Below, piece after piece: positions 1 to 64,000 of a DNA stretch of 64,000 nt. This DNA is from Paracidovorax citrulli. Its GTDB lineage: Bacteria > Pseudomonadota > Gammaproteobacteria > Burkholderiales > Burkholderiaceae_C. How positions within the stretch are numbered: the first letter of the stretch is position 1; each line of letters begins with the position of its first letter. The stretch is from NCBI RefSeq assembly GCF_900100305.1, contig NZ_FNEY01000012.1, positions 62,001 through 126,000 of the forward strand. The letters are read 5' to 3'. The notes under the pieces were generated by a model. The model worked only from the letters and a program-made list of their open reading frames with translations, did no database searches and was not told the DNA's origin. The position numbers and the translations under genes are program-made.

Positions 1-1527
<1,527 letters not shown>

Positions 1528-1532
1528 GCGCG

Positions 1533-1569
1533 GGACGGCTCCACCCCGTCCGGTAGCTCCGTCCTTTTT
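1533..1569 (+). terminator. possible terminator after ettA
   Basis: GGACGG at 1533-1538 can pair with CCGTCC at 1559-1564, which is followed directly by TTTTT. The loop is long, and a nearer CCGTCC at 1546-1551 competes, so this is a weak call. Confidence 0.3.
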
Positions 1570-1610
1570 CCTGCTGCGATCCCCACCGCGCCGAACCACG
1601 CCGCCGCGCC

Positions 1611-3854
1611 ATGCCCGCCATCGCCCCCACCGCCCGGTTGGCTTTCCGTGCCTGCGTCGTGGCAGCCATCCGCGACGGCGAGGCGATGATGGAGGCACTG
1701 GTGGCGCAAACGCGCGATGCCCTGGAGGCCGAGGTGCCGCTGGCGCGCGAGCCCCGGCGGCGCGATGCGCTGGAGGGCGCCCGCGCGCTGCTGGCGCAGC
1801 ACGCCCCCGCGCTGGTGCGGGGCTTCCCCATGGCCCTGCTGGAGATCTTCGCGGGCGCCGATCCGGACGCCCGGGCGAGGCCTTCCGAGCCCGCGGGGCT
1901 GGACTTCGGCGAGCTGTCCCTGATGGACGAGGCCGAGGTCATGGCGCAGGTGGAACTGTCGCGCGCCCAGCAGGTGGCACTGCATGCCACCGAAGCCATG
2001 CTGGCGGAGCTGGACGCGCTGGTGAGCGCGGCCCAGGGCCTGCCCAGCGTGCAACCCGACCGCAATCCATTGCGACCGGGGAACTACATCCGCGCCCTGC
2101 AGCAGGTGGTGGGCGCCGCAGGGGTTTCATCTGACGTGCGCACCCTCTGGATGGCACCGCTGCGCAATGCCCTGGGCACCCAGCTCCAGGCCGCCTACCG
2201 CAGCGCCGCCGCCCGGCTCCGCGAGGACGGCGTGCAGCCCGTGGGCTATGCGGTCGCGGGCCATGCCGCGGGGCGGGGCGCCGCCGGGCGCTGGCAGGGG
2301 CCGGTGACCGGCTGGAGCGGCATGGCGGGCACGCCGCTGCCGCCGTCCCAGCCGGCAGTCCTGGCGCCCGACGCCGAGGAAGCCCTGCTCACCGTCGCCA
2401 TGCTCCGGCAGATGCTGGCCCAGCCTATGGGGCTGGCGGCACCGGTGGCCGCTTTTCCAGGCGGTGGTCTCGCCGCTGCCGCGGCCGAGGCGATGGAAGA
2501 CATCGCCGAGCTCGAACGCATCGTGGGCCGCCTGTCCGGCAGCCTGCCCGCGCCGCTCGCGGCCGACGCGCCCGCGGCGGCGCATCCGGACATGGCAGCG
2601 GCTGCCATCGCGCAGCCGGCAGCCGGCCCGGCCGACGCGCCCGCACGGCCCCGGTCGCGTACCGCCAGCGAGGTGGTGAGCCGCATGATGGACAACATCG
2701 CGCAGGACGACCGCCTGCTGCCTCCCGTGCAGCGCTCGCTGCAGAACCTGCGCCCGGCGCTGCAGCGCCTGGTGCGGCACGATCCGCGCTTTTTCACCGA
2801 CGACCGGCATCCCGCGCGCCGCCTGCTGGACGCGCTCACCCAGCGGGCGCTGTCCTTCGATTCCGAGGACGTGCAGGATTTCAGCGGCTTCGCGCGCCTC
2901 ATGGAGCGGGCCGTGGACAGCGTGACCTCGGGCGACACGCGCAGCGCCGACACCTTCGCGGCCGCCCTGGCGGGGCTGGAAGCCGGCTGGTCCGAGCAGG
3001 ACCGGCGCCGCCGCGAGCGGGAGGAGTCCGCGCGCGCCGTGGCGCAGGAACTGACGCGCCGCGAGGCGCTGTCACGCCGCGTGTCGCAGGACATCCGTGC
3101 GCTGGCCCGCACCGAGGACGTGCCGCCGGACATCGTGGAGTTCGCCGCGGGCCCCTGGGCCGACGTGGTGGCGCGCGCCCAGGCGGACCGGCCCGGCGAG
3201 GACGACCCCGGCGGCTACCTCGCGGTCGTGCCCGAGCTGTTCTGGCTCGCCCAGCCCGCGCTCGCGGCCCGCACGCCCGAGCGCCTGGCCCCGGCCGTCA
3301 CGCGCATCCTGGGCGTGCTGCGCGGTGGGCTGGACAGCGTGGGCCACGACGAAGGCATGACCGCCGCCATCCTGGAGCGCGTCGCGGCCCTGCACCAGGC
3401 GGCGGCGGAGCAGGCCGCCGCCCGCGCAGGCGAGGCCACGGACTCCGGAATGCCGCAGACCGGCCACTCCCTGCTGGAGCCCGAGGAGTCCGAGGAGTCC
3501 GAGGAGTCCGAAAAGGTCGAAGAGGCCGAAGAGGCCGAAGAGGCCGAAGAGGCCGGCGAGGACCGGGCCGGGGATGCCGCCACGCCCACCGACGGGGCGA
3601 ACGCCTCCGGCGGCGAACTTTCCATCGGCACCTGGGTGGAACTCGCCACCCATCACCGCGCGGTGCATACGCAGCTCACCTGGGCCAGCCCGCACCACAC
3701 GCTGTTCCTGTTCACCGCCCCCGACGGCAGCACGCAGTCCATGACGCGGCGCGTGCGGGACAAGCTCATGGCAGACGGCGCGCTCAAGGTGCTGCCGGGG
3801 CCTCCGGCGAAGATCCGGTCCCCCCGGGGCGTATCGCGCAAGCCGGGGCGCTGA
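1611..3854 (+). CDS. DUF1631 family protein
   Basis: 747-residue cytoplasmic protein of the DUF1631 family, which is common in Burkholderiales and has no established function (some databases call it a thymidine phosphorylase without evidence). There is no signal peptide or membrane segment. The helical N-terminal part (residues 1-110) and the region around residues 355-600 (RTASEVVSRMMDNIAQDDRLLPPVQ onwards in two pieces) match the family. Residues 625-650 are an acidic tandem repeat, and the C-terminus (from ELSIGTWVEL) forms a short basic beta-rich domain like the PilZ-type tails seen in this family. The ATG at 1611 has no strong Shine-Dalgarno, but no better upstream start exists. It converges on the TAXI gene with only 16 nt between stops. 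Confidence 0.8.
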   Translation: MPAIAPTARLAFRACVVAAIRDGEAMMEALVAQTRDALEAEVPLAREPRRRDALEGARALLAQHAPALVRGFPMALLEIFAGADPDARARPSEPAGLDFGELSLMDEAEVMAQVELSRAQQVALHATEAMLAELDALVSAAQGLPSVQPDRNPLRPGNYIRALQQVVGAAGVSSDVRTLWMAPLRNALGTQLQAAYRSAAARLREDGVQPVGYAVAGHAAGRGAAGRWQGPVTGWSGMAGTPLPPSQPAVLAPDAEEALLTVAMLRQMLAQPMGLAAPVAAFPGGGLAAAAAEAMEDIAELERIVGRLSGSLPAPLAADAPAAAHPDMAAAAIAQPAAGPADAPARPRSRTASEVVSRMMDNIAQDDRLLPPVQRSLQNLRPALQRLVRHDPRFFTDDRHPARRLLDALTQRALSFDSEDVQDFSGFARLMERAVDSVTSGDTRSADTFAAALAGLEAGWSEQDRRRREREESARAVAQELTRREALSRRVSQDIRALARTEDVPPDIVEFAAGPWADVVARAQADRPGEDDPGGYLAVVPELFWLAQPALAARTPERLAPAVTRILGVLRGGLDSVGHDEGMTAAILERVAALHQAAAEQAAARAGEATDSGMPQTGHSLLEPEESEESEESEKVEEAEEAEEAEEAGEDRAGDAATPTDGANASGGELSIGTWVELATHHRAVHTQLTWASPHHTLFLFTAPDGSTQSMTRRVRDKLMADGALKVLPGPPAKIRSPRGVSRKPGR
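3483..3554 (+). repeat. 9-nt tandem repeat inside DUF1631 gene
   Basis: Eight consecutive 9-nt units keep the reading frame: three GAGGAGTCC, one GAAAAGGTC and four GAAGAGGCC. They encode EES x3, EKV and EEA x4. The third-position uniformity inside each block suggests recent slippage rather than selection on the protein alone, so the copy number may vary between strains. Confidence 0.85.
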
Positions 3855-3870
3855 GCCGCCGCCGGCCGCG

Positions 3871-5250
3871 CTAAGGACGGGCGGACGGGGCCTCCACGCC
3901 GGCGGCCACCTTCTGCCGCACGATCTGGACGTGGTGCCGCAGCGCGTAGAGCTCGTCCGCGTACGACAGCGGCACGCTCACTTTCTCCACCTGCGCTTCC
4001 AGCTGGCCCAACTGCGCCAGCAACTCCTGCGGCGGCAGGCCGCCGACCTCGAACTGGTCCTCGATCTCGCGCAGGCGGCCGTACCAGCGGAACACGCGCG
4101 AGCGCACGCGGAACTGGTAGAGCGGCGGCACCACGCGCGACAGCGGCAGCATCGCGGCCAGCAGCACGCCCAGCACCAGCCACATGCGCTCGACGAGGTT
4201 GGCGATCCAGAACGGCAGGTAGCGCTGCAGCAGCGGCGGCGAGCCGTTGATGGCGCGCTCGCCCTCGGCCGCGATCGGCAGCTCGATGTGCCGCGTGTTC
4301 GGAAAATCCCGCGCGCGGTTGAACCATCCCGCGCCGCCGTGCAGCGTCTGCGCGCTCTGCGCAAAGAGCTGCAGCAGCGCCGGGTGCGTGCCGTCGCGCG
4401 CCAGCAGCGAGGTGGTCGAGGCCACCAGCCGCACGTCCGACGGCGGCACGTCGCCCGCCAGGTCCACCACGCCGCGCGGCAGCGTGACCGGCGTGAGGAA
4501 CGGAAAGCGCCGGCCATAGGCCTCGTTCTGCGGGAAGTCCATCAGCCGCACGCCCGGCGTCTGCAGCAGCATCTGCACCATCAGCGACTCGGGCGCCGAG
4601 GCGAACACCAGCACATCCAGCCGCCCCGCCAGAAAATCCACCGTGGCCGGCGTCTGCCCGAGCTGCGTGCGCCGCACCCGGGCCGGCTCCACGTGGTTGG
4701 CCTCCAGCAGCGTGTCCACCAGCGTCGGCAGGCCGCTGCCCGGCGTGCCCACGTTCACGCGCAGGCCACGCAGTTGCGCGAGGCGCGTGAGCCGCCCGCC
4801 CGGTGCCACGCGCCGCGCCGCGTCCTCGCGGTAGAAGATCCACACCGGCTCCACGAACAGGCTGCCCAGCGATTCGAGCGTCTCGGCATCCTCCGGCCGC
4901 AGCTCGCCCGTGCCACCCTGCACGAAGGCCAGGTCCGCCGCGCCCTCGCGCAGCAACTGCAGGTTGGCCGACGAGCCTTCGCTCTCCTTCAGCACCACCT
5001 CGATGCCCTCGGCCGCCAGCGCCTGCCGGTAGCGCTGGCCGAACTCCGCATACGCGCTCTGCGCCGGCCCCGTGGCCAGCACCACGCGGCGCGGCGGGTT
5101 GGGCTGCAGCCACCAGTAGGCGAGCACCACCAGCCCCACGGCCACGAAGGCCAGCGGCCCGGCCGACAGCAGCAGGTCGCGCACGTTCAGCAGCGCCGTG
5201 CGCACGCGCCGGGCCGCGGTGCGCGACCGCGCGGCAAGCATGACGTTCAT
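3871..5250 (-). CDS. TAXI-family TRAP transporter solute-binding protein
   Basis: 459-residue membrane-anchored receptor of the TAXI (TRAP-associated extracytoplasmic immunogenic) type. An N-terminal membrane segment lies at about residues 28-49, and the periplasmic ligand-binding domain begins at RRVVLATGPAQSAYAEFGQRY (in parts) with the usual GSSANLQLLREGAADLAFVQGG stretch. A second membrane segment (VERMWLVLGVLLAAMLPLS) follows, then a cytoplasmic helical tail likely to form a coiled coil. The start ATG (MNVMLAARSR) overlaps the stop of the upstream hydrolase gene by 4 nt (ATGA at 5247-5250), which fixes the start and implies translational coupling. No TRAP permease gene is near, so the partner is either elsewhere or absent. 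Confidence 0.82.
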   Translation of the reverse strand: MNVMLAARSRTAARRVRTALLNVRDLLLSAGPLAFVAVGLVVLAYWWLQPNPPRRVVLATGPAQSAYAEFGQRYRQALAAEGIEVVLKESEGSSANLQLLREGAADLAFVQGGTGELRPEDAETLESLGSLFVEPVWIFYREDAARRVAPGGRLTRLAQLRGLRVNVGTPGSGLPTLVDTLLEANHVEPARVRRTQLGQTPATVDFLAGRLDVLVFASAPESLMVQMLLQTPGVRLMDFPQNEAYGRRFPFLTPVTLPRGVVDLAGDVPPSDVRLVASTTSLLARDGTHPALLQLFAQSAQTLHGGAGWFNRARDFPNTRHIELPIAAEGERAINGSPPLLQRYLPFWIANLVERMWLVLGVLLAAMLPLSRVVPPLYQFRVRSRVFRWYGRLREIEDQFEVGGLPPQELLAQLGQLEAQVEKVSVPLSYADELYALRHHVQIVRQKVAAGVEAPSARP

Positions 5251-6299
5251 GGCCAGCCCGCTCCCCAGGGCGCCGTGCCGGCGACGTCGGCCGCGCAGGG
5301 CAGGTGCAGCCCCTCGGCCGTGGTCAGCGAGCGCGCCGCCAGCACCGAGCGCAGCGTGGCGCGCGCCGTCGCCTCGGCCGCCATGGTGGAGAGCACCATC
5401 ATCCCGAGCGGCTTGCCCGCCCGTCCGGTGCCCAGCGCGAACAGCGTGTCGCCATCCGACAGCGTGTGCACCGGATTGATCGCCCGCGCCAGCCCGTCGT
5501 GCGCGCACACCGCCAGCCGGCGCGCCTGCGCCTTGGTGATCACCGCATCGGTCGCCACCACGCCGATCGTGGTGTTGGTGCCCGCAAGCAGCGTGCGCGG
5601 CGCATCGCCCGCCAGCAGCGCGCGGCGCGTATCGCGCAGGTGCAGGCCATCGGCCGTGCGAGCGCCGGCCACCGGGCGGCCCGTCTCCGGGTCCACCACG
5701 TCGCCCACCGCATTGCAGGCCACCAGCGCGCCCACCGTCACGCCATCCACGGTGACCGATGCGCTGCCGATGCCGCCCTTCATCGCATGCGCCATGCCGA
5801 ACAGCTTGCCCACGGCTGCTCCGGCGCCCGCGCCCACGCAGCCCTCGGCCAGCGGCATGGCCGCCGCACCCGAAGAAGCTGCAGCGGCAGCCGCCTCGCA
5901 CGCCGCATAGCCCGCCGCCACATCGGGCCGGATGCGCGCATCGCCCACGTGCAGATCGAACAGCACCGCCGCCGGCACCAGCGGCACCCGCGCCACCCCC
6001 ACGTCGAACCCGATACCGCGCTCCTCCAGCCACCGCACCGCGCCCGCCGCCGCATCCAGCCCGAACGCGCTGCCGCCGGCCAGCATCACGGCATGGATGC
6101 GGTCGACCAGGTGCGTGGGCTCCAGCAGATCGGTTTCGCGCGTGCCGGGGGCCGCGCCGCGCACATCCACGCCTGCCACGGCGCCTTCGCGGGCGATGAC
6201 GACGGTGCAGCCGGTGGGGCGGAGGGGGGAGGTGAAGTGGCCGACTTCGATGCCTGCTACCTGGGTGATGGAGCCGGGGGAGATGGGGCGGTTAGACAT
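5247..6299 (-). CDS. P1 family (DmpA/NylC-like) Ntn hydrolase
   Basis: 350-residue hydrolase of peptidase family P1 (DmpA aminopeptidase, NylC nylon-oligomer hydrolase). These are made as one chain and self-cleave to expose an N-terminal nucleophile. The motif GTNTTIGVVATD at residues 240-251 matches the NylC cleavage site, so cleavage is expected between Asn242 and Thr243. Other family marks are GGSAFGLDAAAG (residues 75-86) and the Gly/Ala-rich substrate loop. The start at MSNRPISPG (6299) fits the family better than the in-frame ATG 42 nt upstream. It is coupled to the TAXI gene downstream, so the two may share a substrate class such as short amides or peptides (inference). There is no signal peptide, so it is cytoplasmic. 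Confidence 0.85.
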   Translation of the reverse strand: MSNRPISPGSITQVAGIEVGHFTSPLRPTGCTVVIAREGAVAGVDVRGAAPGTRETDLLEPTHLVDRIHAVMLAGGSAFGLDAAAGAVRWLEERGIGFDVGVARVPLVPAAVLFDLHVGDARIRPDVAAGYAACEAAAAAASSGAAAMPLAEGCVGAGAGAAVGKLFGMAHAMKGGIGSASVTVDGVTVGALVACNAVGDVVDPETGRPVAGARTADGLHLRDTRRALLAGDAPRTLLAGTNTTIGVVATDAVITKAQARRLAVCAHDGLARAINPVHTLSDGDTLFALGTGRAGKPLGMMVLSTMAAEATARATLRSVLAARSLTTAEGLHLPCAADVAGTAPWGAGWP

Positions 6300-6603
6300 G
6301 TGAGGCGCTGGGGTGATGTAGGGAAGCGGCTGAGGGCGCAACCATAGCGTAAGCCTGTCAGGCCTGAAAACGACGCGACTCAGTGGTGGATGGCACCTGC
6401 AAGCCCCGAGCAGTCATCGATCACGGCCATGCCAGGTGACATGTTTGCAGCGGCTACCGGCCGCACACCATGGGCTTCCGCTGGCTTCTGCCGGAAAGTC
6501 GACTTCAACGAGCAGCTCGCGACCGCGCAATCTCGACCACGCGCTGGCCAAGCAGCTCGGCCGTCTTCGGATCGCCGGCCCGGGGCGCTTCTTCGTCACT
6601 CGG
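6300..6603. other. 304-bp gap with possible coding remnant
   Basis: No intact gene is seen. On the minus strand, after the stop of the DsbA-like gene, the same frame stays open to a TGA at 6505-6507 and reads DPKTAELLGQRVVEIARS. This looks like the C-terminal helix of a flavodoxin-like or similar reductase. No start or remainder of such a gene is visible, so it may be decayed sequence or chance. The part next to 6299 should hold the promoter of the P1 hydrolase gene, but no convincing -35/-10 pair was found. Confidence 0.3.
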
Positions 6604-7248
6604 TCAGCCCAGCAGGGCATCGAGCTTTTGATTGAGCGTGGACAACGTTGTGCCGGTGGCCGGCAGCTTGTGGACCTCGTTCTTGTTGACGAACAGCAGC
6701 GTGGGATACGAGTGCGCTCCCAACACGTTGTGCGCGAGGTCGAAGTCCGCCCGCGCCTGCGCCTTGGCCGACCCATCGGCGAGCTGGCGCAGCACCAACT
6801 CGTCGTTCAGCCCGTTGGCCTTCGCGATGGCGGAGACGATAGCGGGCTCTGACAGGCTCTCGCCACGGCCGTAGAAGGCGGCCTGCAACTCATGCGCCCA
6901 ATGAACGGCCCGCTCAGGCGCATGCGCGCGGAGGGCGGCCAGGGCGGCACCGGCATCGAGCGAGTCCATCACCACGTCGCCTTGCGTGAGCATCGCCTTG
7001 TAGCTTTCACCGAACACCGCGCCAGTCAAACGAGCAATCCGCTCGTTGGCTTCAGGAATGTGCGGATAGTCGGCGATGGCGGCGGCCCGCTCACCCACGA
7101 AAAGCCCGCCGCTGATGGCGGTGAACGCCACCCGGTGCCGGTTCGCGGCTTCGAATTCGCCCATGCGCTCCGAGAAGCCCCAGCACCAGCCGCAGTAGGC
7201 ATCCATGACGTAGACCACTGCTTTGCCGGGGAGAGTGAACTTATCCAT
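6604..7248 (-). CDS. DsbA-family thioredoxin-fold oxidoreductase
   Basis: 214-residue cytoplasmic protein with a DsbA/FrnE-like thioredoxin fold. The active site is C-G-W-C in MDAYCGWCWGFSERM (residues 11-25), and the cis-proline loop is in GAHSYPTLLFVNKN. The middle is the helical insertion of DsbA-type proteins. There is no signal peptide, so it is not a periplasmic DsbA but closer to predicted protein-disulfide isomerase-like or 2-hydroxychromene isomerase-like proteins. The start at 7248 is chosen because AAGGAG lies 7 nt upstream; the longer reading frame to 7278 has none. It lies 23 nt downstream of the metallo-hydrolase-fold gene and is probably co-transcribed with it under the divergent LysR regulator. 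Confidence 0.85.
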   Translation of the reverse strand: MDKFTLPGKAVVYVMDAYCGWCWGFSERMGEFEAANRHRVAFTAISGGLFVGERAAAIADYPHIPEANERIARLTGAVFGESYKAMLTQGDVVMDSLDAGAALAALRAHAPERAVHWAHELQAAFYGRGESLSEPAIVSAIAKANGLNDELVLRQLADGSAKAQARADFDLAHNVLGAHSYPTLLFVNKNEVHKLPATGTTLSTLNQKLDALLG

Positions 7249-7271
7249 GTCGCGCTCCTTGGTTACATCGC

Positions 7272-8153
7272 TCACCACTTCATCTCGCCCTTGCCGACCC
7301 TGGCGCCGATGTCCAGGGCGATGCCCAAGCCTGCTGTGGGGTATGCGGCCTTCATGGCGCCGATCAGCTCGGCGCTGTTGTTGGCCTTCTTGAGCTCGGT
7401 GTCCCAGCGCTGCAGGTAGGCCTGCGTGAAGGCGACTTGCGAGACATCCTGGACTTCGCCAGGCGCCGAGTGGCCGGGGACCACCACTGCGGGTTGCAGC
7501 GCGGCGATGTCAGCGAGCTTCTTCGACCATGCGGCGCGGTCTTCCGCACTGGCCGCGTCTGCGGTCCAGACGTGCAGGCCGGCGAAGACGTTGACGCCGC
7601 CGACCACGGATTGGATGGACGGAATCCAAACGTAGCTCCGGTGCGGCAAATGATCGTCCAGACCGCGGATCTCCAGGGCCTGGTCTTCGAGCGTGATCGT
7701 GTTGCCCGACAGGACCTCGGGCACGCTGACGCTCTTGGGAGCGTTGGCACCCATCTTGGGCGGCCAGAAGGCGAGCTTGGTCGGCAACGTGGCTTCGATC
7801 TTCTTGACGGTGGGCGCGGTGGCGACGACCTTTGCATCGGGGAAATACGACTTCAAGATGTTGACGCCGAAGTAGTAGTCGGGGTCGGGCTGGCTGATGT
7901 AGATGGTCTTGAGCGTCTTGCCGCTGTCCAGGACCATCGCCGCGATGCGCAGCGCATCTGCGCGGGTGAAACCCGTATCCAGAAGGACGGCATCGGTCTT
8001 GCCGGAAACCAATACCGAATTGACATTGAAGCTGTCAGCGTCGGCGTGGTAGACCTTCAGGGTCAGGGGGGCGGTTTGAGCGTGGGCAGTGCCGGCGACC
8101 AGGACAAGCGAGGCGACAACGGCGACATTGGTGAGGGTGCGTGCGAAAGACAT
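7272..8153 (-). CDS. exported metallo-beta-lactamase-fold protein, degenerate zinc motif
   Basis: 293-residue protein with a Sec signal peptide (MSFARTLTNVAVVASLVLVA, cleavage near AHA-QTA) and an MBL-fold scaffold: LLDTGF (57-62), a GH in VVPGHSAPG (about residue 228) and the family block GLDDHLPHRSYVWIPS. Where active MBL enzymes have HxHxDH this protein reads SQPDPDYYFG (residues 87-96), so both His of the first zinc site and the last His are replaced. It may be a non-hydrolytic or differently metallated member. The gene is divergent from the LysR gene at 8265, which probably controls it. It is followed by the DsbA-like gene. Confidence 0.8.
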   Translation of the reverse strand: MSFARTLTNVAVVASLVLVAGTAHAQTAPLTLKVYHADADSFNVNSVLVSGKTDAVLLDTGFTRADALRIAAMVLDSGKTLKTIYISQPDPDYYFGVNILKSYFPDAKVVATAPTVKKIEATLPTKLAFWPPKMGANAPKSVSVPEVLSGNTITLEDQALEIRGLDDHLPHRSYVWIPSIQSVVGGVNVFAGLHVWTADAASAEDRAAWSKKLADIAALQPAVVVPGHSAPGEVQDVSQVAFTQAYLQRWDTELKKANNSAELIGAMKAAYPTAGLGIALDIGARVGKGEMKW

Positions 8154-8219
8154 TCGAATCTCCGGGATGAAGCAGCGTTGCTGCGATGGGATGAACTGTA
8201 TTAGTCGCTTGCGCAGAGA

Positions 8220-8233
8220 TAAACTCCGGTTTA
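8220..8233. promoter_or_regulatory. candidate LysR operator
   Basis: The sequence is a perfect inverted repeat TAAAC-TCCG-GTTTA in the 111-bp divergent region between the MBL-fold gene (start 8153) and the LysR gene (start 8265). Position and symmetry fit a LysR-type recognition site, which is usually a T-N11-A dyad. It lies about 31 nt upstream of the LysR ATG, consistent with autoregulation. Confidence 0.55.
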
Positions 8234-8264
8234 ATTGAATGTTTGTCAACTGATTCGAGCAGGC

Positions 8265-9182
8265 ATGGACCGTCTGACCGCTATGCGGGTGTTCGTGGAA
8301 GTCGTGGATCGCGGCAGCGTCAGCGCCGCTGCCGAGGCGATGGATATGTCGCGGGCCATGGCGAGCCGTTACCTCGAAGGCCTGGAAAACTGGCTGGGCG
8401 CAAGGCTGCTGCACCGCACCACGCGGCGGATAACGCTGACGGACGCCGGGCAGACCTCGCTCGTGACCTGCCGGGAAATGCTCGTGTTGGCGAATGACGT
8501 CATGGCGCAGGCGGGACAAGGAAGCACGCAGGCGCATGGTCGCCTGCGACTGACGTCGTCTTCTTCCTTCGCGATGGCCCAGCTCACCGGCGCCGTGGTG
8601 GATTTCCAGGCACTGCACCCGAAGGTGGACATCGATCTGGTGATGGTGGACCGGACCGTGGATCTGGTGCAGGAACGCATCGACCTCGCCGTCCGCCTGA
8701 GCAATGCCGTCGATCCGGTCCTCGTGGCGCGTCGACTGGCAAGTTGCTACTCAGTGCTTTGCGCATCTCCTGCCTATCTTGAGCGCGCGGGTGCGCCAAA
8801 AACGCCGGAAGACTTGCAAGTGCATCAGTGCATCCTCCACAACGCCGGGTTCGCTCCGGAATATCGGCTTCGTCGTGCAGGCGAGTGGACAACCGTTGCC
8901 GTGCGCGGCGCGATCACCGCTAACGAAACATCGGTGGTGCGAGCGGCGGCGCTGGCGGGCGCAGGCATCGCCATGCTGCCCACTTACTTCGTGGGCGATT
9001 CATTGGCGGACGGGACCTTGCGGAAGGTGCTGCCGGAGTATGCGCTGGAGCCACTGGACATTCAGGCTGTGTACCTATCGCGGCGCCATCAACCTCTGCC
9101 ACTCAGGCTTCTGATCGACTTCCTCGCGGATCGCTTCGGCGGTGAAGTCGCACCATGGGACCGCCTTCCGCTCCCGGCGTGA
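8265..9182 (+). CDS. LysR-family transcriptional regulator
   Basis: 305-residue LysR-type regulator. The N-terminal winged helix-turn-helix (MDRLTAMRVFVEVVDRGSVS, then AAAEAMDMSRAMASRYL) covers residues 1-60. The effector-binding domain follows from about residue 90 (RLRLTSSSSFAMAQLTGAVV). The ATG at 8265 gives the canonical N-terminus; a TTG at 8235 would add ten residues and overlap the probable operator region. It reads divergently from the MBL-fold/DsbA-like pair, the usual arrangement for a LysR regulator and its target. The effector cannot be told from sequence. Confidence 0.92.
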   Translation: MDRLTAMRVFVEVVDRGSVSAAAEAMDMSRAMASRYLEGLENWLGARLLHRTTRRITLTDAGQTSLVTCREMLVLANDVMAQAGQGSTQAHGRLRLTSSSSFAMAQLTGAVVDFQALHPKVDIDLVMVDRTVDLVQERIDLAVRLSNAVDPVLVARRLASCYSVLCASPAYLERAGAPKTPEDLQVHQCILHNAGFAPEYRLRRAGEWTTVAVRGAITANETSVVRAAALAGAGIAMLPTYFVGDSLADGTLRKVLPEYALEPLDIQAVYLSRRHQPLPLRLLIDFLADRFGGEVAPWDRLPLPA

Positions 9183-9281
9183 CAGACACGATCTTCCCGC
9201 TTTACTGTCTTCGTGAGTTACCAGTAGCCATCGAAGCGCTTCAGAAATGGCCGCTGTTTGCTTAGCCATCTCCCGGATTTT

Positions 9282-9823
9282 TCAACGCCCGACAAGCTCG
9301 ATGCGGCTCACCACAAGCCCGCCCCCATCACGCTCCGCCAGAAACCGCACCCGCGCGCCCGGCACCAACACCGCATCCGCAGGCGTCTCCCGCACCCGGA
9401 CACCATCGTCATGGGCGGCATGTCCAGGTTGCGCAGTTCGCCGTGCCGCAATGTGATGCGGCGGGTGGCGGCATTCCAGCGCACGACCTCGCCTTCGCTC
9501 AGCGCGGTGCTGGGTGAAGCAGGTGCAGAAGCAGAAGTAGATGCGGAAGCACCTGCCGGTGCATCTGCGGAAGCGCCGTGGTCCGTAGGGTGTGCATGAC
9601 CAGCGTGCTCTGCTGCGTCCGGTGTTTGCGCATGCAGCGGACCGGAGGCTGCCACCAAACCACCCACTGCGATCCAGGCCGCGAGCGCTCCGGTCGCCTT
9701 CGGCCACCACCGGGCGTTCGAGAAGCACCCGTTCCGTGCCCGTCGAGGTTGCGGTGCTTGCGGTCTCTGCACGTGGCGCGTGCACGTATCCGGCGACATC
9801 GCCGCTCTCATCTTCGTCATCAT
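9282..9823 (-). pseudogene. CusF-like periplasmic copper-binding protein, frameshifted
   Basis: The reading frame from 9823 gives a hydrophobic export segment (GALAAWIAVGGLVAASGPLHAQ), a His-rich stretch, and the CusF core GEVVRWNAATRRITLRHGEL and NLDMPPMTMV with the copper-ligand His and two Met (Met replaces the Trp of E. coli CusF). Directly after MTMV the frame breaks. The rest of the beta-barrel (RVRETPADAVLVPGARVRFL to the stop at 9282) continues in another frame. One extra base near 9399-9403 would restore FRVRETPADA, so this is a 1-nt deletion or a sequencing error. A GGAGG precedes the ATG at 9823; an ATG at 9841 overlaps the DUF411 stop. It is the last gene of the copper cluster. 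Confidence 0.75.
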
Positions 9824-9837
9824 TGCCGTTCCTCCCC

Positions 9838-10455
9838 TCATGCCGGCGCCTTGCCCGCCCGCGCCGCATAGCTCGCGAACACGCGCGTGCTGCCATCGCG
9901 CGCCACGAGCAGCACGTCGTACGCATCGCGGCGTCCACCGTAGAAGGCCCCATCCATCCCGGGCGATCCCACCGGCATGCCGGGTACGGCCAAGCCCAGC
10001 GCACGCGGCTTCTCGCGCAGCAGTCGCTGCACGTCGGCGGCGGGCACGTGGCCTTCGATCAGGTAGCCGCCGACGAGGGCGGTATGGCAGGAGCCGAGCT
10101 TCTGGGGCAGGCCGAGTTTTTCGCGCACTGCCGTGTTGCCGGTGTCGTGCACGGTGGCTTGGAAACCGTTGGCCTGCATGTGGTCCACCCAGTCCTTGCA
10201 GCAGCCGCAGTTCGGGTCTTTCCAGATTTCGATAGCGATGGGCGCGGGGCTGGCGGCGCGGGCGCGCGAGGGAAGAGTGGCGGCGAGGGTTGTAGCTGCA
10301 GCGGCGGTGGCGCAGAGTGCTGTGCCCAGCCAGGCGCGGCGGGTAGTGCCGGGCGCGGAGGACGCTGGCGCTGGTGCGAATGCAAGCGCCGAGGCGGCGG
10401 TGTCAGTGCCCGGGGTAGTGCGGGGGAAGCGGATGGCGACGCGGTTTTCGTTCAT
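9838..10455 (-). CDS. DUF411 metal-binding protein, exported
   Basis: 205-residue DUF411 protein, a family found in copper-resistance loci and thought to bind metal in the periplasm. An N-terminal twin-arginine-like segment (TTRRAWLGTAL, residues 37-47) is followed by an Ala-rich hydrophobic stretch ending near ARAASPAP. The domain opens with IEIWKDPNCGCCKDW (76-89), carrying the CxCC ligand cluster, and later contains GSCHTALVGGYLIEGHVPA with Cys and two His. The start at 10455 has AAGGAAA upstream; the in-frame ATG at 10482 does not. It lies 90 nt downstream of the multicopper oxidase gene and directly upstream of the CusF-like gene. Confidence 0.88.
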   Translation of the reverse strand: MNENRVAIRFPRTTPGTDTAASALAFAPAPASSAPGTTRRAWLGTALCATAAAATTLAATLPSRARAASPAPIAIEIWKDPNCGCCKDWVDHMQANGFQATVHDTGNTAVREKLGLPQKLGSCHTALVGGYLIEGHVPAADVQRLLREKPRALGLAVPGMPVGSPGMDGAFYGGRRDAYDVLLVARDGSTRVFASYAARAGKAPA

Positions 10456-10545
10456 GGCGGGTTTCCTTTCCGTGCGAAGCATGTGTGTGATGGTGATGAC
10501 GATGAAGGTGTGACGCGCTGTCGTGGCGGGAGGGAAGCAGCGCGG

Positions 10546-12012
10546 TCAGTGGCCGTGTCCATGGCCCATGAGGCCCTGATGGTCATGATGGTCCTGATGG
10601 CCGGAGTGCCCACTCCCCGGCTTGCGCACCCGAGCCGTGCCATCGTCGGCAATTGCACCAGCGGGCGCCGCATTCGCAGCACGCGGCGCGGGCGGCAGCG
10701 CGTCGGCATCGCCCGTCCACTCGTGCGCGCGCGTGCCGGGCGGCTGCACGTAGTCGCCCGGGTCGCGGAAATCCCTCGCCGCGAGGCCTTCGCGCACCTT
10801 GAGCACGCTGAACATGCCGCCCATCTCCAGCGCACCGAAAGGGCCGGTGCCGGTCATCATGGGCAGGGTGTTGTCGGGCAGGGGCATTTCCATGGCGCCC
10901 ATGTCGGCCATGCCGCGCTCGCCCATCACCATGTAGTCGGGCACGATCTTCTGGATCTTGCCCACCAGGCCGCGGTGGTCCACGCCGATCATGGTGGGCA
11001 CGTCGTGGCCCATGGCGCCCATGGTGTGGTGGCTCTTGTGGCAGTGCACGGCCCAGTCGCCGGGTTCGTCGGCGATGAATTCGATCTGCCGCATCTGTCC
11101 CACGGCGACGTCGGTGGTCACTTCGGGCCAGCGCGCGGAGGGGGGCACGATGCCGCCGTCGGTGCCCGTCACCTCGAACTCGTGGCCGTGCACGTGGATG
11201 GGGTGGTTGGTCATGGTGAGGTTGCCGATGCGCAGGCGCATGCGGTCGCCGCGCCGTGCGACGAAGGGGTCTATGCCCGGGAACACGCGGCTGTTCCACG
11301 ACCAGATGTTGAAGTCCGTCATCTCGTTGATGCGCGGCGTGCGGCTGCCCGGTTCCACCGCGAAGGAACCGAGCAGGAAGGCGTAGTCGCGGTCGGCGGT
11401 GGCGATGCGCGGGTGCCGGCCGCGCGCGTCCAGGCGCGGGTGCGTGATCCACAGGCCCATGAGGCCCATGGCCATCTGCACCATCTCGTCGGCATGCGGG
11501 TGGTACATGAAGGTGCCCGGGCGGCGCGCGGTGAACTCGTACACGAAGGTCTTGCCCGCGGGAATCGCCGGCTGGTTGAGGCCGGAGACGCCGTCCATGC
11601 CGTTGGGCAGCCGCTGGCCGTGCCAGTGCACGCTGGTGTGCTCGGGCAGGCGGTTGGTGACGAAGATGCGCACCCGGTCGCCTTCGACCACCTCGATGGT
11701 GGGGCCGGGGCTCTGGCCGTTGTAGCCCCAGAGGTTGACGTGGAAGCCGGGCGCGAACTCCCGCACCACGGGTTCGGCGACGAGGTGGAATTCCTTGACG
11801 CCGGCGTCCATGCGCCAGGGCAGGCTCCAGCCGTTGAGGGTGACGACCGGGTGGAAGGGCAGGCCCGTGGGCGGGAGCGGTGGCACCTGGGTGCCGGCGC
11901 CCGTGGGCGCGGCGGCCTCGGGCAATGCCGCGAGGGCCGCGCGGCCCACCGAGGCGGCGGAGAGGGCGGCCACGGCCGTGGCGGCGCCGCCGAAGAAGTG
12001 TCTGCGTTGCAT
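10546..12012 (-). CDS. multicopper oxidase, Tat-exported (CopA/CumA-like)
   Basis: 488-residue multicopper oxidase, probably a periplasmic cuprous oxidase for copper detoxification. It begins MQRRHFFGGAATAVAALSAA, a twin-arginine signal. The trinuclear and type-1 copper ligands are all present: VHWHGQRLPNGMDG, MYHPHADEMVQMAMG, HPIHVHGHEF and WAVHCHKSHHTMGAMGH. The C-terminus ends in a His-rich tail (HSGHQDHHDHQ, MGHGHGH) that may collect copper. The ATG at 12012 begins immediately at the Tat motif, and the open frame upstream belongs to no family. It lies 4 nt after the TolC-family gene and is surely co-transcribed with it. Confidence 0.92.
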   Translation of the reverse strand: MQRRHFFGGAATAVAALSAASVGRAALAALPEAAAPTGAGTQVPPLPPTGLPFHPVVTLNGWSLPWRMDAGVKEFHLVAEPVVREFAPGFHVNLWGYNGQSPGPTIEVVEGDRVRIFVTNRLPEHTSVHWHGQRLPNGMDGVSGLNQPAIPAGKTFVYEFTARRPGTFMYHPHADEMVQMAMGLMGLWITHPRLDARGRHPRIATADRDYAFLLGSFAVEPGSRTPRINEMTDFNIWSWNSRVFPGIDPFVARRGDRMRLRIGNLTMTNHPIHVHGHEFEVTGTDGGIVPPSARWPEVTTDVAVGQMRQIEFIADEPGDWAVHCHKSHHTMGAMGHDVPTMIGVDHRGLVGKIQKIVPDYMVMGERGMADMGAMEMPLPDNTLPMMTGTGPFGALEMGGMFSVLKVREGLAARDFRDPGDYVQPPGTRAHEWTGDADALPPAPRAANAAPAGAIADDGTARVRKPGSGHSGHQDHHDHQGLMGHGHGH

Positions 12013-12016
12013 GGGT

Positions 12017-13504
12017 TCAGTGGCCCGCGCCGGCCGGGGCCGCGCTGGACGGAGTGGGGGAGGACAGGGCGGAGGAGGTGGCCGCCGCGGATGCGGCGGG
12101 CTGCGCGCCGGGCGAGGCGACCGCGAGCGCGAACTGCAGGTCGGTGTCCGCGAGCCAGAAGTCGCGCCGGGCGGCGACGGCGTCGGCCACGGCCTGCGTG
12201 GTCTGCCGGGCCTGGGCGAGCAGGTCCCAGACGCTGGCGAGCATGCCGTTGTAGCGCAGCAGGGTTTCGTCCTGGATCTGCTGCTGCAGGGGGACGACGC
12301 GCTTTTCCTGCTCCTGCGCCAGCTCCCAGGCGGTGCGGTAGCCGCGCCAGTGCATGCGCACTTCGGAGCGGGCGCGCAAGGCCGTCTGCTGGAGCTGGGC
12401 AGCGCTCTCATTCACAAGCCCCTGCGCACGGGCGTTCGCGGCGCCGCCCCAGTCGAAAAGCGGCAATGGCAGTTCCAGCTCCCAGCCGCGCTTGATTTCG
12501 GAATGGCCGCCGGCGCCGCGCTCGGTGGTGGTGTCGCGCCGGTAGCCGAGGCCGATGTCGCCGAAGAGCTGGCCGGCGCGGGCAATGCCCTGCTGGTCTG
12601 CCACGCGATCGAGCCCGAGGCGGGCCGCGCGCACGTCGAGGCGTTCGCGCAGGGCGCGTTGCTCCAGGGCCGTGGCGTCCATCGGGGCGGTGGGCAGGTC
12701 GGGCAGTTGCGGGGGCAGGGTGATCGCCTCGGCGGAGGCCCCCCAGAGGCCGAGCGCGAGTGCCAGCGCTTCGCGCTCCGTGCCGGCCGCGAGGCGTGCC
12801 CGGGCCAGCCGGGCCCGCGCGTCCGCCAGCACGGCCTGCTCGCGTGCGGCCTGCAGCCGGCTCCAGTTGCCGACGCTGGCCATGCGGCGCGCCAGTTCGG
12901 CGCCGGCCTCGGCCGCATCGTGCATGCGCTCGTGCGCGGCGAGGGTTTCCTGCGCGGCCACGGCGCGCAGCCAGGCGCGGCGGGCGTCGCTGGCGACGCG
13001 CGCGGCATCGGTCGCGGCGGCGAGCGTGTCCTGCGCGCGCAGGCTGCCGGCCCAGCGGCTGCGCCAGGGCAGGGCGATCAGGTCCACCAGGCTGAAGGTG
13101 ATGGAGCGCTCGATCTCCCGCTCGTGCGCGGTCGCGAGGCGGCCCAGGCCCAGCACCGGGTTGGGCGGCGTGAGCGCCTGCACGCGCTCGGCGTCCTGCA
13201 CGCCCAGGCGCGCGAGGCGGGCCTGCAGGCCGGGGTGGCGCAGCAGCGCGATGCGCGCCGCGGCGTCCTGCGTGAGCGGCGAGGCCAGCCAGCCGGTGAC
13301 GGCTTCATCGGCGGCACGTTGCGCCGCGGGATCGGCGGGATGCAGGGCGGCATTCTCGGCACCTGCCGTGCGGCCCTGCAACGTGGCCTGCACGTCACCG
13401 CGCAGCCCGTCGGGCGAGACGCTGGCGCAGCCTGCCAGCAGGAGCGCGGCAGCCAGGGCCGGCCAGCGCATCGGGCCAAGGGAGGGCATCGGCGCTGCGG
13501 TCAT
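12017..13504 (-). CDS. TolC-family outer-membrane efflux lipoprotein
   Basis: 495-residue outer-membrane factor (TolC/OEP family). The lipobox LLLAGCAS places the lipidated Cys at residue 26. The body has the two long alpha-helical repeats of the family with the conserved central region ALTPPNPVLGLG and the closing block LLRYNGMLASVWDLLAQARQ. A Pro/Ala/Ser-rich tail follows. The start ATG overlaps the stop of the His-rich protein gene by 4 nt (13501-13504). No RND pump or membrane-fusion gene is in the cluster, so it must work with a partner coded elsewhere or act in a copper-specific envelope route together with the adjacent oxidase. Confidence 0.88.
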   Translation of the reverse strand: MTAAPMPSLGPMRWPALAAALLLAGCASVSPDGLRGDVQATLQGRTAGAENAALHPADPAAQRAADEAVTGWLASPLTQDAAARIALLRHPGLQARLARLGVQDAERVQALTPPNPVLGLGRLATAHEREIERSITFSLVDLIALPWRSRWAGSLRAQDTLAAATDAARVASDARRAWLRAVAAQETLAAHERMHDAAEAGAELARRMASVGNWSRLQAAREQAVLADARARLARARLAAGTEREALALALGLWGASAEAITLPPQLPDLPTAPMDATALEQRALRERLDVRAARLGLDRVADQQGIARAGQLFGDIGLGYRRDTTTERGAGGHSEIKRGWELELPLPLFDWGGAANARAQGLVNESAAQLQQTALRARSEVRMHWRGYRTAWELAQEQEKRVVPLQQQIQDETLLRYNGMLASVWDLLAQARQTTQAVADAVAARRDFWLADTDLQFALAVASPGAQPAASAAATSSALSSPTPSSAAPAGAGH

Positions 13505-13953
13505 GGCTGGTGCCCTCCGGCAGGCGTGCCGCCGTGGATGGGGTCGCTGCCATGGCGATGGCCCTGGCCGGAACCATGGCCGTGGCGCTGCATGGCCGAG
13601 GTGTGCGCGGTGTGCTCCGGCGCCCCGGTGGCGGTGGGTGCCCCAGCCGCCGAGTGGCGCCCCCGGCGTGCCTCCCAGGCCGCGATGTCGGCATGGCCGC
13701 GCGGGAAGGCTGCGACGGCTGCATGGGCGTCGCGCCAGTCCACCGATGCGGCTTCCGCGGGCCAGGGCGGCAGCGCCGCGTGGCGCGGCGGCGCGGCATC
13801 GCCATGGACGGCAGTGGCCGGCGGTGAAGGCGGTTGCGCCGGCACGGCGGCGGGCGCGATCAGCGCCGCGACGAGCGCGCAGTGGCGGAAGAACGAACGA
13901 TGGAGACGGGAAGAAAAACGTCGGGAACGGGCGCGGGGCCCCGGGGTGTGCAT
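13501..13953 (-). CDS. His-rich exported protein of the copper cluster
   Basis: 150-residue protein of unknown family. A basic N-terminus and hydrophobic segment (HCALVAALIAPAAVPAQ) form a likely Sec signal peptide. The mature part contains a short conserved-looking stretch (PPWPAEAASVDWRDAHAAVA) and ends in a His/Gly-rich tail with at least ten His (MQRHGHGSGQGHRHGSD). The composition and its coupling to the TolC-family and multicopper oxidase genes suggest periplasmic copper binding; this is inference. It is preceded by 109 nt without a gene. Confidence 0.7.
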   Translation of the reverse strand: MHTPGPRARSRRFSSRLHRSFFRHCALVAALIAPAAVPAQPPSPPATAVHGDAAPPRHAALPPWPAEAASVDWRDAHAAVAAFPRGHADIAAWEARRGRHSAAGAPTATGAPEHTAHTSAMQRHGHGSGQGHRHGSDPIHGGTPAGGHQP

Positions 13954-14062
13954 GGAAAGCCTCTCCTGGACTCGGAAGCGGAACGGAACGCGGCCGCGCC
14001 ACCGTGCGCCGGGTTCCTGTCGAACGGCACGGGCGGGGCGGACGCACTTCGGGCGTCGAGGC

Positions 14063-14590
14063 TCAGGAAATGGGCGGCTTGGTGGCCTGCGCGGGCAGGG
14101 CGCTCGCGAAGCGGACGGCGGCGGGCACGCGCAGGCTGCCGCCGTGGGAAACCGCGCCCGGAGCGGGCGCGGCAGGTGCCATCACCACCGTGTGGCAGAT
14201 CTCGCAATCGGCGCAGGCCCCATGCGCGGCATGGTCGCCGGATGCGGCGCCGCAGGCCGTGGGAGGCGGTGCGTGGGCTGCGGATTCGCCATGGCAGGCG
14301 GATGCGCTGCCGATGGGACTCGGGGGCGTGGCGGCGTGCCCGGCATGGGCCGGGGCATGCGGAGCTTGCGCCGCTGTCTCGTCGGGCGCTGTGCCATGGG
14401 CCTGCTGCGCCAACCCGTCCTGCACCGCGGCGGGGTCGGCACCGGCGCCATGGGCTACATGCTCCGCGTGCGCCGAAACCGCACTGCTGGCAGGTGCAAC
14501 GCCCGCCATCTGCGCGGCCATGGCCGGGCCCACGAGCCCGCGCAGGGCCATGAGCACGATCAGCGCGAAGAAGACGAGGCGGCGGCGCAT
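14063..14590 (-). CDS. exported Cys/His-rich protein, copper-cluster associated
   Basis: 175-residue protein without a recognised family. The N-terminus MRRRLVFFALIVLMALRGLV is a signal peptide or anchor ending near AMAAQM. The mature part is rich in Ala, His and Cys and carries HGACADCEICHTVVM with the spacing CxxCxxCH, a plausible metal site. The C-terminal part (ALPAQATKPPIS) resembles the tail of small DUF2946-type proteins found in copper loci, but the match is too weak to name. The ATG at 14590 is preferred over the GTG two codons upstream. Same direction as the copper genes, 109 nt upstream of the next. Confidence 0.65.
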   Translation of the reverse strand: MRRRLVFFALIVLMALRGLVGPAMAAQMAGVAPASSAVSAHAEHVAHGAGADPAAVQDGLAQQAHGTAPDETAAQAPHAPAHAGHAATPPSPIGSASACHGESAAHAPPPTACGAASGDHAAHGACADCEICHTVVMAPAAPAPGAVSHGGSLRVPAAVRFASALPAQATKPPIS

Positions 14591-14624
14591 GGGCACGATG
14601 ATACGGCGTGCCGGGCGGACCCGG

Positions 14625-15263
14625 TCACACGGCCATGTAGCGGCCGGGGCGATGGTTCATGGCCAGCACCAGGTTGAGCGCGACGGCGCCCACGATGGAC
14701 CAGAGCACCCGTGCCGGCTCGACGGTGAACAGCGCCAGCAGCACGATCGCGCAGTCCACGCCCATCTGCACCTTGCCGGCGCGCCAGCCGTGGCGGTCCT
14801 GCAGGTAGAGCGCGAGAATGCCGACGCCGCCCAGGCTGCAGCGGTGGCGGAACAGCACCAGGAACCCCGTGCCCACGATGAGCCCGCCCGCCACGGCCGC
14901 GTAGAGCGGCTGCAGCGCCGACAGCTGCAAGAAGCGCGACTGCGCCTCGGTCATCAGCGACAGCAGCAGCACCGCGATGAAGGTCTTGGCGGTGAAGGCG
15001 CGCCCCATCCTGCGCCACGCCAGCCAGTAGAAAGGCAGGTTCAGCAGGAAGAACCACTTGCCGAAGCCGATGCCCGTGGCGTAGTGCAGCAGGAAGGCGA
15101 TGCCCGCCGTGCCGCCCGTGAGCAGGCCCGCGCTGGTGAAGAAGGCCACGCCGACCGAGATCAGCAGCACGCCCGTGAACACGGCCAGGGTGTCTTCGGC
15201 GGTGCTGTGCGGGACCATGGCGGGAGCGGGGGCGGCGGAAGGAGGGCTGAGGGTCTGGCTCAT
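14625..15263 (-). CDS. YitT-family membrane protein
   Basis: 212-residue integral membrane protein of the YitT family (DUF161). Five or six hydrophobic segments are visible, with the family motif SAGLLTGGTAGIAFLLHYATG near residues 44-63 and FRHRCSLGGVGILALYLQ. Only the membrane part is present; the C-terminal DUF2179 domain of Bacillus YitT proteins is absent, as is usual in proteobacteria. The start at MSQTLSPPS (15263) is chosen because the longer frame lies over non-conserved, arginine-rich sequence. Function is unknown. Its place between the copper genes and the metal ATPase may be accidental, although the gene shares their direction. Confidence 0.82.
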   Translation of the reverse strand: MSQTLSPPSAAPAPAMVPHSTAEDTLAVFTGVLLISVGVAFFTSAGLLTGGTAGIAFLLHYATGIGFGKWFFLLNLPFYWLAWRRMGRAFTAKTFIAVLLLSLMTEAQSRFLQLSALQPLYAAVAGGLIVGTGFLVLFRHRCSLGGVGILALYLQDRHGWRAGKVQMGVDCAIVLLALFTVEPARVLWSIVGAVALNLVLAMNHRPGRYMAV

Positions 15264-15438
15264 GGGTGGCAAAACGGAAGGAGAGGCCGGCTGTACGCAT
15301 GGGCCGCGGCGCCATGGCTCCGTGCGCCTGCACGGCATGCCCTGGCGGCCGGACAGGTCCGCGATTGCAGCACGGGGCCGTGCCCGGCGGCTTGCGGTGC
15401 ATCAAGGCGTTTCCCGCAGGCAGGCCGGGCGGAATTCT

Positions 15439-15450
15439 AGGGTAAACCCT
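15439..15450. promoter_or_regulatory. inverted repeat in 231-bp gap
   Basis: AGGG-TAAA-CCCT lies inside TTCTAGGGTAAACCCTGAA, giving an extended imperfect dyad. The gap (15264-15494) between the YitT gene and the metal ATPase has no gene. The site may be a regulator-binding dyad for the YitT gene; no -10/-35 pair was identified with it. Confidence 0.3.
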
Positions 15451-15494
15451 GAATCCATCCGGCGTACCCTTTCTCGCTCCCTGCGCCCTGCGGC

Positions 15495-17624
15495 TCAGCG
15501 GGCCGGCCCTCCCACGCCGCGCAGCATGCGCAGCCCGTTGGCCACCACCAGCAGGCTGGCGCCCATGTCGGCGAACACCGCCATCCACATGGTCGCCTGC
15601 CCCGCGAGCGCCAGGCCGAAGAAAACGGCCTTGATGCCCAGTGCCAGGGCGATGTTCTGCCACAGCACGGCGTGCGTGCGGCGCGAGAGGCGCACGGTCT
15701 CGGCCACGCGGCGCAGGTCGTCGTTCATGATGACCACGTCGGCGGTTTCCATTGCCACGTCGGTGCCGGCCGCGCCCATGGCGAAGCCGATGTCGGCGCG
15801 CGCCAGCGCGGGGGCGTCGTTGATGCCGTCTCCCGCCATGGCGGTCATGCCGTGCTTCTGCTGGAGCGCTGCGATGGCCGAGAGCTTTTGCCCGGGCAAC
15901 AGGCCCGCCTGGACCTCCGAAATGCCCGCTTCCCGCGCGGCCGCCTGGGCCGCTGCCGCGTGGTCGCCCGTCAGCATCACCGGCACGATGCCCAGGGCGC
16001 GCAGATCGGCCACGGCTTCCACGGCCTGCGGCCGCAGGGTGTCGGCCACGGCGAACAGCGCCCGCACGCCCTGGGCGTCGCCCAGCAGCGTCACGCTGCG
16101 GCCTTCGGATTCATGGGCTGCGGCGGCGGTCTCCACCGCGTCCGTCCACAGGCCGCGCTCCTGCGCCAGCCGCCGGTTGCCCAGGAACCAGGTCGCGCCG
16201 TGGATGCGGCCTTCCACGCCGCGGCCGGGCAGGGCGGTGAAGTCCTGCACGTCCGGCAGGTCGGCCGTGCCATCGGTGCCGCCCGTGCCGATGCCGGCGG
16301 CGATCGCCCTGGAGACCGGATGGTCCGAGCGCCCCGCCAGCGCGGCGGCCACGTCCGTGGCACCGTCCCCGCCGAAGCGCTCGCTGCCCACCAGCACCGG
16401 CCGGCCGGCCGTCACCGTGCCCGTCTTGTCGAAGGCCACGGCGCGCACGCCGCGGGCCCGCTCCAGCCACTGGCCGCCCTTGATCAGGATGCCGCGCCGC
16501 GCGCCTGCCGCCAGCCCGCTCACGACCGTCACCGGCGTGGCGATGACCAGCGCGCACGGGCAGGCGATCACCAGCAGCACGAGGGCGCGGTAGAGGGCGT
16601 CCAGCCAGGCCCAGCCCAGCGCCAGCGGAGCGCCCACGGCCACCAGGGCCGCCAGCGCGAACACCGTGGGCGTGTAGATGGCGGCGAAGCGGTCCACGAA
16701 GCGCTGCATGGGCGCGCGCGAGCCCTGCGCCTCTTCCACCGCATGGATGATGCGGTCCAGCGTGGTGTTCCCGGCAGCGGCCGTGACGCGGAACTGCAGT
16801 TCGGATTGCGCGTTGAGCGTGCCGGCGTAGAGCCCGTCGCCGGGCGCCTTGTCCACGGCCAGGCTTTCACCGGTCACGCTGGATTCATCCACCGCTCCGC
16901 GGCCTTCCAGCACCACGCCGTCCAGCGGCACCCGCGCGCCGGGACGCAGGCGCAGCACGCCGCCCACCGGCACCTCGGCCGCAGGCACCGTCCGCCAGCG
17001 GCCGTCCTCGCCGCGCAGCTCGGCCTGCTCGGGACTGAGCGCCAGCAGCGCGCCGATGGCGTCCCGCGCGCGGCCCACGGCGCGGTCCTCGATGCGCTCG
17101 GCCAGGGCGTAGAGAGCCATCACCATGGCGGCCTCCGGCCACTGGCCGATCAGGAAGGCGCCCGTCACGGCCACGGCCATGAGCGCCGAAATGTCCAGGC
17201 GGCCGCGCGCCAGCGAACCGAGGCCGGCGCGGTACACGCCGAGTCCGGCCAGCAGGATCGCCGCGGCAGCCACCGCCATGCCCGCGGCCCGCCAGGGCAG
17301 GGTATCCGGCGCGAGCAGATGCAGCAGTTCGGCGGCGGTCGCGGCGGCCAGCGAGGCGCCGAGCCGGCCCCAGCCGGGCAGCATGCCATGGTCATGGTCG
17401 TGCCCATGGCCACCTGCGGCTCCGCCGTCCGGGCCATGCGCATGCCCGTGGCCGCCGTCTCCCTGGTCGTGGTCGCCATGCGATGCCGCAGGCGCCGATG
17501 CGGGCGCCGCGGTCCGGGGCGGCGCCCCGCAGGCACTGCCGCATCCGCAGGCCAGATCGATGCGCGCCTTGCCTCCCGGGGCGGCAGCCGCCGGAGAGCG
17601 GTCGGTGGGAGCCGTGCTTGCCAT
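15495..17624 (-). CDS. PIB-type Zn/Cd/Pb-exporting P-type ATPase
   Basis: 709-residue inner-membrane heavy-metal ATPase. Motifs in order: TGES (251-254), membrane CPC (355-357), DKTGT with the phosphorylated Asp399, SDHP (433-436), and GDGINDAP (598-605). Lys665 and Asp687 in the last two membrane helices match the ZntA-type Zn/Cd/Pb selectivity signature, so copper transport is unlikely. The N-terminus lacks a classical HMA domain. Instead it has CGCGSAC (26-32) and a His/Asp/Gly-rich run at 49-80. The start at 17624 has AAGGA upstream. The divergent MerR gene and its operator (17692-17712) control it. Confidence 0.93.
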   Translation of the reverse strand: MASTAPTDRSPAAAAPGGKARIDLACGCGSACGAPPRTAAPASAPAASHGDHDQGDGGHGHAHGPDGGAAGGHGHDHDHGMLPGWGRLGASLAAATAAELLHLLAPDTLPWRAAGMAVAAAAILLAGLGVYRAGLGSLARGRLDISALMAVAVTGAFLIGQWPEAAMVMALYALAERIEDRAVGRARDAIGALLALSPEQAELRGEDGRWRTVPAAEVPVGGVLRLRPGARVPLDGVVLEGRGAVDESSVTGESLAVDKAPGDGLYAGTLNAQSELQFRVTAAAGNTTLDRIIHAVEEAQGSRAPMQRFVDRFAAIYTPTVFALAALVAVGAPLALGWAWLDALYRALVLLVIACPCALVIATPVTVVSGLAAGARRGILIKGGQWLERARGVRAVAFDKTGTVTAGRPVLVGSERFGGDGATDVAAALAGRSDHPVSRAIAAGIGTGGTDGTADLPDVQDFTALPGRGVEGRIHGATWFLGNRRLAQERGLWTDAVETAAAAHESEGRSVTLLGDAQGVRALFAVADTLRPQAVEAVADLRALGIVPVMLTGDHAAAAQAAAREAGISEVQAGLLPGQKLSAIAALQQKHGMTAMAGDGINDAPALARADIGFAMGAAGTDVAMETADVVIMNDDLRRVAETVRLSRRTHAVLWQNIALALGIKAVFFGLALAGQATMWMAVFADMGASLLVVANGLRMLRGVGGPAR

Positions 17625-17684
17625 GGTGTGTTGTCCTTGCTTGGGGTGAATTCCGACAGGGGTCCGCAGCCGGACCGTGCCATC

Positions 17685-17715
17685 ATTGGAAACCTTCAAG
17701 CCGCTTCAAGGTCAA
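17685..17715 (-). promoter_or_regulatory. MerR-type promoter/operator of the metal ATPase
   Basis: On the minus strand TTGACC (17715-17710) and TCCAAT (17690-17685) are 19 bp apart, the over-long spacing typical of MerR-activated promoters. Between them sits the dyad ACCTT-N11-AAGGT (17692-17712), with further symmetry in the centre. Binding by the MerR protein would remodel this promoter when Cd, Pb or Zn is present. The dyad lies directly upstream of the GTG start chosen for the regulator. Confidence 0.75.
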
Positions 17716-17718
17716 GCC

Positions 17719-18183
17719 GTGCCCGCCGCAAGCCCCCACCACCGTATCGGCGATGCCGCCCGCCTCTCCGGCGTGCCCGCCGCCAACATCCGCTACTACG
17801 AGAAGGAGGGGCTGCTGCCCGCGCAGGCCCGCGCCGACAACCGCTACCGCCTCTACAGCGACGACGAAATCCACCGCCTGCGGTTCATCCGCCTGTGCCG
17901 CGCCATGGACATGTCGCTGGACGAAGTGCGCACGCTGCTCTCGCTCGGCCGGGGCATGGACACCGCCGCAGACCATGCGGCCTGCGCCACCGTGGACGAG
18001 CACCTGCTGCACGTACGCACCCGCCTGCGGGAGCTGCAGGCGCTGGAGGCCCAGCTGCTGTCGCTGCGAGGGCGGTGCGACGGCACCGACGGCAGCCGCT
18101 GCCACGTGATCGAGGCCCTCCATGACCGTGCCGATGCCGATCCCCTGCCGCTGCCCGATCCGCCGGCGCGCCGGCATGTGTGA
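17719..18183 (+). CDS. MerR-family Cd/Pb/Zn-responsive regulator (CadR/PbrR-like)
   Basis: 154-residue MerR regulator. Residues 7-75 form the winged helix DNA-binding domain (HHRIGDAARLSGVPAANIRY, then YEKEGLLPAQAR). A dimerisation helix follows, then a C-terminal metal loop with GRCDGTDGSRCHVIEAL. Cys in ACATVDEH and the two loop Cys fit the three-Cys site of CadR/PbrR. It is divergent from the metal ATPase. The GTG at 17719 is chosen because the GTG at 17677 would place the operator inside the coding sequence; AAGG lies 7 nt upstream of 17719. The C-terminal DADPLPLPDPPARRHV is not conserved. Confidence 0.88.
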   Translation: MPAASPHHRIGDAARLSGVPAANIRYYEKEGLLPAQARADNRYRLYSDDEIHRLRFIRLCRAMDMSLDEVRTLLSLGRGMDTAADHAACATVDEHLLHVRTRLRELQALEAQLLSLRGRCDGTDGSRCHVIEALHDRADADPLPLPDPPARRHV

Positions 18184-18258
18184 CCGCCTTACGTCGATGT
18201 CCCCGCAGCCGTCCCTGACCAAAACCCCGACCGCCCGCCGCTTGACGGAGGAGGGCGC

Positions 18259-19059
18259 ATGAGCACCGCAGCGGGCGCCCTCCCGGGATGGACCGGCCGG
18301 CTGTGGCGCGCCTCGCGCGGCTGGGCCCTGGCCTGGTGGCGCATCGTCCACCTGGGGGCGGTGGTGGCGGTGCTGATGCTGTCGCCGTCCAGCTACGGCC
18401 GGTTCACCCGCGCGCGCCTGGCCCGGCACATGTATCTCGATACGGCGCCCCTGCTGCTGGGCTTCACCGCGCTGGTGGCGCTCATCTGTCTGGTGGTGAC
18501 GCACATCGTCGTCATCACGGCGCGCAGCTACGGCCTGTCGCACTATGCGCTGCAGATGGTGGTGCGGGTGCTCGTGCTGGAGCTGATCCCGCTCACGGCG
18601 GCACTGTTCGTGGCGCTGCGCACCACGATCCCCGGCGGCACGCAGCTGGCCCTCATGCGGCAGTCGGGCCACTGGGATGCGCTGCGCGCGCGCGGTGCCG
18701 ACCCTGTCCGCGTGGAGCTGCTGCCGCGCGTCGTGGCCGGCATGTATGCCAGCATCACGCTCGCCGCGCTGTCGTGCGTGGTCGCCCTCGTGATGGCCTA
18801 CCTGGGCGTCTATGGCGCGAGCACGGCGGGCGTGCCCGCCTACACCCGCATGTTCGGGCAGGTGTTCACGCCGCCCCTCACCCTGTTGTTCGTGCTCAAG
18901 ACGCTGCTGTTCAGCCTGGCCGTCGCGCTCATTCCCATGGCCGCGGGCCTGCATGCCACGGGCGACCCGCGCGCGCGCTCCGAACTCGGCGGCTTCGCGC
19001 GGATGTTCGCGGTGCTGCTGCTGATCGAGATCGCATCGCTCATGGGCAACTACTACTGA
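18259..19059 (+). CDS. MlaE-family ABC permease
   Basis: 266-residue inner-membrane permease of the MlaE/YrbE family, the membrane unit of MCE lipid transporters that move phospholipids between the membranes. About five hydrophobic segments are visible, with the family regions ELIPLTAALFVALRTT and AALRARGADPVRVELLPRVV, the latter holding the short EAA-like loop (the first few residues read DALRARG). The start is preceded by GGAGGAGGG. The MCE gene follows after 26 nt. An MlaF ATPase gene, normally next to it, is not in this cluster. Confidence 0.85.
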   Translation: MSTAAGALPGWTGRLWRASRGWALAWWRIVHLGAVVAVLMLSPSSYGRFTRARLARHMYLDTAPLLLGFTALVALICLVVTHIVVITARSYGLSHYALQMVVRVLVLELIPLTAALFVALRTTIPGGTQLALMRQSGHWDALRARGADPVRVELLPRVVAGMYASITLAALSCVVALVMAYLGVYGASTAGVPAYTRMFGQVFTPPLTLLFVLKTLLFSLAVALIPMAAGLHATGDPRARSELGGFARMFAVLLLIEIASLMGNYY

Positions 19060-19085
19060 TTGACGCTTTCCCCGGACCGCTTCCG

Positions 19086-20102
19086 ATGAACGACCACCCA
19101 TCCCCGCCGCCGCACTCCCGTGACGGCCCGCCCGCCCCCGAACCGGCCGATGCGCTGCTGGGCCCCGTGGCCCACCTGGAGCGCAAGGCCGCCGCGCTGC
19201 TGCTCTTCACCCTGGCGCTGATCATCGGCTCGGGCCTGTACCTGCTCTACGCGCGCGGCGTGTTCGAGCCCACGCAGCAACTGGTGCTCACCGCCGACGA
19301 TTCCGAAGGCGTGGTCGCCGGCATGGACATGACGTTCTCGGGCTTTCCCATCGGCCGGGTCCGCCGCACCGAACTGGCCGAGGGCGGCGACGTGCGCATC
19401 CTGATCGACGTGCCGCGCAAGGACGCGCACTGGCTGCGCGAATCGAGCGTGTTCACCCTGGTGCGCGGCATCGTGGGCGGCACCACGATCAAGGCCTACA
19501 GCGGCATCCTGACCGATCCGCCCCTGCCCGACGGCGCGGTGCGCCCGGTGCTGCGCGGCGATGCCACCGCCGAGATCCCGCAGCTCATGTCGGCCGCGCG
19601 CGAACTGCTCTCCAACCTGCAGGCCCTCACCGCGCAGGATGCCGCGCTGGGCGGCACGCTGGCCAATGTGCGCACCCTCACCGAACGGTTGAACGCGCCC
19701 GGCGGCGCCCTGGGCGTGCTGATGGGCAGCGAGGCCGAGGCGCGCAAGATCGCCACCACGCTGGACCGCACCAACCAGTTGCTGGCGCGCATCGACGGCA
19801 TGGCCGCCAAGGCGGACCGGCAAGTCTTCGGCACGGCCGGCGAGGCGGGGCTCGTCACCGACGTGCGCGCCACCGTGGTGCAGCTCAACGGCCTGCTCGC
19901 GGACACGCGCCAGAGCCTGGCCAAGGTGGATGCCGTGCTGGCCGAAGCCCAGGCCATCGGGGCCAACGCCCGCGAGGCCACCACCGACCTCGGCGCCCTG
20001 CGCGCCGATGTGGAAAGCAACCTGCGCAAGGTCGAGAGCCTGGTCAACGAGATCCAGCGCAAATGGCCCTTCGCGCGCGACACCCGGATCGAACTGCCAT
20101 GA
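19086..20102 (+). CDS. MCE (MlaD-like) lipid transport protein
   Basis: 338-residue protein with one N-terminal membrane anchor (residues 35-55) and a periplasmic MCE domain from about residue 65 (LTADDSEGVVAGMDMTFSGF, then PIGRVRRTEL). A long helical C-terminal region (about 175-338) is rich in Leu and Ala and probably oligomerises into the tunnel or needle seen in this family. It is the substrate-binding unit of an MCE transporter. Its stop overlaps the start of the lipoprotein gene (ATGA at 20099-20102). Confidence 0.87.
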   Translation: MNDHPSPPPHSRDGPPAPEPADALLGPVAHLERKAAALLLFTLALIIGSGLYLLYARGVFEPTQQLVLTADDSEGVVAGMDMTFSGFPIGRVRRTELAEGGDVRILIDVPRKDAHWLRESSVFTLVRGIVGGTTIKAYSGILTDPPLPDGAVRPVLRGDATAEIPQLMSAARELLSNLQALTAQDAALGGTLANVRTLTERLNAPGGALGVLMGSEAEARKIATTLDRTNQLLARIDGMAAKADRQVFGTAGEAGLVTDVRATVVQLNGLLADTRQSLAKVDAVLAEAQAIGANAREATTDLGALRADVESNLRKVESLVNEIQRKWPFARDTRIELP

Positions 20103-20803
20103 GCCCCGCACCCACGTTCCGCCGGCCTGGCCTGTCCGGGCGTTACGGCGCGCTCCTGGCCGCGATGCTGGCTGCCGCGCTGGCCACCGGCTGCGCCCAG
20201 CGTCCCCCTGCGCCAGAATGGGAATTGAATGCCCGTGGCGCCGCCGACCGCGCCACGCAGGCCTACCTGTCCGGCAACGACCGCGTGGCCGCGCAGGAAT
20301 GGCGGCGCGCCCGGGAAGAAACCGCCCGCACCGCGCGGCCCGACCTGCTGGCCCGTGTCGTGCTGCTGGAGTGCGCCACGCGGGTCGCCAGCCTGGCGCA
20401 GGTGGGATGCCCCGACTTCGCCCCCCTGCGTGGCGGTGCGGCCGCGGCCGAACGTGCGTACGCGGACTACCTGGAAGGCCGTGCCGGCGGGGCGGAGGCC
20501 GGACTCCTGCCGCCGGCCCAGCGGGCCGTGCAGGCCGAAGGTACCCCGGCGCTGGCCGGGGTGGCGGATCCGCTGGCCCGGCTGTTGGCCGCCGCGGTAC
20601 TGCATGTACGGGGACAAGGCGGTCCCGACGTGTCGCAGAACGCCATCGATGCAGCGTCCTCCCAGGGATGGCGCAGGCCGCTGTTGGCCTGGCTGCTGCT
20701 GGCAGAACGGGAAGCCCGGGCCGGGGGCGACGCCCGGCGGGCGGACCAGCTACGGCAGAGGGTGGATGTGCTCGGGCAGGGAGAGGCCGCAGGGGTGCGG
20801 TAA
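20099..20803 (+). CDS. lipoprotein of the MCE operon
   Basis: 234-residue predicted lipoprotein with lipobox LATGCAQ (Cys32). The mature part is helical and Ala/Arg-rich (RGAADRATQAYLSGNDRVAA and following), resembling TPR-like hairpins. It does not show the ABC-transport auxiliary lipoprotein signature well enough to name. Coupled to the MCE gene by an ATGA overlap, so it is likely a subunit of the same envelope transporter. Confidence 0.75.
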   Translation: MSPAPTFRRPGLSGRYGALLAAMLAAALATGCAQRPPAPEWELNARGAADRATQAYLSGNDRVAAQEWRRAREETARTARPDLLARVVLLECATRVASLAQVGCPDFAPLRGGAAAAERAYADYLEGRAGGAEAGLLPPAQRAVQAEGTPALAGVADPLARLLAAAVLHVRGQGGPDVSQNAIDAASSQGWRRPLLAWLLLAEREARAGGDARRADQLRQRVDVLGQGEAAGVR

Positions 20804-20820
20804 TCCGCTGCCCGACAGCT

Positions 20821-20842
20821 CCGGGCCAGCCCAGGGGCCCGG
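20821..20842. terminator. GC-rich hairpin between converging genes
   Basis: CCGGGCC (20821-20827) and GGCCCGG (20836-20842) form a perfect 7-bp stem with an 8-nt loop, 18 nt after the lipoprotein stop. There is no T-run on either strand, so intrinsic termination is doubtful. Confidence 0.35.
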
Positions 20843-20871
20843 CAGGCTCCCGAAGTGTCCGGCAGTCGCGC

Positions 20872-21057
20872 TCAGGGCGAGGTAATCGGATCGCCCGGCA
20901 GGAACTGCTCCAGATCCTGCGGGATGCGCACCAGGGAATCCGCCGCCTGAACGGCTTCGTCGGGGACCAGGTTCATCGCCGTGGCCGCCACCGCCAGCAA
21001 TACCGTGGTGGTGAACGCGATCAACGCGCGGGGGCCGGTGTAGCGGTTGCGTTGCAT
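20872..21057 (-). CDS. small membrane-anchored protein
   Basis: 61-residue protein of no known family. Residues 11-28 (ALIAFTTTVLLAVAATAM) form one membrane segment or uncleaved signal. The remaining 33 residues (ADSLVRIPQDLEQFLPGD) are acidic and face the periplasm if the N-terminus is inside. A good Shine-Dalgarno, AAGGAG, lies 7 nt before the ATG, which is the main reason to accept it as a gene. It converges on the MCE operon. Confidence 0.6.
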   Translation of the reverse strand: MQRNRYTGPRALIAFTTTVLLAVAATAMNLVPDEAVQAADSLVRIPQDLEQFLPGDPITSP

Positions 21058-21146
21058 GGCAGTCTCCTTGGTACGGATCGGTCGATGGGCACGTGATGCG
21101 TGGTGTGGGATCCATTACATGCCGGCCGGCCGCTCGCGTCTGTCGG

Positions 21147-21166
21147 ACACGTCCTCGCGGACGTGT
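21147..21166. promoter_or_regulatory. inverted repeat upstream of small membrane protein gene
   Basis: ACACGTCC-TCGC-GGACGTGT is a perfect 8-bp inverted repeat in the 167-bp space between the small membrane protein gene and the NAD(P)HX repair gene. It could be an operator for the small gene or a hairpin downstream of the repair gene. There is no T-run. Confidence 0.35.
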
Positions 21167-21224
21167 GCTGCAACGGGAGTTACCCCTGGTTTCGTTCCGC
21201 GGGATGTCTTGCAGGACGGCAGGG

Positions 21225-22772
21225 TTATCCGCCGGACGCCGGAACCAGCCGGCGGGCCAGGGCGGAAGCCGTCAGTGTGCTGCCCGAAGGCCAACGGTCG
21301 GCCGCCCATCCATGGGCGTGACAGGCCGCGGAAGCCGCCTCGAACGCTGCGTCCGGGCCCTTCCCGGGCCGGCCCGCCCACAGCGCGCCCAGGAATCCTG
21401 CCAGCACGTCGCCCGTGCCCCCCGTCGCCAGGCGTCCGTTGCCCGTGGGATTGACGTGCACCGGCCGGTCCGGCGCGGCCACGACGCTGCCGGAACCCTT
21501 GAGCACGACCGCGCAGTGGAAACGCTCGGCCAGTGCCCGGGCGGCACCCAGCCGGTCGGCCTGCACGGCGGCCGTATCGGTGCCCAGCAGCCGCGCGGCC
21601 TCCAGGGGATGGGGCGTGAGCACGGTGGGCAGCGGGCCATGGCGTGGAGCGCGCCCGCGCAATTGCGCTGCCAATGAGGTGTCGCGGGCTATCGCGTTCA
21701 GCCCGTCCGCGTCCAGCACCAGCCGGGGCGCCTCGGCCAGCACGCGCGGCAGCACGCCCCGCACGGCCTCGCCCCCGCCGCAGCCGCAGACCACGGTGGC
21801 ACCGCCGAGTTCGAGGGCGTCGAAGCGGCGCAGCATGCATTCCGGTTGCAGCGGGTCCACGGGCAGGGTGTCCGTTCCGCTGGCGTCCAGCAGCGCCACC
21901 ACCACCCGCCCCGCGCCGCCGTGCAGCGCCGCGGAAGCCGCCAGCAGCGCGGCCCCGGTCATGCCCTGGCCCCGGGTACCGATGGCCTCGCCCCCCACCA
22001 CGGCCACGTCGCCATGGCTGCCCTTGTGGGAGGCATGTGCCCGCCGCACGGGTTCGCCGGGGCCGGCCAGCCACGCCGGCGGGGGCTCGGCCGACACGTC
22101 CACGCCCAGGTCGTCCCACCAGACCGCGCCCGCGGCATCCCGGCCCTGGCCGGTGAACCACCCGGGCTTGAGGGTCAGCAGCCCCAGGGTGTGCCGCGTG
22201 CCCGGGCGCGCGTGCGCCGGCGGCGCGAGGCCGGGAAGGTACTGGCCCGTATCGGCCTGCAGGCCCGAGGGACCGTCCACGCAGAGGAGGGGGGCGCCGC
22301 TGTCCTGCAGGGCGCGCAACAGCGCGGCCAGCTCCGGCGAAGGGGCGCCGCTGCGGTTCTCCGCCCCGATGCCCAGCAGGGCATCGATGCACAGATCGTC
22401 CGGCCCGAGATCCGGGGGCGGTCCTTCAACGAAGGGCACTTGTGCGGCCCGGGCGCGTTCCCAGGCCCGGCGTGCGTCGGCGGGGGCGGCGTCCGGCCGG
22501 CCCAGCCAGGTCACCTGCACCCGCACGCCGCGGCACGCCAGCTGCGCCGCCGCTTCGAGCCCGTCGCCGCCGTTGTTGCCGCCGCCGCAGGCGATCCACA
22601 CCTGCCGCGCGTGCGGCGCCACCGCCTGCGCCAGGCGCGCCACCGCCAGCCCCGCGCGCTCCATCAGCGTGCCGGCCGGCAGCGATCGCAGCGCGGCCTG
22701 CTCGATGCGGCGGGTCGCCGGGACGTCGAACAGGGGATGGGGACGGTCGGGTTCGATGCGGATCATGGACAT
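21225..22772 (-). CDS. nnr: bifunctional NAD(P)HX epimerase/dehydratase
   Basis: 515-residue repair enzyme that epimerises hydrated NAD(P)H (S/R-NAD(P)HX) and dehydrates it with ADP. The N-terminal YjeF-type epimerase domain holds IACGGGNNGGDGLEAA (about residues 60-75). The C-terminal ribokinase-like domain carries NPTGNGRLATGGTGDVLAGF, with the catalytic Asp in GTGDVL. A Gly-rich block (VAVVGGEAIGTRGQGMTGAA) marks the start of the second domain. Both halves are complete and in frame. The first of two closely spaced ATGs (22772) has AAGGAAGG upstream. Confidence 0.92.
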   Translation of the reverse strand: MSMIRIEPDRPHPLFDVPATRRIEQAALRSLPAGTLMERAGLAVARLAQAVAPHARQVWIACGGGNNGGDGLEAAAQLACRGVRVQVTWLGRPDAAPADARRAWERARAAQVPFVEGPPPDLGPDDLCIDALLGIGAENRSGAPSPELAALLRALQDSGAPLLCVDGPSGLQADTGQYLPGLAPPAHARPGTRHTLGLLTLKPGWFTGQGRDAAGAVWWDDLGVDVSAEPPPAWLAGPGEPVRRAHASHKGSHGDVAVVGGEAIGTRGQGMTGAALLAASAALHGGAGRVVVALLDASGTDTLPVDPLQPECMLRRFDALELGGATVVCGCGGGEAVRGVLPRVLAEAPRLVLDADGLNAIARDTSLAAQLRGRAPRHGPLPTVLTPHPLEAARLLGTDTAAVQADRLGAARALAERFHCAVVLKGSGSVVAAPDRPVHVNPTGNGRLATGGTGDVLAGFLGALWAGRPGKGPDAAFEAASAACHAHGWAADRWPSGSTLTASALARRLVPASGG

Positions 22773-22831
22773 GCGGCAGGCCTTCCTTCGGGAGGCCATT
22801 GTGGCCCGCTCCGTGGCCCGCGCCGCGCCGG

Positions 22832-24079
22832 TCAGAACCTGCGCAGGCCGAAGGGCTGCAGGTCCGTCTCCGGCACCCGCTGGGCGACCAGGTCGGCCAC
22901 CGCGCGGGCGCTGCCGCAGGCCAGGGCCCAGCCGCACGCGCCGTGCCCTGCATTGATCCACACACCGGGCGCGCCGGCGGCGCCGACCACCGGCAGCCCG
23001 TCCGGAAGCATGGGCCGCGCGCCGCGCCAGGTCTGTACCTGCGGCGATGACCACTGCGCACCGCCGGGGAACCAGCCCGATGCCGCGTTGTAGAGCGTCT
23101 GCAAGGTGGGGGCATGGGGCGCGCCGCCGCCGGGGCCCAGTTCCGCCCCGCCGGCCACCCGCACCCGCTGCCCCTGCCGGGTGACGGTGATGCGGTGCAG
23201 CGGGTCGATCACCGTGCCCTGCGGGGCGTGGGTGTCCTCGCGCACGGGGGCGCTCAGGGTGTAGCCGTGCAGCGCCGCCAGCGGCATCGCGGTGCCGGTG
23301 CCCCGCAGCAGGGCGGCGGCCGACACGCCCGCGCACACCACCACCGCGTCGAAACGGCGTGCGTCGCGTTCGCCGGCCAGCCGCACGCCGGCCGGACCTC
23401 CCTGCAGTGCCTCCACGCGCGACTGGAACAGGAACTGCACGCCGCGCTCCTGGGCGGCGTAGCGCAGCATCTGGGCGAAGAGGCGGCAATTGCCGGATTC
23501 GCCGTCCGGCAGATGCAGCGCGCCCGCCAGCTCGTTGTCCGACGCCAGCCCGGGTTCGATGAGGCGGGCGGTATCGGCATCCACGTCGAGCACGTTCAGC
23601 CCGGTCTCCCGCAGGATGCGTGCGGCCGGCTGCACCCGGTCCAGGTCGGCGGGCGCGCGCAGCAGCACCAGCACGCCGCGGCTGCTTTCCGGGTCCAGGT
23701 CCAGGGCCTGCGCCACCTGCCGCATGCGGATGTGGCTGTAGTGACCGAACCGGGCCAGCGCGGCGACGGAGGACTCGGCCATGCCGCCGCGCGCCGCCCG
23801 GCGGCGGCGCCACAGCCAGCGCAGGTCGGCGAGCCCGGCCCCCTGGGCCAGGCGGACGGCGGCGTGCCGGCCCAGGAGCCTCTGCCGGGCAGGGCCGCCG
23901 ACGGCCGGCGATGCCCAGGGAATCAGGGGCGCGGGGGCGAGCAGGCCCGCGTTGGCGAAGCTGGCCTCCTCGGCGGCGGCGCCGCGCTGCTCGAAGACAG
24001 TGACGGCGTGCCCGTCGCAGGCCAGTTCATAAGCGGTGGCGGTGCCGACGATTCCGGCACCGACGATGGCGATGTGCAT
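22832..24079 (-). CDS. FAD-dependent D-amino acid dehydrogenase (DadA-like)
   Basis: 415-residue FAD oxidoreductase of the DadA/DAO family. It begins MHIAIVGAGIVGTATAYELA with the dinucleotide-binding GxGxxG, and has the C-terminal family block TWRGARPMLPDGLPVVG and WINAGHGACGWALACGSARA. It would oxidise D-amino acids to 2-oxo acids and pass electrons to the quinone pool at the inner face of the membrane. Substrate specificity cannot be read. It lies 59 nt upstream of nnr in the same direction. The start at 24079 sits at the fold's first beta strand. Confidence 0.87.
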   Translation of the reverse strand: MHIAIVGAGIVGTATAYELACDGHAVTVFEQRGAAAEEASFANAGLLAPAPLIPWASPAVGGPARQRLLGRHAAVRLAQGAGLADLRWLWRRRRAARGGMAESSVAALARFGHYSHIRMRQVAQALDLDPESSRGVLVLLRAPADLDRVQPAARILRETGLNVLDVDADTARLIEPGLASDNELAGALHLPDGESGNCRLFAQMLRYAAQERGVQFLFQSRVEALQGGPAGVRLAGERDARRFDAVVVCAGVSAAALLRGTGTAMPLAALHGYTLSAPVREDTHAPQGTVIDPLHRITVTRQGQRVRVAGGAELGPGGGAPHAPTLQTLYNAASGWFPGGAQWSSPQVQTWRGARPMLPDGLPVVGAAGAPGVWINAGHGACGWALACGSARAVADLVAQRVPETDLQPFGLRRF

Positions 24080-24393
24080 GGTGGGTGGGGGCCGCCTCCG
24101 GTGGGCCGGGGCGGACCCGCTTCTGGGGTTCTGGAAGGGCCGCGGACGCCATCCGCTCCGCCGCGGGGGAGCGGATGGCGGAAGGTGCGTGCGGCCCGGT
24201 ATGCTAGAATCTCGGGGTTTTGCTGTGAGGGGCGCCTCTTTTGTCGGGGGCGTCAGCACCGGCGGAACATTCAAGCCAACGCAAACGCGAACCGGCCCTA
24301 TCAAGGTGCCGCCCCAGTCGAGTCGATCTTCTTTCGATCGTTGCCGGGCGGTTAGCGGGGCCGGATTTTAGACCCAACCTTTGGAGAATACCC
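24080..24393. other. 314-bp divergent region, rpsB promoter and leader
   Basis: No gene is seen. It separates the DadA-like gene (minus) from rpsB (plus). It holds the extended -10 promoter at 24202-24210 and a transcribed leader of about 175 nt before the rpsB ATG. rpsB leaders are often autoregulated by S2; several GC-rich segments (24229-24255 and 24340-24362) could pair, but no structure is asserted. A clear promoter for the DadA-like gene was not found. Confidence 0.5.
24202..24210 (+). promoter_or_regulatory. extended -10 promoter for rpsB
   Basis: TGCTAGAAT is an extended -10 (TGn followed by TAGAAT). The -35 zone 17 bp upstream is poor, as expected when the TGn element is present. 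It lies 184 nt before the rpsB start, which implies a long leader. Confidence 0.5.
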
Positions 24394-25146
24394 ATGTCCG
24401 TCACCATGCGCGAAATGCTGGAAGCCGGTGTCCACTTCGGCCACCAGACCCGCTTCTGGAACCCCAAGATGGCCCCGTTCATCTTCGGTCATCGCAACAA
24501 GATCCACATCATCAACCTGGAAAAGTCGCTGCCGATGTTCCAGGAGGCGCAGAAGTTCGCCAAGCAGCTCACCGCCAACCGCGGCACGATCCTGATGGTC
24601 GGCACGAAGCGCCAGGCCCGCGAACTGCTGGCTGCCGAGGCGCAGCGCGCCGGCGTGCCCTATGTCGATCAGCGCTGGCTGGGCGGCATGCTCACCAACT
24701 TCAAGACCGTCAAGACCTCCATCAAGCGCCTGAAGGACATGAAGGCCCAGCAGGAAGCCGGCCTGGAGTCCATGAGCAAGAAGGAACAGCTCACGTTCAC
24801 CCGCGAGATCGAGAAGCTCGAGAAGGACATCGGCGGCATCCAGGACATGAACGCCCTGCCGGACGCCATCTTCATCATCGACGTGGGCTTCCACAAGATC
24901 GCCGTCGCCGAAGCCAAGAAGCTGGGCATCCCGCTGATCGGCGTGGTGGACTCCAACCACTCCCCTGAAGGCATCGACTACGTGATCCCCGGCAACGACG
25001 ACTCGGCCAAGGCCGTGGCGCTGTACGCCCGCGGCATCGCCGACGCGATCATCGAAGGCCGTGCCAACGCCGTGAACGACGTGGTCAAGGCCGCCGCTCC
25101 CGAAGGCTCGGACGAATTCGTGGAAGTGGAAGAATCCGCTGCCTGA
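24394..25146 (+). CDS. rpsB: 30S ribosomal protein S2
   Basis: 250-residue S2, a late-assembling small-subunit protein. The N-terminus [20 protein letters not shown], the block [15 protein letters not shown] and the C-terminal [20 protein letters not shown] are diagnostic. GGAGA lies 8 nt before the ATG. It is the first gene of the translation/envelope run, followed by an intrinsic terminator and then tsf. Confidence 0.98.
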
Positions 25147-25180
25147 AGGCCCGGCCGCGCGACCTGTCGCGAATGAAAGA

Positions 25181-25208
25181 GGGGCTCCTGGTTAGCCCCC
25201 TTTTTTTT
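25181..25208 (+). terminator. intrinsic terminator/attenuator between rpsB and tsf
   Basis: GGGGCT (25181-25186) pairs with AGCCCC (25194-25199) around a 7-nt loop, then eight T. It is the expected partial terminator that lowers tsf expression relative to rpsB. Confidence 0.85.
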
Positions 25209-25250
25209 AGCCTTGAATCCTGTAACGAACTGAAATCTGGAGAATTACCG

Positions 25251-26147
25251 ATGGCTGCAATTACCGCTAGCATGGTTGCCGAACTGCGCGCCAAGACCGA
25301 CGCTCCCATGATGGAGTGCAAGAAGGCCCTGACGGAAGCCGACGGCGACCTGGCCAAGGCCGAGGAGCTGCTGCGCGTCAAGCTGGGCACCAAGGCTGGC
25401 AAGGCTGCCGCCCGCATCACCGCCGAAGGCGTGGTCGCCAGCTTCATCGAGGGCACGACCGGCGCCCTGATCGAAGTGAACAGCGAAACCGACTTCGTGA
25501 GCAAGAACGACAGCTTCATCGCCCTGGCCAAGGCTGCGGCCGAGCTGGTCGCCAAGCACAACCCCGCCGACGTGGAAGCCCTGGGCGCGCTGCCCTACAG
25601 CCAGGAAAGCTTCGGCCCCACGCTGGAAGAAGTGCGCAAGGGCCTGATCGGCAAGATCGGCGAGAACATGTCCTTCCGCCGCTTCAAGCGCTTCTCGGGC
25701 TCCAAGCTGGCTTCCTACCTGCACGGCACCCGCATCGGCGTGGTGGTGGAGTTCGACGGCGACGAAACCGCCGCCAAGGACGTCGCGATGCACATCGCCG
25801 CCATGAAGCCCGTGGCCCTGACCAGCGCCGACGTGCCCGCCGAGCTGATCGAGAAGGAGCGCACCGTCGCTGCCGCCAAGGCCGCCGAATCCGGCAAGCC
25901 TGCCGACATCGCCGCCAAGATGGTGGAAGGCTCGGTGCAGAAGTACCTCAAGGAAGTCTCGCTGTTCGACCAGGTCTTCGTGAAGGCCGCCGACGGCAAG
26001 CAGACCGTGGGCCAGATGCTCAAGGCCGCCAACACCACCGTGAAGGGCTTCACGCTCTACGTCGTGGGCGAAGGCATCGAGAAGAAGGTGGACGACTTCG
26101 CGGCGGAAGTGGCCGCGCAGGTGGCCGCCGCCAAGGCCGCTGCCTGA
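25251..26147 (+). CDS. tsf: elongation factor Ts
   Basis: 298-residue guanine-nucleotide exchange factor for EF-Tu. The N-terminal UBA-like domain reads [20 protein letters not shown], followed by MECKKAL. The core carries [10 protein letters not shown] (the exchange-active TDFV) and the family blocks [20 protein letters not shown] and KFLKEVSL-like [16 protein letters not shown] is 8 nt before the ATG. Length is normal for betaproteobacteria. pyrH follows after 50 nt. Confidence 0.98.
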
Positions 26148-26197
26148 TCCCTGGTCCCGTACAGTTCCCCGATTCCACCACCCGAAGAGAAACGCCC

Positions 26198-26920
26198 ATG
26201 TCCGTCGCCGCTCCAGCCCACAAGCGCATTCTGCTCAAGTTGTCTGGAGAGGCTCTCATGGGTGACGACGCCTTCGGCATCAACCGCGCCACCATCGTCC
26301 GGATGGTCGAGGAGATCGCCGAAGTCACGCGCATGGGCGTGCAGGTCGCGGTGGTGATCGGGGGAGGGAACATCTTCCGCGGCGTCGCGGGAGGCTCCGT
26401 CGGCATGGACCGCGCCACCGCCGACTACATGGGCATGCTGGCCACGGTCATGAATGCCCTCGCGCTCGCCGATGCCATGGACAAGCAGGGCCTCATCGCC
26501 CGCGTGATGTCGGCCATCGGCATCGAGCAGGTGGTGGAGCCGTACGTGCGGCCCAAGGCGCTGCAGTACCTGGAAGAGGGCAAGGTCGTGGTGTTCGCCG
26601 CGGGCACCGGCAATCCCTTCTTCACGACGGACACCGCCGCCGCGCTGCGCGGCGCCGAGATCGGCGCCGAAGTGGTGCTCAAGGCGACCAAGGTGGACGG
26701 CGTGTACACCGCCGATCCCAAGAAGGATCCGACGGCGACGCGCTATACCAAGCTCACCTTCGACGAGGCCATGTCGCGCAACCTCGGCATCCTCGATGCC
26801 ACGGCGTTCGCGCTCTGCCGCGACCAGAAGCTGCCCATCCGGGTCTTCTCGATCGTGAAGCACGGCGCGCTCAAGCGCGTGGTGATGGGCGAGGACGAAG
26901 GAACGCTGGTGTACGCTTGA
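26198..26920 (+). CDS. pyrH: UMP kinase
   Basis: 240-residue hexameric bacterial UMP kinase (amino-acid kinase fold) making UDP from UMP and ATP. Seen: [15 protein letters not shown] at the start, [31 protein letters not shown] and [19 protein letters not shown]. It is one gene downstream of tsf and upstream of frr, the conserved order. The ATG at 26198 follows GAAGAGAAA, a weak Shine-Dalgarno. It supplies UDP precursors for the cell wall and lipid A genes that follow in the run. Confidence 0.98.
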
Positions 26921-26990
26921 CGCCCGACTGCACCGTGCCCGCGGCGGCTTGGCGCCGACCCGGGCGACGGATGCGCGCACAGGAGAACAC

Positions 26991-27551
26991 ATGACGATTG
27001 CCGACATCAAGAAAAACACCGAAGCCAAGATGGACCAGTCCATCGTGGCCTTCAAGAACAATCTCGCCAAGATCCGCACCGGCCGTGCGAATCCGGCGCT
27101 GCTCGACTCCGTCCAGGTCGAGTACTACGGCTCCATGGTGCCGCTGTCGCAGGTGGCGAACGTGTCGCTGATCGACGCGCGCACCATCAGCGTCCAGCCC
27201 TGGGAAAAGGGCATGGGCGCCAAGATCGAGAAGGCCATCCGCGAAAGCGAGCTGGGCCTGAACCCCGCCTCCATGGGCGACCTCATCCGCGTGCCGATGC
27301 CGCCGATGAGCGAGGAGCGCCGCAAGGAGATGACCAAGCTCGCGCGCAACGAAGGCGAGGGCGCCAAGGTGGCCGTGCGCAACCTGCGCCGCGACGCCAA
27401 CGAATCGGTCAAGAAGCTCGTGAAGGACAAGCTCGCTTCCGAGGACGAGCAGAAGCGCGCCGAAGCCGACATCCAGAAGGTGACCGACAAGCACATCGCC
27501 GAAGTCGATGCGCTCGTGGCCGCCAAGGAACAGGAAATCATGGCGGTCTGA
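26991..27551 (+). CDS. frr: ribosome recycling factor
   Basis: 186-residue factor that, with EF-G, splits the post-termination ribosome. The three-helix bundle and the tRNA-mimic shape are implied by [20 protein letters not shown] and [18 protein letters not shown], followed by [18 protein letters not shown]. Length is exactly typical. AGGAGA lies before the ATG at 26991; the frame upstream to 26949 is not conserved. uppS follows after 25 nt. Confidence 0.98.
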
Positions 27552-27576
27552 TCGGCCCGTTGCACGGGTTCGATCG

Positions 27577-28320
27577 ATGCCTTCCATGTCCGCCGCCTCG
27601 CCAGCCGTCCCCCACCACGTCGCCATCGTCATGGATGGCAATGGCCGGTGGGCCACGCGCCGCTTCCTGCCGCGGCTGGCCGGCCACAAGCAGGGGGTGG
27701 AGGCGCTCAAGCGCTGCGCCCGCGACTGCGTGGAGCGCGGCGTGGCCGTGCTGACCGTCTTCGCCTTCTCCTCCGAGAACTGGAACCGCCCCGCCGACGA
27801 GGTGTCCGGCCTCATGGACCTGCTGGCCAAGGCGCTCGCGCGGGAGGTGCCGCAACTGCAGAAGGACGGTGTGCGCCTGCACTTCGTGGGCGAGAGGTCC
27901 ACGCTGTCCGAGAAGGTCCGCGCCGGCCTGGCGCAGGCTGAAGCCGTCACCGCGCACAACACCCGGCTGGTGCTCAACGTCTGCTTCAACTACGGAGGCC
28001 GCTGGGACATCGCCCAGGCGGCCTCCGCGCTCGCCGCGCGTGGCGAGCCCATCACCGAAGCCAGCCTCCACACCGCCATGGGCCTGGCCCACGTGCCGGA
28101 TCCCGACCTGGTGATCCGCACGGGCGGCGAGATGCGCATCAGCAATTTCCTGCTGTGGCAGTGCGCGTATTCCGAGCTGTACTTCAGCGACCGCCTCTGG
28201 CCCGATTTCGACGGCGCCGCCCTGGACCAGGCCATCGCCGCCTACGGGGCACGCGAGCGCCGGTTCGGCAAGACATCCGAGCAACTGCTGGCCTCCCCGA
28301 CCTCGTCGGCGTGCGCCTGA
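27577..28320 (+). CDS. uppS: undecaprenyl diphosphate synthase
   Basis: 247-residue cis-prenyltransferase that condenses isopentenyl diphosphate units to C55-PP, the carrier for peptidoglycan and O-antigen. The phosphate-binding motif is HVAIVMDGNGRWA with the essential Asp. Further motifs are FAFSSENWNRP, DLVIRTGGEMRISNFLLWQ and YSELYFSDRLWPDF. Two ATGs (27577 and 27586) are possible; the first is kept. Only 11 nt separate it from cdsA. Confidence 0.97.
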   Translation: MPSMSAASPAVPHHVAIVMDGNGRWATRRFLPRLAGHKQGVEALKRCARDCVERGVAVLTVFAFSSENWNRPADEVSGLMDLLAKALAREVPQLQKDGVRLHFVGERSTLSEKVRAGLAQAEAVTAHNTRLVLNVCFNYGGRWDIAQAASALAARGEPITEASLHTAMGLAHVPDPDLVIRTGGEMRISNFLLWQCAYSELYFSDRLWPDFDGAALDQAIAAYGARERRFGKTSEQLLASPTSSACA

Positions 28321-28331
28321 AGGGGTTTCCC

Positions 28332-29186
28332 ATGCTGGTCACGCGCATCCTCACGGCCATCGTCCTGCTGGCCATCCTGTTGCCGGCGCTCTTCGCCGGC
28401 TCGGTCGTGCCTTTCGCGGCCGTGGTGCTGGTGCTCATGGCCGCCGGCGGCTGGGAGTGGGGCCGGCTGCAGGGCCTGGGCCAGCCGGCGTCCCTGGCGG
28501 TGGGCGCGGCCTGCGTGCTGCTCTGCGCCGCGAGCTGGGCGGGCGGCTGGACGGAGCGTCCGCTGACCTGGCTCTGGGCCGCCGCTGGCGCCGGCTGGGT
28601 GCTGTGCGGCGCCTGGCTGCTGCGCCATGGCGTGGAGGGCTGGCCGCGCATTCCCCATCCCGTGCGCCTGGCCGGCGGGGTGCTGGCCCTCTGGCTGGCG
28701 TGGCTGGCCGCCGTGCAGGCGCGCACCATCGGCATCAACTTCCTGCTGTCCGTGCTCGTGCTGGTCTGGGTCGCGGACATCTTCGCCTATTTCGCCGGCC
28801 GGGCGTTCGGCCTGCGCTTCACGCGTTCCAAGCTGGCGCCTTCCATCAGCCCCGGCAAGAGCTGGGAAGGCGTCTGGGGCGGCATGGCCGGCGTGATCGT
28901 GCTCGCCCTGGCCTGGGCGGCGGCCGATGCCGCCTCGCAGGCCCCGGTCCCGAGCTTCTACTCGCGGCTGGCCGCCAAGGGCTGGTGGCTGCTGGTCATC
29001 GGCGCGGTGTTCATGGCCTGCATGAGCGTGGTGGGCGATCTCGTCGAATCGCTGGTCAAGCGCAGCGCGGGCGCCAAGGACAGCAGCCGGCTGCTGCCCG
29101 GCCACGGCGGCGTGCTCGACCGGGTGGACGCGCTGCTGCCCACGCTGCCCCTGGCCATGATGCTCACCCATTTCGCTGCCCCATGA
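28332..29186 (+). CDS. cdsA: phosphatidate cytidylyltransferase
   Basis: 284-residue multi-pass membrane enzyme making CDP-diacylglycerol, the precursor of all bacterial phospholipids. About eight hydrophobic segments are seen. The signature is in its C-terminal third: VVGDLVESLVKRSAGAKDSS followed by LLPGHGGVLDRVDALL, with the Asp residues that bind metal. The SPGKSWEGVWGG segment is also conserved. The stop overlaps the dxr start (ATGA at 29183-29186). Confidence 0.96.
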   Translation: MLVTRILTAIVLLAILLPALFAGSVVPFAAVVLVLMAAGGWEWGRLQGLGQPASLAVGAACVLLCAASWAGGWTERPLTWLWAAAGAGWVLCGAWLLRHGVEGWPRIPHPVRLAGGVLALWLAWLAAVQARTIGINFLLSVLVLVWVADIFAYFAGRAFGLRFTRSKLAPSISPGKSWEGVWGGMAGVIVLALAWAAADAASQAPVPSFYSRLAAKGWWLLVIGAVFMACMSVVGDLVESLVKRSAGAKDSSRLLPGHGGVLDRVDALLPTLPLAMMLTHFAAP

Positions 29187-30361
29187 AACAACGCCTTACC
29201 GTCCTGGGTTCCACCGGCTCCATCGGAACCAGTACCCTGGACGTGGTCGCGCGCCACCCCGGCCGCTACGAGATCTTCGCGCTGAGCGCCGCCACGCAGG
29301 TGGACGCCATGGCGGCGCAGTGCCTGCGCTTTGGTCCGCGCTACGCGGTCATGGCGAGCCCGGAGCATGCCCGCGCGCTGCGGGAGGCACTGGCCGCGCA
29401 GGGGTCGTCCACCGAGGTGATGGACACCCCCGATGCCCTGCAGGCGATCTCCGCCCATCCCGAGGTGGACGTGGTCATGGCGGCCATCGTCGGCGCCGCC
29501 GGGCTCGCTCCCTGCCTGGCCGCCGCGCGCGCGGGCAAGCGCCTGCTGCTGGCGAACAAGGAAGCGCTGGTCGTGGGCGGCGAGGTGTTCATGTCCGCGG
29601 TGCGCGAGGGCGGCGCCACGCTGCTGCCCATCGACAGCGAGCATTCCGCCATCTTCCAGTGCCTGCCGGAGGATGCGTCCTCCTGGCCGCGGCGCGTGGA
29701 CCACATCCTGCTCACCGCGTCCGGCGGCCCGTTCCGCACGCGCGAGCCCGCCACCCTGCGCGACGTGACACCCGAGCAGGCCTGTGCCCATCCCAACTTC
29801 TCCATGGGGCGCAAGATCTCGGTGGATTCCGCGACCATGATGAACAAGGCGCTGGAAGTGATCGAGGCGCGCTGGCTGTTCAATCTGGCGCCGGAACAGA
29901 TCCAGGTGGTCATCCATCCGCAGCAGATCATCCATTCGATGGTGCAGTTCAAGGACGCCTCGGTGCTGGCCCAACTGGGCACGCCCGACATGCGCGTGCC
30001 CATCGCCTGCGGCCTCGCCTGGCCCGAGCGCATCGAGAGCGGCACGCCCCGGCTCGATTTCCGCAGCCTGGCCGCCCTGACCTTCGAGGAAGCCGACGCC
30101 ACGCGCTTTCCCGGGCTGCACCTGTCGTGGCAGGCCCTGCGTGCCGCGCCGGGCACCACCGCGGTGCTCAATGCGGCCAACGAGGTGGCGGTGGCGTCGT
30201 TCCTGGAACGCCGCATCCGCTTCGACCAGATCCACCGGCTGAATCTTGCAACTCTGGAGGCGGTATCGCCCTCCAACCCGGACTCGCTGGGCGCATTGCT
30301 CGACCTCGACGCCCAGGCGCGTTCGGTCGCGCGGCACCGGGCAGAGCGGCTCGCGGCCTGA
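29183..30361 (+). CDS. dxr: 1-deoxy-D-xylulose-5-phosphate reductoisomerase
   Basis: 392-residue second enzyme of the MEP isoprenoid pathway (DXP to MEP with NADPH), whose product feeds uppS upstream. The N-terminal Rossmann motif is LTVLGSTGSIGTSTLDVV. The substrate and metal residues lie in LLPIDSEHSAIFQCL, ASGGPFR and ISVDSATMMNKALEVIEA. The IHPQQIIHSMVQFKD loop is the flexible lid over the active site. Translationally coupled to cdsA by ATGA. Confidence 0.98.
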   Translation: MKQRLTVLGSTGSIGTSTLDVVARHPGRYEIFALSAATQVDAMAAQCLRFGPRYAVMASPEHARALREALAAQGSSTEVMDTPDALQAISAHPEVDVVMAAIVGAAGLAPCLAAARAGKRLLLANKEALVVGGEVFMSAVREGGATLLPIDSEHSAIFQCLPEDASSWPRRVDHILLTASGGPFRTREPATLRDVTPEQACAHPNFSMGRKISVDSATMMNKALEVIEARWLFNLAPEQIQVVIHPQQIIHSMVQFKDASVLAQLGTPDMRVPIACGLAWPERIESGTPRLDFRSLAALTFEEADATRFPGLHLSWQALRAAPGTTAVLNAANEVAVASFLERRIRFDQIHRLNLATLEAVSPSNPDSLGALLDLDAQARSVARHRAERLAA

Positions 30362-30394
30362 CCGCCGCGTTCCTCCACCGTACGGGAGTGCCCC

Positions 30395-31762
30395 ATGCTT
30401 CTCACCATCGTCGCCTTCATCGTCGCCCTGGGCCTGCTCATCGCGGTCCATGAGTACGGGCACTACCGCGTGGCCGTGGCCTGCGGGGTCAAGGTGCTGC
30501 GCTTCTCGGTGGGTTTCGGCAAGCCGCTGCTGCGCTGGCAGCCGCGGGGGTCGTCCACGGAATTCGTCATCGGCGCCTTCCCGCTGGGCGGCTACGTGCG
30601 CATGCTGGACGAACGCGAGGCGCCGGTCGATCCCGCGGAGCGCCACCTGGCCTTCAACCGGCAGCCGCTGCGCTCGCGGGCGGCGATCGTCGCCGCCGGC
30701 CCGGTCGCGAACCTGCTGCTGGCCATCGCGCTGTATGCCGCGGTCAACTGGATCGGCGTGCAGGAGCCGCGGGCCATCCTCGCGAGTCCCGCGGCGGGTT
30801 CGGTGGCCTACGACGCGGGCCTGCGCGGCGGCGAAATGGTCGTGGCCGCCGCCATGGGGCCGGACGAGCCGGAGCCGGTGCGTTCCTTCGAGGATCTGCG
30901 GTGGCTGCTCACGCGCGGTGCGCTGGACGGGCAGGACGTGCGCCTGCAGGTCGAGCCCGCGTCCGGCGCGCCTCGCCGTGAGCTGGTTCTGGAGCTGCAC
31001 GATTTCGACGCGTGGCAGGCGGACGCGCAGTTGTTCCGCAAGATCGGCGTGCTGGGCCCGTGGACGCGCCCGGTGATCGGCGAGGTGGTGGACGGCGGCG
31101 CTGCGCAGCGCGCCGGGCTGCGGGAGGGCGACACCGTGCTGCAGGTGGGCTCGACCCCGGTGGTGGACGGCCAGCAACTGCGGGACCTGATCCGGGCCTC
31201 GGTGCAGGATGGCAAGTCGGTCTCCCAGGTATGGCGGGTGGACCGCGGCGGGCGCACCGTGCAGCTGGACGTGGCGCCGGACGTGGTGCGCCAGGACGGG
31301 GCTGCGCCCGCCGGGCGGGTGGGCGCCTATGTCGGCGCGCAGCCGGCCATGGTCACCGTGCGCCACGGTCCGCTCGAAGGCCTGTGGAAGGGCGTGACGC
31401 GCACCTGGGAGGTCTCCGCGCTCACCCTGCGCATGATGGGCCGCATGGTGGTCGGCGAGGCCTCGCTCAAGAACCTGAGCGGCCCGCTCACCATCGCCGA
31501 CTACGCGGGCCGGTCCGCCAGCCTGGGATTCACGCAATACCTGGTGTTCCTGGCCCTCATCAGCGTGAGCCTGGGGGTGCTGAACCTGCTGCCGCTGCCG
31601 GTCCTCGATGGGGGGCACCTGATGTATTATCTTTGGGAAGGCGTCACCGGCAGGGGCGTGTCAGATGCCTGGATGGAGCGGTTGCAGAGGGGCGGCGTTG
31701 CATTGCTCCTCGTGATGATGTCCATCGCCCTTTTCAACGACGTCACCCGGCTTTTTGGCTAA
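30395..31762 (+). CDS. rseP: RIP metalloprotease RseP
   Basis: 455-residue site-2 zinc protease that cleaves the anti-sigma factor RseA in the membrane to release SigmaE. The zinc motif HEYGH is at residues 19-23 in the first membrane helix, and the third ligand lies in NLLPLPVLDGGHLMYYLW near the C-terminus. Two PDZ domains lie between (about residues 110-300), with a clear GLREGDTVLQVG in the second. Length is typical. bamA follows after 43 nt, the conserved order. Confidence 0.97.
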   Translation: MLLTIVAFIVALGLLIAVHEYGHYRVAVACGVKVLRFSVGFGKPLLRWQPRGSSTEFVIGAFPLGGYVRMLDEREAPVDPAERHLAFNRQPLRSRAAIVAAGPVANLLLAIALYAAVNWIGVQEPRAILASPAAGSVAYDAGLRGGEMVVAAAMGPDEPEPVRSFEDLRWLLTRGALDGQDVRLQVEPASGAPRRELVLELHDFDAWQADAQLFRKIGVLGPWTRPVIGEVVDGGAAQRAGLREGDTVLQVGSTPVVDGQQLRDLIRASVQDGKSVSQVWRVDRGGRTVQLDVAPDVVRQDGAAPAGRVGAYVGAQPAMVTVRHGPLEGLWKGVTRTWEVSALTLRMMGRMVVGEASLKNLSGPLTIADYAGRSASLGFTQYLVFLALISVSLGVLNLLPLPVLDGGHLMYYLWEGVTGRGVSDAWMERLQRGGVALLLVMMSIALFNDVTRLFG

Positions 31763-31805
31763 ACCTACCGCCGCATGAATCCGCCATGTCGGCACCAGTT
31801 CACTC

Positions 31806-34103
31806 ATGAAAAAACACATCAACCGCCTGGGCGTGCGCACGGCATGCGCCGTCGCCGCCATGGTCTTCGTCGCGCAGGCTGCCTGGGCCCTTGAACCCTT
31901 CAAGGTCCAGGACATCCGGGTGGAAGGGCTGCAGCGCGTGGAGCCGGGCACGGTGTTCGCCTCCATGCCGCTGCGCGTGGGCGACGATTACAACGACGAG
32001 AAGGGCGCGGCCGCCATCCGCTCGCTCTTCGCGCTGGGGCTGTTCAAGGACGTGCGCCTGGAGGCCAGCGGCAACGTGCTGGTCGTGGTGGTGGAGGAGC
32101 GCCCCACCATCGCCGACGTCGATTTCGCCGGCACCAAGGAATTCGACAAGGACACCCTCAAGAAGGCCATGCGGGACGTGGGCCTGACCGAAGGACGCCC
32201 CTACGACAAGGCCCTGACCGACCGTGCGGAGCAGGAGCTCAAGCGCCAGTACATCAACAAGAGCCTGTACGGCGCCGAGGTGGTGACCACGGTGACGCCC
32301 ATCGAGCGCAACCGCGTCAACCTGACCTTCACGGTGACCGAGGGCGAGCCCGCCAAGATCAAGGACATCCACATCAACGGCGCCCAGGCCTTCAGCGAAT
32401 CCACGCTCAAGGGCCTGTTCGACCAGGACACCGGCGGCTGGCTGAGCTGGTACACCAAGTCCGACCGCTATTCCCGCACCAAGCTCAACGCCGACCTGGA
32501 GACGCTGCGCTCCTACTACCTCGCGCGCGGCTACCTCGAGTTCCGCATCGACTCCACCCAGGTGGCGGTGTCGCCGGACAAGCAGGACATCAGCATCACG
32601 ATCAATATCACCGAAGGCCAGCGCTACGTGGTCTCCGGCGTGAAGCTGGAGGGCAACTACCTGGACCGCGACGACGAGTTCAAGTCGCTCATCACCATCC
32701 AGCCCGGCGAGCCCTACAACGCCGACCGTGTCACCGAGACCACCAAGGCCTTCACCGACCACTTCGGCAACTTCGGCTTCGCCTTCGCCCGCGTGGAGGC
32801 CGTGCCCGAGATCGACCGCGAGAACAACCGCGTGGCCCTCGTGCTGCGCGCCGAGCCCTCGCGCCGCGCCTACGTGCGCCGCATCATCGTGAGCGGCAAC
32901 AACCGCACCCGCGACGAAGTGATCCGCCGCGAATTCCGGCAGTACGAGGCCTCCTGGTACGACGGCGACAAGATCAAGCTCTCGCGCGACCGCGTGGACC
33001 GCCTGGGCTACTTCACGGAGGTGAACGTCGAGACCCAGGATGTCTCGGGCTCGCCCGACCAGGTGGACCTCGTGGTGAACGTGGCCGAGAAGCCCACCGG
33101 CTCCCTGCAGCTGGGCGCGGGCTTCTCCAGCGCCGAGAAGGTGTCGCTGTCGTTCAGCATCAAGCAGGAGAACGTGTTCGGCTCGGGCAACTACCTGGGC
33201 GTGGACGTGAACACCAGCAAGTACCGCCGCACGCTGGTGCTCAGCACGACCAACCCGTACTTCACTCCCGACGGCATCTCCCGCACGCTGGACCTGTACT
33301 ACCGCACCGACAAGCCCTACGAGGACCAGGGCGGCAACTACCAGCTGGTCACCGCGGGCACCAGCGTGCGCTTCGGCATCCCGTTCAGCGAGACGGACAC
33401 GGTGTTCTTCGGCGGTGGCCTGGAGAACACGCGCATCAAGCTGGGCACGAACATCCCTGCAGCCTATCTGGCGTACGCCAACACCTACGGCAGCAGCAGC
33501 ACCGCGATCCCGCTCACCGTGGGCTGGTCGCGCGACGACCGCGACAGCGCGCTGGCGCCGAATTCGGGCCGCTATCAGCGCCTGAACTCCGACTGGTCGG
33601 TGGCGGGCGATGCGCGCTACGTGCGGGCGAACTACCAGTTCCAGCAGTACGTGCCGCTGAACAAGAAGTTCACCCTGGCGTTCAATTCCGAACTGGGCTG
33701 GGGCAAGGGCCTGAACGGCCGTCCCTACCCGGTGTTCAAGAACTTCTACTCCGGCGGCCTCGGCTCGGTGCGCGGCTTCGACCAGGGCACGCTGGGTCCG
33801 CGCGACGTCACCGGCGCCTCCCTGGGCGGCCCGAAGAAGGTCACGCTCAATGCGGAATTCATCGCGCCGTTCCCCGGCGCAGGCAACGACCGTACGCTGC
33901 GCGTGTTCACGTTCGTGGACGCCGGCAACGTTTTCGGCGAAGACGAGAAGGTCTCCTTCAGCGACATGCGTGTCTCTGCGGGCCTGGGCCTGAGCTGGAT
34001 TTCACCGCTCGGTCCGCTTCGCCTCGCTTTCGCGCAACCGGTGCGCAAGTTCGCCGGCGATAGAATCCAGAAACTGCAATTCCAGATCGGAACGTCTTTC
34101 TAA
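31806..34103 (+). CDS. bamA: outer membrane protein assembly factor BamA
   Basis: 765-residue Omp85 protein, the core of the BAM complex that folds beta-barrels into the outer membrane. The signal peptide ends at about residue 28 (VAQAAWA-LEPF). Five POTRA domains follow to about residue 420; the first starts with FKVQDIRVEGLQRVEPGTVF. The 16-strand barrel includes the conserved loop-6 VRGF in GGLGSVRGFDQGTLGPRD, and the last residue is Phe (LQFQIGTSF), the signal for outer-membrane insertion. The stop TAA overlaps the skp ATG by one base. Confidence 0.98.
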   Translation: MKKHINRLGVRTACAVAAMVFVAQAAWALEPFKVQDIRVEGLQRVEPGTVFASMPLRVGDDYNDEKGAAAIRSLFALGLFKDVRLEASGNVLVVVVEERPTIADVDFAGTKEFDKDTLKKAMRDVGLTEGRPYDKALTDRAEQELKRQYINKSLYGAEVVTTVTPIERNRVNLTFTVTEGEPAKIKDIHINGAQAFSESTLKGLFDQDTGGWLSWYTKSDRYSRTKLNADLETLRSYYLARGYLEFRIDSTQVAVSPDKQDISITINITEGQRYVVSGVKLEGNYLDRDDEFKSLITIQPGEPYNADRVTETTKAFTDHFGNFGFAFARVEAVPEIDRENNRVALVLRAEPSRRAYVRRIIVSGNNRTRDEVIRREFRQYEASWYDGDKIKLSRDRVDRLGYFTEVNVETQDVSGSPDQVDLVVNVAEKPTGSLQLGAGFSSAEKVSLSFSIKQENVFGSGNYLGVDVNTSKYRRTLVLSTTNPYFTPDGISRTLDLYYRTDKPYEDQGGNYQLVTAGTSVRFGIPFSETDTVFFGGGLENTRIKLGTNIPAAYLAYANTYGSSSTAIPLTVGWSRDDRDSALAPNSGRYQRLNSDWSVAGDARYVRANYQFQQYVPLNKKFTLAFNSELGWGKGLNGRPYPVFKNFYSGGLGSVRGFDQGTLGPRDVTGASLGGPKKVTLNAEFIAPFPGAGNDRTLRVFTFVDAGNVFGEDEKVSFSDMRVSAGLGLSWISPLGPLRLAFAQPVRKFAGDRIQKLQFQIGTSF

Positions 34104-34630
34104 TGAAATCCCTTTCCCGCCATATTCCCCTGGTCCTTCTGCTCGGCGCGCTCGGCGCGGCCGTGCCCGCGCAGGCACAGGAGTTCAAGGCCGGCTTCGT
34201 GAACACCGACCGCATCTTCCGCGAAGCCAGCACGGCCAAGGCCGCGCAGGCCAAGCTGGAGCAGGAATTCTCCAAGCGCGAGAAGGACCTGGTTGACCAG
34301 GGCAACGCGCTCAAGGCCGCCACCGACAAGTTCGAGCGCGAGGCCCCCACCATGGCCGAAAGCCAGCGCACCGCCCGCCAGCGGCAGCTGGCGGACCAGG
34401 ACCGCGACTTCCAGCGCAAGCGCCGCGAGTTCCAGGACGACCTGGCCGCCCGCAAGAACGAGGAACTGGGCCAGGTGCTCGAGCGTGCCAACAAGGCCGT
34501 CAAGCAGGTGGCCGAGGCCGAGAAGTACGACGTCATCCTGCAGGAAGCCGTCTACATCAACCCGAAGCACGACATCACCGACAAGGTGATCAAGGCGCTG
34601 AATGCGGGCGCTGGCGCCGGTGCGAAGTGA
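34103..34630 (+). CDS. skp: periplasmic chaperone Skp/OmpH family
   Basis: 175-residue periplasmic trimeric chaperone that holds unfolded outer-membrane proteins for BamA. The signal peptide is MKSLSRHIPLVLLLGALGAA with cleavage near AQAQEF. The mature part starts with the family sequence FKAGFVNTDRIFREA. A long charged coiled coil follows (roughly residues 45-135) and then the beta segment YDVILQEAVYINPKHDITDK. It starts inside the bamA stop (TAATG), so translation is coupled. Confidence 0.94.
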   Translation: MKSLSRHIPLVLLLGALGAAVPAQAQEFKAGFVNTDRIFREASTAKAAQAKLEQEFSKREKDLVDQGNALKAATDKFEREAPTMAESQRTARQRQLADQDRDFQRKRREFQDDLAARKNEELGQVLERANKAVKQVAEAEKYDVILQEAVYINPKHDITDKVIKALNAGAGAGAK

Positions 34631-34669
34631 TCGCAGCGGCTGCGGGGCGGCGCGCACGGGGCATCCTGC

Positions 34670-35671
34670 GTGAGCGTGCGTCTCAGGCAGATTGTTGAGG
34701 CGCTGGGCGGAACGATCGAAGGAGGCGGCGGCGACGTCGAGATTCTTCGCATCGCCCCGCTCGAATCGGCGGAGCCGGGCGACCTGGCCTTCCTGAGCAA
34801 TCCGCGCTACCGCCAACAACTGGCCGCCTCCCGGGCGGCCTGTGTCATTGTGGCTCCCGCGATGCGCGAGGAAGCGCTGGCGCGCGGCGCGTGCATCGTG
34901 GCGGAGGATCCCTACGCCTATTTCGCGCGCGCGACGCAGCTCTGGAAGCGACTGCACGGCCGCACGCCCGCTGCGGGCGTCCATCCGTCCGCAGTGGTGG
35001 ATCCGGACGCCTTCGTCGATCCCTCGGCGCACATCGGCCCGCTCTGCGTGGTCGAGCGCGGCGCGCGCATCGGCGCAGGCACGGTGCTGACCTCGCGCAT
35101 CACCGTGGGCGAAGGCTGCCGCATCGGCGAGCGCTGCCTGCTGCACCCGGGCGTGGTGATCGGCGCGGACGGTTTCGGCTTCGCGGCCGAGGGTGGCGCC
35201 TGGACCAAGATCGAGCAGCTCGGCGCCGTGCGCATCGGCGACGACGTGGAGATCGGGGCCAACACCTGCATCGACCGCGGGGCGCTGGACGACACCGTCA
35301 TCGAGGACGGCGTCAAGCTCGACAACCTCGTGCAGATCGGCCACAACGTGCACATCGGGCGGCACACGGCCGTGGCCGGCTGCACCGGCGTGTCCGGCAG
35401 CACGCGCATCGGCGCCCGCTGCATGATCGGCGGCGCGGCGATGATCCTCGGGCATCTGGAGATCGCCGACGGCGTGCAGGTATCGCCCGGCACGGCCATC
35501 ACGCGCTCCGTCCTGAAGCCGGGGCTCTACTCCGGCATGTTTCCCTTCGACGAGAATGCGAAGTGGGAAAAGAACGCGGCCACGCTGCGCCAGCTCCACG
35601 GGCTGCGCGCGCGCATCATGGCCCTCGAAGAACAGATACGAAAAGACGGTCCCACCGCACATATCCAATGA
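34670..35671 (+). CDS. lpxD: UDP-3-O-acyl-glucosamine N-acyltransferase
   Basis: 333-residue third enzyme of lipid A synthesis, which adds the N-linked acyl chain from acyl-ACP. The N-terminal uridine-binding domain ([18 protein letters not shown], and SNPRYRQQL) is followed by a left-handed parallel beta helix made of hexapeptide repeats (from about residue 105). The catalytic His lies in [21 protein letters not shown] helical C-terminus closes it. The start is GTG at 34670. The stop overlaps the fabZ start (ATGA). Confidence 0.97.
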
Positions 35672-36108
35672 TGGACATCCACCAAATCCTCAAGCTCCTG
35701 CCGCACCGCTATCCCTTCCTGCTGGTGGACCGTGTCGTCGAACTCGAAAGGGGCGAGCGCATCCAGGCGATCAAGAACGTCACGATCAACGAGCCGTTCT
35801 TCACCGGGCATTTCCCGAACCGGCCGGTCATGCCCGGCGTGCTGATGCTGGAAGCCCTCGCCCAGGCGGCGGGCCTGCTGTCCTTCGACATGATGGGCGA
35901 GGCCCCTGGCGACGACAAGGTGTTCTACTTCGTCGGCATCGACGGTGCGCGTTTCAAGCGGCCCGTGGAGCCTGGCGACCAGCTCATCCTCGACGTGAAG
36001 CTCGACCGCATCAAGGGCGGCATCTACAAGTTCGGCGGCGTGGCGCGCGTGGGCGACAGCGTGGCCTGCGAAGCCGAGATCATGTGCACCATGCGGACCG
36101 TCGCCTGA
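35668..36108 (+). CDS. fabZ: 3-hydroxyacyl-ACP dehydratase FabZ
   Basis: 146-residue hot-dog-fold dehydratase of fatty-acid elongation. The catalytic His48 and Glu62 sit in [20 protein letters not shown]. It competes with LpxA for 3-hydroxyacyl-ACP, and the genes adjoin in most proteobacteria. A second ATG immediately follows the first; the first, at 35668, forms the ATGA overlap with lpxD and is kept. lpxA starts 20 nt later. Confidence 0.97.
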
Positions 36109-36128
36109 AGGGCTGAGGGCGCGGGACC

Positions 36129-36917
36129 ATGAGCAGCATCCATTCCACGGCCATCGTCGATCCGGGCGCCGAGCTGGACAGCTCGGTCACCGTCGGCCCC
36201 TATGCGGTCATCGGCCCCAAGGTGCGCATCGGGGCCGGGACGAGCGTCGGGCCGCACTGCGTCATCGAGGGCCGCACGACGATCGGGCGCGACAACCGGA
36301 TCTTCCAGTTCGCCTCGCTCGGCGCGATTCCGCAGGACAAGAAATACGCCGGGGAAGACACCTGCCTGGAGATCGGCGACCGCAACACGATCCGCGAGTT
36401 CTGCACCTTCAACCTCGGCGTGCCGGGCGCGGGGGGCGTCACGCGCGTGGGCGACGACAACTGGATCATGGCCTACTGCCACATCGCGCACGACTGCCTG
36501 GTGGGCAACCACACCACGCTCTCGAACAACACCACGCTGGCCGGGCACGTCGAGCTGGGCGACTGGGTGACCGTCGGCGGGCTGGTGGGCATCCACCAGT
36601 TCGTGAAGATCGGCGCGCACGCGATGGTGGGGTTCGCTTCGGCGGTATCGCAGGACGTGCCCCCCTTCATGCTGGTCGATGGCAATCCGATGGGCGTGCG
36701 CGGCTTCAACATCGTGGGCCTGAAGCGCCGCGGCTTCTCCGCGGACCGCCTCGCCGCGGTCAAGCAGATGCATCGCCTGCTGTACCGCCAGGGGCTGACG
36801 CTGGAGGCGGCCGCCAAGGCGATCGAGGAGCTTGCGGCCGAGCACCCCGAGGCCGCGGGCGACATCACCCTGCTGCGCGATTTCATCGTCTCCTCGACGC
36901 GCGGCATCGCGCGCTGA
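36129..36917 (+). CDS. lpxA: UDP-N-acetylglucosamine acyltransferase
   Basis: 262-residue first enzyme of lipid A synthesis, transferring a 3-hydroxyacyl chain to UDP-GlcNAc. It is a trimeric left-handed beta helix with hexapeptide repeats from the start ([20 protein letters not shown]). The catalytic His is in [20 protein letters not shown], and the acyl-chain region is [20 protein letters not shown]. The helical C-terminal quarter is complete. lpxB follows after 16 nt. Confidence 0.98.
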
Positions 36918-36933
36918 AGGGAAGCGCGCAGCC

Positions 36934-38085
36934 ATGCAAGACGCCCCTCGCATCGCGATGGTGGCCGGCGAGACGTCCGGCGACCTGCTCGCCGGCCTGC
37001 TCCTGGACGGCCTGCACGCGCAGTGGCCGGCGGTGTCCGCGCAGGGCATCGGCGGGCCGCAGATGGAACGCCGGGGCTTCCATTCCCTGTGGCCGAGCGA
37101 GCGCCTCGCGGTGCACGGCTACAGCGTCGAGCTGGTGCGCCGCCTCTGGGGCATCGTGCGCATCCGCCAGCAATTGCGCAGCCGCCTGCTCGCGGAGCGG
37201 CCCGGCCTCTTCATCGGCATCGATGCCCCGGATTTCAACCTGGGCCTGGAGGCCGACCTGCGCGCCGCGGGCATCAGGACCGTGCATTTCGTCTGCCCGT
37301 CCATCTGGGCCTGGCGTGCGGAGCGGGTCCACAAGATCCGGCGCAGCGCCGACCATGTGCTGTGCATCTTCCCCTTCGAGCCCGAACTGCTGGCGCGCCA
37401 CGGCATCGACGCGACCTACGTGGGCCATCCGCTGGCCCAGGTCATTCCGATGGAGCCCGACCGCCTCGCGGCCCGCGCGCAGCTGGGGCTGGGCGCGGAC
37501 GACGAGGTGCTGGCCATCCTGCCCGGCAGCCGCTCCGCGGAAGTCGCCTACATCGCCCGGCCGTTCTTCCAGGCGGCGGCACTGCTGCGCCAGGCGCGGC
37601 CCGGGCTGAAGATGGTGGTGCCGGCGGTACCGGCGCTGCGCGCGCGCACCGAGCAGATCGCCGCCGAGTGCGGAGTGCGCGATGCGCTGCTGATAACGCC
37701 CGGGCAATCCCACACGGTGCTGGCCGCCTGCGACTGCACGCTCATCGCCAGCGGGACCGCGACGCTGGAGGCCGCGCTGTTCAAGCGGCCCATGGTCATC
37801 GCCTACCACATGCACCCCATCAGCTGGCGCCTGATGCGCCGCAAGCAGCTGCAGCCCTGGGTGGGGCTGCCCAACATCCTGTGCGGCGATTTCGTGGTGC
37901 CCGAACTGCTGCAGGACGCGGCCACGCCGCAGGCCCTGGCCACGGCCGTGATGCAGTGGCTGGACGCACCAGCCGGCCAGCGCGACGCGCTGGCGCGGCG
38001 CTTCACCGCGCTGCACGAGGAACTGCGCCGCGATACCCCGAGATTGGCCGCCGATGCGATCCAGAAAATCCTTGCCGCGCGTTGA
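36934..38085 (+). CDS. lpxB: lipid-A-disaccharide synthase
   Basis: 383-residue peripheral membrane glycosyltransferase (GT-B fold, family GT19) joining UDP-diacylglucosamine and lipid X. It starts [15 protein letters not shown] with the conserved GE.SGD, and carries [20 protein letters not shown] and the nucleotide-binding block [10 protein letters not shown]-like [17 protein letters not shown]. The C-terminal [19 protein letters not shown] is also diagnostic. Its last 32 nt overlap the rnhB start, so the two are coupled. Confidence 0.97.
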
Positions 38086-38776
38086 GCAGGCCCATCTGCC
38101 ATGGCATCCGCCGGGACTCGTCGCGGGCGTGGACGAGGCGGGCCGCGGGCCGCTGGCCGGGCCCGTGGTGGCCGCGGCCGTCATCCTCGACGAATTGCAG
38201 CCCATCGAGGGCCTGGCGGACTCCAAGACACTCACCGCGGCCCGCCGCGAGGCGCTGTTCGACGAAATCCGCGCCAAGGCGCTGTGCTGCAGCGTCGCCG
38301 AGGCCACGGTGGAAGAGATCGACACGCTGAACATCCTGCAGGCCACCATGCTGGCGATGCGCCGCGCCGTGGCCGGCCTGCGCCTCAAGCCGGTGCGCGT
38401 GCTCGTGGACGGCAACCGCCTGCCGCCGCTGGACGTGCCCGCCGAGGCCATCGTCAAGGGCGACGCGCTGGTGCAGGCCATCTCCGCCGCATCCATCCTG
38501 GCCAAGGTCACGCGCGACCGCTGGTGCGCGCAACTGCACGAGGCCTACCCGCACTACGGCTTCGCCTCGCACAAGGGCTATGGCACGGCGGAGCACATGG
38601 CGGCCCTGCAGGCCCATGGCGCATGCCCGGAACACCGTCGCTCCTTCGCACCGGTCGCTGCGGCGGTGCAGCGCACCGTGGTCATGCAGGCCACCGCCAC
38701 CATCGTGACGACCGTGGAAACCACCGTCTCCGTACGCCCCGCGGCGCCCCGGGCCGCGGAAGGGCTGCACGCATGA
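38054..38776 (+). CDS. rnhB: ribonuclease HII
   Basis: 240-residue RNase HII, which removes ribonucleotides from DNA. The first acidic pair of the DEDD site is in [20 protein letters not shown] (Asp27, Glu28); the others follow in [11 protein letters not shown] and the helix [24 protein letters not shown] is conserved. After the usual end ([15 protein letters not shown], about residue 206) there is a Thr/Val-rich tail of about 34 residues that is not part of the family. The start overlaps lpxB by 32 nt; no later in-frame start precedes the catalytic motif. The stop overlaps the next gene (ATGA). Confidence 0.95.
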
Positions 38777-39555
38777 CCGCCGGGCCGACCTTCATCCAGT
38801 CGCGCGACAACGCATTCGTGAAGGACCTGCGGCGGCTGGCGCAGGACAGCGGCGCCTACCGCCGCCAGGGCCGCGTCTGGCTCGAGGGCGACCACCTCTG
38901 CCGTGCCGCACTGGAGCGCGGCGTGCAGCCGGCCATCGGCGTCTATGCCGAATCCGCCTGGCCGGAGTGGGAGCGCGAATGGGGAACGGCCGCCGCACGC
39001 AACGTGGTGCTGGCCGATGCGCTCTGGGCCGACGTGAGCGGGCTGGAATCGCCGGCGCGCATGGGCTTCGTGGTGCCCGTGCCCGAGGCGCCGGTGCTGC
39101 AGGCCGGCCTGCCGACCGTGGTGCTGGACCGGCTGCAGGATGCGGGCAACGTGGGGTCCATCCTGCGCAGCGCCTCGGCTTTCGGTTTCCGCCAGGTGGC
39201 GGCCCTGAAAGGCACGGCGGGCCTCTGGAGCCCCAAGGTGCTGCGGGCGGGCATGGGCGCGCATTTCGCGCTGCACCTGGTGGAGGGGCTGGCGGTGGAC
39301 GACATCGACGCGCTGGCCCTGCCGCTGCTGGCCACGAGTTCGCACGGCGGCGACCTGCTGCACCGCGCGCGCCTGCCCTGGCCCTGCGGCTGGATCCTGG
39401 GCCACGAGGGGCAGGGCGTTTCCGAGGCGCTGCAGCAGCGCGCCACGCACCTGATCCGTATCGCGCAGCCGGGCGGCGAGGAATCGCTCAACGTGGGGGC
39501 GGCGGCGGCCATCTGCCTGCACGCGAGCGCGGCGCACGCGGATTCCTCAGAGTAA
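38773..39555 (+). CDS. SPOUT-family RNA methyltransferase (TrmH/TsnR type)
   Basis: 260-residue AdoMet-dependent ribose 2'-O-methyltransferase of the SpoU/TrmH class with a trefoil knot. The substrate-binding N-terminal domain (residues 1-105) starts [20 protein letters not shown]. The catalytic domain has [35 protein letters not shown] and [17 protein letters not shown], the three SPOUT motifs. The target (23S rRNA or tRNA) is not readable from sequence. Coupled to rnhB by ATGA; it closes the long operon run. Confidence 0.92.
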
Positions 39556-39589
39556 GGCCGGTCGTCCTGCTGGCGGCAGGGGCGACGCG

Positions 39590-40723
39590 CTATGCATCGC
39601 GGGGCAGGAAAGCATCTCCCGCCGTGAGCGGCGGATGCCGGTAGGTGGCCGGGGTCCGGCTCAACGCCACCGGGCTTCCCAGGCCACGGTAATCCGCCCC
39701 CATTTCGACCACCATCTTCCGGTGCGCGGTGTGCGGGTGCTCCAGCGCCGCGTCTACTTGGAGCACGGGCGCCGCCGGCACGCCCGCGGCCATCAGCCGT
39801 TCGACCAGCGGGGCGGCCTGCAGGGCCTGCGTCGCGTCCTCCAGCAGCGGTTTCAGTTCCGAGCGGTGGCGCGATCGGTCTCCCGCCCGCGCGAAGCGCG
39901 GATCGTCCGCCAGTTCCGGACGGCCTATGCAGCGGCAGAAGGCCGCGAACTGGCGGTCGTTGCCCACCGTGACGAAGACCGGCTCGCTGGCGGTGCGCAG
40001 CGTGTCGTACGGATAGATGTTGGGGTGGGCATTGCCGCTGCGGCCCGGTACGCGTCCGTCCATGAACCAGTTCGCCGCATGCGGATGCAGCAGCGAGAGG
40101 CCGCTGTCGTAGAGTGCCGCCTCCACGAGCTGGCCCCGGCCGCTGCGCTGGCGCTCCTGCAGGGCGAGCAGCACGCCGATGACGGCATGCAGCCCCGTCA
40201 CCATGTCCACCACCGGCAGGCCGACGCGCAACGCGCCGCCGCCCGATTCGCCGTTGACGCTCATGATGCCGGCCATGGCCTGCACCGCTGCGTCGTAGCC
40301 CGGCAGGCCGCCCAGCGGGCCGTCGCTGCCGAAGCCGCTCACGCGGCACCAGACCAGGCGCGGGAAACGCCGCGACAGCTCGCCATATCCGATGCCCCAG
40401 CGCTCCATCGTGCCGGACTTGAAATTCTCCACGAGCACGTCGGCCTGTGCGGCCAGCTCGAGCAGGCGGGCCCGGCCTTCCTCGCTCGACAGATCGAGGT
40501 GCTGCACCCGCTTGTTGCGGTTCAGTCCCATGTAGTACGACGCCACGCCGCCCCGGAACGGCGGGCCCCAGGTGCGCGTATCGTCGCCCTCGGGCGGCTC
40601 CACCTTGAGCACGTCGGCACCGTGGTCGCCCAGGATCTGGCCGCAGTACGGCCCGCCGAGGATGCGCGAGAGATCGAGCACCCGGATGCCGGCGAGTGCG
40701 CCGGTGCCTGCTGTATCAGTCAA
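39590..40723 (-). CDS. CaiB/BaiF-family (class III) CoA transferase
   Basis: 377-residue class III CoA transferase (formyl-CoA transferase, CaiB or BaiF type), swapping CoA between carboxylic acids. It shows LAGIRVLDLSRILGGPYCGQ, LGDHGADVLKVEPPEGDDTR and the catalytic Asp in PVVDMVTGLHA near residue 168. The N-terminus needs a non-ATG start: TTG at 40723 gives the right length, and no ATG or GTG is available near it. It overlaps the end of the Bug-protein gene by 8 nt. The neighbouring acyl-CoA dehydrogenase suggests a catabolic route for an imported carboxylate. Confidence 0.9.
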   Translation of the reverse strand: MTDTAGTGALAGIRVLDLSRILGGPYCGQILGDHGADVLKVEPPEGDDTRTWGPPFRGGVASYYMGLNRNKRVQHLDLSSEEGRARLLELAAQADVLVENFKSGTMERWGIGYGELSRRFPRLVWCRVSGFGSDGPLGGLPGYDAAVQAMAGIMSVNGESGGGALRVGLPVVDMVTGLHAVIGVLLALQERQRSGRGQLVEAALYDSGLSLLHPHAANWFMDGRVPGRSGNAHPNIYPYDTLRTASEPVFVTVGNDRQFAAFCRCIGRPELADDPRFARAGDRSRHRSELKPLLEDATQALQAAPLVERLMAAGVPAAPVLQVDAALEHPHTAHRKMVVEMGADYRGLGSPVALSRTPATYRHPPLTAGDAFLPRDA

Positions 40724-41696
40724 GGCGGACTCCCGACTGCTGGACCACCTGCGCCCACTTGGCCGTCTCGTCGGCGATGAAGCGCCCCAGCGCCTGCGGG
40801 CGTGTATCGGCCGCGGCTTCCAGCCCCTGCGAGGCGAACAGTGTCTTGACCTTGGCGGTGGAGAGGGCTTGGGCGAATGCCTTGTTGAGGATGGCGATGC
40901 GATCGGCCGGCGTACCCGCGGGAGCCACCACGCCGAAGAACACGCTGACGTCGTAGCCCGGATAGCCCTGTTCGGCCACCGTGGGTACGTCGGGCAGGGC
41001 CTGCGAGCGCTTCGAGGTCGTCACCCCCAGCGCGCGCAATTTGCCGGCTTTCACATAGGGCTGGGCAGTCAGCACGTCGGTGAAGCTCATGGCGACCTGG
41101 CCCCCCAGCAGATCATTGAGCGCGGGTCCGGTGCCCTTGTAGGGGATGTGCAGGAAGTCGGTCCCCGCCACGGAGTTGAACAGCACCCCCGCCAGGTGCG
41201 ACGATGCCCCGCTGCCCGAGGAGGCGTACGCCAGCTTGCCCGGGTGGGCGCGGCCGTAGGCGACGAGCTCCTGCACGTTGCGCGCCGGCACGCTGGGATG
41301 CACCACCAGGATGTTGGGCAGGTAGCCCACCCGGATGACGGGCGCATAGCTCTTGACCGGGTCGTACCCGAGTCTGGCGTAGAGGCTGGCATTGATGGCC
41401 AGCGGGCCCGACGTGCCGAACATGAGCGTGTAGCCGTCGGGTTCCGCCCGCGCGACGTATTCGGCGCCGATGTTGCCGTTGGCCCCGGCGCGGTTCTCCA
41501 CGATCATGGGCTGGCCGATACGGTCCTTGATCTCCGCGGCCAGGGTGCGCGCCATGGCATCGGTCGGCCCGCCGGGCGGGTAGGGGATCACCAGGGTGAT
41601 CGGCTTGGCCGGGAAGGCGTCCGCAGCGCCCGCGGGCGCCAGGAAAGAGGCCGCCAGCAGGGCGCAGGCTGCGGACATCAGGGTGCGTTTCTTCAT
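40716..41696 (-). CDS. Bug-family tripartite tricarboxylate transporter binding protein
   Basis: 326-residue periplasmic solute-binding protein of the Bug/TctC family, greatly expanded in Burkholderiales. The signal peptide is MKKRTLMSAACALLAASFLA with cleavage near AGAADAFP. The mature part starts with the family sequence KPITLVIPYPPGGPTDAMAR and contains PYKGTGPALNDLLGGQVAMS. No TctA/TctB membrane genes are near, as is usual for Bug proteins. It lies between a CoA transferase and an acyl-CoA dehydrogenase, so its ligand is probably the acid they metabolise. Confidence 0.92.
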   Translation of the reverse strand: MKKRTLMSAACALLAASFLAPAGAADAFPAKPITLVIPYPPGGPTDAMARTLAAEIKDRIGQPMIVENRAGANGNIGAEYVARAEPDGYTLMFGTSGPLAINASLYARLGYDPVKSYAPVIRVGYLPNILVVHPSVPARNVQELVAYGRAHPGKLAYASSGSGASSHLAGVLFNSVAGTDFLHIPYKGTGPALNDLLGGQVAMSFTDVLTAQPYVKAGKLRALGVTTSKRSQALPDVPTVAEQGYPGYDVSVFFGVVAPAGTPADRIAILNKAFAQALSTAKVKTLFASQGLEAAADTRPQALGRFIADETAKWAQVVQQSGVRLD

Positions 41697-41734
41697 CTTG
41701 CTTTGTCTCCGTTGTGGTTGTGGGGGCGGATGGC

Positions 41735-43450
41735 TCAGGCCGTTGCGGCGGCCTCCCGTGCCGCGCCGCGGCGGTCCTGCCATTCGGCAGGCGGCAAGTC
41801 GGGCCGCAGCGGATCGCGCGGCAGCACGCGGTGCCACAGCGCCATCCGGGCCCAGTGCATGCGCGCTGCCGAGCCGGTCTTGGCCGCCTCCCAGGCCATG
41901 GCGATGGCGCTGGTGCAGTGGTAGAGCGCGGACGCTGCCTGGCGGGCCAGCACCTCGCCGCCGTCGTCCTGCAGCGCTGTTTCGGCCAGTGCGCAGGCGC
42001 GCTCGAAGCTGTGGGCCAGGGCAGCGGCGAAGGCCGGGGGCAATGCGGCATCCTCCAGCAGCGCGGCGTTGTGCGCGGACAGCACGGGCAGCGAGCCTTC
42101 CCGGCGGATGGCGCGCAGAACGTCCAGCGCGACGATGTTGCTCGTGCCTTCCCAGATCGAGCCCAGGTGCGCGTCGCGCACCAGGCGCGCGTCGCTGAAC
42201 TCCTCGATGTAGCCGCAGCCGCCGCGCACTTCCATCGCATCTCCGGTCACCTTGCGCGCGTCGCGGCACGCTCGGAACTTGATGAGCGGCGTGAGGATGC
42301 GCAGCAGGGCATAGGCATCCTTCTCGCCCGCGTCCGAGCGTGCGAGCGCACGGGCGGTCTGGAACACCATGGTCCGGGCCTGCTCCGCCGGCACGCGCAG
42401 CTTGTCGAGCTGGCGGCGCATGAGCGGCATGTCCTGCAGTGCACGGCCGAAGGCACGGCGTTCGGAAGCGACGAATTCGGCCTCGGAGACCGCCCGCCGC
42501 ATCAGCCCCGCGGCGCGCACGCCGTTGGACAGGCGCGAGTTGTTCACCATGTCGGCCATCTGCACGAAGCCCCGGCCTTCCTCGCCCACGAGATGGGCCA
42601 CCGCGCCCGCGAGCCGGATCTCGCCGCTGGCCATGGAGCGCGTGCCCAGCTTGTCTTTCAACCGGACGATGCGGTAATGGTTGAGGCTCCCGTCCTCCAG
42701 GCGGCGCGGCAGCAGGAAGAGCGATACCCCCTTCAGGCCCTCCGGTGCCCCGTCGATGCGGGCCAGCACCATCGCGAACCCGGCGTCGGGATTCGAGCAG
42801 AACCACTTGTCTCCGGTCAGGCGCCAGCTGCCGTCCGCGGCGGGCGTGGCCCGCGTGGCGGTGGCCGCGATGTCGGAGCCGGCACCCTGTTCGGTCATGA
42901 ACATGGCGCCCTGCGCCAGTTCGTCGAAATCGAGCGACGTGAGGGCCGGCAGATAGCGGGCCAGCAGTTCCGGGCTGCCGAACCTGCGCAGCGTGCGCGT
43001 CAGCGAATCGGTCATGGAGACCGGGCAGCACAGGCCGAACTCGGCCTGCACGAAGAGGTAGGTCAGGACGTACTTGACCAGCGCCGGCATGGGGCCCTGC
43101 CAGCCCAGCGTTTCCTCGCGGTGGGACATGGCTCCGAGGCCGAACTCGCTGAGCGCCAAACGTTCCATTTCCACGTAGGCCGGATGCTTGACGATGCGCT
43201 GGACGTCGAGGCCGGTGCGCGTCCGGTGCTCGAGCACCGGGGGATTCCGGTCGGCGGTGCCGGCCAGGTCATCCAGCAGGCCCCCCGCGAGACCGCCCAG
43301 CCGCTCGAAGTGCGGCCGCATGTGGGTATAGAGCGCGTCCGGCAGATAGAGCGCCAGCAGGGACTGCAGTTCGGTGTCGGTGTCGAACAGATTGCGGCCG
43401 TGGCCATCCGGAACCGGATGGGAATCGGCCGCCCGGAAAGGCTGCGGCAT
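41735..43450 (-). CDS. acyl-CoA dehydrogenase (AidB/FadE-like)
   Basis: 571-residue flavoenzyme of the acyl-CoA dehydrogenase family, long form. The N-terminal domain contains HREETLGWQGPMPALVKYVL. The central beta domain has MTEQGAGSDIAATATRATP and LTGDKWFCSNPDAGFAMVL for FAD and substrate. The C-terminal helices include VRGGCGYIEEFSDARLVRDA and SIWEGTSNIVALDVLRAI, where Glu of WEGT is the likely catalytic base. The extra C-terminal 130 residues resemble AidB. AAGGAG precedes the ATG at 43450. It is divergent from the LysR gene and heads the three-gene catabolic cluster. Confidence 0.9.
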   Translation of the reverse strand: MPQPFRAADSHPVPDGHGRNLFDTDTELQSLLALYLPDALYTHMRPHFERLGGLAGGLLDDLAGTADRNPPVLEHRTRTGLDVQRIVKHPAYVEMERLALSEFGLGAMSHREETLGWQGPMPALVKYVLTYLFVQAEFGLCCPVSMTDSLTRTLRRFGSPELLARYLPALTSLDFDELAQGAMFMTEQGAGSDIAATATRATPAADGSWRLTGDKWFCSNPDAGFAMVLARIDGAPEGLKGVSLFLLPRRLEDGSLNHYRIVRLKDKLGTRSMASGEIRLAGAVAHLVGEEGRGFVQMADMVNNSRLSNGVRAAGLMRRAVSEAEFVASERRAFGRALQDMPLMRRQLDKLRVPAEQARTMVFQTARALARSDAGEKDAYALLRILTPLIKFRACRDARKVTGDAMEVRGGCGYIEEFSDARLVRDAHLGSIWEGTSNIVALDVLRAIRREGSLPVLSAHNAALLEDAALPPAFAAALAHSFERACALAETALQDDGGEVLARQAASALYHCTSAIAMAWEAAKTGSAARMHWARMALWHRVLPRDPLRPDLPPAEWQDRRGAAREAAATA

Positions 43451-43501
43451 CGTGGTGTCTCCTTGTCGATTTCCCATTCTTCGCCGCGTGGCCATTCGTA
43501 T

Positions 43502-43515
43502 CTAATATCGATTAG
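43502..43515. promoter_or_regulatory. candidate LysR operator
   Basis: CTAAT-ATCG-ATTAG is a perfect inverted repeat in the 102-bp divergent region between the acyl-CoA dehydrogenase (start 43450) and LysR (start 43553) genes. Its 5-4-5 layout is the same as the dyad at 8220-8233 but the sequence differs. Confidence 0.55.
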
Positions 43516-43552
43516 GTCTTGCGCCATTCGAAGCTCCTATCGCCATACCGTC

Positions 43553-44476
43553 ATGGAATTGAGGCACCTGCGCTACTTCGCGGTACTCGCGGACGAACTG
43601 CACTTCGGGCGCGCCGCGGCCCGGTTGAACATGTCGCAGCCACCGCTCTCGGTGGCCATCCGGCAGCTGGAGGAGCGCGTCGGAGCGCAACTCTTCGAAC
43701 GGACCCCCAAGGAGGTGCGCCTCACCCCTGCCGGCCGCGCCCTCAAGGCGTCCGCGCGGCGGGTGCTGGCGCAAGCGGAGGAGGCGTTATCCGAAGCGCG
43801 CGGCGTGGCTGCAGGGCTCGCAGGCCGGCTGCGCATCGGCTTCGTGGGCGCCATGCTGTACCGCGGACTGCCGCAGGCGCTGGGTGTTTTCCAGCAGCGC
43901 CATCCGGGGGTGCGTGTTTCGCTGCAGGAATTGAACTCCGGTGAGCAGATCGGCGAACTGCTGCACGACCGGCTGGACCTGGGCTTCGTCCATACGAGCC
44001 GCATGCCGGCGACGCTGCAGCAGCGCCTGCTGGTGACCGAGCCCTTCATGTGCTGCCTGCCTGCGGGGCATCGACTGGCGCGCAGGAAGGTCATCGATCT
44101 GCGCGATCTCGCGGGCGAGCCCTTCGTCCTGTTCGCGCGCGCAGTCTCGCCCGACTACCATGCGCGCATCCTGTCGATCTGCGCGAGCGCGGGCTTCCAG
44201 CCGGAAATAGGGCACGAGGTCCGGCACTGGCTCGCGGTGGTCTCCCTGGTCTCGCAAGGCCTCGGCGTCGCCCTGGTGCCGCAGGCCATGGAGCATTCAC
44301 GCCTGCCAGGAGCGGTGTTCCGGCCGGTGGGCCCTGCCGTGGCCCAGTCCGAGGCCTACGCCGTATGGCCCGCGGCACCGGAGAATCCGTTGGTCGGCGA
44401 TCTGATGGCGATCCTCCTGGCCGGTGGGCCGGCAGGCTCCAGCGGGCGCCGGGAGCACGGTGGCAGTGCTCCATGA
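43553..44476 (+). CDS. LysR-family transcriptional regulator
   Basis: 307-residue LysR regulator of the CatR/BenM-like subgroup. The helix-turn-helix is in MELRHLRYFAVLADELHFGR and AAARLNMSQPPLSVAIRQLE. The effector domain begins LRIGFVGAMLYRGLPQALG. It is divergent from the acyl-CoA dehydrogenase/Bug/CoA-transferase genes and probably controls them through the dyad at 43502-43515. The stop lies in the first base of a perfect 13-bp terminator stem. Confidence 0.93.
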   Translation: MELRHLRYFAVLADELHFGRAAARLNMSQPPLSVAIRQLEERVGAQLFERTPKEVRLTPAGRALKASARRVLAQAEEALSEARGVAAGLAGRLRIGFVGAMLYRGLPQALGVFQQRHPGVRVSLQELNSGEQIGELLHDRLDLGFVHTSRMPATLQQRLLVTEPFMCCLPAGHRLARRKVIDLRDLAGEPFVLFARAVSPDYHARILSICASAGFQPEIGHEVRHWLAVVSLVSQGLGVALVPQAMEHSRLPGAVFRPVGPAVAQSEAYAVWPAAPENPLVGDLMAILLAGGPAGSSGRREHGGSAP

Positions 44477-44511
44477 AAAAACCCCTGACTCTTGCGAATC
44501 AGGGGTTTTTT
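44476..44511. terminator. bidirectional intrinsic terminator
   Basis: A13-bp perfect stem is formed by AAAAAACCCCTGA (44476-44488) and TCAGGGGTTTTTT (44499-44511) around a 10-nt loop. The A-run and T-run make it active both for the LysR gene (+) and for the tRNA/fbp transcript (-). Confidence 0.92.
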
Positions 44512-44514
44512 GTT

Positions 44515-44590
44515 TGGTGCCGGAGAGATGAATCGAACACCCGACCTTCTCATTACGAATGAGCTGCTCTACCGACTGAGCTACACCGGC
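44515..44590 (-). tRNA. tRNA-Thr (anticodon CGU)
   Basis: Reading the minus strand: acceptor GCCGGTG, D arm GCTC-AGTCGGTA-GAGC, anticodon arm CTCA-TTCGTAA-TGAG with anticodon CGT, T arm GGGTG-TTCGATT-CATCT, acceptor 3' strand CTCCGGC, then A and an encoded CCA. The acceptor has one T-T mismatch at position 6-67; all other stems pair. The sequence around the anticodon is nearly that of E. coli tRNA-Thr(CGU). It lies 11 nt downstream of fbp and shares its terminator. Confidence 0.95.
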
Positions 44591-44601
44591 GAAGAATTGA
44601 A

Positions 44602-45609
44602 TTATATACCGGAATGGTAGCGTGTCACGCGTTCCACTTCATTTTTTGATCCGAGGATCACGCTGACGCGTTCGTGCAACTGCTTCGGCTGGATGTCCAG
44701 GATGCGTTCCTTGCCGTTGGTCGCCGCGCCGCCGGCCTGCTCGATCAGCCAGGACATCGGGTTGGCCTCGTACATCAGGCGCAGCTTGCCCGGCTTGTTC
44801 GGCTCGCGCTTGTCCCAGGGGTAGAGGAAGATGCCGCCGCGCGTGAGGATGCGGTGCACGTCCGCCACCATGCTGGCGATCCAGCGCATGTTGAAGTCCT
44901 TCTCGCGCGGGCCTTCCGTGCCGGCCAGGCATTCGTCGATGTAGCGCTTCACCGGGGCGTCCCAGTGGCGCATGTTGCTCATGTTGATCGCGAATTCCCT
45001 GGTATCGGCGGGGATCTTCACGTTCTCCTCCACCAGCACGAACGAGCCCTGCTCGCGGTCGAGCGTGAACATCGCGACGCCGTCGCCCACCGTGAGCACC
45101 AGCGTGGTCTGCGGGCCGTAGATGCAGTAGCCGGCGGCCACCTGGCTGGAGCCGGCCTGCAGGAAGTCCTCGGTGGTCACGCCGGGGTGGCCCTCGGGCT
45201 TCTTCAGCACGCTGAAGATGGTGCCGATGCTCACGTTCACGTCGATGTTGGAGGAGCCGTCCAGGGGGTCGAACAGCAGCAGGTACTCGCCCTGCGGGTA
45301 GCGGTTGGGCACCACGTAGATGCTGTCCATCTCCTCCGAGGCCATGGCGGCCAGGTGGCCGCCCCATTCGTTGGCCTCGATGAGCACTTCGTTGGCGATG
45401 ATGTCCAGCTTCTTCTGGATCTCGCCCTGCACGTTCTCGCTGGATGCAGAGCCCAGCACGCCGCCGAGGGCGCCCTTGTTCACGGCGTGGCTGATGTGCT
45501 TGCAGGCGCGGGCCACCACCTCCAGCAGCAGGCGCAGCTGGGAAGGGATGAGGCCATCGACGCGCTGCTGCTCGACGAGGTAGCGGGTGAGGCTGATGCG
45601 TTGTGCCAT
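44602..45609 (-). CDS. fbp: fructose-1,6-bisphosphatase, class 1
   Basis: 335-residue gluconeogenic phosphatase. The metal and phosphate site is in [20 protein letters not shown], and the substrate region contains [20 protein letters not shown]. It also shows [20 protein letters not shown] and the C-terminal [20 protein letters not shown]. Length is normal. It lies 52 nt downstream of pepN, a pairing I recall from related Comamonadaceae. Confidence 0.97.
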
Positions 45610-45661
45610 GTTCGGTGGGATCTCTCGGTTCTTTTTCGAAAGGGGTGTCCGGCCTGCCGGA

Positions 45662-48373
45662 TCAGTCGGCGAGCGCGCGGCCGACCACCTCGCGCACGTC
45701 GTTGGACAGGTCGGGCTTCGCCGCCACGCGGGCGATGGCGTCGCGCGCGGCCGTCCGGTAGGGCTCGGCGAGCTTGCTCCAGCGGTCGAGGGCCCGCGCG
45801 AGGCGGGCCGCCACCTGCGGGTTCAGCGCATCGAGCTCGATCACGCGGTCCGCCCAGAAGGCGTAGCCCGCGGCGTCCTGGCGATGGAAGGCTCCGGGGT
45901 TGGCGCTGCAGTAGCTGAAGATCAGGCTGCGCGCGCGGTTCGGGTTCTTGAGGCTGAAGTCCGGGTGCTTCATCAGCTGCTTCACGGCGGGCAGCACGTC
46001 GCCGCCGCGGTCCGGCGCGCCGGCCTGCAGCGAGAACCACTTGTCCAGCACCAGCGCCTCGTCCTTGAACATCGCATGGAAGCGCGCCAGGGCCTGCGCG
46101 GCGAGGGGCTGGCCGCTGGCCACCAGGGCGGTCAGCGCGTTGAAGCGGTCGGTCATGTTGCCCGCGTCCTTGAAGCGCTGGTAGGCCTTGCCCGGCCAGA
46201 CGGCATCACCCGTGCGGCGCGCCGCCAGGCACAGCATCGACAGCGCCATGCCCGCCAGCGCGCGGCGGCCGGAGGAGATCGCGTCAGGGCGGTAGGCGCC
46301 GGTGTCGTGGTGCTGCTCCCATGTCCATTCCCAGTCCGCCTGCAGCGCCACGGCCAGTTGCTGGCGCATGGCCTCGCGCACCGCGTGCACGCGCTGCGGA
46401 TCGACCACGTCGAGCTGCTCGGCGATGTAGCCCTCGGAGGGCAGGGCGAGTACCAGTTCCTTGAAGGCGGCGTCCAGTGCGGGATGGCGCAGCACGTCGC
46501 GCATCGCGGCGACGAAGCTCGCCGGCAGCAGTTCCCGCTGCAGCACGCCGTCGGCGGGGACGTCCAGCGACGTGTCGCCGATGGCCTGGATGGCGATGCG
46601 CAGCGCGAGGCGCTGGCCGGCCTCCCAGCGGTTGAACGGGTCGGTGTCGTGCGCGAGCAGCGCGAGCAATTGCGCGTCTGTGGCCTCGATGTCCAGCAGC
46701 ACCGGGGCGCTGAAGCCGCGCAGCAGCGACGGCACCGGCTCCGACGGCACGTTCACGAACGTGTAGGTGTGTACCGGCTCGGTGAGCACCACGGTGCGGT
46801 CCGGTCCGCCGGCTTCGGCCTCGCCTTCCAGCTGCAGGGGCAGGGCGCTGCCGTCGGCGCCGAGCAGTCCCAGCGCCACGGGGATCACCATCGGTTCCTT
46901 CACGGGCTGGCCGGGTGTGGGCGCGATGCTTTGCTCCAGCGTGAGCGTGTAGGTGCGTGCGCCGGCGTCGTAGGCTCCGCGGGCGCGCACGCGCGGCGTG
47001 CCGGCCTGGGCGTACCAGCGCTTGAACTGCGGCAGCAGGCGCGCGAGCTCGCTGTCCGGGTTGGCGTCGGCGATGGCCTGGGCGAAGTCGTCGCACGTCA
47101 CGGCCTGGCCGTCGTGGCGCTCGAAGTAGAGCTTCATGCCCGCGGCGAAACCGTCGCGGCCGACGAGCGTGTGCATCATGCGCACGACCTCGGCACCCTT
47201 CTCGTAGATGGTGACGGTGTAGAAGTTGTTGATCTCGACGTAGCTGTCGGGGCGCACCGGATGCGCCATCGGGCCGGCGTCCTCGGGGAACTGCACGGTG
47301 CGCAGCACGCGCACGTCCTCGATGCGCTTGACGGCGCGCGCCGACGGGCTGCCCGAGAGATCCTGGCTGAATTCCTGGTCGCGGAAGACGGTGAGGCCTT
47401 CCTTGAGCGAGAGCTGGAACCAGTCGCGGCAGGTCACGCGGTTGCCGGTCCAGTTGTGGAAGTATTCATGGCCCACCACCGATTCGATGTTCCCGAAATC
47501 GGCATCCGTGGCCGCGGACTGGCTCGCCAGCACGTACTTCGTGTTGAAGATGTTCAGGCCCTTGTTCTCCATCGCGCCCATGTTGAAGTCGCTGGTGGCG
47601 ACGATCATGAAGCGCTCCAGGTCGAGCGGCAGGCCGAAGCGCGCCTCGTCCCAGGCGATGCTGGCCATGAGCGAGTTCATCGCATGCTCGGTCTTCTCCA
47701 GGTCGCCCGGGCGCACGAAGATCTGCAGCAGGTGGTCATTGCCCGACCGGGCGCGGATGCGCTGCTCGCGCGCCACCAGCTTGCCGGCCACCAGCGCGAA
47801 CAGGTAGCAGGGCTTCTTGTGCGGATCGACCCACCTGGCGAAGTGCCGGCCGTCGTCGAGCAGGCCCTGGTCCACCAGGTTGCCGTTGGACAGCAGCACC
47901 GGGTACTCGGCCTTGTCGGCGCGCAGCGTGACGGTGTAGCTCGCCATCACGTCGGGGCGGTCGAGGAAGTAGGTGATGCGGCGGAAGCCCTCGGCCTCGC
48001 ACTGCGTGAAGAAGGTGCCCTGGCTCACGTAGAGGCCCGAGAGCTGGGTGTTCTTGGCGGGGCAGCAGGTGGTGAAGATCTCCAGGTCGAACGGCTCGTG
48101 GCCCTCGGGCAGGTTCTCCAGCACGAGCTGGCTGCCTTCGAGCTTGAAGGACGTGCCCGCCCCGTTGACCAGCACCCGCGCGAGGTTCAGCTCCTCGCCG
48201 TCCAGGCGCAGGGGCGCCGGCGGCACGTCGCCGTTGCGGCGCACGCGCAGGCGGCTGAGCACGCGGGTCTTGGCGGGATCCAGATCGAACGTGAGGTCCA
48301 CGCTGTCGATCCAGAACGCGGGGGCGGTGTAGTCGGCACGGTGGATGGCCGTGGCGGGTTGTCCTTCACGCAT
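45662..48373 (-). CDS. pepN: aminopeptidase N (M1 family)
   Basis: 903-residue zinc aminopeptidase. The substrate-binding GAMEN motif ([13 protein letters not shown]) is near residue 264, and the zinc motif [20 protein letters not shown] is near residue 299. The catalytic-domain, beta-sandwich and C-terminal helical (DUF3458) domains are all present; the length fits the E. coli PepN type. It releases N-terminal residues in the cytoplasm. GGAG lies 13 nt upstream of the ATG. A 23-codon reading frame overlaps its start. Upstream in the same direction is the ATPase/TOPRIM-like module. Confidence 0.97.
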
Positions 48374-48437
48374 GGGGCGTAATCTCCAGGTTGGGCACGA
48401 GCCGTCTCACGGCGGGGATGGGGTAAATGGGGGTCAT
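48366..48437 (-). other. 23-codon reading frame bridging DUF4276 gene and pepN
   Basis: An ATG at 48437 overlaps the DUF4276 stop (ATGA), and the frame ends in a TGA inside the first codons of pepN (48366-48368). The encoded peptide (MTPIYPIPAVRRLV and nine more residues) is not known. It could couple pepN translation to the upstream module or be chance. Confidence 0.25.
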
Positions 48438-49027
48438 TGGACGAGGTTCAGGACTGCGCGGTCGAGGCGCTGGAAGCTCGGCGAATGTTGCGCGAGGTGC
48501 GTCAGGTTCAACTGTGACGCAATTTTTGCCTGATGCGTGGTGGGTTTGTAGGCCATGCCCTTGGGCTGGGCGGTAGACAGCCAGCCTTTGGCGTCTCTTA
48601 CACCCTCCGGGTCGGTCGGAAAGGAGGCCTCAGGCGAGATGGCTGGCAGGGCCAAGCGTGTGGTCGCCTCATCGTAGAGGAACAGCGATTCGAATTCCTT
48701 TACGATAAAACAGGCCTCGAAAGGATGATCAGCTCGGATGCTATGCGCCATGGTCTTTAGGCTCCGCTCTTCATGCTCGACATCGATGCACCACTCGCAA
48801 TCGAAATCTAGAACGCACAGTACGGCTGCGTTTTCCAGAATGGCTGCTTCAAAAAAACGATCGAAGTTCGCCTTGACTTTGGGCAGTTCGCCCCGGCGCT
48901 GCGGTTTCAACACCTGTACGTCGTAGCGGCCATGGTGTTCAAGGATTCGTCGCAGCAGCACTGGGACTGCGCGCTCGTCGCCTTCGCCTTCCACGATGGG
49001 CAGCAGCCTTTGGCGGATCGCGGTCAT
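48434..49027 (-). CDS. DUF4276 protein, TOPRIM-like
   Basis: 197-residue protein of the DUF4276 family, which adopts a TOPRIM-like fold and is found beside AAA ATPases. Seen: the glutamate motif LLPIVEGEGDERAVPVLL (residues 8-25), the acidic pair in AAVLCVLDFDCEWCIDVE, and the family block FIVKEFESLFLYDEA. The C-terminal YKPTTHQAKIASQL and SPSFQRLDRAVL also fit. Together the Glu and DxD resemble the metal site of OLD-type nucleases. The start overlaps the ATPase stop (ATGA at 49024-49027). GC is low: 29 of 60 in line 48661-48720 by hand count, against 41 of 60 in a sampled pepN line (46321-46380). Confidence 0.85.
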   Translation of the reverse strand: MTAIRQRLLPIVEGEGDERAVPVLLRRILEHHGRYDVQVLKPQRRGELPKVKANFDRFFEAAILENAAVLCVLDFDCEWCIDVEHEERSLKTMAHSIRADHPFEACFIVKEFESLFLYDEATTRLALPAISPEASFPTDPEGVRDAKGWLSTAQPKGMAYKPTTHQAKIASQLNLTHLAQHSPSFQRLDRAVLNLVQ

Positions 49028-50253
49028 GGAGCTTCTTCCGGCTGAAGGCCTTCGGCCGCCATGAATTCGCCCAATGTCATGAGACCGCGCTGCACCGCCT
49101 CTCGCTGCGACTCCTTGATGGGGGCGATGTGCGTGACGCCGTCCTGCATTGTGACGATGCGGATGTTGTCTGGCTCAAAATGCTCAATCAATTGCGGACT
49201 GTGCGTGGTGACGACGACCTGCGTTAGCTCCGCCACTTCTTTAAAGGCTTCGGCGAGCATGGAAAGAACTGCCGGATGGACAGTTTGCTCGGGTTCCTCT
49301 ATCACGATCAGGGAGGGCGTGGGCGCCTGGTACAGCGAGAGCAGGATGCCAAAGACTCGCAGCGTGCCGTCAGATAGCTGAGCCGGATCGAATTGCCGCT
49401 CCGTTGCCCCGTTCTTACCGAAGCGGAAAAAGGGAATGAGGTAGCTACCCACGGGCGTGACCGCCACATCCCTGAAATCGGGCAGCACCACACGCATCAT
49501 TTCGTAGATGCGCTCCAGCACCTGACGGCCTTCTTCCGTGCGTTGTGCGGATCGGATGACGGAGACCCAGTTGCTGCCGTCTTCACGCAGGCTCGTATCT
49601 GCGTGCAGGGTAGTGACTTGCCGCAGGATGTTGGGATAGAGCGAGGAAAATCTCCAGCGCAGGATGTGCCGCTCTAGCGGCTTCCCCAATTCATCGAGGC
49701 CGACCATCCTGGTCTCCTCCAGCAGGGCGCCTAGCGCCAAGCGCTGCGTATCTTCGATGGTGAAGGGGGTATTGGGGGAGATGTTTTTCCTCAGGATCTG
49801 GCCCGCTCCATCCCGGGTGAAACCAAGTTCGTACACTTCCCAATCCCATACCTGCTGCGACTCGTCCTGCGGGAAGAGTTCTTCGTGGTGGTAGGCTGCA
49901 TCCTCGCTTGCCACACGGTAGTTGCCATCGGCGGCGCTGTCGATTTTCAACACATAGTGCGCATGCCGATTCGCATTCTTCTTGAAAGACTGCGTGGCAT
50001 GGATACCGATTTCCACCAAACCGGTTATGTCTGCTTCTCCGCTGTGCTGGCGCAGGCGACCAATACCGCCGCGCGCTGCGACGGCATGGTCCAATCCATC
50101 CCGCACGGCATCGCGCAGGAACTCCAGCGTGCGCACGAAGTTGGTCTTGCCCGTCGCGTTGGGGCCTACTAGCACCGTCACACCAGGAGACAGGTCTACG
50201 CCCACGTCTTCCAGACTGAAACAATGGCGTGCCTCCACGCGAGTCAGCTTCAT
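49024..50253 (-). CDS. AAA/SMC-like ATPase of the DUF4276 module
   Basis: 409-residue RecF/OLD-like ABC-type ATPase. Walker A is VLVGPNATGKTNF (Gly30-Thr37). The signature is LSDGTLRVFGILLS (about 293-306), Walker B is SLIVIEEPEQTVHP (about 314), and the switch His is in VVVTTHSPQLIEHF (about 351). The middle (about residues 60-280) is a long insertion with no TOPRIM domain, so the catalytic part would be the separately coded DUF4276 protein. It starts 7 nt after the prfB stop with a weak GAGG, so translation probably depends on prfB. GC is lower than in the neighbours. It fits a split OLD/PARIS-like defence ATPase; that is inference. Confidence 0.87.
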   Translation of the reverse strand: MKLTRVEARHCFSLEDVGVDLSPGVTVLVGPNATGKTNFVRTLEFLRDAVRDGLDHAVAARGGIGRLRQHSGEADITGLVEIGIHATQSFKKNANRHAHYVLKIDSAADGNYRVASEDAAYHHEELFPQDESQQVWDWEVYELGFTRDGAGQILRKNISPNTPFTIEDTQRLALGALLEETRMVGLDELGKPLERHILRWRFSSLYPNILRQVTTLHADTSLREDGSNWVSVIRSAQRTEEGRQVLERIYEMMRVVLPDFRDVAVTPVGSYLIPFFRFGKNGATERQFDPAQLSDGTLRVFGILLSLYQAPTPSLIVIEEPEQTVHPAVLSMLAEAFKEVAELTQVVVTTHSPQLIEHFEPDNIRIVTMQDGVTHIAPIKESQREAVQRGLMTLGEFMAAEGLQPEEAP

Positions 50254-50260
50254 GGTGGCC

Positions 50261-51365
50261 TCAGACGCCCTGCTTGAGGGAAGCTTCGATAAACACGTCG
50301 AGGTCGCCGTCCAGCACCTTCTGGGTGGCGGAGACTTCGACGTTGGTGCGCAGGTCCTTGATGCGGCTGTTGTCGAGCACGTAGCTGCGGATCTGGTGGC
50401 CCCAGCCCACGTCGGTCTTCGTGTCTTCCAGCTTCTGCTGCTCTTCCATGCGCTTGCGCATCTCGAAGTCGTAGAGGCGGGAGCGCAGGCGCTGCCAGGC
50501 GACATCGCGGTTGCTGTGCTGGCTGCGGCCGTCCTGGCACTGCACGACGATGCCGGTCGGGATGTGCGTCAGGCGCACGGCCGAATCGGTCTTGTTGATG
50601 TGCTGCCCGCCCGCGCCCGATGCGCGGAAGGTGTCGGTGCGCACGTCGGCCGGATTGATGTTGATCTCGATCGAGTCGTCGATCTCGGGATAGACGAACA
50701 GCGAGGCGAAGCTCGTGTGGCGGCCGCCGGAGGAATCGAAAGGGCTCTTGCGCACGAGGCGGTGCACGCCGGTTTCCGTGCGCAGCAGGCCGTAGGCGTA
50801 CTCGCCTTCGATCTTGATCGTCGCGCTCTTGATGCCGGCCACGTCGCCCGGGGTCTCGTCTTCCACCGTGGCCTTGAAGCCCTTGCGCTCGGCGTACTTG
50901 AGGTACTGGCGCAGCAGCATGCCGGCCCAGTCGCAGGCCTCGGTGCCGCCGGCGCCGGCCTGGATATCGACGAAGCAGTTCAGCGGATCGGCCTCGTTGC
51001 TGAACATGCGGCGGAACTCCAGCTCCTCGATGAGCGGACGCAGCTTGCCGGCCTCGGCCTCGATGGTGAGCAGGCCGGCCTCGTCGCCTTCTTCCTTGCT
51101 CATCTCATAGAGCTCGGCGTTGTCCGCCAGCTCGCGCGTGAGCTTGTCGAGCGTGACGACCACCGCGGAGAGCGACTTCTGTTCCTTGCCGAGTTCCTGG
51201 GCCTTCTTGGGATCGTTCCAGACGGACGGATCTTCGAGGGAGGCGTTTACCGTGCGCAGGCGTTCGAATTTGGCATCGAAGTCAAAGATACCTCCGTAAC
51301 TCTTGCGTGCGCTGCGAGAGGTCTTCGAGGGTGGTGCCGATGAGGTTGATGCGTTCTGCGTCCAT
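50261..51365 (-). CDS. prfB: peptide chain release factor 2 with programmed +1 frameshift
   Basis: RF2 recognises UGA and UAA stops. The reading frame opens at 51365 ([20 protein letters not shown]) and reaches an in-frame TGA at 51282-51284 after 27 codons. A +1 shift on CTT-TGA-C continues to 50261, giving 367 residues. The second part carries the stop-recognition tripeptide in [11 protein letters not shown] and the GGQ in [16 protein letters not shown], which triggers peptide release. RF2 level thus controls its own synthesis. The AAA ATPase gene follows after 7 nt. Confidence 0.97.
51282..51295 (-). promoter_or_regulatory. prfB programmed frameshift site
   Basis: On the minus strand GGAGG-TAT-CTT-TGA-C: an internal Shine-Dalgarno three nucleotides before the CTT slip codon and a TGA stop followed by C, the arrangement known from E. 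coli prfB. Confidence 0.95.
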
Positions 51366-51383
51366 GGTGTGTCCTGTGTGCGG

Positions 51384-51413
51384 TTCGTATGAAGTAACCG
51401 GCGATTTTGTCAT
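51384..51413 (-). promoter_or_regulatory. possible prfB promoter
   Basis: ATGACA (51413-51408) and TACGAA (51389-51384) are 18 bp apart, 19 nt upstream of the prfB start. The -35 matches consensus at five of six bases; the -10 is weak. The rest of the 282-bp gap (51366-51647) between prfB and the glycosylase gene shows nothing else recognisable. Confidence 0.4.
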
Positions 51414-51647
51414 GGGCGCACGACGGCTTCCGCAATGCCCCCTCCGGACGGCGGAACGGGGCACCGGAAGGCGGTGGCGGGGCGGCTTTTCGCACCATCA
51501 CCAGCGGCGGAGCCGTCGCCGCGGTATCGGCGGCTTCCCACAGCCGGACGTGGTACTGGAGGGTGCGGATGGGCAACCGTTCGCTGCGCGAGGTTCGGAG
51601 GGGCTGGTACGTGCGCCGATTATTGGCATGCGGAGCAGGCCCGGCAG

Positions 51648-52412
51648 TCAAGGCTGGGACAAGGCGGCAGCGCCGAAAAGTTCCTGGCAGCGTTCGCAGT
51701 AGTAAGCGATGCGTGCGGTGCGCCCCAGTTTGCGCTTTTCGAAGGGGATATGGCAGCGCGGGCATTCGGACTGCCGGTGGGCCAGCCAGTGGCGCCGCAG
51801 CACGCCCTGGCGTTTCCACTCCAGGAACTCGAACGCATATTCCCGCGCCTGCGCCACGAGCTCGCGCAGGCGCGTGGCGGGCAGGGCGCCCACGGGCGAG
51901 AGCGGATGCACGCGGATGCGGAAGAGCACCTCGTTCTTGATGATGTTGCCCACGCCCGCGAACACGTCCTGGTCGAGCAGCGCGTCGCAGGCGAGGACTT
52001 CCGGGTGGGCCCGCAGGCGCCTGCGGGCGAGCGCGGCGTCCCAGGCATCGGACATGACGTCCGCGCGCCAGTCATAGGCCCCGTCCAGCGGCCCCTCGAC
52101 CGGCCGGACCGAGCAGGCATAGAAATCGATCGCATGCCCGCCCTCGAAGCCCAGGCTGAGCCGGGCGGGTGCGTCCTTCGGGTCATCGATGCGGAAGGAG
52201 CCGAAGAGGAGGAAATGCACGCGCACCGTGCAGCCGCTGTCCAGCTCGAGCAGGAAGTGCTTTCCCCAGGTGCGCACCGAGACGACGCGGCGGCCGGGCA
52301 GGGCAGCGGTATCGATGGCGGTGGTGTTGCCCGACGCCCGCTCGATCCTGCGGCCCTCGGCCAGCGGACGGGCGGCTTCCTTGAGCAGGACGAGGGATGG
52401 GCCTTCGGGCAT
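51648..52412 (-). CDS. Fpg/Nei-family DNA glycosylase (endonuclease VIII-like)
   Basis: 254-residue base-excision enzyme that removes oxidised pyrimidines and nicks the DNA. It starts MPEGPSLVLLKEAARPLAEG, with the catalytic Pro2 and Glu3 after Met removal. The helix-two-turns-helix region has DVFAGVGNIIKNEVLF, and the C-terminal zinc finger reads CPRCHIPFEKRKLGRT then YYCERCQ (four Cys). The PEGPS start favours Nei over Fpg (PELPE). No promoter was identified with confidence in the 72-nt divergent gap to the aldo/keto reductase gene. Confidence 0.92.
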   Translation of the reverse strand: MPEGPSLVLLKEAARPLAEGRRIERASGNTTAIDTAALPGRRVVSVRTWGKHFLLELDSGCTVRVHFLLFGSFRIDDPKDAPARLSLGFEGGHAIDFYACSVRPVEGPLDGAYDWRADVMSDAWDAALARRRLRAHPEVLACDALLDQDVFAGVGNIIKNEVLFRIRVHPLSPVGALPATRLRELVAQAREYAFEFLEWKRQGVLRRHWLAHRQSECPRCHIPFEKRKLGRTARIAYYCERCQELFGAAALSQP

Positions 52413-52484
52413 GGGGCGGTCTGCGGCGTTCGTGAAAATCCATTATTCTCCCCAGCCACTTTCGCAGCTTGTAGGCCTTATTCC

Positions 52485-53546
52485 ATGCAAAAAGTCACGT
52501 TGGGCGCGAGCGCGCTCCAGGTCTCTCCCATCTGCCTCGGAACCATGACCTTCGGCGAGCAGGTGGGTGAAGCCGACGCCCATGCCATCCTCGACCGCTC
52601 GCTGGCGGCCGGCATCGACTTCATCGACACGGCCGAGATGTACGCCGTGCCGGCGCGTGCCGAAACCTATGGCGCGACCGAATCCATCATCGGCCGCTGG
52701 TTCGCGAAGAACCCGGGCGTCCGTAGCAAGGTCGTGCTCGCCACCAAGGTGGCCGGCCCTTCGCGCGGCATGCCCTGGGTGCGCGAAGGCAAGGGGATGA
52801 CGGCGGCCGACATCCAGGCCTCCTGCGAGGGCAGCCTGCGCCGCCTGCAGACGGACGTGATCGACCTCTACCAGATCCACTGGCCCGAGCGCCACGTGCC
52901 CGCGTTCGGCACCCTGTACTACGACCCGCAGAAGGAAACCTCGGCGACGCCCATCCGGGAACAGCTCGAAGCCCTCGCAAAGCTGGTGCAGGCCGGCAAG
53001 GTGCGCTACGTGGGCCTGTCCAACGAGACGCCCTACGGCGTGCACGAGTTCGTGCGTCTGGCCGAGGCGCACGGCCTGCCGCGCGTGGCGACGGTGCAGA
53101 ACCCGTACTGCCTGATCAACCGCACCTGGGACAACGCGATGGACGAAACCTGCCATCGCCTGGGCGTGTCGCTGCTGGCCTATTCGCCGCTGGGCTTCGG
53201 CCTGCTGACCGGAAAGTACGACCAGCACGCACCGACCGACCCGGGTGCGCCGCAGGGTGCGCGCATCGCCCGCTACGAGTCGGTGCGCAAGCAGCGCTGG
53301 GGCCGGCCCGAGGCGCTGGCCGCCGCGCGCCGCTACAACCAGCTCGCCCGCGACAACGGCCTGACGCCCACGCAGATGGCGCTGGCCTTCTGCTACCGCA
53401 ACTGGCGGGTGGCCAGCACCATCATCGGCGTGACCTCCCTGGCCCAGCTGGAGGAGGACATCGCCGCCTGGAACACGCAGCTTTCGCCCGAACTGCTGGC
53501 GGCCATCGACGCGATCCGCTGGGACATCCGGGACCCCGCGCTGTGA
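52485..53546 (+). CDS. aldo/keto reductase (Tas-like)
   Basis: 353-residue NADPH-dependent aldo/keto reductase of the Tas/YajO group. The catalytic tetrad lies in GIDFIDTAEMYAVP (Asp48, Tyr53), VVLATKVAGPSRGMPWVREG (Lys) and DVIDLYQIHWPER (His). The C-terminal cofactor region contains STIIGVTSLAQLEEDI. Its long insert (about residues 85-100) is typical of Tas. The stop overlaps the GTG start of the next gene. The physiological substrate is unknown. Confidence 0.92.
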   Translation: MQKVTLGASALQVSPICLGTMTFGEQVGEADAHAILDRSLAAGIDFIDTAEMYAVPARAETYGATESIIGRWFAKNPGVRSKVVLATKVAGPSRGMPWVREGKGMTAADIQASCEGSLRRLQTDVIDLYQIHWPERHVPAFGTLYYDPQKETSATPIREQLEALAKLVQAGKVRYVGLSNETPYGVHEFVRLAEAHGLPRVATVQNPYCLINRTWDNAMDETCHRLGVSLLAYSPLGFGLLTGKYDQHAPTDPGAPQGARIARYESVRKQRWGRPEALAAARRYNQLARDNGLTPTQMALAFCYRNWRVASTIIGVTSLAQLEEDIAAWNTQLSPELLAAIDAIRWDIRDPAL

Positions 53547-54046
53547 GCCGCAAGGACCGGGCCGCCGCCCACGTCGGCGAGACGCCGGCCACGCAGTTCC
53601 TGCGCCGCCACGGCGTGGCGTTCACCGAGCACCCGTACGAGTACGTGGAGCACGGCGGCACGGCCGAGTCGGCGCGGCAACTGGGGCTGGACGAGCATAT
53701 GGTCGTCAAGACGCTGGTGATGCAGGACCAGGACGCCCGCCCGCTGATCGTGCTCATGCACGGCGACCGCAAGGTCTCCACCAAGAACCTGGCGCGCCAG
53801 ATCGGCGCCAAGTCGGTGGAGCCATGCAAGCCGGAGGTGGCGAACCGCCACAGCGGCTACCTCGTCGGCGGTACCTCGCCCTTCGGCACGCGGCGCGAGA
53901 TGCCGGTGTACGTGGAGGAGACCATCCTGGAGCTCCCGCGCATCGCCATCAATGGCGGGCGCCGCGGCTTCCTGGTGCAGCTCGATCCCGCGGTCTGCGT
54001 GCAGACCCTGGGCGCCCGGACCGTGCAGTGCGCGCTGGCAGAATAG
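53543..54046 (+). CDS. ybaK: Cys-tRNA(Pro)/Cys-tRNA(Cys) deacylase (YbaK/EbsC)
   Basis: 167-residue editing-domain protein that hydrolyses mischarged Cys-tRNA(Pro). Family marks are [29 protein letters not shown], the lysine-containing [12 protein letters not shown] and [20 protein letters not shown]. The length matches YbaK (about 160) rather than the ProRS insertion domain. It begins with GTG at 53543, overlapping the aldo/keto reductase stop (GTGA). Confidence 0.93.
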
Positions 54047-54101
54047 CCGGCCCGTGCGCGGCGGCCGACGCCGCGCTCCGCTCCACCACAAGGACACGAT
54101 C

Positions 54102-54734
54102 TTGACCGCCGCCTATTCCCTCCTGGCCACGCTCGCCGCCTACCTGCTGGGCTCGCTCTCCTTCGCCGTCATCGTGAGCCGCGCGATGGGGCTCAGCGAT
54201 CCGCGCACCTACGGGAGCAAGAACCCGGGCGCCACCAACGTGCTGCGTTCGGGCAGCAAGGCGGCCGCGGTGGTGACGCTGCTGTTCGACGCGCTCAAGG
54301 GCTGGCTGCCGGTGGTGCTGGCCCAGGCGTTCGGTCCCCGCTACGGGCTGGGAGAGGGGACGGTCGCGCTCGTGGGGCTGGCCGCTTTCCTGGGGCATCT
54401 CTGGCCGGTGTTCTTCCGCTTCGAAGGAGGCAAGGGCGTCGCGACGGCCCTGGGCGTGCTGATGGGCGTGAGCGTGTGGCTGGGCCTGGCCACGCTGCTC
54501 ACCTGGATCATCATCGCGTTCTTCTTCCGCTATTCGTCGCTGGCCTCTCTGGTGGCCGCGGTCTTCGCGCCGCTCTACTACGTGCTCGGCGGCGGCGTGG
54601 CCTGGTATGCCGAGCCGCCGGTGGGCGTGGCCATCACCGCCATGTCGGCGCTGCTGGTCTGGCGCCACCGCGAGAACATCCGCCGCCTCGTCGCCGGCAC
54701 CGAATCGCGCCTGGGTAGGAAGAACAAGTCCTGA
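54102..54734 (+). CDS. plsY: glycerol-3-phosphate acyltransferase PlsY
   Basis: 210-residue inner-membrane enzyme that transfers an acyl group from acyl-phosphate to glycerol-3-phosphate, the first step of phospholipid synthesis. Five hydrophobic helices are visible. The active-site loops are [19 protein letters not shown] and [20 protein letters not shown]. The start is TTG at 54102 with AAGGA 7 nt upstream; no ATG precedes the first membrane helix in a plausible place. It ends one base before the stop of the convergent HD-domain gene. Confidence 0.95.
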
Positions 54735-55784
54735 TCAGCGCGGTGCGCCGGGGGCGCCCACCAGCCCCACGATGCCGCGGTACTGGCGGGCGGCATAGAG
54801 CCCGAGGCGCACCAGCAGGCGGTGGTCCAGTTCCACCTGCACGGCCGAGCGCGCCAGGGCCGACTGGATGCGCGGGCGTCCCGTGGCGGTCTGGTGCAGC
54901 GCGGGCTGGCGCCTCTGCTCTCCCTGGCGGTCGATCACGCTGGCCACCAGCGGAGAGTTGATCTTCTCGCTGCGGCGCAGCACCAGCGCGGTCTCGCCGT
55001 TGTCCAGCCGCACGAACGTGCCCGGCGGGCACAGCCCGACGGAGCGCACGAGCGCATACGTGACCTCGTCGCGGCGCTCGTCGTCGTGGCCCACGATGGC
55101 GCGCACCGAATCCGTGGCGCTGCGCCCCGCCCGGGACTTGCGGGGGCTGATCATGGCCGCGTAGCGGTCGATCGTGCCCAGGATGCGGGTGAGCCGCCGT
55201 GCCGCCGGCAACGTGGAGAGCGATCCCGCATCCCCCTCGGCGAGCGGCGCATGGTGGTGTCCCACCACCTCGAGCCACAGCGTGTCGCCGATGCCCAGCT
55301 GCTCCAGCAGGATCCGGCTGCGCCGGGGATGTTCGTCGATGGCTTTCTGCTGGGTGGCCGACGGGCGCTCCCGCTGGTTGGCCAGTTCGTCCTGCAGCGC
55401 CGTCATGCCGATGTTCATCGTCATGGCCGCGCGCACCAGGCTGTCGCGTTCGGCGGGCGGCAGCTTCAGCTCGTGCGCGAGGATGTGGCAGAGCGTTCCG
55501 CAGACCAGCGCGTGCGAGGCGCTGTAGCCCACGCTGGAGGTGGCCGCGAGCTGGAACATCAGGTAGAGCGCCGCATCCGTGTCGTGTGCGACGAGGTCCT
55601 GCAGCCAGGCGTCGCACTGGCGCATCTTGGCGGCGAAGCCCACCACGCTGCCGGGCCGCGAGAGCAGGACGGACAGCGCGGATTCCAGGTCGGACCACAG
55701 GCCGAGCAGGTCCTCGTATTCGCTGTCGGGGCCCTCCGCATGCAGCGCCGCGGGGCGGGATGACGAAGGCGGCGGAAAGGGCAT
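54735..55784 (-). CDS. degenerate HD-domain (HD-GYP-like) protein
   Basis: 349-residue protein with an HD-GYP-like helical core at residues 70-210 and a C-terminal beta-rich part (GTFVRLDNGETALVLRRSEK) as in HD-GYP proteins. The first His (SASHALVCGTL, His91) and the later His cluster (EHPRRS, His152; VVGHHHAPLAEG, 176-178) are kept. The central HD of the usual HDIGK motif is MN in MTMNIGMTAL (121-130). A metal-dependent phosphodiesterase activity is therefore doubtful, and it may be a sensor. It lies directly downstream of the retropepsin-like gene and converges on plsY. Confidence 0.8.
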   Translation of the reverse strand: MPFPPPSSSRPAALHAEGPDSEYEDLLGLWSDLESALSVLLSRPGSVVGFAAKMRQCDAWLQDLVAHDTDAALYLMFQLAATSSVGYSASHALVCGTLCHILAHELKLPPAERDSLVRAAMTMNIGMTALQDELANQRERPSATQQKAIDEHPRRSRILLEQLGIGDTLWLEVVGHHHAPLAEGDAGSLSTLPAARRLTRILGTIDRYAAMISPRKSRAGRSATDSVRAIVGHDDERRDEVTYALVRSVGLCPPGTFVRLDNGETALVLRRSEKINSPLVASVIDRQGEQRRQPALHQTATGRPRIQSALARSAVQVELDHRLLVRLGLYAARQYRGIVGLVGAPGAPR

Positions 55785-55798
55785 GGCGTTAACAGGCC

Positions 55799-56488
55799 CT
55801 AGTGCCGCTTTTCCAGCACCAGCCGGTCGCCCGACCGGCTCATCTGGAATTCGTTGAGGGCGCTGTTGCCCAGCAGCACGTAGGGCATGCCCTGCGGCGT
55901 GACGATGGCGTCCACGCCGAACAGTTCCACGTCGCCCAGCCGCAGGGAGTCGAGCCGCAGGCGCCAGCCGCGGGCCGTGCCGTTGGCGGTGCCTATCGCC
56001 ACGGGCTGGCCGCCGCGGTAGTCCAGGCCCAGGCGATCGGCATCGGGCTGGCCGATGGCCACCGTGCTCGCGCCCGTGTCCACGAGGTACTGCATGCTGC
56101 GGCCATTGACCGTGCCGGTGCCCATGAAATGCCCGCGGCCGTCGGCGATGAGCACCACGGTGCGCCCCGTGCCCGCGCCCCGGCTGCCGACGCTCACCGG
56201 CGCCTCGCCCAGCCGGACGGTGCGGCGTCCGGCGGAAGTTTCCAGCACGGCATCGTCGCCGCCGACGGACACCACCTTCACGCCGCCGAGCGATTCGCCC
56301 GCGGCCAGCGCGCGGGGCGCTCCGCCATCCACCACCAGCAGTGCCTTGGCGCCCAGGATGCCCGTGAGCGCGATCGTCTGGGACGCGGCCGGCAGCGGCG
56401 CGAGCCATGCCAGCGCGCAGGCGACGGCGCACGCCCGCACCATGCGCGGCGCCAGGGCCTGGGCGGGGGCGTCGGGCAGGGGGAACAT
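55799..56488 (-). CDS. retropepsin-like aspartic protease, exported
   Basis: 229-residue protein of the TIGR02281-type retropepsin-like family. A signal peptide or anchor covers residues 16-37 (MVRACAVACALAWLAPLPAA). A small beta domain follows, then the protease domain with active-site DTGAS at 137-141 and the flap region GNSALNEFQMSRSGDRLVLE. As a single-Asp unit it must dimerise to be active. ATG at 56488 is used; an internal ATG at residue 16 would also preserve the export signal. Followed by the HD-domain gene after 14 nt. Confidence 0.88.
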   Translation of the reverse strand: MFPLPDAPAQALAPRMVRACAVACALAWLAPLPAASQTIALTGILGAKALLVVDGGAPRALAAGESLGGVKVVSVGGDDAVLETSAGRRTVRLGEAPVSVGSRGAGTGRTVVLIADGRGHFMGTGTVNGRSMQYLVDTGASTVAIGQPDADRLGLDYRGGQPVAIGTANGTARGWRLRLDSLRLGDVELFGVDAIVTPQGMPYVLLGNSALNEFQMSRSGDRLVLEKRH

Positions 56489-56515
56489 GGCGAGCGGACA
56501 GGCGGCGGGCGCCCG

Positions 56516-57001
56516 TCAGTCGCGGAAGTTGTCGAAGGACAGCGGCACGTCGGTGATGTCCTTGCGGATCAGCGCCATGACGGCCTGCAGGTCGTCGCGC
56601 TTGGCGCCGGTCACGCGCACTTTCTCTTCCTGGATCGCGGCCTGCACCTTGATCTTGCTCTCCTTGACGAGCTTCTGGATCTTCTTGGCCAGCTCGCTCT
56701 CGATGCCGTTGCGCACCTTGATGACCTGCTTGACCTTGTCGCCGCCGATCTTCTGCACGTCGCCCTTGTCGAGGAAGCGGACGTCCACGTTGCGCTTGGT
56801 GAGCTTGTTGCGCAGGATGTCCTCGACCTGCTGCAGCTGGAACTCGGCATCGCCGAAGAGGGTGATTTCCTTGTCCTTGATCTCGATGGCGGCGGAGGTG
56901 CCCTTGAAATCGAAGCGGGTGCCGATTTCCTTGGCCGAGTTCTCCACGGCGTTCTTCACTTCCACGAGGTTGGCTTCACAGACGGTATCAAAAGAAGGCA
57001 T
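56516..57001 (-). CDS. YajQ-family nucleotide-binding protein
   Basis: 161-residue cytoplasmic protein of the YajQ/DUF520 family with two ferredoxin-like domains. Members bind nucleotides, and one Xanthomonas member binds c-di-GMP. It begins [20 protein letters not shown] and has [20 protein letters not shown] and [20 protein letters not shown] (here KVQAAIQ). The length is exact. Divergent from murB with 66 nt between. Confidence 0.95.
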
Positions 57002-57067
57002 GGCTTCGCTCTCGGTATCTCGGGTGGGGGGCCTCGCCGGCGAGGCCCGAATGCGACAATCCGGTGG

Positions 57068-58141
57068 ATGTTAGTCGAGAAAAACGTCCCCCTGCAGGCC
57101 TGCAACACCTTCGGCATCGTGGCGCGCGCCCATACGCAGGTGCGTGCGCGCTCGGCCGGCGACGTGCGGGCGCTGCTCGCCGATCCGCAACTCGGCGCCG
57201 GCCCGCTGTTCGTGCTGGGCGGGGGCAGCAACATCGTGCTCACGGGCGACGTGAAGCCCGTCGTGCTCAAGATGGAGATCCCGGGCATCCGCCTGGTCGA
57301 GGAAACCCCGCGCGCCTGGATCGTGGAGGCCGGCGCGGGCGAGCGCTGGCACGACGCGGTCGCCTGGACGCTCGAGCATGGCTTTCCGGGGCTGGAGAAC
57401 CTGGCCCTCATTCCCGGCACCGTGGGCGCCGCCCCCGTGCAGAACATCGGCGCGTACGGCGTCGAGCTGCAGGACCGTTTCGACTCGCTGGACGCCATCG
57501 ACCTCGCCACGGGCCGCCCGTTCTCGCTGGACGCCGCCCAGTGCGCCTTCGGCTACCGCGACTCCGTCTTCAAGCACGCGCCCGCCGGCAACGGGGCCGA
57601 TACCGGCCTGCCCCGGGGGATGGGCCTGGCGGGCCGGGCGGTCATCACCCATGTCCGCTTCCGCCTGCCCAAGCCCTGGAGGCCCGAACTGGGCTACCTG
57701 GACCTGGAGCGCAAGCGCCAGGAGGCGGGCGTGGAGCAGCCCACGGCCCGCCAGATCTTCGACTGGGTGTGCGAGGTGCGCCGCGCCAAGCTGCCCGATC
57801 CGGCCGTGCTCGGCAATGCCGGCAGCTTCTTCAAGAACCCGACCGTGACGCCGGAGCAGTGCTCGGACATCATCGCGCGCGACCCCAAGATCGTGCACTA
57901 CCCGATGCCGGACGGCACCATCAAGCTCGCGGCCGGCTGGCTCATCGATGCCTGCGGCTGGAAGGGCAAGACCGTCGGCAAGGCCGGCGTGTACGAGAAG
58001 CAGGCCCTGGTGCTGGTCAACCGCGGCCGCGGTGGCGACAGCGTCACGGGCGGCGAGGTGATGACGCTGGCCAAGGCCATCCAGACGAGCGTCTATGAGC
58101 GCTTCGGCATCCGGCTCGAACCCGAGCCGGTCGTGGTCTGA
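57068..58141 (+). CDS. murB: UDP-N-acetylenolpyruvoylglucosamine reductase
   Basis: 357-residue FAD enzyme reducing enolpyruvyl-UDP-GlcNAc to UDP-MurNAc with NADPH for peptidoglycan. It starts [20 protein letters not shown] and has [14 protein letters not shown] and [20 protein letters not shown] for FAD. The catalytic Ser is in [11 protein letters not shown], and Glu lies near the C-terminus (RLEPEPVVV). It is the type I (E. coli-like) form. ATG at 57068 gives the full N-terminus. Confidence 0.97.
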
Positions 58142-58172
58142 GCCGGCCGCGAGGTCCGGGCCGCCGGACGTG

Positions 58173-58205
58173 AAAAAACCGCCCGGCCTTGCGGCGGAGC
58201 GGTTT
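58173..58205 (-). terminator. intrinsic terminator of argG
   Basis: On the minus strand AAACCGC (58205-58199) pairs with GCGGTTT (58182-58176), followed by further T to 58173. It lies about 40 nt after the argG stop and 32 nt after the convergent murB stop. Confidence 0.75.
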
Positions 58206-58245
58206 CTCCGGGAGCGTGCCTGCCGCGGACGGCAGGGCCGCGGCC

Positions 58246-60135
<1,890 letters not shown>

Positions 60136-60783
60136 TCAGCGCCAGTACGGGTCGCCCGGAGGGCCGTAGGGCCGCCCGTAGGCGTCGCGGTACTCGATCA
60201 CCGTGGCGGCCGGCGGCGTCACATAGGCGGGCGGGCCGGGCTGCGTGGACACCACCACGCCGGGCTGCACGTAGGTCGTCGTGGTGCTGCTGTACACCGG
60301 GGCGCGCGGTGCGCTCGCCAGGGGCTGCACGCTCAGCGGGATCCAGGCGCCCGGATCGTGCTGGGTGCGCGTGGTGTACTGGCGGCCTGCATATTCATAC
60401 AGCACGTCGTAGCCCACGACCCGGTTCTCGTAATGTGTCTGGTTGGAGCAGCGCGTGACGTTCTGGTACTCGGGGCGGCTGCCCTCGATGTTGTTGCCCA
60501 GTATCGCGCCGCCGATCAGGCCCAGGGCCGTGGCGGCCACCCGGCCGCCGCCCTTGCCGATCGCATTGCCGGCGGCGCCACCGGCCACGGCGCCCAGCAC
60601 GGCGCCGGCGCCGGTGGGACGGGATTCGGAATAAATCGTCTCGTTGCCGCAGACCTGCTGGGGAATGGCGACCTGCTGGGTGACGGGCGTGGCGGACAGG
60701 ACCCGGCCCTGTTCCTGCGCGTGGGCGCTCGCGGCCGCGGCGGCCATGGCGGCGAGGGCGGTCCAGGCGATGATCTTTTTCAT
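60136..60783 (-). CDS. glycine-zipper 2TM exported protein
   Basis: 215-residue envelope protein. The signal peptide MKKIIAWTALAAMAAAAASA ends at AHAQ. The glycine zipper runs from GAGAVLGAVAGGAAGNAIGK to VAATALGLIGGAILGNNI (about residues 62-101), as in SlyB/RcpA-type outer-membrane lipoprotein relatives, but no lipobox Cys is present. A Tyr/Pro/Thr-rich tail (YVQPGVVVSTQPGPP) follows. Function is unknown. ATG at 60783 has GAAAGGAG upstream. Confidence 0.85.
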   Translation of the reverse strand: MKKIIAWTALAAMAAAAASAHAQEQGRVLSATPVTQQVAIPQQVCGNETIYSESRPTGAGAVLGAVAGGAAGNAIGKGGGRVAATALGLIGGAILGNNIEGSRPEYQNVTRCSNQTHYENRVVGYDVLYEYAGRQYTTRTQHDPGAWIPLSVQPLASAPRAPVYSSTTTTYVQPGVVVSTQPGPPAYVTPPAATVIEYRDAYGRPYGPPGDPYWR

Positions 60784-60915
60784 GGAGAAGCTCCTTTCGG
60801 TCGGCATATAACGCTCCGGCCTGCAGAAAAGTTTAGGTGCCGGCCGTGAAGCTGCCGGAGGGAGGACGTAAAACTCCGTAAAGTTCGGCGCCTTTCCGGC
60901 GGAGCGGTTGCCGTG

Positions 60916-61302
60916 TCACCGCTTGGAGGCGGCCGCGAGCCGTTCGTTCCATCGGGCGTCCTGGAAGCCGACCGTCACCTCGCCGCCGGCATCGCCCGTC
61001 CATTCCACCACCGGCCGCTTGATGGCGCTGGGCTGCGCCTGCAGCAGCGCGGCGGCGCTGGCGGCGTCGCTCACCGCGGCCTGGGCCTGCGGGTCCAGCT
61101 TGCGCCAGGTGGTGCCCTGGCGGTTCACCAGGGGCTCCCAGCCCAGCGATGCCATCCAGGCGGCGAGGCGCTCCGCCGGAACGCCCTGTTTCTTGAAGTC
61201 GTGGAAGCGGTACTCGACGCCATGCTCCGCGAGCCATGCGCGGGCCTTCTTGACCGTGTCGCAGTTGGGAATGCCATAGACGATGGGGGTGGGGGTACTC
61301 AT
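60916..61302 (-). CDS. ArsC/Spx/YffB-family reductase-like protein
   Basis: 128-residue thioredoxin-fold protein of the ArsC family, YffB branch. It opens with VYGIPNCDTVKKARAWLAEH with one active Cys and no CxxC, and then YRFHDFKKQGVPAERL and IKRPVVEWTGDAGGEVTVGF. Spx and arsenate reductase share this fold; the resistance to arsenate is unproven for this branch. The start at MSTPTPIVYG (61302) is used, with longer in-frame options to 61338. Divergent from folC by 47 nt. Confidence 0.9.
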   Translation of the reverse strand: MSTPTPIVYGIPNCDTVKKARAWLAEHGVEYRFHDFKKQGVPAERLAAWMASLGWEPLVNRQGTTWRKLDPQAQAAVSDAASAAALLQAQPSAIKRPVVEWTGDAGGEVTVGFQDARWNERLAAASKR

Positions 61303-61349
61303 GCGCCCGATCATCCTGCAACGCCGCCTCGGCGACAATCGCCGGCTCT

Positions 61350-62675
61350 ATGCACACCACTTTCGACACCCTGGACGGCTGGCTGGCCCATTGCGAACGC
61401 ATCCACCCGAAAACCATCGACATGGGCCTGGAGCGGGTGGGCGAGGTGGCGCGCCGGCTCGGGCTGCGTTTCACCTGCCCCGTCATCACGGTGGCCGGCA
61501 CGAACGGCAAGGGTTCCACCTGCGCCATGCTGGAGGCGGTGGCGCTGCAGTCGGGCTACCGCACCGGCGTCTATACCTCGCCGCACCTCGTGAAGTTCGA
61601 GGAGCGCTGCCGCATCCGGGGCGAGAGTGTCGGGGCGGACGATCTGGTCCCGCACTTCGCGGCCGTGGAGGCGGCGAGAACGCATGGCGGCGCGGAGGTG
61701 TCCCTGTCCTACTTCGAGTTCACCACGCTCGCCATCCTGCGCCTCATGAGCCAGGCGGGCCTGGATGTCGCCATCCTGGAGGTGGGCCTGGGCGGCCGCC
61801 TCGACGCGACCAATGTCGTGGATACCGACTGCGCGGTCATCACCAGCATCGACATCGACCACACGGAGTTCCTGGGACCGGACCGCGAATCCATCGGCCG
61901 GGAGAAGGCCGGCATCATGCGGCCGGGCCGTCCCGCCATCGTCAGCGACCCCATGGCACCGCAGAGCGTGCTGGACCACGCGCGCGCCCTCGGAGCCGAC
62001 CTGTGGCAGTTCGGCCAGGACTTCAATTTTTCCGGCGACAAGCAGCAGTGGGCCTGGGCGGGGCGGGGTCGCCGCTATGCCGGGCTGGCCTACCCGGCAC
62101 TGCGGGGGGCCAACCAGCTGGTCAACGCCTCCGGCGTGCTGGCCGCCCTGGAGGCGCTGCGCGACCGGCTGCCGATCACGGCCCAGGCCGTGCGCACCGG
62201 CCTGGCCATGGTGGAGCTGCCGGGGCGCTTCCAGATCGTCCCGGGCCAGCCCACCCTGGTACTGGACGTGGCCCACAACCCGCATTCGGTGGCGGCGCTC
62301 ACCGCCAACCTGGACGCCATGGGCTTTTTCCCGACCACCCATGCGGTGTTCGGCGCCATGGCCGACAAGGACCTCGCTCCCATGCTGGCCCGCATCGGCC
62401 CGCTGGTGGACCGCTGGTACTTCACCGACCTGCCGACGCCGCGTGCCGAAACCGCCGCCGCCCTGCAGCAGAAGTGGAACGCCCTGCAGATCGTCGCCGG
62501 CGGACGCCGCGAAGTGCGCACCAGCCTGCACCCGGACCCATGGCAGGCGCTGCAGGCGGCCGTGGCCGCTGCAGAGCCGACTGATAGAATCGTGGTCTTT
62601 GGCTCCTTCTATACGGTCGGCGGTGTGCTGCACCACGGAACGCCCCGCCTGCAGGCCAAGCACCTGGGCACTTGA
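61350..62675 (+). CDS. folC: bifunctional dihydrofolate/folylpolyglutamate synthase
   Basis: 441-residue Mur-ligase-type enzyme that makes dihydrofolate and adds glutamates to folates. The P-loop is ITVAGTNGKGSTCAMLEAVA (about 46-65). It also has YTSPHLVKFEERCRIRGE, VAILEVGLGGRLDATNVV, and DVAHNPHSVAALTANL. Length is normal. A SPOR-domain gene follows after 32 nt, the standard folC-dedD-cvpA-purF order. Confidence 0.96.
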   Translation: MHTTFDTLDGWLAHCERIHPKTIDMGLERVGEVARRLGLRFTCPVITVAGTNGKGSTCAMLEAVALQSGYRTGVYTSPHLVKFEERCRIRGESVGADDLVPHFAAVEAARTHGGAEVSLSYFEFTTLAILRLMSQAGLDVAILEVGLGGRLDATNVVDTDCAVITSIDIDHTEFLGPDRESIGREKAGIMRPGRPAIVSDPMAPQSVLDHARALGADLWQFGQDFNFSGDKQQWAWAGRGRRYAGLAYPALRGANQLVNASGVLAALEALRDRLPITAQAVRTGLAMVELPGRFQIVPGQPTLVLDVAHNPHSVAALTANLDAMGFFPTTHAVFGAMADKDLAPMLARIGPLVDRWYFTDLPTPRAETAAALQQKWNALQIVAGGRREVRTSLHPDPWQALQAAVAAAEPTDRIVVFGSFYTVGGVLHHGTPRLQAKHLGT

Positions 62676-62707
62676 GCATCCGACAGCGCACTCCCCGCAC
62701 TGCATCC

Positions 62708-63625
62708 ATGGCATTTTTCAAGTTTCGTTGGCCCGGCCGCAAGGAGCAGCCCGAGCAGCCCGCAAAGCCCGCCAAGCGGTCGCGCGCAGGCGCCACCCAG
62801 GCCGCGGAAAGCATCGAGGCGATGCGGCGGCGCGCCCGCCATCGCCTGATCGGCGCGGCCGTACTCGTGCTGGTCGGCATCGTGGGCTTCCCGATGCTGT
62901 TCGATACCCAGCCGCGGCCCATCCCCGTGGACATCCCGATCGACATTCCCGACCGCAACAAGGTGGCGCCCCTGGTCGTGCCCGAGGCGGCCCAGGCGGC
63001 GTCCGCTCCGGCGGCCCCGGGCACCGCCGCCAAGCCCCCGGCAGCCCCCCCGGCCACGGCGGGCCTGTCCGACGGCGAGGAGGTCATCCAGCCGTCGCGC
63101 AGTGCCGCCGCGCAGGCGCCCCAGGCGCCCGCTCCGGCGCCGGCTCCTGCCGCGGCGCCGCGGCAGGAAACGCACCATGCCGACAGCCGTGCCGCGGCTT
63201 CGAAGCCCGAAGCGAAGCCGGCGAAGCCCGCCCACGAAACCCGGCCCGAAACCAGGCCCGAAACCAAGCCCGCAGTGGCCGAGGCGCGCCCGTCCGCGCC
63301 GGCTCCTGCTGCCACACCCCGCGACGACGCGGCGCGCGCCCGTGCGCTCCTCGAAGGACGCGAGGGGGCCGCGGCCGCGCACAAGGGCGACGACGGCGCG
63401 CGCCTGATCGTGCAGGTCGGTGCTTTCGCTGATGGCGACAAGGCCCGCGAAGTGCGCCAGTCGCTCGAGCGTGCGGGGCTCAAGACCTATACCCAGGTGG
63501 TGGATACCAAGGACGGCAAGCGCACGCGGGTGCGGGTCGGGCCTTTCGCCAGCAAGGCGGAGGCGGACAAGGCCGCGGCGCGCATCAAGGGCCTGGGCCT
63601 CTCGGCCTCGGTGCTTGCGCTGTAA
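62708..63625 (+). CDS. SPOR-domain cell-division protein (DedD-like)
   Basis: 305-residue inner-membrane protein with one membrane segment (about residues 47-64), a long Pro/Ala/Lys/Glu-rich periplasmic linker with a PETKPAVAEARPSA-type repeat, and a C-terminal SPOR domain (228-305) that binds denuded glycan at the septum. SPOR marks are LIVQVGAFADGDKAREVRQS and RVRVGPFASKAEADKAAARI. It lies between folC and cvpA like E. coli dedD. The gene name is inferred from position. Confidence 0.87.
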   Translation: MAFFKFRWPGRKEQPEQPAKPAKRSRAGATQAAESIEAMRRRARHRLIGAAVLVLVGIVGFPMLFDTQPRPIPVDIPIDIPDRNKVAPLVVPEAAQAASAPAAPGTAAKPPAAPPATAGLSDGEEVIQPSRSAAAQAPQAPAPAPAPAAAPRQETHHADSRAAASKPEAKPAKPAHETRPETRPETKPAVAEARPSAPAPAATPRDDAARARALLEGREGAAAAHKGDDGARLIVQVGAFADGDKAREVRQSLERAGLKTYTQVVDTKDGKRTRVRVGPFASKAEADKAAARIKGLGLSASVLAL

Positions 63626-63645
63626 CCCGCGTGGAGCGGGGCGGC

Positions 63646-64000
63646 ATGGCGGCGCTGGATTGGATCTTCGTGGCGGCGCTGCTGGCCTCCCTGCTCCTGG
63701 GGGCCTGGCGCGGGCTGGTGTACGAGGTGCTTTCGCTGGCCGGCTGGGTGGTCGCTTTTTTCGTGGCGCAGTGGTGGGCCGCCGATGCGGCGGCGCTGCT
63801 GCCGATCTCGGAGTCGGCCGGCTCCATCCGCCATGCGGCGGGTTTCCTGCTGGTTTTCGTGGGCACGGTGTTCGCTTGCGGGTTCGTCGCATGGCTGGCC
63901 AAGAAGCTGATCGAGGCGATCGGCCTGCGGCCGGCGGACCGGACGCTCGGCGCGGCGTTCGGCCTGCTGCGCGGCCTGGTGCTGCTGCTGGCCGCCACGC
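63646..64000 (+). CDS. cvpA: CvpA family membrane protein (3' end missing)
   Basis: The reading frame from ATG at 63646 (MAALDWIFVAALLASLLLGA) runs off the window after 118 codons. Hydrophobic segments alternate, and the sequence WRGLVYEVLSLAGWVVAFFV and RTLGAAFGLLRGLVLLLA is typical of CvpA, a four-helix membrane protein first found through colicin V production and usually before purF. A GGAG precedes the start. Confidence 0.93.
   Translation, partial: MAALDWIFVAALLASLLLGAWRGLVYEVLSLAGWVVAFFVAQWWAADAAALLPISESAGSIRHAAGFLLVFVGTVFACGFVAWLAKKLIEAIGLRPADRTLGAAFGLLRGLVLLLAAT

Follow-up and report, generated by a model that had tools for sequence, protein, structure and literature searches.

PARIS is activated by anti-restriction proteins such as Ocr, and HEC-01, the Hma-embedded candidate 01, is defined by its embedding in Hma. 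According to passages of the cited papers, AriA of PARIS keeps AriB inactive, and phage proteins set AriB free to act as a tRNase (PMC12409363), the OLD-ABC ATPase of WonAB controls a nuclease that stops translation (PMC12137116), and the C-terminal region of BpOLD degrades DNA with the catalytic residues compared here (PMC6755086). A passage of a 2026 paper (PMC12839542) credits Aravind and colleagues with an earlier description of OLD-ABC/TOPRIM operons, and HEC-01 appears among the DefenseFinder predictions in a passage of a 2025 paper (PMC12724379). The source of the HECs is the Payne 2024 preprint, as cited in PMC12988326; several HECs were active in assays, and the relevant passage of that paper does not name HEC-01 among them. 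No test of HEC-01 itself was found in the literature searched, and an earlier test or description of the pairing is possible.

Layout of the locus and its match to HEC-01

In the window, which is the whole 64-kb stretch of DNA that was analysed, the gene order on the minus strand is prfB, ATPase, DUF4276 gene, pepN (Table 1). The coordinates and translations confirmed that two genes overlapping by 4 nt lie between prfB and pepN, as an earlier note on this DNA had described, and its observation that they are lower in GC than their flanks was borne out by GC, GC3 and sliding stretches. The GC (GC3) was 0.592 (0.71) for the ATPase gene and 0.579 (0.68) for the DUF4276 gene, compared to 0.699 (0.94) for pepN and 0.656 (0.92) for prfB, and when the window was scanned in sliding 1.82-kb stretches, just 1 of 622 had a GC as low as that of the pair. 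Low GC and GC3 relative to the flanks were also found for the pair at prfB-pepN in eight other genomes examined.

Table 1. Positions of the features discussed (window numbering)
Feature	Position	Strand	Remark
OLD-type ABC ATPase (HEC-01A-like)	49024..50253	-	409 aa; presumed sensor and regulator
DUF4276 protein (HEC-01B-like)	48434..49027	-	197 aa; predicted OLD-type TOPRIM nuclease, presumed effector
ATGA, 4-nt overlap of ATPase stop and DUF4276 start	49024..49027	-	
ATPase codons 91-320, block exchanged between lineages, presumed sensor region	49294..49983	-	From identities and secondary structure
GAGG, possible Shine-Dalgarno of the ATPase	50259..50262	-	From sequence; role inferred
TGA stop of prfB, overlapped by GAGG	50261-50263	-	From sequence
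prfB (RF2), part listed as open frame; upstream flank	50261..51163	-	
pepN, downstream flank	45662..48373	-	

The profiles of PADLOC-DB 2.0.0 (2023) were used to compare both proteins with catalogued systems. The ATPase matched HEC-01A (PDLC04178) at 345.3 bits over residues 2-408, the nuclease matched HEC-01B (PDLC04196) at 149.3 bits over residues 7-196, and the nuclease hit eight PADLOC families in all, every one of them HEC-01B. The genes are adjacent on the same strand, as in HEC-01, and overlap. Since both proteins match the HEC-01 models, the pair is a member of this catalogued candidate defence system, with membership judged by profile matches and adjacency rather than by PADLOC's system rule. 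The profile check that the earlier note had proposed gave a match for both proteins, and its view that the pairing was not characterised needs correction, as both halves were already modelled as HEC-01 in the PADLOC-DB of 2023.

The gap between the prfB stop and the ATPase start is 7 nt, and a search of 48300-51500 gave no promoter-like site, which makes a transcript shared with prfB plausible from the sequence; translation common to prfB and the pair is plausible on the same grounds. The three terminator-like sites found in 48300-51500 equal the number expected from shuffles. Within prfB, GGAGGTATCTTTGAC at 51281..51295 on the minus strand is what we take to be the RF2 autoregulatory +1 frameshift site. 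The short frame ends at the TGA of GGAGGTATCTTTGAC, and the RF2 frame continues in +1.

Fold and motifs of the two proteins

The DUF4276 protein was matched by the Pfam DUF4276 model at 61 bits (cut-off 30.2), and its translation contains both the Glu motif VEGEGDE (E13, D17) and the DxD motif LDFD (D74, D76) that had been read from the sequence earlier. Searches of the PDB with the sequence of this protein and with its profile found no relative, and the profile search found no TOPRIM. The best structural matches of its model were the C-terminal regions of OLD proteins and PARIS AriB, and the closest solved fold was BpOLD, with residues 4..197 aligned to 391..591. The structural likeness to OLD is remote, at 8-15% identity with a Foldseek TM of 0.44 and an rmsd of 8.2. 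The TOPRIM residues are conserved among the 79 DUF4276 sequences: E13 and D74 are present in 79/79 and D76 in 77/79 (the other two have E), position 17 is E or D in 79/79, E113 and K147 are each found in 79/79, and E111, a Glu where BpOLD has Thr, is found in 78/79. Counterparts of BpOLD E404, T506, E508 and K562 were found in the same order in DUF4276, the residues being matched by their order and, for positions 13 and 17, also by the aligned range, rather than by residue-by-residue superposition.

Judging from the model and these residues, the DUF4276 protein is an OLD-type TOPRIM. The fold matches and active-site positions thus support the proposal that an ATPase and a TOPRIM function are split over two genes, and the failure of the DUF4276 metal residues to align with TOPRIM, which would have spoken against it, was not observed, as counterparts of the catalytic positions of BpOLD follow one another in the same order. 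A literature search for DUF4276 and PF14103 found no paper on the family among those listed. The family is still of 'unknown function' in Pfam, and it would gain a concrete enzyme assignment that is testable residue by residue.

The ATPase was matched by Pfam AAA_21 at 113.4 bits (cut-off 27), and the complete ABC motif set attributed to it is present in the translation: Walker A (GPNATGKT) at residues 30-37, LSDGT at 293-297, IEEPE at 318-322 and TTHSP at 349-353. Across 66 aligned ATPases, the residues of Walker A, of the signature and of Walker B are invariant or nearly so. The structure model (pLDDT 92.4) matched the ATPase heads of SMC, Rad50 and PtuA at tied Z, so the fold picks out neither AriA nor OLD. 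Block 91-320 takes in the ABC signature and the greater part of the insert that separates this signature from Walker A. This insert region is a natural place for a sensor, and we infer a sensor role for it.

Distribution, neighbours and block exchange

All 17 Paracidovorax genomes have pepN, and the site between prfB and pepN held the pair in 7, was empty in 9 and held another gene in 1. In the nine genomes with an empty site, prfB lies 28-37 nt from pepN (stop codon included). The locus is thus variable, as had been anticipated; the contrary outcome, a pair of genome-average GC in every relative, was not seen, since 10 of the 17 genomes are without the pair and its GC is low. On the pepN tree, the presence of the pair required at least six changes and 400 of 500 shuffled labellings required as few, which indicates that presence does not follow descent. 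The pepN of one genome in this tree (G005:C1:4098866-4101572; L030, L031) was matched in two frames, being either disrupted or misread, and was used as such. In G001, a genome of another Paracidovorax species (L027:4433-5502), the place of the pair between prfB and pepN is taken by an unrelated gene, about 1.2 kb long, with an exported-looking N-terminus.

A match to the nuclease was found in 13 genomes of a 399-genome sample of the family, and in 7 of these 13 the match was at prfB-pepN, namely in three Paracidovorax genomes and in G203, G267, G157 and G332, which represent four other genera. The pair is also at prfB-pepN in the MAG L066. In G157, G332 and L066 an extra gene lies between the nuclease gene and pepN, presumably a HAD phosphatase from its motif, and what we take to be such a gene is often found between prfB and pepN in the family (L154, L153, L155, L156, L157, L066), where 30 of 126 genomes have a gap of about 0.6-0.9 kb. 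The interval was surveyed in 134 of 200 genomes, those with both places transcribed, with gaps measured from match ends and hence approximate. prfB and pepN were near each other on one strand in 126 of the 134 family genomes, and the gap was <150 nt in 86, 150-400 in 6 and 619-865 in 30 genomes, 1296 in G001, and about 1.8-1.9 kb in G000, G119 and G203; in G119 the interval is occupied by other genes. A phylum-wide search gave matches in 32 of 398 genomes, mostly weak and partial.

A scan of genome contigs with the DUF4276 alignment yielded 172 relatives, and among the best 80 of these a family ATPase was located upstream on the same strand in 76, which places the pairing of ATPase and DUF4276 beyond chance. 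This count consists of 70 loci from an automatic pairing rule and six that were added (L064, L068, L081, L092, L096, L100), in which the stop-to-stop frame starts far upstream; two of the 76 have broken or short ATPase frames (L128, L132). No upstream ATPase was seen at four loci, L074, L126 and two that start at the edge of the locus (L121, L138). A second DUF4276 gene was seen in G000 directly after an AAA-type ATPase (contig C56:18435-19672; L001, L047); it scores 185.5 bits to PF14103 and belongs to a different DUF4276 subfamily.

The neighbour scan of the relatives covered 50 of the 64 proteins found upstream and 53 of the 60 found downstream, omitting prfB-pepN loci and short or doubtful frames. 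Type I specificity domains were found upstream in 5 of 50, and HsdR-type domains (4), HmaC (2), BrxL (1) and PglZ (1) downstream among 53, an association that is partly circular because HEC-01 is defined by embedding in Hma. The remaining neighbour families were mostly single occurrences of ordinary genes. tRNA genes were rejected as points of insertion: of 60 loci scanned outside prfB-pepN, 3 had a tRNA upstream of the ATPase at a distance of up to about 500 nt (L071, L101, L107). In the MAG L084 of candidate division FCPU426 (L084:2787-7122), where the prfB frame was substituted for an opposite-strand frame in the scan, a distant, unrelated member has the order prfB, ATPase, DUF4276, lysS. 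In terms of mobile elements, the nuclease had one unannotated match among phage records (28.9%) and matches on three Streptomyces plasmids (about 31%), the ATPase matched 248 plasmid records, all below 60% identity, and 158 pattern matches in IMG/VR included no relative. No close relative was found in these searches of plasmid and phage records.

In the ATPase tree (74 rows), the 10 prfB-pepN rows form one side of a branch with a support of 100, and other members from the same family are placed elsewhere in the tree and in the genome. The simplest account is that the pair is a long-standing resident of prfB-pepN with repeated losses and re-imports, for which homologous recombination in the flanking prfB and pepN is the probable route. 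Neither an integrase nor an attachment site was noticed at these loci. The G006 and G016 copies are far more alike than their pepN genes (four-fold-site differences of 2/47, 9/109, 2/44 and 4/92 in the pair and 91/494 in pepN), which points to a recent transfer of the pair.

Within this clade, block exchange relative to the nuclease gene is seen for ATPase residues of approximately 91-320. When G010 was compared with G012, 6/117 four-fold sites differed in codons 91-320 of the ATPase gene, 36/85 in the nuclease gene and 101/472 in pepN; between G010 and G011 the corresponding values were 37/62, 14/97 and 97/481, with an amino-acid identity of 53% in the ATPase block and 96% in the nuclease. 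Window identities gave the same pattern; the Fisher values for the exchange are descriptive because the block was chosen after the data had been viewed. These alleles amount to a natural experiment, in that they occupy one site, have a near-identical nuclease and exchanged ATPase blocks, and occur in species in which the site is otherwise empty. A comparison of alleles could show if the exchanged block sets phage specificity, a question that bears on OLD-type sensors.

Proposed function and comparison with known systems

By analogy with PARIS AriA/AriB, the ATPase should sense and the TOPRIM protein should kill or arrest. We consider it likely that the pair is a HEC-01 member that works like PARIS, in which the ATPase senses a phage and releases the TOPRIM nuclease so that the infected cell stops. 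The observations behind this reading are the pairing, the TOPRIM fold and residues, the ABC motifs and fold, the patchy presence, the block exchange, and the restriction, BREX and Hma neighbours. The ATPase would form an ATP-dependent assembly in complex with the small DUF4276 nuclease and hold it inactive. During infection, the variable insert region of the ATPase would recognise a phage product, and the resulting conformational change would release or activate the nuclease. Using a two-metal mechanism, the nuclease would then cleave nucleic acid of the host, with RNA such as tRNA as the most likely target, and the infected cell would be stopped. Against a role in defence, the window copy lies among housekeeping genes with no defence island, the clade is kept at one site, whereas a roaming defence cassette would not usually stay in place, and some OLD ATPases are non-defence proteins, for example Cran1 (PMC12796447). 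The remote structural likeness of DUF4276 to OLD, the PDB profile search without a TOPRIM, the tied fold matches of the ATPase and the ordinary neighbours of most relatives also count against this reading.

The substrate of the nuclease is where the first alternative departs: the same module could respond to a phage with a TOPRIM that cuts phage and/or host DNA, as in Gabija or BpOLD, and not tRNA. We regard this as possible, if on balance not expected. BpOLD is the closest solved fold, and a passage of PMC6755086 describes DNA degradation by its C-terminal region with the same residues, but the split two-gene layout resembles PARIS, in which AriB is a tRNase (passage in PMC12409363). In addition, the window holds no gene for a helicase partner, and the DUF4276 protein is small and has no ATPase fusion.

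A non-defence cellular module for translation or DNA maintenance, kept beside prfB for housekeeping, is unlikely. It would fit the persistence of one clade at prfB-pepN in at least five genera and a MAG, the unrelated member between prfB and lysS in L084, and the cell-cycle role of an archaeal OLD ATPase (PMC12796447). However, the absence of the pair from the site in 10 of the 17 Paracidovorax genomes, a match anywhere in just 13 of the 399 family genomes, and the repeated gain or loss, low GC3 and block exchange are not housekeeping-like.

The position beside prfB could also bear on the defence module itself, and we consider it unlikely that the HEC-01 clade settled in the prfB operon because its expression follows the RF2 supply. 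The module would then be translated in step with RF2 frameshift control, more sensor and nuclease would be made whenever infection or translation stress reduced the capacity for termination, and the nuclease would in turn block translation. The restriction of a single clade to prfB-pepN in at least five genera, the likely frameshift site in the upstream prfB, the Shine-Dalgarno-like GAGG across the prfB TGA in the window and the place of the L084 member, from a MAG of another phylum, between prfB and lysS are in line with this idea. On the other hand, outside Paracidovorax the prfB stop codon before 4 of 5 copies is TAA or TAG, with no GAGG overlap, L084 is one after-the-fact case among 75 loci outside prfB-pepN, and most of the fetched HEC-01 copies are not near prfB, L084 being the sole instance besides the prfB-pepN loci among the genome-contig loci fetched. 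If true, the link would tie an immune module to the translation-termination state of the cell.

A selfish toxin-antitoxin-like pair, with a TOPRIM toxin held by the ATPase and persistence by addiction, is very improbable: the overlapping two-gene order, the patchy presence and the mention of the AbiEii toxin in Pfam's AAA_21 description would suit it, but the site is cleanly empty in nine genomes, the plasmid and phage records searched yielded no close relative, deletion of either PARIS gene was non-toxic (passage in PMC9122126), and the toxicity of the WonAB nuclease needed the ATPase (passage in PMC12137116).

Compared to known systems, the PARIS-like HEC-01 module that we propose shares with PARIS an ABC ATPase and a TOPRIM encoded as separate genes. 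The nuclease is DUF4276 here and DUF4435 in AriB, the HEC-01 models score much higher, and membership in PARIS was rejected as there is no DUF4435 (AriB) partner. In the Pfam search of the nuclease only DUF4276 was matched at E up to 1. The OLD nucleases BpOLD, XccOLD and TsOLD are similar in that their TOPRIM is likewise joined to a helical region and shows the same order of catalytic positions, but they carry ATPase and TOPRIM in one chain, whereas the window pair consists of two genes; being unfused, the pair falls outside OLD family classes 1-3. Gabija was rejected because there is neither a GajA fusion nor a GajB helicase, the neighbours being prfB and pepN. The ATPase resembles Mad3 of MADS (NCBIfam MADS3 105.5 bits, PADLOC mad3 79.8 bits), and MADS was rejected by score because 105.5 bits is far under the NCBIfam cut-off of 420. 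WonAB and Septu/retron PtuAB also have an ABC ATPase that controls a separate nuclease, and PtuA heads are among the structural matches of the ATPase. The nuclease of Septu/retron PtuAB is HNH, not TOPRIM. WonB is a PD-(D/E)xK nuclease, according to a passage of PMC12137116, in contrast to the TOPRIM here. The closest counterpart is HEC-01, to whose models both proteins match strongly in the same gene order, with the difference that the window copy is located between prfB and pepN, outside any Hma operon.
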